DNA of 64,000 nucleotides from contig JAVIAB010000049.1 of NCBI GenBank assembly GCA_032433765.1, forward strand, positions 20,815,779 through 20,879,778. The letters are read 5' to 3'. Within the stretch, counting starts at the first letter, position 1. The number at the start of each line of letters is the position of its first letter. Below the pieces are notes generated by a model that saw only the letters and a program-made list of their open reading frames with translations, ran no database searches and had not been told where the DNA came from. Shown piece after piece: positions 1 through 64,000 of the stretch. Made by a program: the position numbers and the translations under genes. This DNA comes from Megaustenia siamemsis (lineage: Eukaryota > Mollusca > Gastropoda > Stylommatophora > Ariophantidae).

Positions 1-490
1 GCAGTAGAAGGCGAAGCAACGAAACTTTCATGCTTCGGAACAACATAATACTGAAAATATTCATGATGAATGAAAATTGAGAACTCCTGCTTGGCAAAAC
101 AAGAGTAACGAAGGAAGGTATGTATCCAAAATTAGTTCATGATCCAGTATCATATTAAAACCAACTGAAGATATCCAGTTTGGAGTCGCGACGATATATC
201 CAAAAATATAGACCTGCGAAATGTATGTAATCAGCAATTTCTTTAATGAGGGCTAATTATCCAATCCGCGAAAGTGGTTGCCACGCATTCAGAAATAAAA
301 TCACATGAAATCACACGATATTATATCACAACATAACATTCCATCTTAGATTCGCAATCAATTTCACTTCCATCAAAAGTTATGTATAAGAGGCATGGCC
401 AGAATAAGTCACTGAAATAAAAAAAACACAACATAATTTTATTAATAATAAATGTAGTATGTATGTGATATGTATGTAATGTGTAAATTC
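1..490. other. AT-rich stretch, no gene seen
   Basis: Reading both strands shows no long open frame, no recognised repeat end and no tRNA-like motif. Composition is AT-rich and non-repetitive compared with what follows. Confidence 0.5.
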
Positions 491-942
491 ATCATCATCA
501 TCGAGTGCCATCTCCGCATCGAAGGTTGGCTACCATGGAGCGCCATTCTGCTCTGTCTCTTGCTTTGATGGTGCAGGTTGTCACAAGCCGGTTTGTCCAT
601 CTTTTGACATTACTCGTCCATGTTAGTCTTGCTCTGCCTCTTTTACCTTGTATTTTCCCCTCCAGGATTACTTTTAGTAGGCTGTTGTGTCTTTTAACAT
701 TGCCCAAAAATCGCATTTGTCTTGTTTGAATTGAGTTTAGTAGTTCTCTTTTCATTTTTAGTTATTTTAAAACTTCATCGTTTGTTTTCTTTTCCTTCCA
801 TCCAATTTTACCTATTCTTCTATATATCTACATTTCAAAATTTTAATTCTCTGTTCTGTTTTCTTATCTAATGTCCTTGTTTCTGTACCATATATGTAAG
901 TTACTGAATAACATTTATAAAACCAGCCATAGCCCTAATGTT
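491..942 (-). pseudogene. LINE F 3' end (reverse transcriptase tail), 5'-truncated
   Basis: An open frame at 755-498 reads MKRELLNSIQTRQMRFLG, then VKRHNSLLKVILEGK, a basic GRARLTW stretch and DRAEWRSMVANLRCGDGTR. This is the C-terminal tail seen in many invertebrate endonuclease-reverse transcriptase LINEs. Homology continues to about 942 through stops and frameshifts, with remnants of the GTETRTLDKKTEQRI segment. The element ends at 491-503 in a short CAT run (GAT on the coding strand), the usual microsatellite-like LINE tail. No catalytic RT motif remains, so it is dead. The same family recurs at 15151-15925, 18685-18985, 35370-35625, 61069-62118 and 63485-63640. Confidence 0.8.
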
Positions 943-1117
943 TTTTTTTAACTCTTTCAGCACGGAAGTCTTTTACCAGTGCAACAGAAGATATTTCAGA
1001 GACAAAATGTCTCATGGTTTTAAGAATCAATCTAAATATTTATAATTATTTAACACACAACATATTGTATATCAATTTTTTAAATATTTGAACGAGGTAT
1101 TAGTTTTGACCAATATC
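943..1117. other. Spacer, nothing recognised
   Basis: AT-rich sequence with many stops in all frames and no repeat shared with the rest of the window that I could see. Confidence 0.4.
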
Positions 1118-1524
1118 AAGATAAGAAGCCAAGAGAACAACAAAATTGACAATCATGAAGATACAGACTTTCATTATTGGATGCTTACGCAGAATAAAAG
1201 GATGGAAATGGCAGGACAAAATCACTAACATAGAATTATGGAAATGTACCAGTCAAATACCTGTGGATAAAGAGATACAGTGAAGAAGATGGCGCTGGAT
1301 AGGACACACACTGCGGAAGCCAACTGAGAGTATTACACAACAAGCCCTTTTTTGGAATCCACAGAGGAAAAGACAAAGAGGAAGACCAAAGAATTCTTGG
1401 AGAAGACAGATAGAAGCAGAGATGAAGATGATGGGGAAGACATGGAATGATCTTAACAGAATGGCAAGAAACAGAACGACTTGGAAAATGTTTGTTGAAG
1501 ACCTATGCTCCACAGGGAGCTGAA
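1118..1524 (+). pseudogene. LINE B 3' end, frameshifted
   Basis: Translation in shifting frames gives the RT thumb/tail signature: IMKIQTF, CLRRIK, WQDKITNIELWK, then RWRWIGHTLRKP, and the end FVEDLCSTGS-stop. This terminal motif is typical of a large class of animal endonuclease-RT LINEs. The catalytic core is absent because of 5' truncation. There are stops (for example a TGA near 1280) and a GAGGAAGACC-rich basic region. The last 38 bp of this copy are multiplied in the array that follows. Confidence 0.8.
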
Positions 1525-2060
1525 AGTGTTTGTTGAAGACCTATGCTCCACAGGGAGGTGAAAGTGTTTGTTGAAGACCTATGCTCCACAGGGAGCTGAA
1601 AGTGTTTGTTGAAGACCTATGCTCTACAGGGAGCTGAAAGTGTTTGTTGAAGACCTATGCTCCACAGGGAGCTGAAAGTGTTTGTTGAAGACCTATGCTC
1701 TTCTTGGAGCTAAAAGTGTTTGTTCAAGACCTATGCTCCACAGGGAGCTGAAAGTGTTTGTTGAAGACCTATGCTCCACAGAGAGCTGAAAGTGTTTGTT
1801 GAAGACCTATGCTCCACAGGGAGCTGAAAGTGTTTGTTGAAGATCTATGCTCCACAGGGGAATTGAAAGTGTTTGTTGAAGACCTATGCTCCACAGGGAG
1901 CTGAAAGTGTTTGTTGAAGACCTATGCTCCACAGGGGAATTGAAAGTGTTTGTTGAAGATCTATGCTCCACATGGAGCTGAAAGTGTTTGTTGAAGACCT
2001 ATGCTCCACTGGGAGCTAAAAGTGTTTGTTGAAGACCTATGCTCCATAGTGAGCTGAAAG
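1489..2060 (+). repeat. 38-bp minisatellite made from the LINE B 3' end (about 15 units)
   Basis: Each unit starts TGTTTGTTGAAGACC and ends GGGAGCTGAAAG, which is the codon string VFVEDLCSTGS-stop plus two bases. Units vary at a few sites (GGGGAATTGAAAG, one TCTTCTTGGAGC). Some are 39 bp, so the array is not a coding repeat. The array is followed by GTAGAAGAAGG, the same terminal tail seen in unexpanded LINE B copies (12955, 35851, 39333). Expansion therefore sits just inside the element's 3' terminus. Confidence 0.95.
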
Positions 2061-2077
2061 GTAGAAGAAGGAGAATA

Positions 2078-2345
2078 GCAAGATGATACAAGACATGTAA
2101 AAATAATATGATTTGTTGACTGTTCACACAAATCAAATTGAGAGTGACGCACTGTGCGGGAAAACGTGCGCTACCGAAATCACAATGACGCACTGTGCGG
2201 TGAAACGTGCGCTACCGAAATCACAATGACGCACTGTGCGACGAGACGTATGGAAATAGTTAAATCCTACAGTATTCCGAGTATTCTTCTGAAATACTTT
2301 TTTTTTTTTTTTTTTAAAGCATTGATGTATTTTTCAGCATTCTAT
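2078..2345. repeat. R6 fragment plus 41-bp CG-rich triplication and poly(T)
   Basis: Positions 2078-2160 match, in inverse orientation, the R6 repeats at 32620-32770 and 34190-34417. The segment GACGCACTGTGCGG...ACCGAAATCACAAT is then repeated about 2.5 times at 2145-2250. A T run sits at about 2299-2317. No gene. Confidence 0.6.
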
Positions 2346-2783
2346 TGATACTCTTAAATGTTATGTGGAGCAAGTCTTAACATATGGATGTGAATCGTGG
2401 AAAATAGGACAACAGACAAAAAAATCACTGCAGTCTGTAGAAATGTGGTTTTACAGAAGAATTTGAGAATACCATGGACAGCTAAGAAGAGTAATGAAAA
2501 CGTTCTGAAGGAGGTCAAAGCAAAAAGAGAGCTAATTTCCAATATTAGGAAGAAACAATCATCATCTTTTGGCCATGTAATGAGAAGAAAACAACTGGAA
2601 TATATTGTAACAACTGGGGAAATTGAGGGACGAAGAGATAGAGGGAAGCAAAGAGAAAAGATACCAGACAGCTTAAGAGAATGGCTTAGCAGAAAGTCAG
2701 CAACAGAAATGATAAATAACTGTCGCGATCGAAAGTTGTGGAGAGACATGATCACCTACGCCATTGATGATGATGATGATTGA
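2346..2783 (+). pseudogene. LINE A 3' end (reverse transcriptase tail)
   Basis: Reads LKCYVEQVLTYGCESWKIG, a 1-nt deletion near 2460, then LRIPWTAKKSNENVLKE, FGHVMRRKQLEYIVTTGEI and RDRKLWRDMITYA, ending in a GAT run at 2766-2781. This is the thumb-to-C-terminus part of an animal endonuclease-RT LINE with no catalytic core. The microsatellite tail in place of poly(A) suits an RTE-like mode of retrotransposition (inference). Sister copies lie at 8640-9394, 22167-22640, 34418-34770, 45131-45449 and 59334-59690. Confidence 0.85.
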
Positions 2784-3009
2784 TACTCCATGTTTCACAG
2801 CTATATGCTGCTATGGGAAAATATAGGCTGTTAAAAACACACATTTAGTTACCGTATCAATTCATTACCAAATGCTGTGCGTTTATTTTGTTTTAATTTA
2901 TTCATTGCTACGTTTTTCCTTCTTTTCATTGCGTTCTTGAAGTTCCCATCGTCTGTTTTCAGTGAGCCAGAACATTCTAAGCTCTTTTCTGTTTACGAGT
3001 GTCCAATAA
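2784..3009. other. Spacer, no gene seen
   Basis: Moderately AT-rich unique sequence. The open frame beginning inside it runs into the CT microsatellite and has no recognisable content. Confidence 0.4.
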
Positions 3010-3210
3010 TACTCATATTTCTCTCTCTGTCTCTCTCTAACTCTCCCTATCTCTGTTTGTCTATCTCTTTCAATCTCCGCCTCTTTCTCTCTCTCCCTAA
3101 CTCTTTCTATCTCTGCCTCTCTATCTCTCTAAATATCTTTATCGCTCAATCTCTCTCCTTATCTCTCTATCTCTCTCTATCTTTCTATCTCTCGCTATCT
3201 CTCTCTCCAT

Positions 3211-3247
<37 letters not shown>

Positions 3248-3465
3248 AATATATATATATATATCACTCTATATGTCTCTCTTTATCTATATTGCTATAT
3301 ATTTATATAACTCTCACACTGTCTCTCTCTTTCTCACACTCTATAACTCCATCTCTCTCTCTCTCTCTCTCTCTCATTATCTAGCTATATATTTATCTCT
3401 ATCTCTTATCTCTTTCTCTGTATCTCTTTGTCTATATCTCTACCTCTCTATCGATCTCTCTCTCT
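3010..3465. repeat. CT-rich simple repeat with TA core
   Basis: Long stretch of CTCTCT/CTAT variants with an alternating TA block at about 3204-3265. The open frames rich in Ser-Leu here are products of the repeat. Confidence 0.95.
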
Positions 3466-3590
3466 GGTGTCAAGGCTTAGAAAACAGTCAACAACAGAAT
3501 TGATGAAATGCAATGTTGATAAAAGATTGTGCAAGGACACGATCGCTTATACCATCTGGAATGGCAGTTGATGATGACGATGATACATAT
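3466..3590 (+). pseudogene. LINE E terminal fragment
   Basis: About 120 bp matching the last codons of LINE E (KQSTTEL...RRLWRDMIAYANRHGT) with stops, ending in a GATGATGACGATGAT tail. The 5' side joins the CT repeat directly. Confidence 0.7.
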
Positions 3591-3621
3591 GTATATATAG
3601 TGAACTTTATTTTTATTAGAG

Positions 3622-3815
3622 AGCCGCGATAGCTCAGTGGTTAGTGAACTGGACTACAAAGGACAAGAGGTAGGGTTCGATCCCAACCGAGTGCTTCCGT
3701 ATTCACCCAGCATAGGTACCGAATTTTTTTCTGGGAAAGTAAAGCGGCACAGGCGTAATACCGACCACATTACCCCAAAAATCATGTGTCGAAAGTCTGT
3801 AAAATGTATGGTCTT
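3622..3815 (+). mobile_element. S1 SINE, head and body (3' part displaced to 4873)
   Basis: tRNA-like head with box A TAGCTCAGTGG and box B GGTTCGATCCC, an AGCCG/CGGCT acceptor-like pairing, then the S1 body (CCGAATTTTTTTCTGGGAAAGTAAAGCGGCAC). Homology breaks at ATGGTC (3810-3815) and resumes at ATGGTCACTAACACC near 4870. The copy seems to be split by the LINE D block between. Confidence 0.85.
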
Positions 3816-4490
3816 CTTCTTTCTTTTCTCTTTCTCACTGATACCTAAAAGGTGTCGTGGTTTATATCATTTGTTGTTCTTGAGCTGCTCGAATTGTCTG
3901 AATTAGTGATTTTCCTTTGTTGTTACATGTCTCTGTCACTGCATCTATCCATCTTCTTCTTTTCTCTTTCTCACTGATACCTAAAAGGTGTCGTGGTTAT
4001 ATCATTTGTTGTTCTTGAGCTGCTCGAATTGTCTGAATTAGTGATTTTCCTTTGTTGTTACATGTCTCTGTCACTGCATCTATCCATCTTCTTCTTTTCT
4101 CTTTCACTGATACCTAAAAGGTGTCGTGGTTATATCATTTGTTGTTCTTGAGCTGCTCGAACTGTCTGAATTAGTGATTTTCCTTTGTTGTTACATGTCT
4201 CTATCACTGCATCTATCCATCTTCTTCTTTTCTCTTTCACTGATACCTAAAAGGTGTCGTGGTTATATCATTTGTTGTTCTTGAGCTGCTCGAACTGTCT
4301 GAATTAGTGATTTTCCTTTGTTGTTACATGTCTCTGTCACTGCATCTATCCATCTTCTTCTTTTCTCTTTTCACTGATACCTAAAAGGTGTCGTGGTTAT
4401 ATCATTTGTCGTTCTTGAGCTGCTCGAACTGTCTGAATTAGTGATTTTCCTGTGTTGTTACATGTCTCTGTCACTGCATCTATCCATCTT
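3816..4490 (-). repeat. 133-135-bp tandem repeat of the LINE D 3' end (about 5 units)
   Basis: The phrase ATCTTCTTCT recurs at 3951, 4086, 4219 and 4352 (spacing 135, 133, 133). On the minus strand each unit contains the LINE D C-terminus (RWIDAVTETCNN...AAQERQMI-stop) plus its 3' UTR (ACCACGACACCTTTTAGG...GTGAGAAAGAGAAAAG). The restart point lies in the codons for RRRW (AGAAGAAGATGG), which share AGAAGAAGA with the LINE's own 3' tail. Confidence 0.92.
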
Positions 4491-4737
4491 CTTCTGGGTC
4501 TTCCTCTTGGTCTTTTTCCATGCATTCTCGAGAAGAACACCCTTGATGGTGATTGGTAAGGGTTCATTCTGACCAGGTGGCCCAACCATTTAAGTTGTTG
4601 TTGTTCTATATATTCTTGGCAGAGTTTTGTTCCTACTAATTTTGTTATGGTTTCTTTTGGTATTCTATCTCTTCTTTTGTTGTTTGTTACTTTTCTCAAG
4701 CATCGCATCTCACATGTATTGATCTTTCTTAAATGTT
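4397..4737 (-). pseudogene. LINE D C-terminal coding fragment
   Basis: A 103-codon open frame (4708-4397) reads MRCLRKVTNNKRRDRIPKET, QQLKWLGHLVRMNP, HGKRPRGRPRRRWIDAVTET and ends AAQERQMI. This is the basic C-terminal region of an animal endonuclease-RT LINE. No RT catalytic motif is present, so it is a 5'-truncated copy. It is the best-preserved LINE D reading frame here. Relatives: 27238-27513, 32790-33130, 47533-47738. Confidence 0.85.
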
Positions 4738-4866
4738 TTGAAATAACACAAGAACGCTTGAATTTCCTTTTTCTACGGGCGTTGAAATTTATTATAACTT
4801 AAATTTGACTCCCATCGAAAATTGTATCGTGTTGCCACCACAAACACCCACCAGAAGTCAATTTGG
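4738..4866. repeat. R5, about 130-bp interspersed repeat
   Basis: Nearly the same sequence (GAAATAACAC.AGAACGCTTGAATTTCC to CC.GAAGTC) occurs at 47408-47530. Both copies touch a LINE D fragment but with opposite relative orientation, so R5 is probably an independent repeat. Class unknown. Confidence 0.65.
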
Positions 4867-4869
4867 TCA

Positions 4870-4935
4870 AATGGTCACTAACACCATATTCTCTATACGT
4901 TACTTGGCGTGACGGGGGGCTCTTTACTTCTACTT
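4870..4935 (+). mobile_element. S1 SINE 3' end (continuation of 3622-3815)
   Basis: Carries ATGGTCACTAACACC, TACTTGGCGTGACGGGG and a degenerate CTTTACTTCTACTTT tail, which is the missing 3' part of the S1 copy at 3622. Confidence 0.75.
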
Positions 4936-5059
4936 TATTCGCAATTCTTTGTCTTGACACAACTAGGAACAGTCAGTCTGCATACGATTGGATAAACGCT
5001 GGGACGGGAGATGAATCGGGTACGGGAATGCCTCGACTGCAATGAAACTGATTCTATGA

Positions 5060-5310
5060 ATATAATCATCATTACCATCATGTGCCATGCCAGTTGACGT
5101 AGACGATCATATCCTTCCACAATCTTTTATCTACAGTGCATCGTATCAGTTATGTTGTTGACTATTTTCCATGCCATGACATCGAATTATCCAGTATCTT
5201 CTCTCTTTGTCGTCCGCGATAACTCTTTCCTTCTATTTTGCCAGATGTAACCAAGTATTCCAACTTTCCTCTTCCCATGATGTGCCCGAAAAATGTTGAT
5301 TACGATCAGA
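5060..5310 (-). pseudogene. LINE E 3' end
   Basis: Minus-strand translation gives remnants of KLEYLVTTGKI, REKILD, WHGKQSTT and RRLWRDMIAYA with frameshifts. The element's terminus faces low coordinates. Confidence 0.7.
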
Positions 5311-5680
5311 AAAGAAAAGTAGAATTCATATTATTCAAATATCCAGATATTTAGTGTTTGCCTATATTGTTTGTGTTAACTTCACTTTATTTTCATTTTG
5401 TTAATTAATTAATTTTATTATTGCTGTTCTTTTCCTTACTTTGATCACCTCTTTTACTATGGTTCTTTTCTCTTCTTCGTTTACGAACACCTCCAGACGC
5501 CAATATTAATTGGTTCAAAGAAAGCGTTCGCTAATTCAAGGCTGTTGACATCATCAAAGAGCTTGTCCCGTTATCGTACCGGTGATGGCTACACGAGCCT
5601 TCTTTGTTCATCGTATGTTGGGCATGATTGTAGCAGATGTTCACCTGTCATTTTGTATGTACAACAATCACGTTCATCTT
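5311..5680. other. Spacer before the 40-bp array, no gene seen
   Basis: AT-rich, then mixed sequence. An open frame starting at 5582 only exists because it runs into the array. Confidence 0.4.
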
Positions 5681-6910
5681 TTGAAGGGGCATCAGCCTCC
5701 ATTTATCATGGACACATCTATTGAAGGGGCATCAGCCTCCGCTTATCATGGACACATCACTTGAAGGGGCATCAGCCTCCACTTATCATGGACACATCTA
5801 TTGAAGGGGCATCAGCCTCTACTTATCATGGACACATCTATTGAAGGGGCATCAGCCTCCACTTATCATGGACACATCTATTGAAGGGGCATCAGCCTCC
5901 ACTTATCATGGACACATCACTTGAAGGGGCATCAGCCTCCACTTATCATGGACACATCTATTGAAGGGGCATCAGCCTCTACTTATCATGGACACATCAC
6001 TAGAAGGGGCATCAGCCTCCACTTATCATGGATACATCTCTTGAAGAGGCATCAGCCTCCACTTATCATGGACACATCTATTGAAGGGGCATCAGCCTCC
6101 GCTTATCATGGACACATCACTTGAAGGGGCATCAGCCTCCGCTTATCATGGACACATCACTTGAAGGGGCATCAGCCACCACCTATCATGGACAGATCTC
6201 TTGAAAGGGCATCAGCCTCCACTTATCATGGACACATCTATTGAAGGGTCATCAGCCTCTACTTATCATGGACACATCTCTTGAAGAGGCATCAGCCTCC
6301 ACTTATCATGGAAACATCTCTTGAAGGGGTATAAGCTTCCACTTATCATGGACACATCACTAGAAGGGGCATCAGCCTCCACTAATCATGGACACATCTC
6401 TTGAAGGGGCATCAGCCTCCACTAATCATGGACACATCTCTTGAAGGGGCATCAGCCTCCACTTATCATGGACACATCACTAGAAGGGGCATCAGCCTCC
6501 ACTAATCATGGATACATCTCTTGAAGGGGCATCAGCCTCCACTTATCATGGACACATCTCTTGAAGGGGCATCAGCCTCCACTTATCATGGACACATCTC
6601 TTGAACGGGCATCAGCCTCCACTTATCATGGACACATCACTAGAAGGGGCATCAGCCTCCACTTATCATGGACACATCTCTTGAAGGGGCATCAGCCTCC
6701 ACTTATCATGGACACATCTCTTGAAGGGACATCAGCCTCTACTTATCACGGACACATCTCTTGAAGGGGCATCAGTCTCCACTTATCATGGACACATCTC
6801 TTGAAGGGGCATCAGCCTCCACTTATCATGGACACATCTCTTGAAGGGGCATCAGCCTCTACTTATCACGGACACATCTCCTGAAGGAGCATCAGCCTGC
6901 ACTTTTCATA
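5681..6910. repeat. 40-bp minisatellite, about 31 units
   Basis: Unit TTGAAGGGGCATCAGCCTCC followed by ACTTATCATGGACACATCTC. Phase is exact from 5681 to at least 6841 (29 x 40 bp), so units differ only by substitution. CTC/CTA/CAC endings and GCT/ACT variants are scattered. No source element recognised. Confidence 0.97.
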
Positions 6911-6921
6911 GGCTAAATACA

Positions 6922-7866
6922 AAATCAGTGTCTTTGACTACGCTAACAATCCCTCTATGACAATGCTAAATCAGTGTCACCGGCTACGCTAACAATCTCG
7001 CTATGACAATGCTAAATCAGTGTCTCTGACTACGCTAACAATACCTCTATGACAATGCTAAATCAGTGTCTCTGACTACGCTAACAATCCCTCTATGACA
7101 ATGTTAAATCAGTGTCTCTGACTACGCTAACAGTCCCTCTATGACAATGTTAAATCAGTGTCTCTGACTACGCTAACAGTCCCTCTATGACAATGTTAAA
7201 TCAGTGTCTCTGACTACGCTAACAATCCCTCTATGACAATGCTAAATCAGTGTCTCTGACTACGCTAACAATCCCTCTATGACAATGTTAAATCAGTGTC
7301 TCTGACAACGCTAACAGTCCCTCTATGACAATGTTAAATCAGTGTCTCTGACCACGCTAACAATCCCTCTATGACAATGCTAAATCAGTGTCTCTGACTA
7401 CGCTAACAATCCCTCTATGACAATGTTAAATCAGTGTCTCTGACTACGCTAACAGTCCCTCTATGACAATGTTAAATCAGTGTCTCTGACTACGCTAACA
7501 ATCCCTCTATGACAATGCTAAATCAGTGTCTCTGACTACGCTAACAATCCCTCTATGACAATGTTAAATCAGTGTCTCTGACAACGCTAACAGTCCCTCT
7601 ATGACAATGTTAAATCAGTGTCTCTGACTACGCTAACAATCCCTCTATGACAATGCTAAATCAGTGTCTCTGACTACGCTAACAATCCCTCTATGACAAT
7701 ACTAAATCAGTGTCTCTGACTACGCTAACAATCCCTCTATGACAATGCTAAATCAGTGTCTCTGACTACGCTAACAATACCTCTATGACAATACTAAATC
7801 AGTGTCTCTGACAACGCTAACAATCCCTCTATGACAATACTAAATCAGTGTCTCTGACTACGCTAA
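6922..7866. repeat. 46-bp minisatellite, about 20.5 units, with higher-order structure
   Basis: AAATCAGTGT recurs exactly every 46 bp from 6922 to 7842 (20 intervals). A variant pair (GACAACGCTAACAG preceded by GTTAAATC) appears at 7304 and 7580, 276 bp = 6 units apart, indicating block duplication. It abuts the 40-bp array with no spacer. Confidence 0.97.
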
Positions 7867-7965
7867 TCACGGCGAAATAAAAGGAAAAAAAGTAACATTT
7901 CGAGGGACGAAATGCAAAATTCATAGTCAACTATGGTTCACGGAGGGTGCTACGGAAAAATATAC

Positions 7966-8296
7966 CACGAAAGAAAGAAAGAAAGAAGAAAGAAGAGAAA
8001 GAAAGAAAGGAAAATACAAAGAAAGAAAGAACGAACGAACGAAAGAAAGAAAGAAAAGAAAGAAAGAATGAAAGATAGAACGAAAGAAAGAAAGTAAGAA
8101 AGAAAGACAGAAATAAAAAAAGAGCAAATGGAAAAAAAGAAAGAAAGTAAAAAAGTAAGAAAGAAAGAAAGAAAGAAAGAAAAAATGAACGAAAGAATGA
8201 AAGTATGAAAGAAAGAAAGAAAGAGCAAATGGAAAAGAAAGAAAGAAAGAGAGAATGTGAAAAGGGAAGGTAAGAAAGAAAGAATTAAAGAAAGAG

Positions 8297-8327
<31 letters not shown>

Positions 8328-8446
8328 ACGAAAGAAAGTTAGAAAGAAAGTTAGAAAGAAAGAAAGAGAGAAATAAAGAAATAAAGAAGGAAAGAAAGAA
8401 AGACGGAAAGAAAATTAAAGAAAAGGAAGGAAAAGAAATTTTGAAG
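7966..8446. repeat. GAAA-type polypurine tract
   Basis: About 480 bp of almost pure purine on the plus strand (GAAA, GAAC, GAGA variants). Such asymmetric tracts can form triplex DNA (established for GAA/GA repeats). The F/L/S-rich minus frames here are artefacts. Confidence 0.95.
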
Positions 8447-8639
8447 CAACATAAATGTACAAGACACAAAAAACAACTCGATCTGGGCGGTTGAACCTCA
8501 ATCAGGCATCAAAAACAGGCGCCGTCTGCAGGTTGTGGTAGACCAAGTATGTTATGTTTCTGCCATTAGCTAGGAAGCACACTACAACTACTAAATTGTT
8601 CTTTATATGTTCTAATGTTTATATAGTTTCTGGTATTTT

Positions 8640-8892
8640 TACATTAAAGATAAACAATTATCATTTGTTGGCCATGTAATGAGAAGAGAACATTTGGAAT
8701 ATATTGTAACAACTGGGAAAATTGGGGGACGAAAAGAAAGAGGGAAACAAAGAGAAAAGATACAAGACAGGTTAAGAGAATGACTTGGCTGAAGGTCAAC
8801 AACAGAAATGATGAAGAACTGTCGTGATTGAAAGTTGTGGAGAGACATGATCACCTACACCAGAAGGCCCGGTACTTGCTGATGATGATTAT
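8640..8892 (+). pseudogene. LINE A terminal fragment
   Basis: Matches LINE A from the FGHVMRRE...LEYIVTTGKI segment to RKLWRDMIT and a GATGATGATT tail, with a stop after LRE. It is followed immediately by a second LINE A copy in the same orientation. Confidence 0.8.
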
Positions 8893-9394
8893 GAAAAGCA
8901 GCTTTCCAAAAAATGAGGAAGATATTATGCAAACCATTTTTGACAATAGAAACAAGAAAAAGAGTTCTTAAATGTTATGTAGAGTCAGTCTTAACATATG
9001 GATGTGAATCATGGACAATAGGACAACAGACAAGAAAATCGCTGTAGGCTGTATAAATGTGGTTTTACAGAAGAATGTTGAGAATACCATGGACAGCTAA
9101 GAAGAGTAATGAAAACATTTTGAAAGAGGCCAAAGCAAGAAAAGAGCTAGTTTCCAATATTAGGAAGAAACAATCAACATTTTTTGGCCATGTAATGAGA
9201 AGAGAACAGCTGGAATATATTGTAACAACTGGGAAAATTGAGGGACGAAGAGATAGAGGGAAGAAAAGAGAAAAGATACCAGACAGCTTAAGAGAATGGC
9301 TTGACAGAAGGTCAACAACAGAAGGATAAATAACTGTCTAGATCGAAAGTTGTGGAGAGACATGATCACATACGCCAGCAGGCTTGGTTACTTG
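8893..9394 (+). pseudogene. LINE A 3' half, longer copy
   Basis: Begins upstream of the first copy's start: AFQKMRKILCKPF, then ETRKRVLKCYVESVLTYGCE, a stop, MWFYRRMLRIPWTAKKSNEN, VTTGKIEGRRDRGK and REWLDRRSTTE. It ends near GATGACTATAATGAT. The order of segments gives the best local view of LINE A between the thumb region and the tail. Dead: stops and no catalytic core. Confidence 0.82.
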
Positions 9395-9629
9395 ATGACT
9401 ATAATGATATCTACATTGAAATGTTTCAGTAAACTATGGACCGCAGCCATTTTGATATTTCAAATAATATTTTAGACGTTTCGTTTTCGAGGAGATTTAA
9501 TTTAGATAACGCTAAACTTAGAACAAATGTACCGTTAGAAGCACTGTAGCCCTGAGTGTATGAAATGATTATTGACAATGAGTCTCTGAAACTACTAATC
9601 TCTCTCTCTCTCTCTGCGTTCAAGACTAA
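9395..9629. other. Spacer, no gene seen
   Basis: Unique AT-rich DNA with a short CT run at 9599-9616 next to the 3' side of LINE G. Confidence 0.4.
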
Positions 9630-9661
9630 ATCAGAGTAGGATTCCAGACTCTCTCATGAAG

Positions 9662-9961
9662 TCAGCTGTCTGTTTTAAGTGATTCGATTGCCCCATATAG
9701 TTTCTCTTCCAGGGAGGTGGGTGTGGACCACATTGCTCTTCTCAGGTCTGTGTACTGGGGGCAATCCTGTAGACCATGTTTTGTAGTCATATTGTCCAGT
9801 GTACAGTGGCATAGGCTGGTTGTACCTATTTTAAATTTGGTGAACATGTGGTTTCTAATTTTATTGTGGCCAGTGCTTAGGTGAAGTATAATGACTTGAT
9901 CCCTCTTTGATAGTTGGTGGTATCCGCCCCTCTCGTTATGCTTGGGTGTTCTCGTTTCCAT
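9662..9961 (-). pseudogene. LINE G C-terminal Cys/His tail
   Basis: Open frame with HLSTGHNKIRNHMFTKFKIG, SLCHCTLDNMTTKHGLQDCP and STPTSLEEKLYGAIESLKT. The C-x-C...H...C pattern and the LE.KLYG..E.L end match the C-terminal knuckle of I/Nimb LINEs. It is out of frame with the RNase H segment. Confidence 0.8.
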
Positions 9962-10425
9962 TTTTGGTACTGACCTTTGAGGATGGATTTGGCTTCACCA
10001 TAACTGAGTGGATGGTTCTCTTGTGGTAATCTCCCTTCCTCTTTAGCTAATTTGTCTGCGCGTTCATTCTCGTGTATATTACAGTGTGATGGTATCCACT
10101 GAATGACCACTCTCTGGAAGTTATTGCATAGTTTATCCAGGGTTGTTCTCAAGTCATCTAGTTCATTGTTCTAGGGGCTTTTTAGAGTTTATAATACTGA
10201 TAGTGCATCAGTCAGAATCACCAATTTATTGTGCATGTTATTTTGTGTTGAGTAGACAGGATTGCAACATCTCTGAGGGCCTCAGTTTCTGCTTTAAAGT
10301 TGTTTGAGAATTTTCCAGTAGCTATTGACTTGGTGATCTCGTCCTGGTTATTCAGCGTCAAGAACACACCTCCCCCTCCATTTCTGGTAGCATTTGTAGC
10401 AGAGCCATCTGTGTATATGTGGGAC
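9960..10425 (-). pseudogene. LINE G RNase H domain
   Basis: Across frames, all four acidic positions expected of RNase H can be read: D in HIYTDGSATNATRNGGG (about 10415), E in NFKAETEALRDVA, D in LVILTDALSVL, and D in the NERADKLAKEEG block following QWIPSHCNIH (frame open at 10152-9877). The domain would remove RNA from the cDNA hybrid. Frameshifts and stops near 10270 and 10190 make it non-functional as it stands. Confidence 0.83.
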
Positions 10426-10478
10426 CAAGAGTCCTGTGGGTAGGTATCGTGTATGTGTTTTTCTGCTATGTGTTTTCT

Positions 10479-11267
10479 TTATGTGTCTGATTGTGTGCCT
10501 TTCTTCATGATCCCTGTTATATTTTCCTTAAGTTCTGGTATTTTATGTTTTCCATGAGGAGACATATCAGATACGCCCAAGGGTTTCAATATTGTTTGGG
10601 AAAGTACTGGGTCTCCAGTAGTTAGTTCATTGGCGATTGCAGCGAAGTTGCTCCTCTTTAATCGTACAATTCCGGAACGAGTTATTCTTTGGTGCATGGG
10701 GTGGCAAAGGAGCCTTCTATATTTCTCCGCTTGTTGCAAAACTTTAGTGACCCGTCTGTCATCTAAGGGTTGTAAGCCTGTTACTGTTTCTAGAGTCTTG
10801 ATAGATGTAGATTTCATAGCACCAGCGATGATACGGGCAGCTTGGTTCTGTGTTCTGTTAATTTTGCTAAGGTGTGATTTGGAAGCCATAGCCCAGGCTG
10901 TGACTCCATACTCTAGAACTGGTCTGACTCTTCCTACGTATAGTCTTTTCAAAATATTGCTGTCTGCTCCCCAGTCCGTTCCTGCCAATTTCTTCATAAT
11001 ATTAGTTCGTTTTCTGGCTTTTTTTCTTGCTCTGTCTATCTGATTTTTCCAAGTCATTCTGCTATTCATGGTGACGCCAAGGTATGTTGGGTTTTGGTCA
11101 ATAGAGAGTGTATGGTCTTTCATCTTCAAGTTTGCAGAGAGTATGTTTCTTGATAGGCTGAAAATTATATATGAAGTTTTTTTTTCGTTAATTGGTAAGA
11201 ACCAGGTGTTCGTCCATTTTTCAAGTTCACCTAGGGCATCTTGCATACTGGAACCAGTCACTGACAC
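10479..11267 (-). CDS. LINE G RT thumb/connection part (pseudogene frame)
   Basis: A 262-codon frame follows the out-of-frame YADD motif. Recognisable parts are LEKWTNTWFLPINEKKT, the YLGVTMNSRMTW segment (shared by nearly all LINEs after motif C), KRLYVGRVRPVLEYGVTAW, and NQAARIIAGAMKSTSI with ETVTGLQPLDDRR. The start Met is internal to the domain, so this is not a separate gene but the second half of the broken RT. The stop at 10479 truncates the protein before RNase H. Confidence 0.86.
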   Translation of the reverse strand: MSVTGSSMQDALGELEKWTNTWFLPINEKKTSYIIFSLSRNILSANLKMKDHTLSIDQNPTYLGVTMNSRMTWKNQIDRARKKARKRTNIMKKLAGTDWGADSNILKRLYVGRVRPVLEYGVTAWAMASKSHLSKINRTQNQAARIIAGAMKSTSIKTLETVTGLQPLDDRRVTKVLQQAEKYRRLLCHPMHQRITRSGIVRLKRSNFAAIANELTTGDPVLSQTILKPLGVSDMSPHGKHKIPELKENITGIMKKGTQSDT

Positions 11268-11295
11268 ACTTTCCTCGCGAGCCCATAACGCCAGA

Positions 11296-12020
11296 TCATC
11301 TGCGTATATTACTGAGTGTATGGGGGGGGGGGGGATGGTCCATTGCTATGTCATTTATTAAAATTAAAAAGAGTGTTGGGGACAAGACTCCGCCTTGTGG
11401 GACACCTTGCTCGATAGAGACCTTCTTACTTAGTTGACCTTGAACTTGTACTCTGGCCGTTCTATCCTGAAGGTATTGAGAGACCCAATTGAATAAACGA
11501 CCCTGGATGCCAAGTCTAAAAAGCTTGTTCTTTAAACCCTCACGCCAAACCCTATCAAAAGCCTTCTCCATGTCGACCCACACTGCCAGTGTGTGTTTCT
11601 TTTCTTGTAGAGCATCCTCTATTTCCTGTGCATTGTAGGTGACCAGGTCTTCAGTTGATCTGTGCTGACGGAAGCCACTTTGTTGTGGTACGATTTGTTG
11701 TTTTGTCTCCAAATGCCACATAAGTCTTCTGTTAACCAGCCTTTCCATGAGTTTACTCAGGCAGCTCAGTAGGCTAATTGGTCTGTAGCTACTTGGGTCT
11801 AGTGGGTCTTTTCCACGCTTGAGGATGGGCACCATAATAGCTTCTTTCCAGATTGCCGGCACATGACCTCTCTTCCAGCTAGCATTTATTATCCTTAGAA
11901 GCTGGCTTTTGGCTTTCTGTCCCAGATTTAGGAGCATTTCGTTGGTGATTCCATCTTTACCAGGGGAACTTTTGAGCTTCAATCCTTTGAGGGCAACATC
12001 TAATTCAGTTGATTATTCTA
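11296..12020 (-). CDS. LINE G reverse transcriptase, N-terminal/palm part (pseudogene frame)
   Basis: A 228-codon frame is open from 11982. Upstream homology (ELDVALKGLKLKSSPGKDGI) goes to about 12020 past a stop. Visible RT blocks are KSSPGKDGITNEML, PILKRGKDPLDPSSYRPISL, SGFRQHRSTEDLV, the motif A aspartate in WVDMEKAFDRVW, and motif B GVPQGGVLSPTLF. Motif C YADDLALW is encoded at about 11307-11285 but in another frame, because the 13-G tract at 11322-11334 breaks the frame after NDIAMDHPPPP. RT copies LINE RNA at a nicked target. A homopolymer length error in the assembly could also explain this frameshift. Confidence 0.88.
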
Positions 12021-12502
12021 CTGATGTTTTTGTCAGTCTCTATGATTTTAACAACTACTAATAAAGCGGCGCAATTTGATATTACTCTTAACAAAACCGG
12101 ACAATTCTATTTAACTCTTAACAAAACCGGACAATTCTATTTAACTCTTAACAAAACCGGACAATTTTATTTAACTCTTAACAAAACCGGACAATTCTAT
12201 TTAACTCTTAGCAAAACCGGACAATTAAATTTAACCCTTAACAAAACCAGATAATTCTATTTAACTCTTAACAAAACCGGTCAATTCTATTTAACTCCTA
12301 ACGAAACGGGACAATTTTATGTAATTTGTAACAAAATGGGACAATTGTATATAATTTCTAAAAGAACGGGACAATTGTGTATGATTTCTTAAAGAATGGG
12401 ACAATTGAACATAATTTCTAAAAGAACGGGACAATTTTATATGATTCCTAACAAAACGGGACATTTTTATGTAATTCCTAATAAACTGGGACAATTGTAT
12501 AA

Positions 12503-12758
12503 GTAAGCAAAGTACTCTCGTCACGCCAGGTGGCGTATAGGGAATATGGTGTTAGTGACCACACATTTTACAGACCTTCAGCACATGATTTTTGGGGTAA
12601 TGTGGTCGGTATTACGCCCGTGCCGCTTTACCTTCCCAGAAAAAAATCCGGTACCCATTTAAGGCTGGTTGAACCCGGAAGCCGTCGGTTGGGATCGAAC
12701 CCTACCTCTTGTCCTCTGTAGTCCAGTTCACTAACCTCTGAGCTATCGCGGCTCCTAT
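12503..12758 (-). mobile_element. S1 SINE inserted in the 30-bp array, 10-bp TSD
   Basis: Complete S1 in reverse: tail (AGTAAGCAAAGTAC) on the left, then the ACGCCAGGTGGCGT inverted end, body, and tRNA-like head with box B (complement of GGTTCGATCCC) and box A at about 12735-12750. The direct repeats AATTGTATAA at 12493-12502 and 12759-12768 flank it, though the array unit itself resembles this string. Confidence 0.9.
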
Positions 12759-12954
12759 AATTGTATAAACTTCCTAACAAAATTGGACAATTTTATTTAA
12801 TTCCTAAGAAAACGGGACATTTTTATATAATTCATAAGAAATTGGGACATTTTTATATAATTCATAAGAAACTGGGACATTTGTATAAATTTCCTAATAA
12901 AACGGGACAATTTCATACATTTCAGAAAAAAAAAACAACAGGACAATTATACAT

Positions 12955-13313
12955 TCTTCTTCTACCTTTTTTTAGCTCCAGTGGAGCATAGGTCTTCAAC
13001 AAACACTTTAAAAGTCGTTCTGTTTTTTGCCATTCTTTTATGATCATTCCATGTCTTCCTTATCATCTTCATCTCTGCTTCTATCTGTCTTCTCCAAGAA
13101 TTCCTTGCTTCTCTTTCCTGGATGGCGGATTTACTTTTTCTCTCTTTGACTTGTCCATGTTTGTGAAGTTTTTTCCGCTTATTTTTTTTTTTTTACAGTA
13201 TGGTATAGCCAGTCCCATGCCCAACCCTCCTTTCTCGCCTCTTACGAACATGCCTGGTAGGGTACAGCGCCGCTATTCTTTACTCCCCTTTCGGGGCCCG
13301 GTAGCGCACGGGC
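12955..13313 (-). mobile_element. S6 composite SINE with LINE B 3' end, 13-bp TSD
   Basis: In its own 5'-3' direction it begins CGCCCGTGCGCTACCGGGCC near 13313. It runs through GTAAAGAATAG..., CAGGCATGTTCGTAAGAGGCG and a T/A-rich linker, then enters the LINE B 3' end (AATTCTTGGAGAAGACAG to GGAGCT...GTAGAAGAAG). The exact repeats GACAATTATACAT at 12942-12954 and 13314-13326 bound it. A second TSD-flanked copy is at 48200-48576, proving a mobile unit. Confidence 0.88.
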
Positions 13314-13370
13314 GACAATTATACATAATTCCTAATAAAAGGAGACAGTTATTTATAATTCACCCCCTTC

Positions 13371-13700
13371 CCCAACTGCTGTAATTTTTGTGGAAGTCTC
13401 TTTATGATTCACAGTGTAACGGTGGTACCTGATATCTCTTCTACTTGTCCCTGATAACTAGCTCTCGTGGGAAATCAGCAGCGAGGTCAGTTTGAGGCTT
13501 CATTATTGCCGAGTTCTTGTAATTAGACCTATGGAAGATAAAAAGGGGACATTTTAAAATAGAAGCGTTGCTATTTAGGCAAAATGTGTTCTTTTTTCAT
13601 AATTAAGTGTAAGGACAAAACAGGAGGCAACAACAGAAGAGTAATTAATAATCTCATACTGTTTCTCTCCTAGACATGTGTATAGCCTATGACGGCTTTA
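13371..13700. other. Spacer, no gene seen
   Basis: No repeat or open frame recognised on either strand. Confidence 0.4.
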
Positions 13701-13714
13701 GCGCTTGTGACGCC

Positions 13715-13765
13715 TATATATATATATGTATATATATATCATGTGTGTGTGTGTGTGTGTATGTG
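13715..13765. repeat. TA and GT microsatellites
   Basis: Alternating TA at about 13715-13738 and GT at 13741-13762. Confidence 0.9.
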
Positions 13766-13845
13766 TGTCGTTTGTTCGTTTATGTTAGAATCTTTATCAC
13801 TACACAACAGACGAATTTATCATCAGGTCGAAAATCCTTTGCAAC

Positions 13846-14515
13846 GTTGCATTCACCACAGCCAGTGTGAAAGAACCTCTATCTCTAGCCAGACCTCCCA
13901 CAGAACGTTGCATTCACTACAGCCCGTCTGAAAGAATCTCTGTCTCAAGCCAGATCCCCCTCAGATGGTTGCGTGCACCACAGCCCGTCTGAAAGAATCT
14001 CTATCTCTAGCCAGATCTCCTACAGAACGTTGCATTCACTACAGCCCGTCTGAAAGAATCTCTGTCTCAAGCCAGATCCCCCTCAGATGGTTGCGTGCAC
14101 CACAGCCTGTCTGAAAGAATCTCTATCTCTAGCCAGACCTCCCACAGAATGTTGCTCTCACCACAGCTCGTCTGACAGAATCTCTGTCTCTAGCCAGACC
14201 TCCCACAGAATGTTGCTCTCACCACAGCCCGTCTGAAAGAATCCCTGACTCTAACCATTCCTCCCACAGAATGTTGCTCTCACCACAGCCCGTCTGAAAG
14301 AATCCCTGACTCTAACCATTCCTCCCACAGAATGTTGCTCTCACCACAGCCCGTCTGAAAGAATCCCTGACTCTAACCATTCCTCCCACAGAATGTTGCT
14401 CTCACCACAGCCCGTCTGAAAGAATCCCTGACTCTAACCATTCCTCCCACAGAATGTTGCTCTCACCACAGCCCGTCTGAAAGAATCCCTGACTCTAACC
14501 ATTCCTCCCATTTCT
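13846..14515 (-). repeat. 61-bp tandem repeat made from the LINE I 3' end (about 11 units)
   Basis: ACCACAGCCC recurs at 14221, 14282 and 14343 (61 bp), while older units to the left vary slightly in length. On the minus strand each unit encodes the LINE I end (ARDRDSFRRAV..ATFCG). The newest five units at the right, next to the LINE I body, are nearly identical. The opposite-strand counterpart is at 38575-38820. Confidence 0.92.
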
Positions 14516-14930
14516 TCTGATGTCATTTTCAATGTCTCCTTGACGTCTTGAAGCCACCTTCCTCCGATTCTGTCCTTGATGAGTCGGCCAGAAAACCATG
14601 CCTTTCTTCACTGTTGTTTTAATCCAGCTGTGTCTTTAACCTGGCCATAGTACTTTAATTTTCTCCGTAGAATGGTATTTATAAGCCATTTCTTTTTAAT
14701 GTTTAAATCTTTGAGCATGTCTACTTGCGTTTTTTCAGTATCCAATGTGCTTAAGAATTTTATTTTGTATCATTTTATCTCAAATGAATCAACTTTCTTC
14801 CTTCCAGTTTGCGAAAGTGTCCATGATTCACAACCGTAAGTTGCTATAGAGAAGATACATACCTTCAGTAATTTTATTGCCTTGCTGGTATTGTGCCACA
14901 TCTCCTTTATGTTGTTTTTTTTAAAATGAT
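14515..14930 (-). pseudogene. LINE I RT thumb/C-terminal region
   Basis: Minus translation across frames gives KAIKLLKVCIFSIATYGCES, WTLSQTGRKKVDSFE, then a glycine/arginine-rich stretch and RWLQDVKETLKMTSEEM leading into the array. Typical animal LINE tail; no catalytic residues retained. Confidence 0.78.
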
Positions 14931-15005
14931 GTACTCCGATATACTCCCGCAGAGTCTCTAAAAAAAAACGTGGAGAATTAGGATTCTCCGTGGTACATAT
15001 GTATT
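14931..15005. other. Short spacer
   Basis: No feature recognised. Confidence 0.4.
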
Positions 15006-15925
<920 letters not shown>

Positions 15926-15950
15926 TCACATGCGTATATATACTATATAT

Positions 15951-16215
15951 TTCCTGTGTGTTACCGGGGCCTCATTATGAAGGAAGTAAAGAATAGTGAC
16001 ACTGTGACCTTCCAGGCATGTCGTAAGAGGCGACTAAGGAGGTTGATCGATGGCTTGACAAGCTGACATTGTAAAAAGTATTGTTATGGAAACAGCGTCA
16101 TATATTTTAGAGCAGTGATCTCTGCAATATGTGCCACTTTGGCACGCAAGGTTTATGTTTTTGATATTGTGGTTCTGCCTTATTTTAGTCTTCGACTCGA
16201 AAGGACAATAGATAG
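15951..16215 (+). mobile_element. S5 SINE (GATA-tailed), about 265 bp
   Basis: Starts TTCCTGTGTGTTACCGGGGC, includes CAGGCATGTCGTAAGAGGCG, and ends GGACAATAGATAG. ATATACTATATAT at 15938-15950 and 16216-16228 could be a TSD but is low complexity. Other copies: 27120-27695 and 39125-39340 (both reverse). Its first 100 bp resemble the S6 head. Confidence 0.75.
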
Positions 16216-16299
16216 ATATACTATATATATATATATTAGTTTGGCATTTGGCATCATGACATAAGGTTGGTTGCAAAAAATCATGATAAGTCAGTAATT

Positions 16300-16745
16300 T
16301 GGACATATTAGACATGCTGAATGCTGCTTTGCTGAACAGCTTCTCTCGTGGCTGAATCTGCCAATATTGGACAGACAGATCCATCCGCAGAACGAACAAG
16401 ATGTATTCGTGGTGCTTTGTCTCGTCTCCTTCCTCCTGCAACTTTTGACTTCTGAATTTGATATGAGCACTGTCTTGAATATTGCTGTGCCATTTTTTTA
16501 TTTGTTGTTTTAGTTGTTGTTCTACGTGTGCTACGATCTGCAGCCTCATTTTCCCAATTTATTTCACTGAATTCCATCAAGGAAGCCCTGCAAACAATCC
16601 TTATATCTCAGCACGGGTCTGTCCTTTGATCTCTTTCCGTCCTTAAGTTCGCCATACAATATTTGTTTGGAAATTCGAATGTTTGCAAATCTTCTTACAT
16701 GACCCAGCCACCTTAGTCTCCGACTCCTATATGGTGCTATGATGG
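16300..16745 (-). pseudogene. LINE H C-terminus with C2H2-like finger
   Basis: Minus translation over two frames: RRLRWLGHVRRFANIRIS, KQILYGELKDGKRSKDRP, LRYKDCLQG, then NWENEAADRSTRRTT and a finger remnant (C..C..ICLSNIGRFSHERSC). The ILYGELKDGKRS...RP..RYKD block and the terminal finger are a well-known C-terminus of animal non-LTR elements. Two overlapping frames (16580-16308 and 16549-16034) are pieces of it. Confidence 0.82.
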
Positions 16746-16856
16746 ATGGGAGTTTAGCTCGTTGTAAGACATTAGAGTTGGTTACCAGTTTCTTATCATT
16801 TGATGTTTACATTCTGTGGAGGGCAACGTACAATATACATATATATTTATATATAT

Positions 16857-17338
16857 ATAGAGAGAGAGAGAGGGAGAGAGAGAGAGAGAGACATAGTAAG
16901 AGGGAGAGAAACATAGAAAGAGTGAGAGACACATAGAAAGGAGAGAGAGATATAGAAAAAGAGAGAGACACATAGAAAGAGAGAGAGATATAGAAAAAGA
17001 GAGAGACACATAGAAAGAGAGAGAGACATAGAAAGAGAGAGAGACAGTTAGAAATAGAAAGAGAGAGAGAGACATAGAAAGAGAGAGAGACACATAGAAA
17101 GAGAGAGAGACACATAGGAAGAGAGAGAGACACATAGAAAGAGAGAGACACATAGAAAGAGAGAGAGACACATAGAAAGAGAGAGAGAAACATAGAAAGA
17201 GAGAGAGACACATAGAAAGAGAGAGACACATAGAAAGAAAGAGACACATAGAAAGAGAGAGAGACACATATAAAGAGAGAGACACATATAAAGAGAGAGA
17301 GACACATAGAAAGAGAGAGACACATAGAAAGAGAGAGT
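16857..17338. repeat. GA-rich repeat with CACATAGAAA spacers
   Basis: GAGAGAGAGA blocks separated by CACATAGAAA, in roughly 18-20-bp units. The long Leu/Ser/Cys minus frames are artefacts of it. Confidence 0.95.
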
Positions 17339-17944
17339 CCTCGAGTCACAAAGTTGTACAAATTATCCATATTTATTTATGGATATTCTAACTGATATTT
17401 CTCCTGTACACAAAATAACAATGAAAGACAAAAGAATAAATATGAGATATGTTATAAGGGTGACAAATGAAGCAAAGGTAGACAAGTTCACAGACGAAGT
17501 AGAGAAAAAAAGTAACATAACACAAACCTTAAAAGAAAGAAAGAAAGAACTAAAAATACATTAAAAGAAAAAAGAAAGAAAGAAATAAAAGGAGAAAATT
17601 AAACAATAAATAGAAAGAAATAAAAGAAAAGAAAATAAAAGAACTCCGTAAAGTAGCGGACACAAAAACCGTATATTATTTTCCTTTTAAAACAAATCCA
17701 GTTTTACAATTACTGCTTTCTACATTTTGAAATGTCCCTTACACGGGAAGAATTAATTTGTAAAAAGGAAACGATTTTCAAATTGGAGAATTCAATAGTC
17801 TTGTAAATTGGTTTTAAAACACAAGACTTTCTGACACATTTCTTATGTCTTGACCAAAATGTCTGAATCTTATTTATTAGATTCACTTCATATAGGAGAT
17901 GACAAAGCCAAAATCTTAGTAACACTTCAGAAGATAAGATGATA
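17339..17944. other. A-rich stretch, no gene seen
   Basis: Contains AAAGAAAG-type low complexity at 17530-17640 and a 61-codon Lys-rich frame with no recognisable domain. Confidence 0.4.
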
Positions 17945-18620
17945 ATCACGAAGATACAGACCTTCATTAATGGATAAAGATACAGAATTCATTAATGGAT
18001 AAAGATACAGACCTTCATTAATGGATAAATATACAGACCTTCATTAATGGATAAAGATACAGACCTTCACTAATGGATAAAGATACAGACCTTCATTAAT
18101 GGATAAAGATACAGACCTTCATTAATGGATAAAGATACAGACCTTCATTAATGGATAAAGATACAGACCTTCATTAATGGATAAAGATACAGACCTTCAT
18201 TAATGGATAAAGATACAGACCTTCATTAATGGATAAAGATACAGACCTTCATTAATGGATAAAGATACAGACCTTCATTAATGGATAAAGATACAGACCT
18301 TCATTAATGGATAAAGATACAGACCTTCATTAATGGATAAAGATACAGACCTTCATTAATGGATAAAGATACATACCTTCATTAATGGATAAAGATACAG
18401 ACCTTCATTAATGGATAAAGATACAGACCTTCATTAATGGATAAAGATACAGACCTTCATTAATGGATAAAGATACAGACCTTCATTAATGGATAAAGAT
18501 ACAGACCTTCATTAATGGATAAAGATACAGACCTTCATTAATGGATAAAGATACAGACCTTCATTAATGGATAAAGATACAGAACTTCATTAATGGATAA
18601 AGATACAGAACTTCATTAAT
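17945..18620 (+). repeat. 26-bp array made from an internal LINE B coding segment (about 26 units)
   Basis: Unit AAAGATACAGACCTTC plus ATTAATGGAT. LINE B normally reads ATGAAGATACAGAC.TTCATTAATGGATGC (codons MKIQTFINGC). One 25-bp unit occurs at 17977. LINE B sequence resumes after the array with GGATGGAAATGGGAGGGCAA (18637-18656). Confidence 0.93.
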
Positions 18621-18985
18621 GGATACTTGTGAAGGATGGAAATGGGAGGGCAAAATCATTAACGTGAAATTATACAAAACAAACGATGAAATCTTAAAAC
18701 AACTAAAAATAAAAAGAGAATTACCAAATACAATTCAAACAAGACAAATGACATTTTTGGGGCATATTAAAAGACACAACAGCCTACTAAAAGTAATCTT
18801 GGAGGGGAAATACAAGGTAAATGAGGCTGAGGTAGACAAAGAATAACGTGGACGAATAACATCAAAAGATGGGCAAGTCACCATATGATAAACCTGCACT
18901 ATGAAAGCAAGAGACAGAGTGGAATGGCGCTCAATGGTAGCCAATCTTTGTTGCGGAGACGGCACTCGAAGATGATGATAATTAT
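18621..18985 (+). pseudogene. LINE B scrap fused to a LINE F tail
   Basis: LINE B (WKWEGKIINVKLY) runs to about 18675 and then switches to LINE F (EILKQLKIKRELPNTIQTRQ, FLGHIKRHNSLLKVILEGKY, truncated at a stop). It ends GGAGACGGCACTCGAAGATGATGAT. The switch lies at a shared AAAACAAACGATGAA-like stretch, so it is a chimera or nested insertion. Confidence 0.75.
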
Positions 18986-18999
18986 GTAAATGTACAAGA

Positions 19000-19215
19000 T
19001 ATCAACGGGGAAAGAGATACAACAAAGACGATGCCGCTGGATAGGACACGCTGCAAAAGCCAACTGAGATTATTACAGGCAGGCCGTTTTTAGAATACCC
19101 TGGGGAAGAGACAAAGAGGAAGACCAAAATATTCTAGGAGAAGACAGGTGGAATGAGAGATGAAGATGATGGGGAAGACATGGAATGATCTTAAAAGAAT
19201 GGCAGAATGGCTTTG
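19000..19215 (+). pseudogene. LINE B 3' end
   Basis: Contains the RWIGHA..KPTE region, GRRQVE/NER region and MAEWL-like end, leading straight into a 38-bp array. Confidence 0.78.
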
Positions 19216-20350
19216 AAAGTGTTAGTTGAAGACCTTTGCTCCACACGGAGCTGAAAGTGTTTGTTGAAGACCCATGATCCACAGGGAGCTGAAAGTGTTA
19301 GTTCAAGACCTATGCTCCACAGGGAGCTGAAAGTGTTTGTTGAAGACCCAAGCTCCACAGGGAGCTGAAAGTGTTTGTTGAAGACCCATGATCCACAGGG
19401 AGCTGAAAATGTTTGTTGAAGACCTATGCTCCAAGGGAGCTGAAAGTGTTAGTTCAAGACCTTTGCTCCACACGGAGCTGAAAGTGTTTGTTGATGACCT
19501 ATGCTCCACAGGGAGCTGAAAGTGTTTGTTGAAGACCCATGCTCCACAGGGAGCTGAAAGTTTTTTGAAGACCCATGCTCCACACGGAGCTGAAAGTGTT
19601 TGTTGAAGACCCACGCTCCACAGGGAGCTGAATGTGTTTGTTGAAGACCTATGCTCCACAGGTAGCTGAAAGTGTTTGTTGAAGACCTATGCTCCACAGG
19701 AAGCTGAAAGTGTTTCTTGAAGACCTTACAGCACAGGTAGCTGAAAGTGTTTGTTGGAAACCTATGCTCCACAGGGAGCTGAAAGTGTTTGTTGAAGACC
19801 TATGCTCCACAGGGAGCTGAAAGTGTTTCTTGAAGACCTATGCTCCACAGGGAGCTGAAAGTGTTTGTTGAAGAACTATGCTCCACAGGGAACTGAAAGT
19901 GTTTGTTGAAGACCTGTACAGCACAGGTAGCTGAAAGTGTTTGTTGAAGACCTATGCTCCACAGGGAGCTGAAAGCAAAGATAAAGGTAAAGTACGAAAC
20001 ATGAACAGGCGCCCTTAGCACGCGAGTTTCCACCCATGTATGCTTGGGCGCAAATCTCAGAACTTTTCTGCATAGTGTCGCTTCAAGAATCGAAAGTCAC
20101 GCTGCGAGGCGACATTCCTCACCCTCCCAAGGTAATACCCTGGTACCCATTTCTGCCAACGGCTGGGTCGACCGTGGGGGTATTTTTTTCCCAACTACGA
20201 GTACAACTCACACTGCTCCCAGCGGGAATCGAACACGGGTTGTCCGAACGTCGGTAGTCCAGTTGGTGGTTTTCCCATCTAGGCTACCGATGCCTCCAAG
20301 CTGCTGAAAGTGTTTGTTGGAGACTTTTACTCCACAGGGAGCTGAAGGAT
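19215..20350 (+). repeat. 38-bp LINE B-derived minisatellite, second locus
   Basis: About 20 units to 19975, more divergent than at 1489 (GTTAGTTCAAG, ACACGGAGC, one unit lacking about 6 bp at 19560). Two further units lie after the S2 insertion (20303-20370). Same unit phase as at 1489. Confidence 0.93.
19976..20302 (-). mobile_element. S2, tRNA-derived SINE inserted in the 38-bp array
   Basis: On the minus strand the head reads GGCATCGGTAGCCTAGATGG (box A TAGCCTAGATGG) with box B GTGTTCGATTCCC, then a GGTACCAGGGTATTACC-containing body and an ACTTTACCTTTATCTTT tail. The array word GCTGAAAG lies at 19968-19975 and 20303-20310 as a probable TSD. Only one copy seen here. Confidence 0.83.
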
Positions 20351-20460
20351 TTTTGTTGAAATCCTATGATCCGTAGAGAGTTGAATGGATGAATGTAGAA
20401 GATTTCAGGACATAATCATGAAATTTAATTCAGGTACAGTTCAATCGGTTTAGAAGGTAA

Positions 20461-20805
20461 TAGTTAACAATAGGGGGCGTCCAAAAATAATAGGGGGCGT
20501 CCAAAAATAATAGGGGGCGTCCAAAAATAATAGGGAGCGTTCAATAATAATAGGGATTGTCCAAAAATAATAGGGGGCGTCCAATAATAATAGGGATTGT
20601 CCAAAAATAATAGGGGGCGTCCAATAATAATAGGGATTGTCCAAAAATAATAGGGGGCGTCCAATAATAATAGGGATTGTCCAAAAATAATATGAGGCGT
20701 CCAAAAATAATAGGGGGCCTCCAATAATAATAGGGATTGTCCAAAAATAATAGGGATTGTTCAAAAATAATAGGCGGCGTTCATAATAATAGGGGGCGCC
20801 CAAAA
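20461..20805. repeat. 20-bp array with 40-bp dimer pattern (about 17 units)
   Basis: AATAATAGGGGGCGTCCAAA alternates with AATAATAGGGATTGTCCAAA, giving a 40-bp higher-order period in the middle. Minus frames rich in Tyr-Trp-Pro are artefacts. Confidence 0.95.
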
Positions 20806-20821
20806 CTCTGATTTTTATAGG

Positions 20822-21035
20822 TGTGTAAACATGACATGAAGATTCTCAACACAAACCATGCAGCATGGGAAGAAATAGCTGCAGATCACAATCTTTGGAA
20901 ACACCACTCTAAAACTCAAACTCAAACAAGAAGCAGACAGATTCATAGAAAAATAGAATACATCGCGAACGGAATTTTTAAAAATAACATTTCTTAGGGA
21001 GAACTGCAGAATCCATAGTCAAATATTACTGACTG
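20822..21035 (+). pseudogene. LINE K terminal fragment
   Basis: Reads MKILNTNHAAWEEIAADHNL then WKHHSKTQTQTRSRQIH; the W..IA.D...W pattern is a usual LINE C-terminus. The same 3' sequence, reversed, is at 38860-39120 (ATGGATTTTTCAGTGCCC on plus). Confidence 0.65.
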
Positions 21036-21410
21036 TGTCAACTATGCTAGTAAACAATCGGGATAAATCTATTGGTGATAGGTCATTGTTTTAACTTGTA
21101 TACCTATTTCAGACAGCGGCCTTCTTGTCCATTTCCTCACTGCCTTGTGAGTAGGCACGGGAGAGTTCAAAGGCTGCGAGAGTAAACTCAAACAGAAAAT
21201 CCAGTGTGAGGGAGAATAAGGCAGTCGGTGGTATATTATCCATCTTCTGGCAACTCTGCAACTGAACTTCAGTTTCATACCTAAAAACCTCGTCCCTCCT
21301 TCGGAACTGAAAGGGCAGACAAGAGGGGGCTAGTAGGTTTGGACAAAAGCACTAAATCCTTCTTATTAGCACATTCATAGCAAAGAAGATGAATTCCAAG
21401 GATAACAAAA
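21036..21410. other. Spacer, no gene seen
   Basis: No recognisable repeat; a 69-codon minus frame has no identifiable domain. Confidence 0.4.
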
Positions 21411-21414
21411 AGTT

Positions 21415-21755
21415 ACAAATAAAGAATGTTTAAAACGAGCTGGAGAAAAATGAATATCATCAAAATAATAAGAAAGGTACAATCTATATTTTCGGGCATG
21501 CCATGCGAAAACACGGCATTGTTAATATTATAACATTGCAGAATGAATGGAAAAAAGAGCAGAGGAAAACTAAGAGAAAAAAATAAAAATATCAATCAGC
21601 TTAACCAAATGATATGAGAAAAGATCACCAACTGAAATTATAACATGTATGAAGGACCCAGTCATGTAGAGAGAGATAGAGAGATGATCGCCGTCGCAAA
21701 CCGACATGTCACCTAATGATGATGATGGTGAATATGATGATAGTAATGTTGATGA
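21415..21755 (+). pseudogene. LINE J 3' end
   Basis: Fragments IYIFGHAMRKHGIVNIITLQ and a late RERDDRR..TCHLMMMM region with a GATGATGATG tail match the general layout of the GAT-tailed LINEs (GH..R...L), but the sequence differs from A-F. Single copy here; heavily mutated. Confidence 0.6.
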
Positions 21756-21834
21756 TGATGATATAATGAAAAAATGTGTGTGGTTCCAGGAACAGTCAAT
21801 TCTAACTTTCACCGACCACCCAATTATTCTGTTC

Positions 21835-22025
21835 AGTTAATGCACACCAGTCATTGCAGTTGTGAGAACACCAGACCCAAGGGTCGACCACGAAAATGAT
21901 TGATCGATGTAATATTAGAAGCACTGGGAAACATAACATCAGCAGAGGCGAACAGAAGAGCAAAAGAGCGTAAATTATATCTCCCCTCGACGCTGAAAGG
22001 CAAATGAGGAAGGAAAGGAGAAGAA
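21835..22025 (+). pseudogene. LINE C 3' end, single unexpanded copy
   Basis: Encodes RTPDPRVDHEND.., then ILEALGNITSAEANRRAKER and KLYLPSTLKGK before the stop. Useful as the unexpanded reference for the 68-bp array at 52069. Confidence 0.8.
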
Positions 22026-22054
22026 GTCACTGCATTGGAAGGAAGCTTGAATGT

Positions 22055-22162
22055 TATGTGAACCACGGGCCGTCAGACGCTGGACACTGCGGGACCTCCT
22101 GAGGAGGGCTTCTAAACACCTTTGGACTAGTTCGGAGTGCAAAATGATGACCGCAAATAAGT
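22055..22162. repeat. R4 repeat
   Basis: CGTCAGACGCTGGACACTGC..TTCGGAGTGCAAAATGATGA also occurs, reversed, at 42252-42350, with a shorter piece at 32205-32265. Confidence 0.6.
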
Positions 22163-22166
22163 CATC

Positions 22167-22640
22167 ATCATCATCAAGTACCGGGCCTGCTGGCGTAGGT
22201 GATCATGTCTCTCCACAACTTTAATCTCGACAGTTATTTATCATTTCTGTTGTTGACCTTCTGCCAAGCCATTCTCTTAAGCTGTCTGGTACCTTTTCTC
22301 TTTGCTTCCCTCTAGCTCTTCGTCCCTCAATTTTTCCAGTTGTTACAATATATTCCAGCTGTTCTCTTCTCATTACACGGCCAACTATTGATAATTGTTT
22401 ATTACGAATGTTGGGAATTAGCTATCTTTTTTGCTTTGGCCTCTTTCAGAACATTTTCATTACTCTTCTTAGCTGTCCATGGTATTCTCAACATTCTTTT
22501 GTAAAACCACATTTCTACAGCCTCCAGTGATATTCTTGTCTGTTGTCCTATTGTCCATGATTCACATCCATATGTTAAGACTGGCTCTACATAACATTTA
22601 AGAACTCGTTTTCCTGTTTCCATCTTCAAAAAAATGGAAT
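22167..22640 (-). pseudogene. LINE A 3' half
   Basis: Minus strand reads METGKRVLKCYVEPVLTYGC, ESWTIGQQTRISLEAVEMWF, RMLRIPWTAKKSNENVLKEA before frame loss, then the usual tail to a CATCATCATCATCAAG run at 22158. It abuts a 25-bp array at its 5' side. Confidence 0.85.
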
Positions 22641-22689
22641 GCACAGAATCTTCCTCATTTGTTTCAAGTTGCTTTTTTCCTGAGCTATT

Positions 22690-23828
22690 CTCATCTCACC
22701 TCCGTTGTACATCTACAATCTCACCTCCGTTGTACATCTACCATCTCACCTCCGTTGTACATCTACCATCTCACCTCCGTTGTACATCTACCATCTCACC
22801 TCCGTTGTACATCTACCATCTCACCTCCGTTGTACATCTACCATCTCACCTCCGTTGTACATCTACCATCTCACCTCCGTTGTACATCTACCATCTCACC
22901 TCCGTTGTACATCTACCATCTCACCTCCGTTGTACATCTACCATCTCACCTCCGTTGTACATCTACCATCTCACCTCCGTTGTACATCTACCATCTCACC
23001 TCCGTTGTACATCTACCATCTCACCTCCGTTGTACATCTACCATCTCACCTCCGTTGTACATCTACCATCTCACCTCCGTTGTACATCTACCATCTCACC
23101 TCTGTTGTACATCTACCATCTCACCTCCGTTGTACATCTACCATCTCACCTCCGTTGTACATCTACCATCTCACCTCCGTTGTACATCTACCATCTCACC
23201 TCCGTTGTACATCTACCATCTCACCTCCGTTGTACATCTACCATCTCACCTCCGTTGTACATCTACCATCTCACCTCCGTTGTACATCTACCATCTCACC
23301 TCCGTTGTACATCTACCATCTCACCTCCGTTGTACATCTACCATCTCACCTCCGTTGTACATCTACCATCTCACCTCCGTTGTACATCTACCATCTCACC
23401 TCCGTTGTACATCTACCATCTCACCTCCGTTGTACATCTACCATCTCACCTCCGTTGTACATCTACCATCTCACCTCCGTTGTACATCTACCATCTCACC
23501 TCCGTTGTACATCTACCATCTCACCTCCGTTGTACATCTACCATCTCACCTCTGTTGTACATATACCATCTCACCTCTGTTGTACATCTACCATCTCACC
23601 TCCGTTGTACATCTACCATCTCACCTCCGTTGTACATCTACTATCTCACCTCCGTTGTAAATCTACCATCTCACCTCCGTTGTACATCTACCATCTCACC
23701 TCTGTTGTACATCTACCATCTCACCTCCGTTGTACATCTACCATCTCACCTCCGTTGTATATCTACCATCTCACCTCCGTTGTACATCTACCATCTCACC
23801 TCTGTTGTACATCTACCATCTCACCTCT
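22690..23828. repeat. 25-bp minisatellite, about 45 units
   Basis: Unit CTCACCTCCGTTGTACATCTACCAT. Because 25 is 1 modulo 3 and the unit has no stop on the plus strand, all three plus frames stay open (up to 407 codons); these are not genes. It sits between the 5' edge of LINE A (minus) and a LINE E tail (plus). The same unit recurs at 34845-35022 next to another LINE A. Confidence 0.97.
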
Positions 23829-24012
23829 GGAATACTTGGTTACAACTGGTAAAATAAAAGGAAAGAGATCGCGGACGACAGAGAGAGAAGATACTGGATA
23901 ACTTGGTGTCATGGCATGGAAAACAGTCAACAACAGAACTGATACGATGCACTATAGGTAAAAGATTTTGGAGGGACATTATCGCCTACGCCAACCGGTA
24001 TGGTACATGATG
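23829..24012 (+). pseudogene. LINE E 3' end
   Basis: LEYLVTTGKIKGKRSRTTER, then WHGKQSTTELIRCTIG and FWRDIIAYANRYGT with a GATGATGACG tail. The array joins at the codons for LEYLV. Confidence 0.8.
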
Positions 24013-24424
24013 ATGACGAATTATACTTTAACCCTTCCTAACTCAAGCCTTTAACTCTTAGAACTCACCGCGATGGGAGAGAGACATAATATTGGAGATC
24101 TATAGACACAAACGTCGAAAAAGACAAATTACTAGACTTGATAATTATATAGACACGTCAAATATGTCAATATTTACACATCCTTGACGAGATGGCTTAT
24201 CCTTCTTTTTCTAGAGATAATAAATACCCAAAGGTCATTCTGCGTGCAATGTCAACTTCACTTTCGATTTTTACTTTGAAGTGAAAGACATTTCCTGTTT
24301 CGTGTGTTGTTTCTGTTCAGTTTATTTTCAGACAATTATTACTCTATTAGTAGAGGGCTCGTTAGCATTCCAAATAGGGCTACCAGATCATAGACAAAGA
24401 GAAAGTTGACATTTTTTTGTTTGG
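24013..24424. other. Spacer, no gene seen
   Basis: Mixed unique sequence, no long frame. Confidence 0.4.
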
Positions 24425-24828
24425 AAAAAAGAGATTTTTTATCTGAACAAGTAGGATATTTTATCTGAACAAGTAGAACATTTTATCTGAAAAAGTAGAA
24501 TATTTTATCTGAACAAGTAGAACATTTTATCTGAAAAAGTAGAATATTTTATCTGAACAAGTAGAACATTTTATCTGAAAAAGTAGAATATTTTATCTGA
24601 ACAAGTAGAATATTTTATCTGAACAAGTAGAACAGTTTATCTGAACAAGAAGAATATTTTATCTGAACAGGTAGAATATTTTATCTGAACAAGTAGAATA
24701 TTTTATCTGAACAAGTAGAATATTTTATCTGAACAAGTAGAATATTTTATCTGAAAAAGTAGAATATTTTATCTGAACAAGTAGAATATTTTATCTGAAC
24801 AAGTAGAACATTTTATCTGAACAAGTGA
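24425..24828. repeat. 22-bp array, about 18 units
   Basis: Unit AAGTAGAATATTTTATCTGAAC with ACATTTT and AAAAGT variants. An alternating pattern at 24460-24610 suggests a 44-bp dimer. Confidence 0.95.
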
Positions 24829-24954
24829 TGTAATGTGACGATTATTTTGAACACATGTTGTAGTCACACTCATCATAAAGACACTAATCTATTATCAGAC
24901 TAATGACAAATCACGATTGTTTGTCACCAACATCTATACAATATAATGAGGTAA

Positions 24955-25650
24955 ATGCCAGACCACACAAAAATTAATAGAGATAAGACCAACATTATGA
25001 GAATTAATACAGTTGGCAATAATCAAATAAAACTAGGAGAAATACCTCTATTAGACGTACAATCTTACATATATCTGGGCAATAATATAGATAAAGAGGG
25101 AGGAACAGAAAATGATACCAAAATAAGGATATCAAAAGCAAGAGGAGCTTTCATTGCACTGGGAAACATATGGAAGTTCAAAGAAATTAGGTTAAATGCA
25201 ACAAGAACAATTTTCAACTCTAATGTTATGTCAGTCCTATTATATGGCTGTGAAACATGGAGAATAACAATATTGACAATCATGAAGATACAGACTTTCA
25301 TTAATGGATGCTTTCGCAGAATAAAAGTATGGAAAAGGCAGGACAAAATCACTAACATAGAATTATGGAAATATACCAGTCAAATACCAGTGGATAAAGT
25401 TATACAACGAAGACGACGGCGCTGGATAGGACACACACTGCGGAAGCCACTGAGAGTATTACACAACAGGCCCTTTTTGAAATCCCCAGGGAAAAAGACA
25501 ACGAGGAAGAAAAATAAATTCTTGGAGAAGACAGACAGAAGCAGAGATGAAGATGATGGGGAAGACATGGAAAGATCTTAAAAGAATGGCAAGAAACAGA
25601 ACGACTTGGAAAGTGTTTGTTGAAGACCTTTGCTCCACAGGGAGCTGAAA
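24955..25650 (+). pseudogene. LINE B, best copy (thumb to C-terminus, 208-codon frame)
   Basis: The open frame 24955-25581 begins inside the RT after motif C: TKINRDKTNIMRINT, the VQSYIYLGNNIDKEGGTEND block, RISKARGAFIALG, MSVLLYGCETWR, IMKIQTFINGCFRRI, VIQRRRRRWIGHTLRKPLR and KKTTRKKNKFLEK. A frameshift then leads to FVEDLCSTGS near 25610-25645. This layout is typical of animal endonuclease-RT LINEs in which the C-terminus binds RNA/DNA through basic residues. No palm catalytic residues, so it is 5'-truncated. One unit of the 38-bp end is present, unexpanded. Confidence 0.87.
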
Positions 25651-25799
25651 AGTAAAAGAACCGTCTGTCATGTCGGCCGACCTGACCACTCAGGGAACAA
25701 ACATCAAAAGCATGGCACTCCTTAGGGAAGGAGATACAACGAGCAAGGGATCTGGTAACACAGGTTCATGAAGTTAATGTTCAGTACAATGAAATATCT
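25651..25799. other. Spacer, nothing recognised
   Basis: Unique sequence between LINE B and an S5 scrap. Confidence 0.35.
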
Positions 25800-26490
25800 T
25801 TCTATCTGTGTACTGTCCTTTCAAACCAAAGGCTAGGTGCAGAACAGGCACTCAACGGGAGAAACAGAAGAACAACATAACTATAGAAGGCAGACAACTA
25901 AAACAAGTAGAGGAATTTAAATACCTAGGAAGTCTAGTGACAAGCGACAATTCACAAACAGCAGAGATAGAATCAAGATGCAACAAAGCTTGTCAAATCA
26001 TTGGACAGCTATCAACACTATTGTCCAACAAGGAAATAACTCTAGGAGCAAAACGGATACTCTACAATACAATCTTCATCCCAACGTTGTGCTATCAATG
26101 CCAGTCCTGGACCTTTGATGTAAGAAAAATAAGAAAAATAACCTCCACTGTGATGAGATGTGTTAGACGAATGACAGGAAACAGTCTGAGAGATAAGATA
26201 TGAAATGAAGAACTGAGAAAACAAAAGCTAGGAATAACCCCTGCCATAGAATATATAACGAACCAACAGATATCATGATTTGGCCAAGTGACAAGGCAGA
26301 AAGAACAAAACACAACACAACGAGCCTTCATAAACGTCGCGACAACACCATACCCAAAAGTCAACAACGAAAAAAATGGATTTACGCACTAGGAAATATA
26401 ACCGCAGCAGAGGTGAACAGAAGAGCAAAAGACCGCGAAATATATCTCCCCTCGACGCTGGAAGGCAAATGAGGAAGAAAAGAGGAAGAA
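25800..26490 (+). pseudogene. LINE C 3' part (best copy), with S5 scrap at its edge
   Basis: Positions 25800-25850 resemble the reversed S5 3' end. Then an open frame to 26203 reads NITIEGRQLKQVEEFKYLGS, LVTSDNSQTAEIESRCNKAC, QIIGQLSTLLSNKEI, LYNTIFIPTLCYQCQSWT and MRCVRRMTGNSLRDKI. After stops: EYITNQQIS.FGQVTRQK and EVNRRAKDREIYLPSTLEGK near 26400-26472. This is the post-palm region of a LINE RT ending at its normal C-terminus; stops make it inactive. Confidence 0.85.
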
Positions 26491-26789
26491 CCGAATACGG
26501 CATATGGGGCAGGATTTCTTGACCAATTTGTGTCCGGTGATCTATATTATCAGGCATCAGAACTTACTCAGAACCTGCATTACATTTCGCCACACGACTC
26601 TTATGTGGGCTATTCGCTAAATCTCTGCGAGGAAGCTGATGCCTGTTGTTGTTGCCACTCGCCTCTGTGTTCTATTTAGTGCTTATTAACACTCAAATGA
26701 AATGATGTGTATTATGGCAGGGTTTCGCGAAGGACACTAACAATGGACATGAATGATAGTGTGGGGGCCTTCAGTGGCCACCGTGCACC
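26491..26789. other. Spacer, no gene seen
   Basis: No repeat end recognised. Confidence 0.4.
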
Positions 26790-26794
26790 GGAAG

Positions 26795-27022
26795 AATGGC
26801 GTATAGGGAATACGGTGTTAGTAACCATAAATTGTACAGACCTTCAGCACATGATTTTTGTGGTAATGTGGTCGATATTACACCCGTGCCGCCTTACTTT
26901 CCCAGAAAAAAAATCCGGTACCCATTAAAGGCTGGGTGAACCCGAAAGCCGTCGATTGGGATCGAACCCTACCCCTTGTCCTTTGTAGTCCAGTATTTAA
27001 CCACTGAGCTATCGCAGCTCCC
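26795..27022 (-). mobile_element. S1 SINE, 3'-truncated
   Basis: Contains the body and a tRNA-like head on the minus strand (boxes A and B complete at about 26955-27015). The 3' tail and final inverted sequence are missing: homology starts at ATGGCGTATAGGG with no TTTAC tail. Confidence 0.82.
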
Positions 27023-27119
27023 TCCGATGACCTGTACTCATTTACTAGTTAGCCGTCATCTATTTCTGGAATGCCAATATCTACTAATGGTATTTCAAAT
27101 CAAGTATGTTGTTTGATAT

Positions 27120-27695
27120 CTATCTGTCTATCTATTGTCCTTTCGAGCCGAAGACGGCACATAGGGCAGAACCACAATCTCAAAAACAGAAACCTTGCGT
27201 GCCAAAATGGCACATATTGCAGAGATCTTCTTCCTCTTCTTCTTCCTCTTCTTCTTCTTTTCTCTTTTCACTGATACCTAAAAGGTGTCGTGGTTTATAT
27301 CATTTGTCGTTCTTGTGTTGCTCGAACTGTCTGAATTAGTGATTTTCCTTTGTTGTTACATGTCTCTGTCACTGCATCTATCCATCTTCTTCTGGGTCTT
27401 CCTCTTGGTCTTTTTCCATGCATTCTCGAGAAGAACGCCCTTGATGGTGATTGGTGAGAATTCATTCTGACCAGGTGGCCAAACCATTTAAGTTGTTGTT
27501 GTTCTATATATTCTTGCAGAGATCACTGCTTCTAAAATCTATGGCACTGTTTCCATAACAATACTTTTTACAATGACAGTTCGTCAAGCCAACGATCAAC
27601 CTCCTTAATCGCCTCTTACGACATTGCCTGGAAGGTCACAGTGTCACTATTCGTTACCTCCCTCATAATGAAGCCCCGGTAACACACGGCTGATA
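27120..27695 (-). mobile_element. S5 SINE with 11-bp TSD, interrupted by LINE D
   Basis: The S5 tail (CTATCTGTCTATCTATTGTCC) is at the left, the 5' end (GGGGCTTCATTATGAGG in its own sense) near 27675. TTGTTTGATAT occurs at 27109-27119 and 27696-27706. Removing the nested LINE D and its TSD leaves about 289 bp. Confidence 0.85.
27238..27513 (-). mobile_element. LINE D 5'-truncated insertion (276 bp), 11-bp TSD
   Basis: Bounded by TTGCAGAGATC at 27227-27237 and 27514-27524. The element's 3' tail at the left is a pure GAAGAAGAAGAGG-type run (complement TTCTTCCTCTTC), followed inward by the 3' UTR, AAQERQMI-type codons and KRPRGRPRRRWIDAV. The 5' break lies at TATATTCTTG, where LINE D (ATTCTTGGCAGAG in the 4600 copy) and the target (TTGCAGAG) nearly match. 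This is a typical microhomology-assisted 5' junction. Confidence 0.9.
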
Positions 27696-27706
27696 TTGTT
27701 TGATAT

Positions 27707-27969
27707 TCCTCAATTAAAATGGTGTTTATTTACACCTTTAACCGAAGGCAAACAGCTAGTTTTTTAATTCATTTATTTTAAAATGTTTCTGTAGCAGAAA
27801 TATATTCTGAAATAATTGTTATCATATTTCTTTCCAAAATAAAACTACAACTCAACAAAAAAGGAGTCAAGTGATATCATCAAACATTAAATTATACAGC
27901 AACAAAGGTCTTAAATAGACATGGAAAAGCTTCAAAAACTACAAAATAAAATATAATATAATAGAGAGA
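27707..27969. other. AT-rich spacer
   Basis: No gene or repeat recognised. Confidence 0.4.
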
Positions 27970-27971
27970 TA

Positions 27972-28705
27972 GGGAGCTGCGATAGCTACAGTGTTTAGTG
28001 AACTGGACTACAAGGGACAAGAGGTAGGGTTCGATCCCAACCGACGACTTCCGGTTCACCCAGCCTTAAATGGGTACTGGATTTTTTCCTGGGAAAGTAA
28101 AGCGGCATGGGCGTAATACCGATCACATTACACCCCCCCCCCCAAATTAAAAAAAAAATCGTGTGCTGAAGGTCTGTAAAAATATGGTCACTAACACCAT
28201 ATTCCCTGTACGCCACTTAGCGTGACGGGTCACTAACACCATATTCCCTGTACGCCACTTGGTGTGACGGGTCACTAACACCATATTCCCTGTACGCCAC
28301 TTGGCGTGACGGGTCACTAACACCATATTTCCTGTACGCCACTTGGCGTGACGGGTCACTAACACCATATTCCCTGTACGCCACTTGGTGTGACGGGGTC
28401 ACTAACACCATATTCCCTGTACGCCTATTGGCGTGACGGGTCACTAACACCATATTTCCTGTACGCCTCTTGGCGTGACGGGTCACTAACACCATATTCC
28501 CTGTACGCCACTTGGCGTGACGGGTCACTAACACCATATTCCCTGTACGCCACTTGGCGTGACGGGTCACTAACACCATATTCCCTGTACGCCACTTGGC
28601 GTGACGGGTCACTAACACCATATTCCCTGTACGCCACTTGGCGTGACGGGTCACTAACACCATATTCCCTGTACGCCACTTGGCGTGACGGGGCTTTACT
28701 TTACT
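27972..28705 (+). mobile_element. S1 SINE with 3' end expanded into a 42-bp array
   Basis: Box A-like GATAGCT.CAGTG and box B GGTTCGATCCC at about 27977-28040, an S1 body with a C-run at about 28132-28143, then the array, then GGGGCTTTACTTTACTTATTTT as tail. The tail after the array shows the array is internal to the SINE. Confidence 0.88.
28187..28690 (+). repeat. 42-bp minisatellite from the S1 3' end (12 units)
   Basis: Unit GGTCACTAACACCATATTCC + CTGTACGCCACTTGGCGTGACG. Each unit ends in ACGCCA-CT-TGGCGT, a 6-bp inverted repeat. Unit 42 bp, occasionally 43. All three frames on both strands give Tyr/Ser-rich artefact proteins. Confidence 0.96.
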
Positions 28706-28739
28706 TATTTTTTTATAACATAGAAATTGAAACTTAAAA

Positions 28740-29074
28740 ATAAGGAAAAATAATTATATAAAAATATTTAGATTTTCTCTGCTAATAAAAGGAAACACGT
28801 TATACAAAAACTCGCAGCAAGAGGGAATCTGATCATCATCAGAAGCCCCATCGTGTAATTGTTTCGGCCCTTTAGCTTCTTGACACTCTAAGGGAGGTGG
28901 GGCCTGCCTGGGTCATAACTCCCAGGCGTCGACCTCCTGCTGCATTGACTCTGAAGCTTACAATATATTCAGCAAAAAATAATTACACTTACTCTACGCG
29001 ACACTTCTGGTCGGATGTATGGTCTCTACGTGCGTGGTATACTTACTTGTCTAGCTATAAGTTATTTAAAATAT
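28740..29074. other. Spacer, no gene seen
   Basis: AT-rich then mixed; a 61-codon frame at 28897 shows no known domain. Confidence 0.4.
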
Positions 29075-29340
29075 TATTATAGCGCAGAAAGGGCAATATA
29101 CAAATCAATGTTTCTACCAACTCTGTGCTATCAGTGCCAGAATTGGACGCTGGACTCTAGAACAATAAGAAAGATAACGACCACCGAAATTAAATGTGTC
29201 AGTAGAATGACAGGAAACAGCTTAAGGGACAGAGTAAGAAACACTGACCTGAGGATGAAACTCGAAATTGAACCAGCCATCGAATACATAAAGAAACAAC
29301 AGATAAATTGTTTCTGCCGCATAACAAGATAAAAGGAACT
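29075..29340 (+). pseudogene. LINE C fragment
   Basis: Frame reads AERAIYKSMFLPTLCYQCQN, WTLDSRTIRKITTTEIKCVS, RMTGNSLRDRVRNTDLRMKL and EPAIEYIKKQQINCFCRITR. It stops before the terminal RRAKDRKLY part. It appears more diverged than the copies at 25850 and 51452. Confidence 0.82.
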
Positions 29341-29357
29341 AACAATGACTCAATGAG

Positions 29358-29960
29358 GAAGAGGTATGTTTACAGCACTCGGGGAAAATGACAACTAATC
29401 AACAACATAAAAAAAAGAACACTATATGGTCCTAAGAAGAATAAATCGGAAATTTCCCTTTGTAATAATATTAATTTATTATTATTTGTCTCCAGTCTAA
29501 GCCTCTGGAAACTACTATTTGTGCTGTTTCATCCTAAATGTTTGCATGCAACGCAAGTATTCAGCCCTACACTATCCGGGAAATACTTGTCTTAATAGGA
29601 AACATAATATACACAATTTATTCTCGAGATGTGATAGCACCCCTATCCTATGGTCATGACAACACCGGCGTGACAGACATCGCCAATGATGGCTATTTTT
29701 TTAGGTAGCCGAGTTGGCAGTGTTCCCTAACGTTTTGCTTTTCGTAGCAAGGCGCAGTGCCAAGGAGTACGGGTTCGATTCTGCTGAGGACCATATATTG
29801 TTCTTTGTCTTTTTTCTGTTGTTGATTATTTCTAATTTTTCCCGAGTGATGTTAACATACCTCTTCCTCTGAATTAATTCGCTGATTATCGCCTTGGAAT
29901 TTTCCCTCTATAATCATATTCATTTATTATTATTTGTCTCCTGCCTTGATATGACGTGAT
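29358..29960 (+). mobile_element. S3 element, copy 1, with inverted 5' segment
   Basis: The left arm 29358-29437 (GAAGAGGTATG...TATATGGTCC) is the reverse complement of 29786-29873. Between them lie an ATTATTATTTGTCTCC boundary repeat (also at 29930), a 250-bp internal region and a tRNA-like head at 29704-29790 (box A TAGCCGAGTTGG, box B GGTTCGATTC, a long variable arm as in Leu/Ser tRNAs). Same architecture as 36507-37349 and 50782-51172. Confidence 0.7.
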
Positions 29961-30160
29961 TTCGGCGAGGAGTGGACCAGAAACTGATTATAGGTGATAA
30001 AGATAGGTCGGGCTGGGAACTTCATTGTTTGAACTTTCGGTATTGCAAACGCCCAGTGTAGCTCAACTACGGTGGATCGTGTAATTTCATATCGCTTATC
30101 GTCCACGCCTCAGATATTCCAGCATTAAGCTGTCCATATGATGTTGACATAAGTGGGAGT
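29961..30160. other. Spacer
   Basis: No feature recognised. Confidence 0.35.
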
Positions 30161-30171
30161 CCGGAGTGGTC

Positions 30172-30765
30172 TGTTCCTTGTTGCAGTTTCCTCATATTCC
30201 AAGTCCGGCTTGTTGCAGTTTCCTCATATTCCAAGTCCGGCTTGTTGCTGTTTCCTCATATTCCAAGTCCGGCTTGTTGCAGTTTCCTCATATTCCAAGT
30301 CCGGCTTGTTGCAGTTTCCTCATATTCCAAGTCCGGCTTGTTGCAGTTTCCTCATATTCCAAGTCCGGCTTGTTGCAGTTTCCTCATATTCCAAGTCCGG
30401 CGTGTTGCAGTTTCCTCATATTCCAAGTCCGGCTTGTTGCAGGAGCTACTGAGTTAAGTGCTCTGTGCACACCGTGAGCTGTGTCTCATCCGTTTTGATC
30501 ATGTTTCGGTATTCCAATTGTTTACGATAAGTGATGAAATCGTACGACAGGGAACAGTTTTCTGTGTTCGCTTTCTGCGTGGTTTTGCCTTGTATCTTTT
30601 AGCGTGTGCTGGGACTGCTGCGATGGGGACTACAGTTGTCTTTCTTTGTTTAGGAGATGAGATTCGGATGATTCCGCTGGCACGGGCGGTTGAGCAATTA
30701 TGGATTTTAATTCGTTTGCAGTGATACCGGGGCCTTCCATAACCAAATAACAAACAAACAAACTT
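30172..30765 (+). mobile_element. R3 repeat with 5' end expanded, near-perfect TSD
   Basis: Starts TGTTCCTTGTTGCAG, the same 5' end as the reverse copy at 62945-63310, and ends GGGGCCTTCCATAACCAAAT followed by an AAAC tail. CCGGAGTGGTC (30161-30171) and CCAGAGTGGTC (30766-30776) flank it (1 mismatch of 11). Non-coding; class unknown. Copies also at 44705-45045. Confidence 0.78.
30175..30445. repeat. 32-bp minisatellite from the R3 5' end (about 8.5 units)
   Basis: Unit CTTGTTGCAGTTTCCTCATA + TTCCAAGTCCGG. The R3 copy at 63310 has only about 1.3 units, so this array is an in-element expansion. Confidence 0.95.
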
Positions 30766-30829
30766 CCAGAGTGGTCGATGTGTAAATTAGTCGCATAACC
30801 GTCGATTTGATTGTTGATATGTCTCGGTT

Positions 30830-31190
30830 TTGCCAGAGTCCGCAAAATGTTCTTTCGGCTGATTTAGCAATAGCCTTCGTTGTTCTTGTTCGCACTCCTC
30901 CCTTAATTCCTAATCTCTTTAATAGATCGCAGAGGGATGTGGTCGGGACTCCTCTGGCACTAACTTCCACAGCAAACATTCTAACCTGGAACCCCTGCTG
31001 TCTTAGCTCGGTGGCGAGATCATTGTTGTTGGCTAGTTTAAATATATCCTGTTCCTCTATCCTGGATTCGAATGGCCCTGTCAGCTTTATTAAGATGACG
31101 TATCTGACGTGTAGAGTACAATGTCCGGACGCATTTTAGATCTCTTGATCCACTCTGGGTACTTCCCTCGCTCTGGGAAATCAACAGCCA
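30830..31190 (-). pseudogene. Relic of a retroelement-associated C-terminal domain (RPDIV..ELTVPFE..EEA type)
   Basis: Minus strand: VAVDFPERGKYPEWIKRSKM, RPDIVLYTSDTSS-stop, frameshift near 31095, then LIKLTGPFESRIEEQDIFKL, ATELRQQGFQVRMFAVEVSA and RGVPTTSLCDLLKRLGIKGG through KSAERTFCGLWQNRDIS. I recognise the pattern RPD...ELTVP.E.R.EEA..RK..KY..L...RGFPA.SL...L..LGI as a domain recurring in predicted invertebrate and fish retroelement proteins. The P-D...E-L-T spacing recalls PD-(D/E)XK nucleases (inference). Here the E is K (IKLT), and stops and a frameshift show decay. No RT found attached. Confidence 0.6.
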
Positions 31191-31329
31191 CCCCCCCCCC
31201 AGGTCTTTCGCTATGTCCAGGATAATTGAGTCGATTCAGTTGTTCTACTTGGGGCGTGCGGCCTTTCAAGCTCTAGAAAAATAGGTGTTTGTTGTAGCTG
31301 GTCGAAATTTTGTGTTGGCCTTCATCCGC

Positions 31330-31972
31330 GCCCCATCCACAATGGCAACCATTTCATGCAACACTTTGCTGTGTCGCCACATCCACAATGGCAACCATTT
31401 CATGCAACACTTTGCTGTATCGCCACATCCACAATTGCAACCATTTCATGCAGCACTTTGTTGTGTCGTCACATCCACAATGGCAACCATTTCATGCAGC
31501 ACTTTGTTGTGTCGCCACATCCACAATGGCAACCATTTCATGCAGCACTTTGTTGTGCGTCACATCCACAATGGCAACCATTTCATGCAACACTGTTGTA
31601 TCGCCACATCCACAATGGCAACCATTTCGTGCAACACTGTTGTGTCGCCACATCCACAATGGCAACCATTTCATGCAACACTTTGTTGTGTCGTCACATC
31701 CACAATGGCAACCATTTCATGCAGCACTTTGTTGTGCCGCCACATCCACAATGGCAACCATTTCGTGCAACACTTTGTTGTGTCGCCACATCCACAATGG
31801 CAACCATTTCATGCAACACTGTTGTGTCGCCACATCCACAATGGCAACCATTTCATGCAACACTTTGTTGTGTCGCCACATCCACAATGGCAACCATTTC
31901 GTGCAACACTTTGTTGTGTCGCCACATCCACAATGGCAACCATTTCGTGCAACACTTTGTTGTGTCGCCTTG
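31330..31972. repeat. 46-bp (some 43-bp) minisatellite, about 14 units
   Basis: Unit CACATCCACAATGGCAACCA + TTTCATGCAACACTTTGTTGTGTCGC. A 3-bp deletion (CACTGTTGTG) defines 43-bp units. The 233- and 272-codon frames here are artefacts. Confidence 0.96.
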
Positions 31973-32150
31973 TCTACCGCCCGTGACCTAGCGCTGTCTT
32001 GTCTGATGAAAGAACATACTCCATCGTCTGTCTTCAACTGCAAAGAAGACATGGATTGGCATCTATCTTTCCCGATTTCACAAAGTTGCAGACTTGCTAG
32101 TAGGTGGTACGTAAATCTGATTATGTAGCTGAGCTACAGCGGTGCTATAT
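31973..32150. other. Spacer
   Basis: No feature recognised. Confidence 0.35.
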
Positions 32151-32151
32151 T

Positions 32152-32265
32152 GTTATTGAGTTATTGAGTTATTGAGTTATTGAGTTATTGAGTTATTGAG
32201 TTATTTGCGGGCCATCCTCATTGCAATCCGAACATTTTGTTCTGTGCTCCGAACATATAAGGTGT
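32152..32265. repeat. TTATTGAG short repeat and R4 scrap
   Basis: Six copies of TTATTGAGTT at 32152-32205, then an R4 fragment (TTATTTGCGGGCCATC...CCGAACAT). Confidence 0.8.
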
Positions 32266-32339
32266 CATATGCTACATGCCAATCTTAACATTTATTTGTT
32301 TATTTCTTAGTATGAAAAGTAACCACTACCAAAAGTAAA

Positions 32340-32500
32340 GGTGTTAGGCGCATGGTAGGAAACCGTCTGAGAGATTAAATCAGAAATGAAGAACTGAGAA
32401 AAAGCTGGGAATGATCACTAACGTTGAATACATACAAAAACAACAAATAACATATTTTTTGCATCTTGATAAGAAAGAAATATCAAACCACAACAAAATA
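32340..32500 (+). pseudogene. LINE C scrap
   Basis: Remnants of RMVGNRLRD-stop, RNEELRKSWE.., and YIQKQQITYFLHLDKKEI. The 3' end is missing. Confidence 0.65.
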
Positions 32501-32619
32501 AGATTTAAACGATTTCTACGAGAACACGAGACCTCTTGTATACCATGAAATCAGTGGATTATAACTCTTTTCGTACGTTTTCGCGCACTGAACGTCATGC
32601 ACATTTCAGCTGCGTACGT

Positions 32620-32775
32620 TGCGCCGCACAGTGCTGCACTCTCAACTTGATTAGTGTAAACCGTCATCAAACCATATTCTATTTACATGTCTTGTATCAT
32701 CTTGGTATTGGTGAAATCTAATTCTTTGTCCAATTATCTACAAATTCATTATATGATATTGTAGGTATTAGAGAA
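32620..32775. repeat. R6 repeat, most complete copy
   Basis: CACTCTCAACTTGATTAGTG to ATATTGTAGGTATT. Matches 34190-34417 (interrupted) and the reverse of 2078-2160. Confidence 0.65.
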
Positions 32776-32789
32776 ATAGAATACCCTTT

Positions 32790-33130
32790 CGAAATCACAT
32801 TTAAGAAAGATATGTGAGATGCGATGCTTGAAAAAAGTAACAAACAACACAAGAAGAGATAGAATACCAAATGAAACCATAAGAAAAATGGTAGGAATAA
32901 AACCCTGACAAGAATATATAGAACTACAACAACTTAAATGTTTGGGCCACCTGGTCAGAATGAATTCTCACAAATCACTATCAAGGGCGTTCTTCTAAAA
33001 AATGCATGGAAAAAGACCCAATGGAAGACCCAGAAGAAGACGGATAGATACAGTGATAGAGACATGTAACAACAAAGGGAAATCACTAATTCAGACAGTT
33101 CGAGCAGCTCAAGAACGACAAATGATATAA
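32790..33130 (+). pseudogene. LINE D C-terminal region
   Basis: Translated remnants: MRCLKKVTNNTRRDRIPNET, KMVGIKP-stop, EYIELQQLKCLGHLVRMNS, and RRRRIDTVIETCNN to AAQERQMI. Leads into a tandem array of its own 3' end. Confidence 0.82.
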
Positions 33131-33716
33131 ACCACGACACCTTTTAGGTATCAGTGAGAAAGAGAAAAGTAGAAGATGGATAGATGCAGTGACAGAGACA
33201 TGTAACAACAAAGGAAAATCACTAATTCAGACAGTTCGAGCAGCTCAAGTACTACAAATGATATAAACCACGACACCTTTTAGGTATCAGTGAGAAAGAG
33301 AAAAGAAGAAGATGGATAGATGCAGTGACAGAGACATGTAACAACAAAGGAAAATCACTAATTCAGACAGTTCGAGCAGCTCAAGTACTACAAATGATAT
33401 AAACCACGACACCTTTTAGGTATCAGTGAGAAAGAGAAAAGAAGAAGATGGATAGATGCAGTGACAGAGACATGTAACAACAAAGGAAAATCACTAATTC
33501 AGACAGTTCGAGCAGCTCAAGAACGACAAATGATATAAACCACGACACCTTTTAGGTTATCAGTGAGAAAGAGAAAAGAAGAAGATGGATAGATGCAGTG
33601 ACAGAGACATGTAACAACAAAGGAAAATCACTAATTCAGACAGTTCGAGCAGCTCAAGAACGACAAATGATATAAACCACGACACCTTTTAGGTATCAGT
33701 GAGAACGAGAAAAGAA
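33030..33716 (+). repeat. About 134-bp tandem repeat of the LINE D 3' end (about 5 units)
   Basis: AGAAGATGGATAGATGCAGTGACAGAG... to CACCTTTTAGGTATCAGTGAGAAAGAGAAA recurs head-to-tail, with AGTACTACAAATG and AGAACGACAAATG variants marking pairs of units. Same breakpoints as 3816-4490 and 47640-48184. Confidence 0.92.
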
Positions 33717-33854
33717 AGAAGAAAGATATAAACATGTAGATTGATGCACAAAAGCATGACAAATTTTGCCTCTGAAATAACTTCCATTCCATTGATGAAA
33801 ACCTTCAGTACTGAAAAAAAAGTTAAAGAATATTCAAAACATAATGAAATATAA

Positions 33855-33940
33855 TAAAATGAGAAGCAGACAGAAGAGCAAACAAAAGGAAATCAAATCT
33901 CCCATCGACGCTGAAAGACAGATAAAGAAGGAATGAAGAT
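33855..33940 (+). pseudogene. LINE C terminal scrap
   Basis: SRQKSKQKEIKSPIDAERQIKK-like end; recognisable from AGCAGACAGAAGAGCAAAC and CTCCCATCGACGCTGAAAG. Confidence 0.6.
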
Positions 33941-34185
33941 TTGCTAATTTTGTCTTCACATGAAATGTAAAATCACCGCAGTCACGATACGTAAAGCAGG
34001 TAAGTTGTGAAGTCGTGAGCTGAAAGACAAAAAAGTAGACCAGTAATGGAAGACATGCTCGGAGCGTTTAATAGGAATAGACAAATGTCATAAAACATTA
34101 AGCTCAGAGGCGTAACAAAATAACGACTGGAAAAACAAAAAAAAACACAAGCTCAAAGACAATGTTATTTAATAATCATCATCAG
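33941..34185. other. Spacer
   Basis: A-rich, no feature recognised. Confidence 0.35.
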
Positions 34186-34189
34186 ATGA

Positions 34190-34417
34190 GATTAGTGTGA
34201 ACTGTCATCAAACCATATTCTATTTACATGTATTGTATCATCTTGGTATTGGTCAAATTTAATTCTTTGTACATATATATATGGCCCTTTTCGTCTTGTC
34301 AGACGGTCTAGTGGAGGCTATTGCGTATTTTTTTGAGGTATTGTTTTTGCCGAACAGCTTCTCTCGTGGCTTCTTTGTCCAATTATCTAACAATTCATAT
34401 ATGATATGTTAGGTATT
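34190..34417. repeat. R6 repeat interrupted by a LINE H scrap
   Basis: R6 runs to TTCTTTG (34263-34269), resumes at TTCTTTG (34371-34377). The 101 bp between contain a TATATATA tail and the LINE H finger end (complement of SHERSC: GAACAGCTTCTCTCGTGGC), so a 7-bp TSD is likely. Confidence 0.7.
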
Positions 34418-34770
34418 CATCATCATCAAGTACCATGCCTGCTGGCGTAGGTGATCATGTCTCTCCACAACTTTCGATCTCGACAGTTATTTATCATTTC
34501 TGTTGCTGACCTTTTGCCAAGACATTCTCTTAAGCTGTCTGGTATCTTTTCCCTTCGCTTCCCTCTATCTCTTCGTCCATCAATTTTTACAGTTGTCACA
34601 ATATATTCCAATTGTTCTCTTCTCATTACATGGCCAAAAAATGATGATTGTTTATTCCTAATATTGGAAATTAGCTCTCTTTTTACATTTGTCTCTTTCA
34701 TAACATTTTCATTACTCTTTGTTAACTGTCTCTACATACTATTTAATAACTATTTTTCTTGTTTTTATTA
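34418..34770 (-). pseudogene. LINE A 3' end
   Basis: Open frame 34701-34426: KRELISNIRNKQSSFFGHVM, RREQLEYIVTTVKIDGRRDR and KLWRDMITYASRHGT. A CATCATCATC tail at 34419. The 5' side is degraded around 34730 and leads to the 25-bp array. Confidence 0.85.
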
Positions 34771-34844
34771 TAAAAAATGGAATGTACAGTATCTTCCTCA
34801 TTTTTTTTTTGTGAAAGCTGCTTTTGCTTGAGCCATTCTGCATC

Positions 34845-35022
34845 TCACCCTTGTTATACATCTGTCATCTCACATCTGTTGTACATCTATCAACTCACCT
34901 CCGTTATAAATCTACCACCTCACCTCTGTTGTACATCTACCACCTCACCTCTGTTGTACATCTACCATCTCACCTCTGTTGCACATCTACCACCTCACCT
35001 CTGTTGTACATCTACCACCATA
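34845..35022. repeat. 25-bp minisatellite, second locus (about 7 units)
   Basis: CTCACCTCTGTTGTACATCTACCAC units, the same family as 22690-23828 and again beside LINE A on the same strand. Confidence 0.92.
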
Positions 35023-35061
35023 TATAGGTGAGGTATGCCTGTATACCTCACCTATATATGG
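35018..35061. repeat. Perfect 19-bp hairpin with 6-nt loop
   Basis: Arm CCATATATAGGTGAGGTAT (35018-35036), loop GCCTGT, arm ATACCTCACCTATATATGG (35043-35061); TCTACCA/TAGATG extend it imperfectly. It sits exactly at the end of the 25-bp array. Confidence 0.95.
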
Positions 35062-35085
35062 TAGATGCATATCTTGCAATATTAG

Positions 35086-35142
35086 AACCCTATCTCTTGT
35101 CCTTTGTAATCTAGTTCACTAATATCTGTGCTATCGTGGCTC
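35086..35142 (-). mobile_element. S1 head scrap
   Basis: Contains CTATCTCTTGTCCTTTGTAA and a GCTATCGTGGCTC end, i.e. the tRNA-like 5' part of S1 reversed, cut just before box B. Confidence 0.7.
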
Positions 35143-35350
35143 AAAAGGCGATCATGTCCTTCCACTATTTTCTACCCACAATGCATCATCGTATAAATTC
35201 TACTTATGACTGTTTTCTGTACAATAACATCAATCTATTGTGCATCTCTTATCTCTGTCGTCCGCGATCTCTTTTTTCCTGTATTTTGTCAGCTGTAACC
35301 AAGTTTCCAACTTTCCTATTCTCGTGATGTGCCGAAAAAAGTGTCCAAAA
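35140..35350 (-). pseudogene. LINE E 3' end scrap
   Basis: Complement encodes remnants of FFGTSRE.KVGNLVTADKI and RSRTTEIRDAQ; ends near GGCGATCATGTCCTTCCAC. Confidence 0.65.
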
Positions 35351-35369
35351 AATGTCGAAAAAATGTCTT

Positions 35370-35625
35370 TCTGATGTTTCTTCTCAATTTTTGGGGCATG
35401 TTAAAAGACACAACAGCCTACTAAAAGTAATATTGGAAGGAAACATACAAGGTAAAAGAGGCAAAGGCAGACCAAGACTAACATGGACGAGTAACATGAA
35501 AAGATGGTCAAGTCAATCTTTGACAGCCTGCACCATCAAAGCAAGAAACAGAGTAGAATGGCGATCCATGGCTGCCAACCTTCGTTGCGGAGAAGGCACA
35601 CGATGATGATGATGATGATGTTTCT
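35370..35625 (+). pseudogene. LINE F 3' end
   Basis: Frame 35352-35606: FLGHVKRHNSLLKVILEGNI, QGKRGKGRPRLTWTSNMKRW, TACTIKARNRVEWRSMAANL, RCGEGTR, then a GATGATGATG tail. The last 75 codons are uninterrupted, so it is one of the younger LINE F ends. Confidence 0.85.
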
Positions 35626-35850
35626 TAGCAGCTCCCATTTATCTTTGAGAATGTCCTTTTTAGTCGTTTAGCTGTCCGAGAAAATCATCGTCTTGTTATT
35701 TGTTTGTCTATTGTCATTGTCCATGATTCACTTCCATAGGTCAGATTTGGATCTAAATGGCACCGATGAACTTCCTTGTCAACTCCATTGGCATAAACTT
35801 GTTGCGTAAGATATTTTTCATTTTCTGAAATGTTCTTTTTGTCATGAGCT
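35626..35850 (-). pseudogene. Unassigned LINE thumb fragment
   Basis: Complement shows YLTQQVYANGVDKEVHRCHL, PNLTYGSESWTMTIDKQ and FSRTAKRLKRTFSKINGSC-like pieces, as in GAT-tailed LINEs, but too diverged to assign. LINE B is inserted in its continuation. Confidence 0.55.
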
Positions 35851-36140
35851 CTTCATCTTCTACCTTTTTAGCTCCCACTGGAGCATAGGTCTTCAACAAA
35901 CACTTTCCAAGTCATTCTGTTTTTTGCCATTCTTTTAAGATCATTCCATGTCTTCCTCATCATCTTCATCTCTGTTTCTGTCTGTCTTCTCCAAGAATTT
36001 ATTTTTCTTCCTCTTTGTCTTTTTCCCTGGGGATTTAAAAAAGGGCCTGTTGTATAATACTCTCAGTGGCTTCCGCAGTGTGTGTCCTATCCAGCGCCAT
36101 CGTCTTCGCTGTATCTTTTTATCCACTGGTATTTTTTTGC
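35851..36140 (-). mobile_element. LINE B insertion (290 bp), about 17-bp TSD
   Basis: TCTTTTTGTCATGAGCT (35834-35850) and TCTTTTTGCCATGAGCT (36141-36157) differ at one base. Inside: the 3' tail (CTTCATCTTCTACC), one unit of the FVEDLCSTGS end, a KKNKFLEKTDRNRDEDDEED frame and RRRWRWIGHTLRKPLRVLYN, 5'-truncated at the VDKKIQRR codons. Confidence 0.88.
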
Positions 36141-36157
36141 TCTTTTTGCCATGAGCT

Positions 36158-36506
36158 ATTCACCTTTTATTTATGGGATGCCAATTCCACATGATCATAT
36201 TATTGTAAGCAATTATTTACATTTTCTCCGATCCTAAATGATAGCAAGATATCCCAGCTTTTCTAGTAAAACAAAACCAAACAAAATCCAAACGTTTCGA
36301 TCACAAGAACGTCAAATAAATTAGAAGAAAACAAAACAAAATATAAATTATAAGTCGGAAGAAATATTTTAAAATATCATAAAAAGTTTCAACAACATCA
36401 CTCTGGAAGTGCGTACACAAGTACGGGTGACCAACGAAGGCCTGTTTACACTCGCGACCACTAAAAGGCCATTGGCCCTTTAAAGTAGAAAAGCGTAGCC
36501 TAAAAT
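36158..36506. other. Spacer, no gene seen
   Basis: No clear repeat; probably includes the continuation of the unassigned LINE at 35626. Confidence 0.35.
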
Positions 36507-37349
36507 CGGTGACAAATAAAAATAAATGAAATTATTATACAGGGAAACTTCCGATGCGATAATTCAGGGAATCATACGAGGAAGAGGTATGTACTACAGC
36601 ACTCAGAAAAAATGACAAATAAACAACAACAGAAAAAAAAAACAAAGAACAATATATGGTTCGATGCAGGATCGAACCCGTACTCCACGGCACTGCGCCT
36701 TGCCACGAGGAGCCGAACGCTAGGGAACACTGCCACTCAGCTAATTAAAAAATTAGCTATAGTGGACGATGTATTTCACGCAGGTGTTCTCATGACTATA
36801 GCATAAGGTTACGATCACAGCTCGGGAATAAATTGTATTTCTGTACTTTCCTATTAAGGCAAGTATCTCCCAGTAGGGCTGAATACTTGTGTTGCAGACA
36901 AACATTTATTGGACGATACTACACGAATAGTAGTTTCCAGTGGTTTTCATACTGGAGAAAAAATAATAATAAATAAATATTATTATAGAGGTAAACTTCC
37001 GAGGCGATAATTCAGGGAATCATAGGAGAAAGAGGTATGTATTACAGTATTCAGAAAAAATGACAAATAAACAGAAATACAATTTATTTCCGAGCTGTGA
37101 TCGTAACCCTATGCTATAGTCATGAGAACACCTGAGTGAAAGACATTGTCCACTATTGCTAATTTTTTGGTTAGCTCTGTGGCAGAGTTCCCTAGCGGTC
37201 GGCTTCTCGTGGCAAGCGCGCAGTGCCAGGGAATACGGGTTCAATCCTGCTTCGGATCATATATTGTTCTTTGTTTTTTTTCTGTTGTTGTTTAAATGTC
37301 ATTTTTTTTTTGAGCGCTGTAATACATCCCTCTTCTTCCTATGACTCCC
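36507..37349 (-). mobile_element. S3 element, copy 2, full unit plus inverted 5' segment
   Basis: On the minus strand: 3' tail (AATAATTTCATTTATTTTTA, 36507-36540), then body, a tRNA-like head (box B at about 36668-36680) and internal region to about 37070. There the strand switches, and 37071-37349 repeats the same sequence in plus orientation. Arms of about 270 bp (36575-36840 vs 37080-37345) face each other. TAGCCTAAAATC at 36495-36506 and TAGTCTAAAATC at 37350-37361 may be a TSD (1 mismatch). Confidence 0.78.
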
Positions 37350-37765
37350 TAGTCTAAAATCTACAGTCTGAATACAAATGTTGAGCAAATCGACCTACCA
37401 GCGCCGTGTCTGGACGAAAGACGCAGACATTGCTAGTTTTCTATTGCGTAAACTAGCGACACAGCGCCCAAACGACTACTTAACGAACGAAAGCTAAGTC
37501 GAAAAACCAGAAAAAGCAACCAGCTGTCTCAGCAAAGAAAGATAATAAATCATTGAACGTATCGAGAAGGAGAGATTGTAAATAGTTCTGGGCTAAGTAA
37601 GCAATAACGCCATTCTAATGATGAGAAACATGTTTAAACTGATGTCGATAACATCTAGTCTTCCCTGGCCTCAAACCAAATCCTATATCGGGGTATCTGG
37701 CGGTAATAAAGAGCCATAATAGCTTTTGCTAATGCAAATGTGGGGAGACTCATTTTGTGCATAGA
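37350..37765. other. Spacer, no gene seen
   Basis: Mixed composition without a recognisable frame. Confidence 0.4.
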
Positions 37766-37768
37766 AAC

Positions 37769-37769
<1 letters not shown>

Positions 37770-37838
<69 letters not shown>

Positions 37839-37842
37839 TATA
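37770..37842. repeat. (TA)n microsatellite
   Basis: Nearly pure alternating TA with TGTA and TACA interruptions; potential cruciform. Confidence 0.97.
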
Positions 37843-37860
37843 ATTTAAAGATTGAAAGGA

Positions 37861-38437
37861 ACTGTCTTATAAACACAATTCTATAGAGGAAATTTAAAAA
37901 GCAGAATAGCTCAGGCCAAAATGGCATTTAAGAAAATGAAAAAAATGTCTTATGCAACAAATCTATGTCAATAAAAATGAGAAAGAGAGTTCATTGGTGC
38001 TATATAGAACCAATTCTGACCTATGGAAGCGAATCATGGACAGTAGACAAACAAATGAAAAGACGATTAGAGGCCACAGAGATGGGATTTCTCAGAAGAA
38101 TGTTGAAAGTTCCCTGGACAGATAAAAAGATCAATGAGGAAGTTCTCAAAGAGGCCAACACAAAAAGGGAACTCTTAAAAAACATCAGAAAGAAGCAATC
38201 AACATTTATCGGGCACATCATGAGAAGAGGAAAGTTGGAATACTTGGTTACAACTGGAAAAATAAAATGAAAGAGAGATTGTGGACAACAAAGAGAGAAA
38301 ATACTGGATAGCTTGGTGTCATGGCATGGAAAACAGTCAACAACAGAACTGAAACGATGCACTGTAGATAGAAGATTGTGGAGGGACATGATCGCCTACG
38401 CCAACCGGCATGGTACATGATGATGATGATGATAGAG
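37861..38437 (+). pseudogene. LINE E 3' half, best copy
   Basis: Frame 37965-38270: MRKRVHWCYIEPILTYGSES, WTVDKQMKRRLEATEMGFLR, RMLKVPWTDKKINEEVLKEA, KKQSTFIGHIMRRGKLEYLV and TTGKIK-stop. The continuation encodes REKILDSLVSWHGKQSTTEL and RRLWRDMIAYANRHGT plus a GAT tail. Upstream remnants (RIAQAKMAFKKMKK-like) reach 37870. It is a post-palm LINE fragment with one premature stop. Confidence 0.87.
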
Positions 38438-38439
38438 GA

Positions 38440-38820
38440 AATTAAAATGTTATGGCCACGTAAGATGACACAGCGGCCTGGAAAAACCGATAATGGAAAG
38501 TTTGGTTCCTGAGGTGCAGACCAAGAAGAAGATGGCTTCAAGATATGAAGACCTTGAACATGACAACAGAAGAAGTGGGAGATCTGGCTAGAGACAGCGA
38601 TTCTTTCAATGCGCTGTGGTGAATGCAACGTTCTGTGGGAGATCTGGCTAGAGACAGAGATTCTTTCAGACAGGCTGTGGTGAATGCAACGTTCTGTGGG
38701 AGATCTGGCTAGAGACATAGATTCTTTCAGACGGGCTGTGGTAAATGCAACTTTCTGTGAGTGATCTGTTTAGAGACAAAGATTCTTTCCTGCGGGATGT
38801 GGTAAATGCAACGTTCTGGA
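38440..38820 (+). pseudogene. LINE I 3' end with about 4 tandem 61-bp terminal repeats
   Basis: KCYGHVR-stop, then a LEKPIMESLVPE-like part, KKKMASRYEDLE, and VGDLARDSDSFNALW. The last 61 bp (GGGAGATCTGGCTAGAGACA...GCAACGTTCTGT) then repeat three more times with drift. Same unit as 13846-14515 on the other strand. Microhomology TGGGAG(ATCTGG) joins the end to the restart point. Confidence 0.85.
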
Positions 38821-38859
38821 AAGGACATCGGACCTGATGATGATTATATATATATTAGC

Positions 38860-39120
38860 CTCCGTCATAGTTGACTATGGATTTTTCAGTGCCCCTATAA
38901 ATGTTATTTGTTCTTTCCTTTCTCCGTGTATATTATCTTTTTGTATGAATCTGTCTGCTTTTTGTTTGAGTTGGAGCTTTAGAGTGTGTTTCCAAAGATT
39001 GCAGTCCGGAGCTTTACCTTCCTAGACTGCAGGGATTATCTTCAGAGTCTTCACGTCGCCTCTACACGCGTCTAAAAATGAAAGTTTTGGGCGCTCCCTA
39101 GCCCACTTGCCATCTTCCAG
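38860..39120 (-). pseudogene. LINE K 3' end
   Basis: Complement includes NLWKHTLKLQLKQKADRFIQ and an upstream RVEATWRL-like segment; matches 20822-21035. Confidence 0.6.
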
Positions 39121-39124
39121 TTGT

Positions 39125-39332
39125 TATATATATGTATCCATTGTTCTTTCGGGCCAAATACAGCACATAGGGCGGAACCACAATCTCAAAAAAAAAAAAC
39201 AGAAAACTTGAGTACCAAAATGGCACATATCGCAGAGATCACTGCTTCTAAAATCTATAGCCGTGTTTCCATAACAATACTTTTTACAATGACAGCTTGT
39301 CAAACCATCGATCAACCTCGTTAGTCGCATAT
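39125..39332 (-). mobile_element. S5 SINE, 5'-truncated
   Basis: S5 3' two-thirds: GTTCTTTCGGGCC.AA..CAGCACATAGGGCGGAACCAC, TGGCACATAT.GCAGAGATCAC, to TTAGTCGC. The GATA tail is degenerate (TATGTATCC). Confidence 0.75.
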
Positions 39333-39541
39333 TTTTCTTCTTCTACATTTCAGCTCCCTGTGGAGCAAAGGTCTTCAACAACCCTTTGAAAGCCAATCTG
39401 TTTTTTGTCATCCTTTTACCATCATTTCATGTCTTCTCCATCATCTTCATCTCTGCTTCCATCTGTCTTCTCCAATAATTCCTTCTTCCTCCACTTTGTC
39501 CTTTTCCCAGGGGATTCCAAAAAAAAACCTGTTGTGTAATA
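39333..39541 (-). mobile_element. LINE B insertion (209 bp), 12-bp TSD
   Basis: TTAGTCGCATAT at 39321-39332 and 39542-39553. Inside: the 3' tail TTCTTCTTCTACAT, a single terminal unit (CAGCTCCCTGTGGAGCAAAG) and codons up to the GLFF..WNPLGKGQ region. Confidence 0.85.
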
Positions 39542-39553
39542 TTAGTCGCATAT

Positions 39554-39779
39554 ATATATATATGAACAAATTATGCAAAGTATAATTGATAGCTGAATGC
39601 ATTCCATATCTCCGACGTATTCTTGATATTACCTGGAAGACCAAAGTGAGAAACGTGGAGGTCCTCACTCGCCACAGGCCTCTCGAACATCTACACGCTC
39701 CTCAAACAACTTAGGTTCCGCTCACACCGTATGTAACACGGCCTCATACCAAACGATCAACTTTATAGATAACTAGATG
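39554..39779. other. Spacer, no gene seen
   Basis: No feature recognised. Confidence 0.35.
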
Positions 39780-40270
39780 ATGGTAAACCAGCTCGAGGGC
39801 GTCCAAAACTGATGGAGACTTTGCTTCCGGCGACGATGGTTACATCGACCCGGAAGTTGATTCATTATAAACATCTCACCTTTGCTCAGCACACTGACCC
39901 CTGTGTGAACTCCTCTGGTTCTGTGTGCATTTGCGCATATTTCTGCACATTCACGACAGCCACACTTTTGTTACCATTTCCTTTTCATACACATAGGATA
40001 GACATTTTTCTTTAACATATTTCGAATATTTTTGTTTTGAATGTTTCGTTTTTAGTTTTGTGTGTGTGTTTTTCTTGCTTGTTCCTGCTGAAAGCCTATT
40101 GGGCCGAAACGTCGTTTAGTCTGTGTCGTCCACTTATCACGTAAAGCTTCTAACATACAATTTTTTGTATTTTTTAATTTTTCCTCATATTCAGCTTTAC
40201 TGCAGCCTCGCATTTTTATGCATTCATTTGCATTTCTTTGCCTTAACACCTCACCTTTGCTCAACAGGAA
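39780..40270 (+). other. Possible Penelope-like element remnant with hammerhead-like core
   Basis: CTGCTGAAAGCC-TATT-GGGCCGAAACG (40088-40114) resembles the hammerhead core pattern CUGANGA-stem-GAAAC carried by Penelope-like retroelements (established for the class); the A in CUGA is C here. CATCTCACCTTTGCTCA (39870) and CACCTCACCTTTGCTCA (40247) form a loose direct repeat. No RT or GIY-YIG frame seen. Confidence 0.3.
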
Positions 40271-40690
40271 ACACGTAAAAATCGAACAGTGTGAACTATC
40301 AGGATGAAGACCTTTTTCTCATTACTGGAACGGGACTGTAGCAGATGTTAGAATAGTCTGGCCAAGCGAGCAGGGATCGAAGAGGGAAGACAACCCGGTA
40401 CTCAACAATGTCGTGCTGAAGTCGGATGTTTTGGGCCGAAAGGCGCAAATATAACAGTTATACTGCAAACCACAACACAACGCAGACACGTCCACTTAAC
40501 ATCCTTTTAAGGGCGGATGACGAAGAGGAATTCTACAGTCTACGAATACTCTAGAATACTTTAGTCATCGGACGAACGTAAGCAAGAATACCCCACTAGC
40601 AGCGAAGATAATCTTTTCTATTTTTTTTCCTGGTTTCGATTAACCTCGTCTATTTGGTTCCGACTAGCATATCGTGAATGGTGTGTTTGT
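40271..40690. other. Spacer, no gene seen
   Basis: Mixed composition, not repetitive. Confidence 0.35.
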
Positions 40691-40695
40691 TTGTA

Positions 40696-40970
40696 GGCTC
40701 AACATCATCGAGATGGAGAATCGTCTTCTTCAGCTTTGGTTCGCTGGTTCCTTCGCTAATAATCCAAGAGCGCTGTGCTACGGAGTTTCTGCACGCGGAT
40801 CGGTGCTCCCCGTCGAATTTTCCCGAAATTTTGTCAACAAAAACCGACACACATCGTGGACCCGAGTCTGTGCTACGAAATTTGTGCACGCTGATCAGTG
40901 CTATCCTCGGATTTTCCCGAAAAATTGTAAATGGAGGGGGGCAGTATCGGAGCGCCCATGGATTCGTCCG
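40696..40970 (+). CDS. Possible orphan exon (splice-bounded open frame)
   Basis: The sequence preceding 40696 ends TTTGTTTGTAG (acceptor-like), and 40971 begins GTAAGC (donor-like). One frame is open throughout: LNIIEMENRLLQLWFAGSFA, then NNPRALCYGVSARGSVLPVE and RVCATKFVHADQCYPRIF. It contains a diverged internal duplication about 94 bp apart (CTGTGCTACG..GTTTCTGCACGC vs CTGTGCTACG..ATTTGTGCACGC). Composition is more GC-rich than the surroundings. No family recognised. It could equally be part of an unknown repeat. Confidence 0.22.
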
Positions 40971-40984
40971 GTAAGCAATGATAA

Positions 40985-41760
40985 TGATACTATATTGTTT
41001 ATAACAACAAAACTACCAACAAAATAAACGACAATTTGGGCGTACTAAAGAATATATCGCAAAAAAAAAAAAAAACAGAGAAGTGGCACACAAGACAATG
41101 TGGTAAATGTGTTCCTCCAACTCTAGCAACGGAGCTAATTAATCGAAGGGCACGCGTGTTCTCTGAAAACGTCATATTTTGGCCATTACGCATCCCGGAA
41201 GTCTATATGCGGCACAGACCTTCCGGGCAAACATGGCCGACCGGAAATACGTATGTATTATCAAACTTGATGCCCGGCAGTTGCTCTTCTAGGTTACGCT
41301 GACATAAGCTCTTCCATCAGCTTAAAAGACATGTCCCATTCATATTTTCATTCTGGATTCCTGTTGCCGACATTAAAGGGACAAACCTTCATTGATTTCG
41401 GGAAAACCCGAAAGCGGGGAAAAACAATCTCTAAATTTGTGGCTATTCATTTTGAAACGAAAGTTTAGCAAGAGCTGAAACTGTAATTAAGCTCTCCTTA
41501 GCCAAAGTTAATACGATGTGAAAGAGAGATTATTCCCCTTGCAAAATATCGGCTAAGATTTTCTGGCTAAAAATCATTACTGGTACAAATTTTAAAATAT
41601 TGATTCAAGCTGGGATATCAATGTTTCAATTATTAAGGATTTTTTTTAGCGAGAAGGATAATTGATACTTTACAGTTTAGCGAGTTGAGTGTGAAATTGT
41701 ACCTTGGAGATGTGAAGAGTGATCGATGAAGCACCATATTGTGGTTTGCAGTAAAAGTAG
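40985..41760. other. Spacer, no gene seen
   Basis: Includes an A15 run near 41060 and balanced-composition DNA, but no long frame or known repeat. Confidence 0.4.
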
Positions 41761-41763
41761 TAG

Positions 41764-42006
41764 TTATTGCCGTTGATATCGATTTAGCGTCCTGTTAGTT
41801 GACGTCCTTCGGCCCAATGCCATAAAATGATATCTGCAGGTATTTCTGAGTTCCCTTGTAGTTCTGTATAAGGTGTTCCAGTTATCAGGTCTTTGAGGAA
41901 GTAGAGTTGTTTTGATGTCAGTGAGCTTTGGACAGTTAAAAAGGTGATGTTCTGTTTCATGTTGGTGTTCACAGAGTGGACATCCTGGAGTTTGATCTAG
42001 TTGCAT
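41764..42006 (-). pseudogene. I-type LINE C-terminal Cys/His tail
   Basis: An 80-codon frame reads MQLDQTPGCPLCEHQHETEH, HLFNCPKLTDIKTTLLPQRP and LYRTTRELRNTCRYHFMALG. C-x2-C...H...H...C followed by a hydrophobic helix is the C-terminal knuckle of I/jockey-group LINEs. It differs from LINE G, so a second RNase H-type family exists. The tail toward 42030 joins an AGT microsatellite. Confidence 0.75.
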
Positions 42007-42031
42007 TCTAATGATGAGATGTTTAATTTGT

Positions 42032-42145
<114 letters not shown>

Positions 42146-42251
42146 ATAGGTAGTATGATGGCAGAAGTATATAAACCTTCCGAACTGAAAAGGTTAAACA
42201 GACAGACCGATAGTACACGAAGGCAGACATACACCCATACAAATCAGACTG

Positions 42252-42410
42252 ATTGAGTTATTTGCGGGTCATCATCATTGCACTCCGAACATGTCCATAG
42301 GTGCTCTGATCCCCTCCTCAGCAAGTCTCGCAGTGTCCAGCGACTGACGACTCCAGTTATGTCTTGGTTGATGTGTCTTCTTATACGCCCATTAAGTTTC
42401 TCGTTAAAAC
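42252..42410. repeat. R4 repeat, longest copy
   Basis: GAGTTATTTGCGGGTCATCA..CAGTGTCCAGCGACTGACG matches 22055-22162 in reverse; continues to about 42410 without match. Confidence 0.6.
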
Positions 42411-42412
42411 AC

Positions 42413-42893
42413 GAAACACATCTTATGCAACAAATCTATGTCAATAGAAGTGAGAAAGAGAGTTCATTGGTGCTATATAGAACCAATTCTGACATATGGA
42501 AGCGAATCATGGACAAACAAATGAAAAGACGACTATAGGCCACAGAGATGGAATTTCTCAGAAGAATGTTGAAAGTTCCCTGGACAGCTAAAAAGACCAA
42601 TGAGGAAATTCTCAAAGAGGCCAACACAAAAAGGGGGCTCCTAAAAACATCAGAAAGAAATAATCAACATTTTCCGGACGCATCATGAGAAGAGGAAAGT
42701 TGGAATTCGTGGTTACAACTGGCAAAATAAAAGGAAAGAGAGATCGCGGACGACAAAGAGAGAAAATACTGGATAGCTTGGTGTCATGGCATGGAAAACA
42801 GTCAACAACAGAACTGATACGATGTACTGTAGATAGAAGATTGCGGAAGGACATGATCGCCTACGCCAACCGGTATTGCACATGATGGTGATG
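42413..42893 (+). pseudogene. LINE E 3' half
   Basis: CNKSMSIEVRKRVHWCYIEP-type start, loss of VD in MDKQMKRRL, then RMLKVPWTAKKTNEEILKEA, a frameshift near 42645, MRRGKLEFVVTTGKIKGKRD and REKILDSLVSWHGKQSTTEL to RYCT and GATGGTGATGATG. Very close to the 37861 copy. Confidence 0.85.
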
Positions 42894-43210
42894 ATGACGT
42901 TTCTCGTTTCTGGCTGTGCCCATCTCAACTCCCATCTCTTTAATCCTAAAGAGTGACGTGGACTCATGGTTGTAGAAGTCAGACTTGATAAACAAAGCAA
43001 ACCAGTGGGATCACTTAGACAGATACTCAAGTAGAACAGATCGAGTAGACATAGTGACCAGACAGAGAACCCAAACAAATAAGATATAACAAACAGGCCG
43101 CTAGATGAAATTGCCATACTTATAAACAAAGATAGATCGATGAGTAAATAAACCGGAAAACGAAGATATAAATAGACAATTAAATAGGTTTTTGAATGTA
43201 GATATCGATA
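42894..43210. other. Spacer, no gene seen
   Basis: No feature recognised. Confidence 0.35.
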
Positions 43211-43211
43211 C

Positions 43212-43640
43212 AGTAAATTATTTCTTTACTTCTTTCCTTCAACTTTACTTCTTTCCTTCCACCTTTATTTCTTCTCTTTACCTTTACTTCTTTCCTTCCC
43301 CTTTATTTCTTTCATTTACCTTTACTTCTTTCCTTCCCCTTTACTTCTATCCTTCCCCTTTATTTCTTTCATTTACCTTTACTTCTTTCCTTCCCCTTTA
43401 CTTCTTTCCTTCGCCTTTATTTCTTTCCTTCGCCTTTATTTCTTTCCTTCCCCTTTACTTCTTTCCTTTCCCTTTATTTCTTTCCTTCCCCTTTACTTCT
43501 TTCCTTCCCCTTTACTTCTTTCCTTCCCCTTTATTTCTTTCCTTCCCCTTTACTTCTTTCCTTTCCCTTTACTTCTTTCATTACCCTTTACTTCTTTCCT
43601 TCCCCTTTACTTCTTTCATTCCCCTTTACTTCTTTGTCTT
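43212..43640. repeat. 18-19-bp pyrimidine-rich array
   Basis: CCTTTACTTCTTTCCTTCC units (CTTTATTTC variant), about 23 copies; polypyrimidine on the plus strand. Confidence 0.94.
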
Positions 43641-43990
43641 TCAGCGTCGAGTGGGAGTTATATATTACTGTCTTTGTCTATTCTGTTGCGTTTCTCGCTT
43701 TGTATTTCCTAGCGTTTCTAATATTCCGTCCATCCATCTTTTAATGGTCGGCCGTTGGATCTGGTGTTCTTGTAACGTTTAATGAAGGCAAGTTGTGTTG
43801 TGTTTTTGGTCATCACATCAGGAATGCATTTAGCCTTTTCTCCTGCATTAATTAAGATGTCCATGGTTCGCTACCATAAAGAAAGATACAAATGATGCTG
43901 GCGGTGTAAACTGTGTCTTTGCTTCAGTTAAAAGTTTGGTGTTTAGCCAAACAAGCCTAGAAAGACGGGCGAAGGTAGTAGCAGCTGCGG
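43641..43990 (-). pseudogene. LINE C 3' end, diverged
   Basis: Starts at the complement of the STLKD end (CTTTCAGCGTCGAGTGGGAG), with an RNARKYKARNATE-like string, a basic region and remnants of the VYTASIICIFLYGSEPWT thumb region farther right. Confidence 0.62.
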
Positions 43991-44295
43991 GAGTCAATTT
44001 CTGTGTCTAAACATAGTTTGTCGTTGATGAGAAAAGTATATATATGAGATATGGCACATGTTGATACTGATTTTTCTATATTCATATTGTACGTTTATGC
44101 CATTTGAAATTGAAATATTTTTTTGTTTATTATATTTTACATAATTATATATTGCCGGTAATCAGGTTCTGGTATTTTAACATTTTTGTATGTAAAAACT
44201 TGATAAATATTTATAATTTACTAGTATTGATTACATTCTTGTTTACATGTATTTTAACGTTATCTTCTACACATATAAATGGTAAATTTAACAAT
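43991..44295. other. AT-rich spacer
   Basis: A 69-codon frame at 44104 is AT-driven; nothing recognised. Confidence 0.4.
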
Positions 44296-44307
44296 AATAT
44301 TTGTAGT

Positions 44308-44564
44308 AAGTAAGTAAAGTAACCCCGTCACGCCAAATGGCGTATAGGGAATATGGTGTTAGTGACCCTATATTTTACAGACCTTCAGCACATGATTTTT
44401 GGGGTCATGTGGTCGGTATTACGCCCGTGCCGCTTTACGTTCCCAGAAAAAAAACCCACTACCCATTTAAGGCTGGGTGAACCCGGCAGCCGTCGGTTGG
44501 GATCGAACCCTACCGCTTGTCCTTTGTAGTCCAGTTCACTAAACACTGAGCTGTCGCGGCTCTC
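44308..44564 (-). mobile_element. S1 SINE, about 12-bp TSD
   Basis: Full length: AAGTAAGTAAAGTAACCCCG tail, the ACGCCAAATGGCGT end, body, and a head with both boxes (44498-44555). AATATTTGTAGT (44296-44307) and AATGTTTGTAGT (44565-44576) flank it with one mismatch. Confidence 0.9.
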
Positions 44565-44704
44565 AATGTTTGTAGTTTTTCCATTATATTGCTTTAGAAG
44601 CATGATAATCATCTTTGTATATCATGCTGTCAGGCACAATTTTTGATGTAAAAATGTCTGTCGATTTGCTCTACAGTTCAGAATCATTGCTCAATTATAT
44701 TAAT

Positions 44705-45045
44705 GTGATCCTATTCCAAGTCGGACTTGCTGGCAGGAGCTACTGAGTTAAGTACTCTGTGCACACCGTGAGCTGTGTGTTTCATCCGTTTTAATCGTGT
44801 TTTGATATTCCAATTGTTTACGATGAATGATGATATCGTATGACAGGGAAACAGTTGGCTGTGTTCACTTTCTGTGCGGTTTCGCCTTATGTCTTTTGGC
44901 GTGTGCTGACACTGCTATGATGGGAACTACAGCTACCTATCTTTGTTTGGGAGATGAGATAGTAATTCTAATGATTCCACTGGAATCAATCATGCATTTT
45001 AATTCGTTTTGCAGTGATACCGGGGCCTTCCATAACCATAAACAA
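44705..45045 (+). mobile_element. R3 repeat, 5'-truncated, unexpanded
   Basis: ATTCCAAGTCGGACTTGC, GGAGCTACTGAGTTAAGT.., CTGTGCACACCGTGAGCTGTG, to GATACCGGGGCCTTCCATAA. It lacks the 32-bp array. Confidence 0.78.
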
Positions 45046-45130
45046 CCATATATGAGGTAGATATTGACAAACATAAAAAAATGGAAGTAGAGAAAATTAA
45101 ACAAATGCATGAAGAGAAATCATGATCATC

Positions 45131-45449
45131 AATTATCGGGCCTGCTGGCGTAGGTGATCATGTCTCTCCACAACTTTCGATCTCGGTAGCTATTTATCAT
45201 TTCTGTTGTTGACCTTCTGCCAAGCCTTTCTCTTAAGCTGTCTGGTATCTTTTCTCTTTGCTTCCCTCTATCTCTTCGTCCCTCAGTTTTTCCAGTTGTT
45301 ACAATATATTCCAGTTGTTATCTTCTCATTACATGGCCAAAAAATGATGATTGTTTCTCCCTAATATTGGAAATTAGCTCTCTTTTTGCTTTGACCTCTC
45401 TCAGAACATCTTCATTACTCTTCTTAGCTGTCCGTGGTATTCTCAACAT
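45131..45449 (-). pseudogene. LINE A 3' end
   Basis: Complement reads MLRIPRTAKKSNEDVLREVK, ANFQY-region, LEYIVTTGKTEGRRDRGKQR, and a RKLWRDMITYASRPD-like end. The 5' break at CTCAACATACCTCTG joins a CT-rich array. Confidence 0.82.
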
Positions 45450-46783
45450 ACCTCTGTCTCTCCATCATTCTCTCCCTTTATCTATCTATGTTTCTTTCTT
45501 TATTTCTCTCTTCCTCAATCTCTCTCTCTCTCTCTCTCATTTTGTCTCTGTCTCTCTCCGCCTCCCCTCTCTCTAGCTATCTCTCTCTTCCTCTCTATTT
45601 TTCACTCTCTGTCTCTCTCTACATTTATCTCTCAAGCTACCTCTGTTTTTCTCCCTCTCTGTCTCTCTCTACATTTATCTCTCAAGCTCCCTCTGTTTTT
45701 CTCCCTCTCTGTCTCTCTCTACATTTATCTCTCAAGGTCCCTCTGTTTTTCTCCCTCTCTGTATCTCTCTACATTTATCTCTCAAGGTCCCTCTGTTTTT
45801 CTCCCTCTCTGTCTCTCTCTACATTTATCTCTCAAGGTCCCTCTGTTTTTCTCCCTCTCTGTATCTCTCTACATTTATCTCTCAAGGTCCCTCTGTTTTT
45901 CTCCCTCTCTGTCTCTCTCTACATTTATCTCTCAAGGTCCCTCTGTTTTTCTCCCTCTCTGTCTCTCTCTACATTTATCTCTCAAGGTCCCTCTGTTTTT
46001 CTCCCTCTCTGTCTCTCTCTACATTTATCTCTCAAGCTCCCTCTGTTTTTCTCCCTCTCTGTATCTCTACATTTATCTCTCAAGGTCCCTCTATTTTTCT
46101 CCCTCTCTGTCTCTCTCTACATTTATCTCTCAAGCTCCCTCTGTTTTTCTCCCTCTCTGTCTCTCTCTACATTTATCTCTCAAGGTCCCTCTATTTTTCT
46201 CCCTCTCTGTCTCTCTCTACATTTATCTCTCAAGCTCCCTCTGTTTTTCTCCCTCTCTGTCTCTCTCTACATTTATCTCTCAAGCTCCCTCTGTTTTTCT
46301 CCCTCTCTGTCTCTCTCTACATTTATCTCTCAAGGTCCCTCTATTTTTCTCCCTCTCTGTCTCTCTCTACATTTATCTCTCAAGCTCCCTCTGTTTTTCT
46401 CCCTCTCTGTCTCTCTCTACATTTATCTCTCAAGGTCCCTCTATTTTTCTCCCTCTCTGTCTCTCTCTACATTTATCTCTCAAGCTCCCTCTGTTTTTCT
46501 CCCTCTCTGTCTCTCTCTACATTTATCTCTCAAGGTCCCTCTATTTTTCTCCCTCTCTGTCTCTCTCTACATTTATCTCTCAAGCTCCCTCTGTTTTTCT
46601 CCCTCTCTGTATCTCACTACATTTAGTTCTCAAGCTCTCTCTCTCTATCTCTCTCTATCTCTCTCCCTCTCTGTCCCTCTCTACATTTATTTCTCAGCCA
46701 CTCTCTATCTCTCTCCCTCTCTCTCTACATCTATCTCCTCGTCTCTATCTATCCTTCTACTTCTCTCTCTGTCGCTCTCTCAT

Positions 46784-46814
<31 letters not shown>

Positions 46815-46815
46815 A
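45450..46815. repeat. CT-rich region with a 50-bp array (about 20 units)
   Basis: From about 45615 to 46640 the unit ACATTTATCTCTCAAGGTCC + CTCTGTTTTTCTCCCTCTCTGTCTCTCTCT repeats every 50 bp. AAGCTCC...CTGTTT and AAGGTCC...CTATTT units alternate from 46020 to 46560 (100-bp dimer). Flanks are simple CT. The 460-codon frame is an artefact. Confidence 0.96.
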
Positions 46816-47405
46816 AAATGTCTTTTACACTCCAAATCACATTTGTATTTTTTCTTCCTGTATTGTAAAAAAAATCCTTGCAATCAATCCTTTACTCACT
46901 CTCCCACAAACACCCCTCACTAAAATTCCACACATTCCCCTCCCACATTTTATTCAATCAATTCCAACAAATGCAAAATTAAAAACCGATAACGCGGCGA
47001 GGGATAATATACGAGAGAGCCGTGTTGTCATTAGTCTTCGACATTTTATTCGCGATATTTCGTTAAATTTGATTTCACTCCCCTTAGAAAGGGAGATTAT
47101 CACTGACAACTGCTGACCATACCAGCGGCAACAACTCGCAGAAATACGAAATATCATTACAACGAGTGGGTGGGATGCTCTAATGTTCTTTTCTTATCAG
47201 CTTGAATGTGTACGCTTGTCACATGACTTGATTTTCTTGTTTCCCTTCTGTACTACACAGTCTCATCGCCTTCACACTCCCTCTCTTTCTCCCTTTATAT
47301 CTCGTCCGTTTTCTTTTTATTTTATAAACCATTATTTTTCTTAACATTCTCATTGATGACGATATTAATTTATTTCAATTAATCTTAAATAATCACAAAT
47401 AAATC
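46816..47405. other. Spacer, no gene seen
   Basis: No domain or repeat seen; one 67-codon minus frame without similarity. Confidence 0.4.
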
Positions 47406-47407
47406 CG

Positions 47408-47530
47408 TTCGAAATAACACGAGAACGCTTGAATTTCCTTTTCTACGGGAATTGAAATTCACTTATAACTTACATTTGACTCCCATCGAAAATTGCATCG
47501 TGTTGCCAGCACAGTCACGCACCGGAAGTC
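47408..47530. repeat. R5 repeat, second copy
   Basis: See 4738-4866. Here it precedes LINE D in the same direction. Confidence 0.65.
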
Positions 47531-47532
47531 CG

Positions 47533-47738
47533 GTACAACAACTTAAATGGTTGGGCCACCTGGTCAGAATGAATCCTCACCAATCACCATCAAGGACGTT
47601 CATCTCGAGAATGCATGGAAAAAGACCAAGAGGAAGACCTAGAAGAAGATGGATAGATGCAGTGATAGAGACATGTAACAACAAAGGAAAATCACTAATT
47701 CAGACAGTTCGAGCAGCTCAAGAACGACAAATGATATA
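47533..47738 (+). pseudogene. LINE D C-terminal fragment
   Basis: QQLKWLGHLVRMNPHQSPSR, HGKRPRGRPRRRWIDAVIET, CNNKGKSLIQTVRAAQERQM then I-stop, all in one frame. 5'-truncated at the QQLKW codons. Confidence 0.87.
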
Positions 47739-48184
47739 AACCACGACACCTTTTAGGTATCAGTGAGAAAGAGAAAAGAAGAAGATGGATAGATGCAGTG
47801 ATAGAGACATGTAACAACAAAGGAAAATCACTAATTCAGACAGTTCGAGCAGCTCAAGCGCGACAATTGATATAAACCACGACACCTTTTAGGTATCAGT
47901 GAGAAAGAGAAAAGAAGATGGATAGATGCAGTGATAGAGACATGTAACAACAAAGGAAAATCACTAATTCAGACAGTTCGAGCAGCTCAAGCGCGACAAT
48001 TGATATAAACCACGACACCTTTTAGGTATCAGTGAAAAGAGAAAAGAAGAAGATGGATAGATGCAGTGACAGAGACATATAACAACAAAGGAAAATCCCT
48101 AATTCAGACAGTTCGAGCAGCTCAAGAACGGCAAATGATATAAACCACGACACCTTTCAGGTATCAGTGAAAGAGAAAAGAAGA
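47640..48184 (+). repeat. 128-133-bp tandem repeat of the LINE D 3' end (about 4 units)
   Basis: Third independent expansion. Units differ by GCGCGACAATTGAT vs GAACGACAAATGAT and by small deletions in the AGAAGAAG joint (AAAAGATGGATAG in one), as expected if the joint is slippage-prone. Confidence 0.92.
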
Positions 48185-48199
48185 AGATTCTTAAATATT

Positions 48200-48576
48200 C
48201 GCCCGTGCACTGCCGGGGCCCGAAAGGGGAGTAAAGAATAGCAGCGCTGTACCCTACCAGGCATGTTCGTAAGAGGCGAGAAAGAAGGGTTGGGCATGGG
48301 ACTGGCTATCCCATACTGTAAAAAAAAAAGTCGAAAAAACTTCACAAACATGGACACGTCAAGAAAATAATAAAAGTAAATCCGCCATCCAGGAAAGATA
48401 AAGGCTCTCTGGTTAAGAGACGTACCAGGGAATTCTTGGAGAAGACAGACATAAGCAGGGATGAAGATAATGGGGAAGACATGGAGTGATCTTAAATGAA
48501 TGGCAAGAAACAGAACGGAATGGAAAGTGTTTGTTGAAGACCTATGCTCCACAGGGAGCTGAAGCGTGGAAGAAAG
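48200..48576 (+). mobile_element. S6 composite SINE with LINE B 3' end, 15-bp TSD
   Basis: Begins CGCCCGTGCACTGCCGGGGC; head with GTAAAGAATAG and CAGGCATGTTCGTAAGAGGCG; a linker ending ATCCGCCATCCAGGAAAG; then the LINE B 3' end from about 48428 (AATTCTTGGAGAAGACAGAC) to GGGAGCTGAAGCGTGGAAGAAAG. AGATTCTTAAATATT at 48185-48199 and 48577-48591 is an exact TSD. The head is not obviously tRNA-like. Confidence 0.9.
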
Positions 48577-49785
48577 AGATTCTTAAATATTGATTTATGT
48601 CTATTTTTCCTCGATATTAATTCACCTACATCATTCTTAAATATTGATTTATGTCTATTTTTCCTCGATATTAATTCACCTACATCATTCTTAAATATTG
48701 ATTTATGTCTATTTTTCCTCGATATTAATTCACCTACATCATTCTTAAATATTGATTTATATGTAATCATTCTTCGAAATTAATTTATGTTCAGCATTTA
48801 TCGATATTAATGTACATCAAACATTCTTCCATATTAATTTTGTTCAGCATTCTTTAATATTAATTTATATCCTGAATTATTTGATAATAGTTTATGTCCA
48901 ACAATTTTCAATATTAAGTTATGAATATCATTGTTTAATATTAATTATGTCAAACATTCTTCGAAATTAATTTATGTACATCATTCGTTAATTAAATGTA
49001 TGTCCGACATTTTAAAATATTAAATTATGTCTAATATTCTTTAACATTAATTGATGACCAACATTTTAAAATATTAATTTATGTCCAACATTCTTTAATG
49101 TTAATTTATGGCCAACATTCTACAATATTAAGTTATGTCCAACATTCTATAATATTAATTAATGTCCAACATTCTATAATATTAAATTATGTCCAACATT
49201 CTATAATATTAAATTATGTCCAACATTCTATAATATTAAATTATGTCCAACATTCTATAATATTAAATTATGTCCAACATTCTATAATATTAAATTATGT
49301 CCAACATTCTATAATATTAAATTATGTCCAACATTCTATAATATTAAATTATGTCCAACATTCTATAATATTAAATTATGTCCAACATTCTATAATATTA
49401 AATTATGTCCAACATTCTATAATATTAAATTATGTCCAACATTCTATAATATTAAATTATGTCCAACATTCTATAATATTAAATTATGTCCAACATTCTA
49501 TAATATTAAATTATGTCCAACATTCTATAATATTAAATTATGTCCAACATTCTATAATATTAAATTATGTCCAACATTCTATAATATTAAATTATGTCCA
49601 ACATTCTATAATATTAAATTATGTCCAACATTCTATAATATTAAATTATGTCCAACATTCTATAATATTAAATTATGTCCAACATTCTATAATATTAAAT
49701 TATGTCCAACATTCTATAATATTAAATTATGTCCAACATTCTATAATATTAAATTATGTCCAACATTCTTCCGAAGAACTCGTAT
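48577..49785. repeat. 27-bp array: decayed left part, homogenised right part (about 25 identical units)
   Basis: Starts as a 54-bp dimer (48585-48770) and becomes diverged 27-mers to about 49130. From about 49150 it is near-perfect CATTCTATAATATTAAATTA + TGTCCAA repeats. 27 bp keeps the frame, giving a 233-codon SIILNYVQH repeat frame that has no other gene-like feature. Confidence 0.95.
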
Positions 49786-49974
49786 GTGAACCCCAGTAGG
49801 GTTAATTTTTTTTTCTCCATTTTGTATCGGGAGTGAAATGAAAAACTAAAACCTGAACACTTAGGAGCGACTGCATAGAACAAACAGCCTTTATTATCCT
49901 TACCTACAATTCCCCTCCCGCCGACCCCAGGAATGATAAAGATGACGTAACAGCAGCTTCTGTTTATTCCTCAA
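49786..49974. other. Spacer between the two 27-bp arrays
   Basis: Unique sequence, no gene. Confidence 0.4.
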
Positions 49975-50310
49975 TATAGATTTATTTCCATTACACCTCA
50001 TTATAAATTTATTTCCATTACTCCTCAATATAAATGTATTTCCATTACTCCTCAATATAAATTTATGTCCATTACTCCTCAATATAAATTTATTTCCACT
50101 ACTCCTCAATATAAATTTATTTCCACTACTCCTCAATATAAATTTATTTCCATTACTCCTCAATATAAATTTATTTCCACTACTCCTCAATATAAATTTA
50201 TTTCCATTACTCCTCAATATAAATTTATTTCCCCTACTCCTCAATATAAATTTATTTCCACTACTCCTCAACATAAATTTATTTCCCCTACTCCTCAATA
50301 TAAATTTCAG
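49975..50310. repeat. Second 27-bp array, related unit (about 12 units)
   Basis: Unit TACTCCTCAATATAAATTTA + TTTCCAT. Aligned with the preceding array (AATATTAAATTATGTCCAACATTCT), it has the same length and many shared positions, so they are sister arrays. Confidence 0.93.
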
Positions 50311-50768
50311 ACCATCTTCCTTTATCTAAACATCTATTTTATTTCCCCACTCACTCTCTTTGTACCTTCATGAAAATGTTATATTCAATGTCGTAATTAT
50401 ATTTTCTTAATTAAATTCCATTTTACCATTACTATTTCCATGATTTGTATTTCATTATTAAATTACTTTTGACTTAATGATGAATTAAAACTTTTTACCA
50501 TATTTTCTTTTCTCTTTTAATCAACTATTCATTCCTTCAATCTATTTTTTTTTTAATGCATCTATTTTTTCCTGCGTTCAGTCTAATTTGTCTTGTTTAA
50601 TTGAATCCATCCTATCTTTACATGCGGTCTACCTTTATCTTCGGGGGAGCACAAACGCCTGCGACCTGCGGTCGCAATAGCAGTGTCGGCGCACCTTCAG
50701 CCGACCAAGACCCTAGCATATCTACCTCCTCGTGGTCTCACCTGGTAACAGTCTCCGTCAAAACAGGC
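50311..50768. other. AT-rich then GC-richer spacer, no gene seen
   Basis: 50640-50768 is GC-richer but carries no recognisable frame. Confidence 0.4.
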
Positions 50769-50781
50769 TGGCTAACAGAAG

Positions 50782-51172
50782 AGGGAATAATAGAACAAAG
50801 AAGTATGTGTTAGCACTCGGAAAAATTGACAGACAAACAACAATAGAAAAAAACGAAGAACAACATATGGTCCGAAGCGGGATCGAACCCGTACTCCCTG
50901 GCACCGCGCCTTGTCACGAGAAGCCGAACGCTTGAATATAAAACCTATGCAGTTAAGCCATTACAACCCGCCACATCTGGCAAGGCGCGGTGCCAGGGAG
51001 TACAGGTTCGATCCCGCTTCGGACCATATGTCGTTCTTCGTTTTTTTCTATTGTTGTTTGTCTGTCAATTTTTCCGAGTGCTAACACATACTTCTTTGTT
51101 CTATTATTCCCTATTATCGCCTCGGAAGTTCCCTATATATAATAATATTTATTTATTATTATTTGTACCCAG
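50782..51172 (+). mobile_element. S3 element, copy 3: hairpin form with 13-bp TSD
   Basis: TGGCTAACAGAAG at 50769-50781 and 51173-51185 bound a 391-bp insertion. Left arm about 50782-50906 (AGGGAATAATAGAACAAAG.. to CGCGCCTTG) and right arm about 50983-51115 are near-perfect reverse complements. Each has a box B-like GTTCGATCCCGC motif. The right end carries the 3' tail (AATAATATTTATTTATTATT). The spacer contains AAGCCATTACAACCCGCCAC, which nearly repeats at 51333-51352 outside the element. Confidence 0.88.
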
Positions 51173-51185
51173 TGGCTAACAGAAG

Positions 51186-51401
51186 CTAGGATCGCCGTGT
51201 TCCCTGTAGTGGTGGCTGTTACTGATATAGAAGACCCAGTATTGCAGTACCTTTGGGCTGGACTAGTAGTTTCCTAGCACAGCCTGGGACAGACGAACTC
51301 CAACCTCTGCAGTAAGAGCCGGGAATGTCAAGAAAGCCATTACGACCCGCCACATCTAATCGAGTCAAAGAGCAGCAAGCTCGTATCAACTCGTGGCAAT
51401 C

Positions 51402-51444
<43 letters not shown>

Positions 51445-51450
51445 CCTTTA
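51186..51450. other. Unique stretch with (AAT)n at 51411-51442
   Basis: Contains the AAGCCATTACGACCCGCCAC match mentioned at S3 copy 3; no gene. Confidence 0.4.
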
Positions 51451-51451
51451 T

Positions 51452-52068
51452 CATCATTCTTTAGTTACTTCAATTAAATAGACTCAACAAAGTCACAGGC
51501 ACAGAATACAACATGAAAATCAACATCAACATAATAGAAGCCATGAATGTCACAACTGAGAAACAGAACAACAGCATAAATATAGAAGGCAGACAACTAA
51601 AACAAGTAGAGGAATTTAAATACACAGGAAGTCTAGTGACAAGCGACAATTCACAAACAGCAGAAATAAACTCAAGATGCAACAAAGCTTGTCAAATCAT
51701 TGGACAGTTATCAACACTATTGTCCAACAAGGGCTTATCTCTAAAGGTGAAACAAGCACTCTACAATACAATCTTCATCCCAACGTTTTGCAACCAATGC
51801 CAGTCCTGTACGCTGGATGTAAGAACAATGGGGGAATGAAAAACCTCTACTGAGATGAAATGTGTTAGATGATTGATAGGAAACAGCGTGAGAACTGAGA
51901 AATGAAGAACTGAGTAAAAAGCTATGGATAGCCCCCGCCATAGAATATATAAAGAAACAACAGATAAAATGGTTTGGCCACGTGACAAGGCAGAAAGATC
52001 AAAACACAACACAACAAGTCACAACAAACGTTGCAAGAACACTAGACCCAAGGGCCGACCACTAAAAA
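51452..52068 (+). pseudogene. LINE C 3' part leading into the 68-bp array
   Basis: Frame 51513-51839: MKININIIEAMNVTTEKQNN, EGRQLKQVEEFKYTGSLVTS, ACQIIGQLSTLLSNKGLSLK and LYNTIFIPTFCNQCQS-T. After a TGA: EMKCVR, EELSKKLWIAPAIEYIKKQQ, IKWFGHVTRQKDQNTTQQVT, RTLDPRADH, then KRWIDGILEALGNITAAEAN, where the array begins. Very similar to 25800-26490. Confidence 0.87.
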
Positions 52069-54380
52069 GATGGATCGATGGAATATTAGAAGCACTAGGA
52101 AACATAACAGCAGCAGAGGCGAACAGAAGAGCAAAAGATGGATCGATGGAATATTAGAAGCACTAGGAAACATAACAGCAGCAGAGGCGAACAGAAGAGC
52201 AAAAGATGGATCGATGGAATCTTAGAAGCACTAGGAAACATAACAGCAGCAGAGGCGAACAGAAGAGCGAAAGATGGATCGATGGAATATTAGAAACACT
52301 AGGAAACATAACAGCAGCAGAGGCGAACAGAAGAGCAAAAGATGGATCAATGGAATATTAGAAGCACTAGGAAACATAACAGCAACAGAGGCGAACAGAA
52401 GAGCAAAAGATGGATCGATGGAATATTAGAAGCACTAGGAAACATAACAGCAACAGAGGCGAATAGAAGAGCAAAAGATGGATCGATGGAATATTAGAAG
52501 CACTAGGAAACATAACAGCAGCAGAGGCGAACATAAGAGCAAAAGATGGATCGATGGAATATTAGAAGCACTAGGAAACATAACAGCAGCAGAGGCGAAC
52601 AGAAGAGCAAAAGATGGATCGATGGAATATTAGAAGCACTAGGAAACATAACAGCAGCAGAGGCGAACAGAAGAGCAAAAGATGGATCGATGGAATATTA
52701 GAAGCACTAGGAAACATAACAGCAGCAGAGGCAAACAGAAGAGCAAAAGATGGATCGATGGAATATTAGAAGCACTAGGAAACATAACAGCAGCAGAGGC
52801 GAACAGAAGAGCAAAAGATGGATCGATGGAATATTAGAAGCACTAGGAAACATAACAGCAGCAGAGGCGAACAGAAGAGCAAAAGATGGATCGATGGAAT
52901 ATTAGAAGCACTAGGAAACATAACAGCAGCAGAGGCGAACAGAAGAGCAAAAGATGGATCGATGGAATCTTAGAAGCACTAGGAAACATAACAGCAGCAG
53001 AGGCGAACAGAAGAGCGAAAGATGGATCGATGGAATATTAGAAACACTAGGAAACATAACAGCAGCAGAGGCGAACAGAAGAGCAAAAGATGGATCAATG
53101 GAATATTAGAAGCACTAGGAAACATAACAGCAACAGAGGCGAACAGAAGAGCAAAAGATGGATCGATGGAATATTAGAAGCACTAGGAAACATAACAGCA
53201 ACAGAGGCGAATAGAAGAGCAAAAGATGGATCGATGGAATATTAGAAGCACTAGGAAACATAACAGCAGCAGAGGCGAACAGAAGAGCAAAAGATGGATC
53301 GATGGAATATTAGAAACACTAGGAAACATAACAGCAGCAGAGGCGAACAGAAGAGCAAAAGATGGATCGATGGAATATTAGAAACACTAGGAAACATAAC
53401 AGCAGCAGAGGCGAACAGAAGGGGGAAAGATGGATCGATGGAATATTAGAAGCACTAGGAAACATAACAGCAGCAGAGGCGAACAGAAGAGCAAAAGATG
53501 GATCGATGGAATATTAGAAGCACTAGGAAACATAACAGCAGCAGAGGCGAACAGAAGAGCAAAAGATGGATCGATGGAATATTAGAAGCACTAGGAAACA
53601 TAACAGCAGCAGAGGCGAACAGAAGAGCAAAAGATGGATCGATGGAATATTAGAAGCACTAGGAAACATAACAGCAGCAGAGGCGAACAGAAGAGCAAAA
53701 GATGGATCGATGGAATATTAGAAGCACTAGGAAACATAACAGCAGCAGAGGCGAACAGAAGAGCAAAAGATGGATCGATGGAATATTAGAAGCACTAGGA
53801 AACATAACAGCAGCAGAGGCGAACAGAAGAGCAAAAGATGGATCGATGGAATCTTAGAAGCACTAGGAAACATAACAGCAGCAGAGGCGAACATAAGAGC
53901 AAAAGATGGATCGATGGAATATTAGAAGCACTAGGAAACATAACAGCAGCAGAGGCGAACAGAAGAGCAAAAGATGGATCGATGGAATATTAGAAGCACT
54001 AGGAAACATAACAGCAGCAGAGGCGAACAGAAGAGCAAAAGATGGATCGATGGAATCTTAGAAGCACTAGGAAACATAACAGCAGCAGAGGCGAACAGAA
54101 GAGCAAAAGATGGATCGATGGAATATTAGAAGCACTAGGAAACATAACAGCAGCAGAGGCGAACAGAAGAGCAAAAGATGGATCGATGGAATATTAGAAG
54201 CACTAGGAAACATAACAGCAGCAGAGGCGAACAGAAGAGCAAAAGATGGATCGATGGAATATTAGAAGCACTAGGAAACATAACAGCAGCAGAGGCGAAC
54301 AGAAGAGCAAAAGATGGATCGATGGAATATTAGAAGCACTAGGAAACATAACAGCAGCAGAGGCGAACAGAAGAGAAAAA
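52069..54380 (+). repeat. 68-bp minisatellite from the LINE C 3' coding end, 34 units
   Basis: GATGGATCGATGG starts at 52069 and again at 54313, exactly 33 x 68 bp apart. All sampled internal starts keep phase, so no net indels. The unit is codons for RWIDGILEALGNITAAEANRR-A-K; 68 is not a multiple of 3, so repeats cycle through frames and cannot be one protein. Shared variants define 11-unit and 20-unit duplications (see findings). The last unit runs into the true LINE C end. Confidence 0.98.
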
Positions 54381-54467
54381 GACCGTAAATTATATCTCCC
54401 CTCGACGCTGAAAGGTACATGAGAAAGGAAAGCAATCTTTATTTATGTGTCTCTTGTTCTACATTTG
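54381..54467 (+). pseudogene. LINE C terminus plus short shared flank
   Basis: GACCGTAAATTATATCTCCC (DRKLYLP) and STLKG-T-stop end the element. The next 35 bp (ATCTTTATTTATGTGTCTCT TGTTCTAC) also follow a LINE C end at 58755, where they belong to the 3' flank of a transposase relic. Confidence 0.7.
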
Positions 54468-54725
54468 CGAGAGCCGCGATGGCTCAGTGGTTAGTGAACT
54501 GGACTACAAAGGACAAGAAGTTGGGTTCGATCCTGATCGACGGCTTCCAGGTTCACCCAGCCTTTAATGGGTACCGGATTTTTTTTCTGAGAAAGTAAAG
54601 CGGCACGGGCGTAATACCGACCACATTACCGAAAAATCATGTGTCGAAGGTCTTTAAAAGTTGTGGTCACTAAAACCATATTCACTATACGCCACTTGGC
54701 GTGCCGGGGGTACTTTACTTTACTA
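54468..54725 (+). mobile_element. S1 SINE, full length
   Basis: Head GAGAGCCGCGATGGCTCAGTGG with box B-like GGTTCGATCC, body, the GCCACTTGGCGTGCCGG end and a TACTTTACTTTACTAC tail. No clear TSD found. Confidence 0.88.
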
Positions 54726-54774
54726 CTTTTTGTATACCATTTAACTGCATAGGTTTTCAACACTGTCTGTTTAT

Positions 54775-55680
54775 CCCTGTGGGGCATAGGTCTTCAACAA
54801 ACACTTTCAGCTCCCTGTGGAGCATAGGTCTTCAACAAACACTTTCAGCTCCCTGTGGAGCATAGGTCTTCAACAAACACTTTCAGCTCCCAGTGAAGAA
54901 TAGGTCTTCAACAAACACTTTCAGCTCCCTGTGGAGCATAGGTCTTCAACAAACACTTTCAGCTTCCTGTGGAGCATAGGTCTTCAACAAACACTTTCAG
55001 CTCCCTGTGGGGCATAGGTTTCAACAAACACTTTCAGCTCCCTGTGGGGCATAGGTTTCAACAAACACTTTCAGCTCCATGTGGAGCATAGGTCTTCAAC
55101 AAACACTTTCAGCTCCCTGTGGGGCATAGGTTTCAACAAACACTTTCAGCTCCCTGTGGGGCATAGGTTTCAACAAACACTTTAACTTCCCTTAGGAGCA
55201 TAGATCTTCAACAAACACTTTTACTTCCCTTAGGAGCATAGGTCTTCAACAAACACTTTTACTTCCCTTAGGAGCATAGGTCTTCAACAAACACTTTAAC
55301 TTCCCTTAGGAGCATAGATCTTCAACAAACACGTTCACTTCCCTTTGGAGCATAGGTCTTCAACAAACACTTTCACATCCCTGCGGAGCACAGGTCTTCA
55401 ACAAACACTTTCACATCCCTGCGGAGCATAGGTCTTCAACAAACACTTTCACCTCCCTGTGGAGCACAGGTCTTTAACAAACACTTTCACCTCCCTGTGG
55501 AGCACATGTCTTCAACAAACACTTTTACCTCCCTGTGGAGCATAGGTCTTCAACAACCACTTTCACCTCCCTGTGGAGCACAGGTCTTCAACAAACACTT
55601 TTACCTCGCTGTGGAGCATAGGTCTTAAACAACCACTTTCACCTCCCTGTGGAGCACAGGTCTTCAACAACCACTTTCCA
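54775..55680 (-). repeat. 38-bp LINE B-derived minisatellite, third locus (about 23 units)
   Basis: Reverse orientation: CAGCTCCCTGTGGAGCATAG + GTCTTCAACAAACACTTT. Sub-blocks are visible: TGGGGCATAGGTTTC (37 bp) at 55010-55170, CTTAGGAGCATAG at 55180-55310, and CACCTCCC at 55440-55660, showing stepwise amplification. Confidence 0.95.
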
Positions 55681-55948
55681 AGCCGTTCAGTTGCTTGCCA
55701 GTATTTAAAATTAATTTCATGTCTTCTCCACCATCTTCATCCCTGCTTCCATCTACCATCTCCAATAATGTTTTAGTCTTCCCTTTAGTCTTTTTCCCTC
55801 CGGGATTAAAAAATAAAAAGCCTGTTGTGTAATACTCTCAGTTGGCTTCCGCGGTGTGTGTCCATACCCAGCGCCATTAACTTCGCTGTATCTCTTTATC
55901 CGCTGGCTTTTGACTTTTCCATAACCCTATGTTAGTGATTTTGTCCTG
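55681..55948 (-). pseudogene. LINE B 3' part feeding the array
   Basis: Complement gives MVEKT.., TLLEMVDGSRDEDGGEDMKL, the GVWTHTAEAN RT tail and a DKEIQRS..GAGYGHT region up to the QDKITNIGLWKSQ codons at 55948. Confidence 0.8.
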
Positions 55949-55949
55949 C

Positions 55950-57371
55950 GAATTCAGGACACCGAGCTATCTAGTATCTTCTCTCTTTGCCGTCCGTGAT
56001 CTCTCTTACCCTGCATTTTGCCAGTTGTAACCAAGTACTTTAATTTTCCTCTTCCCATGATGTGCTCGGAGATTGGCGACTGTTTCTTTCTGAGCATTAT
56101 TTTTTGTGTTGGTCACCTTGAGAATTTCATCGTTTTTCTTTTTAGCGGTCCTGGAAACTCTCTGTGTTCATTTCAAATGTCCAGGAAACTCTATGTGTTC
56201 ATTTCAAATGTCCAGGAAACTCTATGTGTTCATTTCAAATGTCCAGGAAACTCTATGTGTTCATTTCAAATGTCCAGGAAACTCTCTGTGTTCATTTCAA
56301 ATGTCCAGGGAACTCTCTGTGTTCATTTCAAATGTCCAGGGAACTCTGTGTGTTCATTTCAAATGTCCAGGAAACTCTATGTGTTCATTTCAAATGTCCA
56401 GGGAACTCTGTGTGTTCATTTCAATTGTCCAGGGAACTCTATGTGTTCATTTCAATTGTCCAGGGAACTCTGTGTGTTCATTTCAAATGTCCAGGGAACT
56501 CTCAACATTGATTTCAAAAGTTCTGGGAACTCCCAGCATTCTTTTCAAATATCGCGGGAACTCTTAGCATTCTTTTCAAATATCGCGGGAACTTTCAGCA
56601 TTCTTTTCAAATGTCCCGGGAACTCTCAGCATTCTTTTCAAATGTCCTGGGAACTTTTAGCATTCTTTACAAATGTCCCGGGAACTCTCAGCATTCTTTT
56701 CAAATGTCACGGGAACTCTCAGCATTCTTTTCAAATGTTTTGGAAACTCGCAGCATTCTTTTCAAATATCCCGGGAATTCTCAGCATTCATTTAAAATGT
56801 CCCGCGAACTTCCAACATTCTTTTTGACTGTTATGAAAACTCCCAGCATTCTTTTCAAATATCGCGGGAACTCTCAGCATTCTTTTCAAATGTTCTGGGA
56901 ACTCTAAATAATTGTTTCAACTGTTCTGTGAACATTCTTTTCAACTGTCCTGTGAACTCTCAACATTCTTTTCAACAGTCCTGGGATCTCGCAAACTGTC
57001 TTGGATCTCGCAACCTGCTATTTAACTGTCTTTGATCTCGCAACCTGCTTTTCAACTGTCTTGGATCTCGCAACCTGCTATTTAACTGTCTTGGATCTCG
57101 CAACCTGCTTTTCAACTGTCTTGGATCTCGCAACCTGCTATTTAACTGTCTTGGATCTCGCAACCTGCTTTTCAACTGTCCTGTTAACTCTCATCCTTCA
57201 TTTCAACTGTCCTGAAAACTCTCAACATTCTTTTCATAAATCCCATCTATGTGGCCCCAAGTTTTCTTTTAGTTTATTTGTCTACTGTCCATATTTCGCT
57301 TTCATAGGTTACAAATGGCGCTATATAGCATTGATAAATTCTCGTTCTCACTTCTATTGTCATGACGTCCA
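55950..57371 (-). pseudogene. LINE E fragment with internal 31-bp array
   Basis: Reading leftward from 57371: EVRTRIYQCYIAPFVTYESE, IWTVDKQTKRKLGAT, MGFMKRMLRVFRTVE, then about 35 tandem copies of the RRMLKVPWT codons. LINE E resumes at about 56155 (KVSRTAKKKN, ILKVTNTKN) and ends with the GH..R..L and REDTR regions near 55950. The array is thus inside the RT thumb coding region. Confidence 0.8.
56150..57240. repeat. 30-31-bp array of three subtypes inside LINE E (about 35 units)
   Basis: Left block CAGGGAACTCTGTGTGTTCA..TTTCAAATGTC (31 bp), middle block CGGGAACTCTCAGCATTCTT..TTCAAATGTC, right block TTGGATCTCGCAACCTGC..TTTAACTGTC as 60-bp dimers (57000-57180). The three grade into each other, all alignable to the complement of AAGAATGTTGAAAGTTCCCT. 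Confidence 0.93.
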
Positions 57372-57690
57372 CATCGAAGTCAAATCGTTGTTCCCTTAGA
57401 GATTTACTTAAAGGTCCGAACAAATGAAAGTCACGTGGTGAGAGATCGAAACTGTAGGTTGGTTGTTGTAGACTGGGTGATTTAAGCTGAGTGTTGTAGA
57501 CTGGGTAATTTATGCTGAGTGTTGTAGTGTTGTAACGCGCTTCCTGTACAATGTTATCGACATGTGGACGAGCATCGCCGCGGCAGCAGAATCACACCAC
57601 GCGAAAGCATGCCGGGTCTCCTAGTCTTGATATATGTATACATGTTGCCTACTGCGCCGTTGTAGCAATTGGTATTGACCTTCACACCAA
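57372..57690 (-). pseudogene. Mariner-type transposase relic (DDE)
   Basis: Complement reads IKTRRPGMLSRGVILLP, a frameshift, GDARPHVDNIVQEA (normally HDNARPH, with the second catalytic Asp), a 28-bp duplicated stretch (CTGGGT.ATTTA.GCTGAGTGTTGTAG), then YSFDLSPRDFHLFGPLSKSL and REQRFDFDVD. These are hallmarks of Tc1/mariner cut-and-paste transposases (third Asp in SPRD). It joins LINE E directly at 57371. Confidence 0.8.
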
Positions 57691-57786
57691 GATGCCAACA
57701 GAAGCTCTTCCTGGTCTAAATGTGTGGACGGGTTTCGTTCAAAACGGGCCACTTTTCCAACGGTCTGCAGCAGAACCAATGAATAC

Positions 57787-58417
57787 TAAAGGTAAAGTAC
57801 CCCCTATCACGCCAAGTGGCGTATAGGGAATATGGTGTTAGTGACACGTTACGCCAAGTGGCGTATAGGGAATATGGTGTTAGTGACACGTTACGCCAAG
57901 TGGCGTATAGGGAATATGGTGTTAGTGACACGTCACGCCAAGTGGCGTATAGGGAATATGGTGTTAGTGACACGTCACGCCAAGTGGCGTATAGGGAATA
58001 TGGTGTGAGTGACACGTCACGCCAAGTGGCGTATAGGGAATATTGTGTTAGTGACACGTCACTCCAAGTGGCGTATAGGGAATATGGTGTGAGTGACACG
58101 TCACGCCAAGTGGCGTATAGGGAATATGGTGTGAGTGACACGTCACGCCAAGTGGCGTATAGGGAATATGGTGTTAGTGACACGTTACGCCAAGTGGCGT
58201 ATAGGGAATATGGTGTTAGTGACCATACATTTTACAGACCTTCAGCACATTATTTTTGGGGTAATGTGGTCGGTATTACGCCCGTGCCGCTTTACTTTCT
58301 CAGAAAAAAATCCGGTACCCATTAGAGGCTGGGTGAACCGTAGCCGTCGGTTGGGATAGAATCCTACCTCTTGTCCTTTGTAGTCCAGTTCACTAACCAC
58401 TGAGCCATCGCGACTAC
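57787..58417 (-). mobile_element. S1 SINE with expanded 3' end, exact 13-bp TSD
   Basis: AACCAATGAATAC at 57774-57786 and 58418-58430. Inside: TAAAGGTAAAGTACCCCC tail, about 10 units of the 42-bp end, body, and head with AACCGA and CTGAGCCATCGCG (box A complement). The whole 631 bp is one insertion. Confidence 0.93.
57805..58218 (-). repeat. 42-bp S1-tail minisatellite, about 10 units, inside a TSD-bounded SINE
   Basis: Unit ACACGTCACGCCAAGTGGCG + TATAGGGAATATGGTGTTAGTG. Substitutions (TTACGCC, GTGAGTG) are shared between non-adjacent units. Confidence 0.96.
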
Positions 58418-58430
58418 AACCAATGAATAC

Positions 58431-58694
58431 AACACGGATAATGATCACATACACAATAATTGCACATTGGTGTGTGCTTATTGCGTCATCATCATCATGT
58501 ATCATATGCATGCCCATTTGCACAGCTCGGACAAGTTTAAACTGAAAACATCTCGGATATCCAGTGTGTTTATTAAGTCGATGTGCAGTTCAAATATATT
58601 TTTTGAAATTACGAGAAATTGTAACGTAATTTTTTTTTATTATTCATCTAGACACTACTGCTCTTGGCTGGCTTGGGTAAGGTGGCTGTTCACA
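58431..58694. other. Spacer, no gene seen
   Basis: No feature recognised. Confidence 0.4.
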
Positions 58695-58755
58695 CGATGA
58701 AGAGCAAAAGACCGCAAAATTATACCCCTCGACGCTGAAAGGTAAATGAGGAAGA
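58695..58755 (+). pseudogene. LINE C terminal scrap
   Basis: GAAGAGCAAAAGACCGCAAA then CCCTCGACGCTGAAAGGTAA, the LINE C end. Confidence 0.7.
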
Positions 58756-58795
58756 AAAAAGATCTTTATTTATGTGTCTCTTGTTCTACCTTTAT

Positions 58796-59059
58796 GTGTC
58801 TACAGCATGTGTTCAAAATGTCCACCACGGGCCTCAAGATATTTTTTGACTCGTCTCTCCATATTTTAGAAAACCTTCTGGATAATGACCGGTGATATTT
58901 GTTGGATCTGGGTGACGATTTCTGTCTTCAGGTCATTTACTGTTTGTGGATTATTTAGATCAACTTTTCCTTTCAGCGCACCGCACAGGTAATAGTCAGG
59001 CGGAGTTAGGACTTGGGAGTCTGGAAATGTCAGCAAAAATTGTCGAATTACTTCTTCAG
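58796..59059 (-). pseudogene. Mariner-superfamily transposase C-terminus
   Basis: Complement: FPDSQVLTPPDYYLCGALKG, KVDLNNPQTVNDLKTEIVTQ, IQQISPVIIQKVF-stop, NMERRVKKYLEARGGHFEHM-L-stop. The (S)PDLTP.DY.LWG.LK...Y...P.T...LK..I..EI..I and R...C....G.HFEH... pattern is the third-Asp region and tail of a DDE transposase different from the relic at 57372. The SPDLTP core is damaged. S1 is inserted next to it at 59072. Confidence 0.8.
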
Positions 59060-59071
59060 TTGTAGAAATGT

Positions 59072-59333
59072 AAAAAAAAAGGTAAAGAGCCCCCGTCACA
59101 CCAAGTGGCGTATAGGGAATATGGTGTTAGTGACCATAAATTGTACAGACCTTCGGCACATGATCTTTGGGGTAATGTAGTCGGTATTACGCCTGTGCCG
59201 CTTTACTTTCCCAGAAAAAAAATCCGGTACCCATTTAAGGCTGGGTGAACCCGGAAGCCGTCGGTCGGGATCGAACCCTACCTCTTATTCTTTGTAGTCC
59301 ATTTCACTAACCACTGAGCTATCGCGGCTCCCT
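59072..59333 (-). mobile_element. S1 SINE, 12-bp TSD
   Basis: TTGTAGAAATGT at 59060-59071 and 59334-59345. Full length, with a poly(A)-like AAAAAAAAAGGTAAAG tail, the CCAAGTGGCG end and an intact head. It lies at the junction between the transposase relic and LINE A, whose GTAGAAATGTGG word became the target. Confidence 0.92.
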
Positions 59334-59690
59334 TTGTAGAAATGTGGTTATACATAATAATATTGAGAATACCATGAAGAGTTAAGAAGAGTATTGAAAA
59401 CATTATGAGAGAGGGCAAATCATGAAGAGGGCTAATATCCAATATTTAGAAGAAACAATCATTTTTTAGCCATATAATGTGAAGAGAACAGCTGGAATAT
59501 ATTGTAACAAATGGGAAAATTGAGGGACGAACAGATAGAGGGAAGCAAAGAGAAAAGATACCAGACAGCTTAAGAGAATGGTTTGGCAGAAGGTCAACAA
59601 CAGAAATGATAAATAACTGTCGCGATCGAAAGTTGTGGAGAGACATGATCACTTACTCCAGCAGGCACGATTTTCATGATTATGATGATG
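59334..59690 (+). pseudogene. LINE A 3' end
   Basis: Many frameshifts at first (VEMWLYIIILRIP..), then LEYIVTNGKIEGRTDRGKQR, RRSTTEMINNCRDRKLWRDM and ITYSSRHD with a GATTATGATGATG tail. Confidence 0.8.
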
Positions 59691-59803
59691 ACTTCTTTAG
59701 TGTATTCGCTACCATCACTGAAGACTTGATCAACCAAAAAATACCCCCATGTTTTCTACATTTAACAGTATCTCCTTTCAGCAATGAAACCGTGAATATA
59801 ACA

Positions 59804-60249
59804 GGGAGCCAGTGATGGTGAGTGTTAGACACTCTAATGTATGGTGACAGCTTTACAACTAGGGAACACAATACAATACTGACGTTTCGGCTAGGAGCAT
59901 TCTTCAGAAAACAGGGACAACAACAACAAACGATGAAGCACAATTATCTATATCTACATGTTAGATGATCAGGAGAATGGAGAGGTGGACAGAAAAGAAG
60001 AGAAGAAAGTAGGATGTTGAAATAAGAAAGGAGGCTACATGAGTGGAGGTAGGATGAGAGTCAAGATGTGTAGAAAAGAGAGATAGGAAAAATAAGGAAG
60101 AGATAGAAATATCAAAAGTACAACGAAGATAATGTATAAAACGTATAAGAAAAATCAAACACTTAGCTGGCAAAACTTGTATTGTATTGTGTTGTATTAA
60201 GCTGTCACCACAGCTTTACCGCAGCATTGCAATTATTCGCCTGTTCCCT
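59804..60249 (-). mobile_element. 446-bp non-autonomous element with exact 15-bp TSD
   Basis: ACCGTGAATATAACA occurs at 59789-59803 and 60250-60264. Subterminal inverted repeats: GTGACAGCTTTACAAC..AACACAATACAATAC (59848-59883) against GTATTGTATTGTGTT..AAGCTGTCAC (60178-60213). The minus strand at 59915-59885 reads CTGAAGA-ATGCTCCTAGC-CGAAACG, a hammerhead-like core of the sort linked to Penelope-like elements. No protein is encoded. The class is inferred only. Confidence 0.75.
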
Positions 60250-60264
60250 ACCGTGAATATAACA

Positions 60265-60585
60265 ACCTGTTGTGTTGTGCTGTAGACACGATGCGAACAC
60301 AGAATATTGTGACGTCAATCTCAGCAATCGGTGACGTAATTTCAAAAATATTTTTCCAAGTCACTCTTCACAACGACTTCATCAACATCATGTGTAAGGA
60401 AGGATATCTCCAAACAACAGAGAATAATTTATTTCCATTCTTACAGAAATAAAAACAAATAATCTGGCACAAAATCTTCTTTTCATATATTTTATAACGT
60501 TGCCTTTGTTTAAGCCTTTATAAGCCCCTGGTCTATGCTTCACATCTGCCATCTTACGTTATTAACATTTGATTTGTACCAAAAA
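60265..60585. other. Spacer, no gene seen
   Basis: A 60-codon frame (60270-60452) lacks any recognisable motif. Two GTGACGT words occur at 60309 and 60332, possibly chance. Confidence 0.35.
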
Positions 60586-60616
60586 AAAAAGAAAAGAAAA
60601 GAAAAGAAAAGAAACA
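60580..60616. repeat. AAAAG microsatellite
   Basis: A-rich run followed by GAAAA repeats. Confidence 0.9.
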
Positions 60617-60774
60617 GCGGGGAGAATTCATTCGTATTTGAGATAAAAGGAGGTAGATTGAAGTAACGAAACATGAAAAGGGGAGAAAAGAGAGAGTAGA
60701 TAAAATATATTATGACAGACCAGCAAGTCGGCACATCTATATGTGTGTCTGTAGCAATATCAATCTGGCGTTCC

Positions 60775-61066
60775 GTGTGTCTGACTGTACGTCAGTTTGT
60801 CTGTCTGTACGTCAGTTTGTCTGTCTGTACGTCCGTTTTTCTGTCTGTACGTCAATTTGTTCGTACGTCAGTTTGTCTGTCTGTACGTCAGTTTGTTTGT
60901 ACGTCCGTTTGTCTGTTTATACGTCTGTTTGTCTGTCTGTACGTCAGTTTGTTTGTACGTCCGTTTGTCTGTTTATAAGTCTGTTTGTCTGTCTGTACGT
61001 CAGTTTGTTTGTACGTCCGTTTGTCTGTTTATACGTCTGTTTGTCTGTCTGTACGTCAGTTTGAAT
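60775..61066. repeat. 20-bp-type array of GTCTGTCTGTACGTCAGTTT
   Basis: About 18 imperfect units (TTTGTTTGTACGTCC and TTTATACGTCTG variants). A three-unit block (60890-60950, 60950-61010, 61010-61065) repeats almost exactly. All plus frames are open and are artefacts. Confidence 0.95.
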
Positions 61067-61068
61067 GA

Positions 61069-61474
61069 ATGTCAAAAAGACTAAAATCTTGATAATAAAC
61101 AAAGAAAATTCTCAAAACCTACAAGTGGAGATCAAAGCTTAAGGAATAGATCTGGAGACAGTTCAGAGCTACAACTACCTTGGACATACTATAACCAGTG
61201 ATGGAAAATGTACAACTGAAATAAACAAAAGAATAGGAATGGCAAAAAGTAATTTTTAGGTCATGAAAAATACACTAACAAAACAAATAACACCAGGGCT
61301 AAAACTAAGAATAGCAAAATGTTATGCATTCTCAATATTCCTGTATGGTGCAGAAACATGGACATTAGGCAAGAAAACAGAACAGAGAATTGACGCCTTT
61401 GAAATGTGGATATATAGAAGAATAGGTAGAATTGGATGGAAGGAAAAGAAAACAAACGAAGTTTTAAAACAACT
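61069..61474 (+). pseudogene. LINE F, best copy, 5' segment
   Basis: MNVKKTKILIINKENSQNLQ, one stop, GIDLETVQSYNYLGHTITSD, GKCTTEINKRIGMAKSNF, a stop, MKNTLTKQITPGLKLRIAKC, YAFSIFLYGAETWTLGKKTE, QRIDAFEMWIYRRIGRIGWK, EKKTNEVLKQL. This spans the RT region after motif C (YNYLG) to the thumb. Interrupted by S4 at 61475. Confidence 0.87.
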
Positions 61475-61833
61475 GGGGGACTGGAGAGCAAGACGCCGGC
61501 CTCGAAACCGAGAGGTTGTGGGTTCAAATCCCGGCTACACCGGTTGGGATTTTTATTTATGATTTCTCTCTGCGGCAACCACCCCTGGTCTCAGCAGCGA
61601 GGCCCGGCTTGAAACGTCAATTACTCATCGACGTAAAAACATGTGTACCTCCGAAGTCGGAGTTAACTGCCCGTGCGGCGAGGGACCACTGTGCACACGG
61701 CTGCCAGGGATAAATGGATTAACACGCAAAATTCAGTTCCTAGTGTATAGGGACTTCGTCAGAGGGAAAAGCAGGCGAACGAAAAAACAAAACAAAAACA
61801 AAAAACACAAAACAAAAAACAAAAAACAAAAAG
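61475..61833 (+). mobile_element. S4 SINE nested in LINE F, 6-bp TSD
   Basis: tRNA-like head GGACTGGAGAGCAAGACGCC with box B GGTTCAAATCC and anticodon-loop-like CTCGAAA (Ser-like, weak); a 280-bp body; an A-rich AAAACAAAAAAC tail. ACAACT at 61469-61474 and 61834-61839. Unexpanded LINE F (18690) reads AAAACAACTAAAAAT continuously, confirming the site. Confidence 0.9.
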
Positions 61834-62118
61834 ACAACTAAAAATGAAAAGAGAATTACTAAACACAAATGAAACAAGACAAATGAGATTGTTGGGCCAT
61901 GTTAAAAGACACTGTAGCGTACTAAAAGTAATCTTGGAAGTGAAAATACAAGGTAAAAGAGGCAGAGGAAGAGGCAGACCAAGACTAACATGGACGAGTA
62001 ATATCTAAAGATGGACAAGTCAGCCTAAGACAACCTGAATCATCAGAGCAAGAGACACAGCGGAATGACACTCCATGGTAGCCAATCTTCGTAGCAGACA
62101 CGAACTCATTAATGATGA
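61834..62118 (+). pseudogene. LINE F, best copy, 3' segment
   Basis: KMKRELLNTNETRQMRLLGH, VKRHCSVLKVILEVKIQGKR, GRGRGRPRLTWTSNI-stop, then frameshifted RARDTAE..SMVANLRSRHEL and AATGATGACG tail. Confidence 0.87.
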
Positions 62119-62400
62119 CGTTAGTTTGTCTGTCTGTGTATCTGTCCGTTTGGCTGGTCCGTCTGTCTGTGTGTAGTATTTTTTCCCCCTGAGTATCATT
62201 TTGTCTGTCTCTCGTTGTATCTGGCTGTCGCTCTGTCTGTCATTCTGACTGTGCCTGTATGTGACTGTCTGTGTGTGTGGCTGTCCGTTTAGTGAATGAA
62301 TGACTGTATGTTCTTCTGTGTGTCCGTCTGTTACCATCTATCCATCTGTATGTCTATCTGTGTCTCTTTCTGTACATCTTTTGTCTGTTGTTGAAGCTTG
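62119..62400. repeat. TCTG-rich low-complexity region
   Basis: TCTGTCTG/TGTCCGT variants, degenerate. Confidence 0.85.
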
Positions 62401-62458
62401 CTATCTCGAGCAGGATCCCGAAAACTTCACAGCTGCGTCCGTGGAATCAAGTTCCTAT

Positions 62459-62713
62459 AGTAAAGTAAAGTACCCCCGTCACGCCAAGAAGCGTATAGGG
62501 AATATGGTGTTAGTGACCATAAATTTTACAGACCTTCAACACATGATTTTGGGGTAATGTGGTCGGTATTACGCCCGTGCCGCTTTACTTTCTTAGAAAT
62601 AAAACCCGGTACCCATTTAAAGCTAGGTGAACCGGAGCCGTCGGTTTGGGATCGAATCCTATCTCTTGTCCTTTGTAGTCCAGTTTACTAACCAATGAGC
62701 TATCGCGGCTCCC
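62459..62713 (-). mobile_element. S1 SINE, exact 10-bp TSD
   Basis: AAGTTCCTAT at 62449-62458 and 62714-62723. Tail AGTAAAGTAAAGTACCCCCG, the ACGCCAAGAAGCGT end (inverted repeat damaged), body, head with ATGAGCTATCGCG. Confidence 0.93.
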
Positions 62714-62749
62714 AAGTTCCTATGGGGACACACTAAATAATGACCGATG

Positions 62750-62880
62750 ATAAAATAAAGAAGAAGGATTGGACGAAGAAGAAGAAGACAAAAAAGAAGA
62801 AAACGAAATAGAAAGAAGAGAGAAAGTAGAAGAAGAATACAACAACGAAGATGAAGAAAGAAGAAGAAGAATGTACACAC
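62750..62880. repeat. GAA/AGA-rich purine tract
   Basis: Degenerate GAAGAA-rich purine run; minus-strand F/S/L frames are artefacts. Confidence 0.9.
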
Positions 62881-62949
62881 ATATTTTTTTTTTTTGAAGT
62901 GAATTCGAAAAAGACAACTGGCATGTTTTGGTTATGGGACAAGACACAT

Positions 62950-63312
62950 TTGGTTATTTGGTTATGGAAGGTCCCGGTATCACCGCAAGCGAATTAAAAT
63001 CCATAATTGCTCAACCGTCCGTGCCAGTGGAATCATCCGAATTACTAACTCATCTCCCAAACAAAAAAAGGTAGCTGTAGTCCCCATCATAGCAGTCTCA
63101 GCGCACGCCAAAAGATATAAGGCGAAACTGCACTGAAAGTGAACCTGGCCAACTGTTCCCTGTCATACGATATCAGCATTCATCGTAAGCAATTGGAATA
63201 TCGGAACATGATCAAAACGGATGAAACGCACAGCTCACGGTGTGCACAGAGTACTTTATTCAGTAGCTCCTGCAACAAGCCGGACTTGGAATATGAGGAA
63301 ACTGCAACAAGG
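62950..63312 (-). mobile_element. R3 repeat, full-length, unexpanded
   Basis: From GGTTATGGAAGGTCCCGGTA (3' end reversed) to CTGCAACAAGGAACA (5' end reversed). Contains only about 1.3 copies of the 32-bp unit. Reference for the expanded copy at 30172. Confidence 0.8.
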
Positions 63313-63480
63313 AACACTTTTCAGACATAACCTTCAATGGTTCCTGCCGCCTATCCACCAAATTGCCCGGAAGTTCAGGTCCTCCTGAAAATGATGATCG
63401 TCATAGTATTTAAATGTATAGCGCTTGATGATAAGACACATTATCATTCTATAAGTCACATATCCGGGTGAAGGGAAGTA
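63313..63480. other. Spacer
   Basis: No feature recognised. Confidence 0.35.
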
Positions 63481-63484
63481 CAAA

Positions 63485-63640
63485 GTAAACGAGGCAGAGG
63501 GAGAACATGACTAAAGTTGAATGATACAGTCAATAGGTGGACATGTGTACATAACACAACATGCACCATCAAGACAAGAGAAAGAGTAAAATGGCGCTGG
63601 TACGATAGCCAACCTTCGATGTGGAGACGGCACAAAATGA
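63485..63640 (+). pseudogene. LINE F terminal scrap
   Basis: EGKYKVNEAEGEHD-stop, RWTCVHNTTCTIKTRERVKW and a RWYDSQPSMWRRHK region with frameshift; the end GATGTGGAGACGGCAC is typical of LINE F. Confidence 0.7.
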
Positions 63641-63935
63641 ATTAATGCCATTTCTGAAATAACAAAAGAAGCAAAATGGACTAAAATATCATTACAAAAC
63701 AAATTGTGACGTCGACTGAGGGCTGTCAATGAAAGTTTAGATCATTCAAAACGGGAGGAAATAAAGTAATGCCAGCCCTCGACTGCGGCTCCAGAACTGT
63801 GCTCGAAATGAGTAGCTCTCGGAGTTAAAATAATGGATCAGTCTAGCCTCGTGATGTGGAAGAAAGTCAACAGCAGCACTTGTATACCCAAATTGGGTCA
63901 TAGCAGTTGAGTAAATAATGGTCGTGTACGTTTGA
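63641..63935. other. Spacer, no gene seen
   Basis: No feature recognised. Confidence 0.35.
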
Positions 63936-63939
63936 TTTA

Positions 63940-64000
63940 TCTTTCTTTCTTTCTTTATTTCAATCCATCATTCTTTCTTTCTTTCAATCCTTCCTTCCTT
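63940..64000. repeat. CTTT/CCTT microsatellite running off the window
   Basis: TTTCTTTCTTTC and TTCCTTCCTT at the right edge; the true end is outside. Confidence 0.9.

Follow-up and report, generated by a model that had tools for sequence, protein, structure and literature searches.

The window, that is, the whole 64-kb stretch of DNA analysed here, contains a short repeat family, S3, at three loci (A, B and C), which were found by local search and profile search and constitute the sample (n=3 loci, single window). The profile search of the window gave 8 significant matches, all inside these loci, and each locus is arranged head-to-head, which bears out the claim of an earlier sequence-only reading that S3 is inverted in three of three copies; two further profile rows, with E values of 8.8 and 9.5, are attributable to chance. 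Inverted pairs of at least 50 columns lying less than 1.5 kb apart accounted for 11 rows in the whole window, comprising four from the S3 loci, four self-palindromes in TA-repeat stretches and three other repeats with a spacing of 947-1480 bp. Because this list otherwise holds TA self-palindromes and distant repeats, the inverted design is special to S3. The inverted pair at 26797-27023 and 27971-28215 (248 columns, 80%, 947 bp apart) is not S3. Pattern scans of prokaryotic and viral contigs, where absence says little, gave no S3 relatives.

The complete S3 unit is ~455 bp long and occurs once in locus A and once in locus B, the two units being 80% alike. Numbered on the minus strand of locus B (position 1 at 36963 and position 457 at 36507), it opens with ~220 bp that precede the promoter boxes; the A box lies at 221, the B box ends near 295, the body extends as far as TTCCCT (398) and the tail continues to about 455. 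Loci A and B (2/3) hold a partial head-to-tail tandem of this unit, and locus C is one truncated unit. The larger loci had previously been described as having the same inverted design as C, which is correct for their inverted arms, but the extra size of A and B is mainly due to the additional ~455-bp head-to-tail unit. In both, the tail of the upstream partial unit continues directly into the next unit; the tandem sequence thus runs on past the common insert end, and the 3' end of S3 is therefore internal to the tandem unit. The units have no long reading frame, with stops in all three sense frames, and the inserts have no simple-repeat or poly(A) 3' end. A self-search limited to the window gave no match between the S3 tail and the LINEs present there, and no hammerhead ribozyme was detected by an Rfam gathering scan of the window, by scans of the three loci at E<=10 or by a motif scan.

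At locus C the insert measures 391 bp (50782-51172) and is flanked by perfect 13-bp copies of TGGCTAACAGAAG, which were read directly at 50769-50781 on the left and 51173-51185 on the right, confirming the earlier description of a 391-bp insertion with an exact 13-bp target site duplication. When this duplication is taken minus one base, 8 of 2000 random flank pairs score equally. The insert begins with an inverted 5' arm without tail (50782-50932, minus strand; unit 398 to 243, by arm search and unit alignment), followed by a 45-nt turnaround filler foreign to the unit (50933-50977, by self-match), a forward arm in which the B box is present and the A box is missing (50978-51112, plus strand; unit about 259 to 398) and a one-sided 3' tail of 60 bp (51113-51172, plus strand) without a left counterpart. 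The arms are 138 nt long, 97% complementary, head-to-head and separated by 61 nt. The insert had been described as two near-perfect head-to-head copies, which holds for these arms but overlooks the asymmetry of the locus, the right 60 bp having no left partner. RNA of 50782-51178 folds at -266 kcal/mol, compared with a shuffle mean of -87 (z -35; 0/100 shuffles as good). A miRNA was considered at this locus and rejected, as the Rfam scores for MIR8622 (79.6 against a gathering threshold of 197) and MIR7486 (30.4 and 28.7 against 67) reflect only the long hairpin.

The filler of locus C matches 51334-51357 on the plus strand in 23 of 24 nt and 54757-54741 on the minus strand in 17 of 17, compared with a maximum of 15 exact nucleotides among 150 shuffled 46-mers, and on these matches it looks like the product of templated joining. 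The right flank of the locus (51186-51443), with which the filler shares the 23/24 nt, terminates with a (TAA)13 array and could represent a LINE 3' end. To the left of the locus, at 50716-50783, there are very weak ribozyme matches, HDV-like (13.6 bits, E 7.3) and drz-agam-1 (13.2 bits, E 9.2), which are probably due to chance.

Locus B (36508-37349) carries the element on the minus strand. Beginning at the 3' end of the element, it consists of the 58-bp tail of the complete unit (36508-36565, minus), the portion of that unit containing the A box (from 36743), the B box (to 36669) and the body to TTCCCT (36566-36743, minus), the ~220-bp region upstream of the boxes (36744-36963, minus), a partial upstream unit of body end and tail arranged head-to-tail with the complete unit (36961-37073, minus) and an inverted 5' arm without tail (37071-37349, plus; unit 398 to 120). 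Read in the direction of the element, the order is inverted 398 to 120, forward 339-450 and the complete unit, and the inverted arms align over 282 columns at 87.9% identity. Flank comparison identified an imperfect 12-bp target duplication, TAGCCTAAAATC at the 3' end of the element (36496-36507) and TAGTCTAAAATC beside the inverted arm (37350-37361), with 11/12 positions identical (1 mismatch); 14 of 2000 random flank pairs are as good. The partial unit differs by 8.3% from the complete unit (60 columns) and by 16.9% from the inverted arm (59 columns). The bases common to the partial unit and the inverted arm look ancestral, and the divergences if anything oppose derivation of the two from one shared template region.

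Locus A extends from about 29346 to 29941 and consists of an inverted 5' arm without tail (29346-29442, minus; unit about 395 to about 304, the outer 9 nt placed by eye), the tail of a partial upstream unit joined head-to-tail to the complete unit (29443-29493, plus) and the complete unit itself, with its region upstream of the boxes (29491-29705, plus), the stretch from A box to B box (29706-29781, plus), the body (29782-29883, plus) and a 3' tail of about 58 bp (29884-29941, plus). The order is thus inverted about 395 to 304, forward ~399-457 and the complete unit. Its inverted arms align over 92 columns at 84.8% identity, with alignment of the inverted arm supported to unit 386 and the outer end eroded. 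No target duplication was recognisable at this locus, where the flanks share only ATGAC and 887 of 2000 random flank pairs are as good.

Other repetitive sequence in the window includes minisatellite units of 38, ~136, 42, 25 and 61 bp, each recurring as separate arrays, some on opposite strands. These arrays lie at 1484-2060, 19214-19975 and 54774-55678 (38-bp unit); 3815-4495, 33032-33722 and 47641-48188 (~136-bp unit); 28186-28692 and 57807-58223 (42-bp unit); 22692-23827 and 34844-35019 (25-bp unit); and 13846-14510 and 38575-38818 (61-bp unit). It looks as if such recurring arrays were carried or seeded by mobile elements. A broken LINE with Pfam matches to reverse transcriptase and RNase H is present at 9880-12012 on the minus strand, and a reading frame at 24955-25581 on the plus strand, beside a 22-bp minisatellite (24437-24826), has a DUF6451 match and resembles the end of a non-LTR polymerase. 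The LINE-type frames point to an animal as the probable host.

Both complete S3 units contain the A and B boxes of a pol III promoter as a strict match, in the right order and with tRNA-like spacing. In dinucleotide shuffles of the two units the relaxed box pattern appeared in 4 and 7 of 4000 and the strict pattern in 0/4000. The boxes lie ~220 bp inside the unit in A and B, in contrast to 10-15 nt from the 5' end in tRNA-derived SINEs, and neither ARAGORN nor Rfam called a tRNA. Every arm with a B box (5/5) has a run of 6-10 T starting 26-28 nt past it. Pol III terminates at such T runs, and a pol III RNA would therefore be expected to stop ahead of the body end and the tail. In the inverted arm of locus C, the relaxed box match depends on an A-box-like stretch contributed by the filler. 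The promoter-like boxes of the head-to-head arms point outward. Given this orientation and the T runs, pol III transcripts would diverge and stop rather than pair, so that a hairpin RNA would depend on transcription entering from the flanks. The earlier suggestion that S3 gives rise to a long double-stranded RNA is thereby weakened.

The three S3 loci share an inverted 5' arm without tail followed by a forward 3' arm with tail, the one-sided tail being ~58-60 bp long in all of them, and the 3' ends of the three inserts coincide within about 2 nt. The outer ends of the inverted arms of B and C differ by no more than 1 nt in unit coordinates, a coincidence that by rough arithmetic has a chance of ~1 in 100 if ends are spread evenly over ~340 nt. 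A shared arm end had been claimed for the two larger loci; B does share its end with C, but the alignment in A falls ~12 nt short and can be extended only weakly by eye.

The turnarounds at the centres of the three loci are unlike, with unit 398 to 304 followed by 399 in A, 398 to 120 followed by 339 in B, and 398 to 243 followed by the filler and then 259 in C. Divergence between the arms of a locus is 0.9% in C, 12.1% in B and 16.5% in A, compared with at least 17.1% between loci (~100 aligned columns), and within-locus pairs receive bootstrap values of 99 (A), 100 (C) and only 49 (B) in the arm tree. Three different centres, together with arms that are nearest to their own-locus partner, favour a new inversion per insertion. 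Because a tail-less inverted partial copy at one end is also the insertion pattern of Penelope-like elements (PLEs), the S3 hairpin was probably made afresh at each insertion, as a by-product and not itself the mobile form. The sequence-only reading had suggested the opposite, but a moving hairpin should keep its centre and that suggestion is not supported. A master hairpin copied as such, whose differing centres result from later deletions, would agree with the inversion of 3/3 loci and with the arm end common to B and C. Palindromes are known to undergo deletion at their centres and conversion of one arm by the other, and such events could imitate both the differing centres and the within-locus similarity. 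This history is nevertheless quite improbable, in view of the three centres being all different, the grouping of arms by locus in 3/3 cases, the match of the C filler to other sequence near the target, and the poor quality of self-complementary RNA as a template. Snap-back or self-primed synthesis, in which one cDNA (or antisense RNA) forms a fold-back and serves as its own template, would be consistent with the 97% complementarity of the C arms and was the authors' interpretation of palindromes at Adineta PLE junctions in PMC3846280. It is an improbable explanation for S3, as it predicts a tiny-loop centre and matching arm ends where the observed starts are 304/399 in A, 120/339 in B and 243/259 with the 45-nt filler in C, and as copying would need to halt at the border of body and tail every time. 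At first sight the long inverted repeats and the target duplication suggest a foldback or MITE-type DNA transposon, and a subsequent inversion of the DNA and a fold-back artefact of the assembly were considered alongside it, but this group of explanations has a very slight probability. Foldback and MITE transposons were rejected because the two outer ends differ, the tail being present on one side only, and partial tandems are not a feature of DNA transposons; an assembly fold-back was rejected on the arm divergence of 0.9 to 16.5% and the exact or near-exact duplications flanking two inserts.

A serious, although unlikely, alternative is that S3 belongs to the conventional tRNA-derived SINEs mobilised by LINEs, with 5' inversions arising via twin priming on dimeric or paired RNAs. 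The ordered boxes with tRNA-like spacing in both complete units and the LINE fragments of the window, which include reverse transcriptase and RNase H, would agree with such an origin, as would the abutting inverted and forward parts of locus A (unit 398 / 399), which resemble classical twin priming. The frequency of inversion in L1 is, however, far below the 3/3 seen in S3. Twin priming yields a target duplication and an inverted 5' part, and repeated internal starts in one U5 RNA loop are described in PMC4476161. In B and C, however, the inverted arm overlaps the forward arm, and one RNA read once cannot yield such an overlap. The T runs in 5/5 arms with a B box should stop a pol III transcript short of the tail, the ~220 bp of the unit upstream of the boxes lies beyond the reach of a pol III RNA, the inserts stop without a simple-repeat or poly(A) end where tandem units run through, and the lack of a tRNA call by ARAGORN or Rfam likewise counts against this origin. 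The earlier designation of S3 as SINE-like holds insofar as S3 is short and carries tRNA-type promoter boxes.

The preferred reading, to which a probability of about 0.55 is assigned, takes S3 to be a non-autonomous retroelement that has a ~455-bp repeating unit and inserts in the fashion of a PLE. A PLE-type reverse transcriptase carrying an endonuclease would bind an RNA that spans one or more tandem S3 units, and the two target strands would be cut at sites offset by a few bases. One strand would prime cDNA synthesis from its 3' end within the RNA at the tail end, and the other would prime from its 3' end ~58 nt upstream, at the TTCCCT of the body end, using either the same RNA or another one. 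Both cDNAs would converge, halt at varying places and be joined via short homology or filler, giving a target duplication, a tail-less inverted arm, a turnaround, a forward and often partly tandem unit with tail, and the second target duplication. The anatomy of the loci and the duplications at two of the three are the observed basis of this scheme, and the enzyme, the two-site priming and the joining are proposed from them. The target duplications vary from 13 bp exact in C to 12 bp with 1 mismatch in B, and AT content at the target is 44% in C and 66% in B, a slight elevation, compared with 61% for the window. No PLE protein or GIY-YIG domain was detected by Pfam in 10 of the 149 reading frames of the window, although a non-autonomous derivative would lack them anyway, and the searches likewise gave no PLE-related sequence; both negatives count against the preferred reading.

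Published accounts of PLEs provide the pattern with which S3 was compared. According to PMC3846280, the Adineta PLE has two direct pLTRs with an adjacent inverted, shorter pLTR and a 9-bp duplication, its 31-bp tail is optional at one inverted pLTR, and head-to-head is the commonest form. PMC11167929 describes a purified anole PLE protein that cuts and extends both strands in vitro; reverse transcription starts inside the RNA at two neighbouring sites, one at either border of the tail, and no difference in start site is reported between top and bottom strands. A curation guide likewise counts among the traits of PLEs a second copy in tandem that is truncated at its 5' end, an inverted pLTR and a short extension at the 3' end.

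A more specific form of the Penelope-type reading, offered tentatively, is that S3 is a SINE-sized PLE parasite, possibly a tRNA-like promoter cassette inside a Penelope-type pLTR that is moved in trans, whose copies would record two fixed and different priming sites (tail end and body end) and joining by filler. No Penelope-moved pol III SINE is described among the literature matches listed. If true, this would be a third kind of parasite on PLE machinery, beside autonomous PLEs and hammerhead retrozymes. The completion of PLE insertion is not settled, the second-strand steps being left open by the 2024 in vitro paper, and a short non-coding passenger with the same scars, if abundant, would provide many independent junctions for testing two-strand priming. 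It also suggests caution, as such hairpins should not be taken for foldback transposons or for a design that makes dsRNA.

Among known systems, tRNA-derived SINEs resemble S3 in their A and B boxes, small size and target duplication, whereas S3 differs in having its boxes ~220 bp inside the unit, T runs after the B box, no simple-repeat 3' end, a partial tandem and inverted arms. LINE twin-priming inversions and U5/L1 chimaeras, as presented in PMC4476161, have the same inverted 5' part from top-strand priming inside the RNA, within a target duplication, but the inverted arms of S3 duplicate sequence of the forward arm and have an outer end common to B and C. Metazoan non-LTR retrozymes are defined by circular RNA together with type I hammerheads, and PMC7761336 describes them as lacking a promoter; PMC8969392 suggests that retrozymes could be a novel SINE type, possibly dependent on PLEs. 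S3 is alike in being a short non-coding tandem unit without protein and in its proposed use of PLE enzymes, but it differs in its pol III-like boxes and in the absence of a detected hammerhead, and a hammerhead retrozyme was rejected on the Rfam and motif scans.

The pLTRs of PLEs usually carry a hammerhead ribozyme, which was not found in S3, and S3 further differs from PLEs in its unit of only ~455 bp, the lack of a long open frame, the presence of A and B boxes, a target that is not clearly AT-rich and a tail of ~58 bp, compared with the published 30-40. The strict strand split of its start sites, with the tail on one strand only, is not predicted by the anole assay of PMC11167929. With the Penelope/Poseidon-type PLEs Adineta vaga Pen2a and Anolis PAc, S3 nevertheless shares the partial head-to-tail tandem, the truncated head-to-head inverted 5' arm, the tail on one of two opposed arms, the short target duplication and a 3' end that lies inside the tandem unit.
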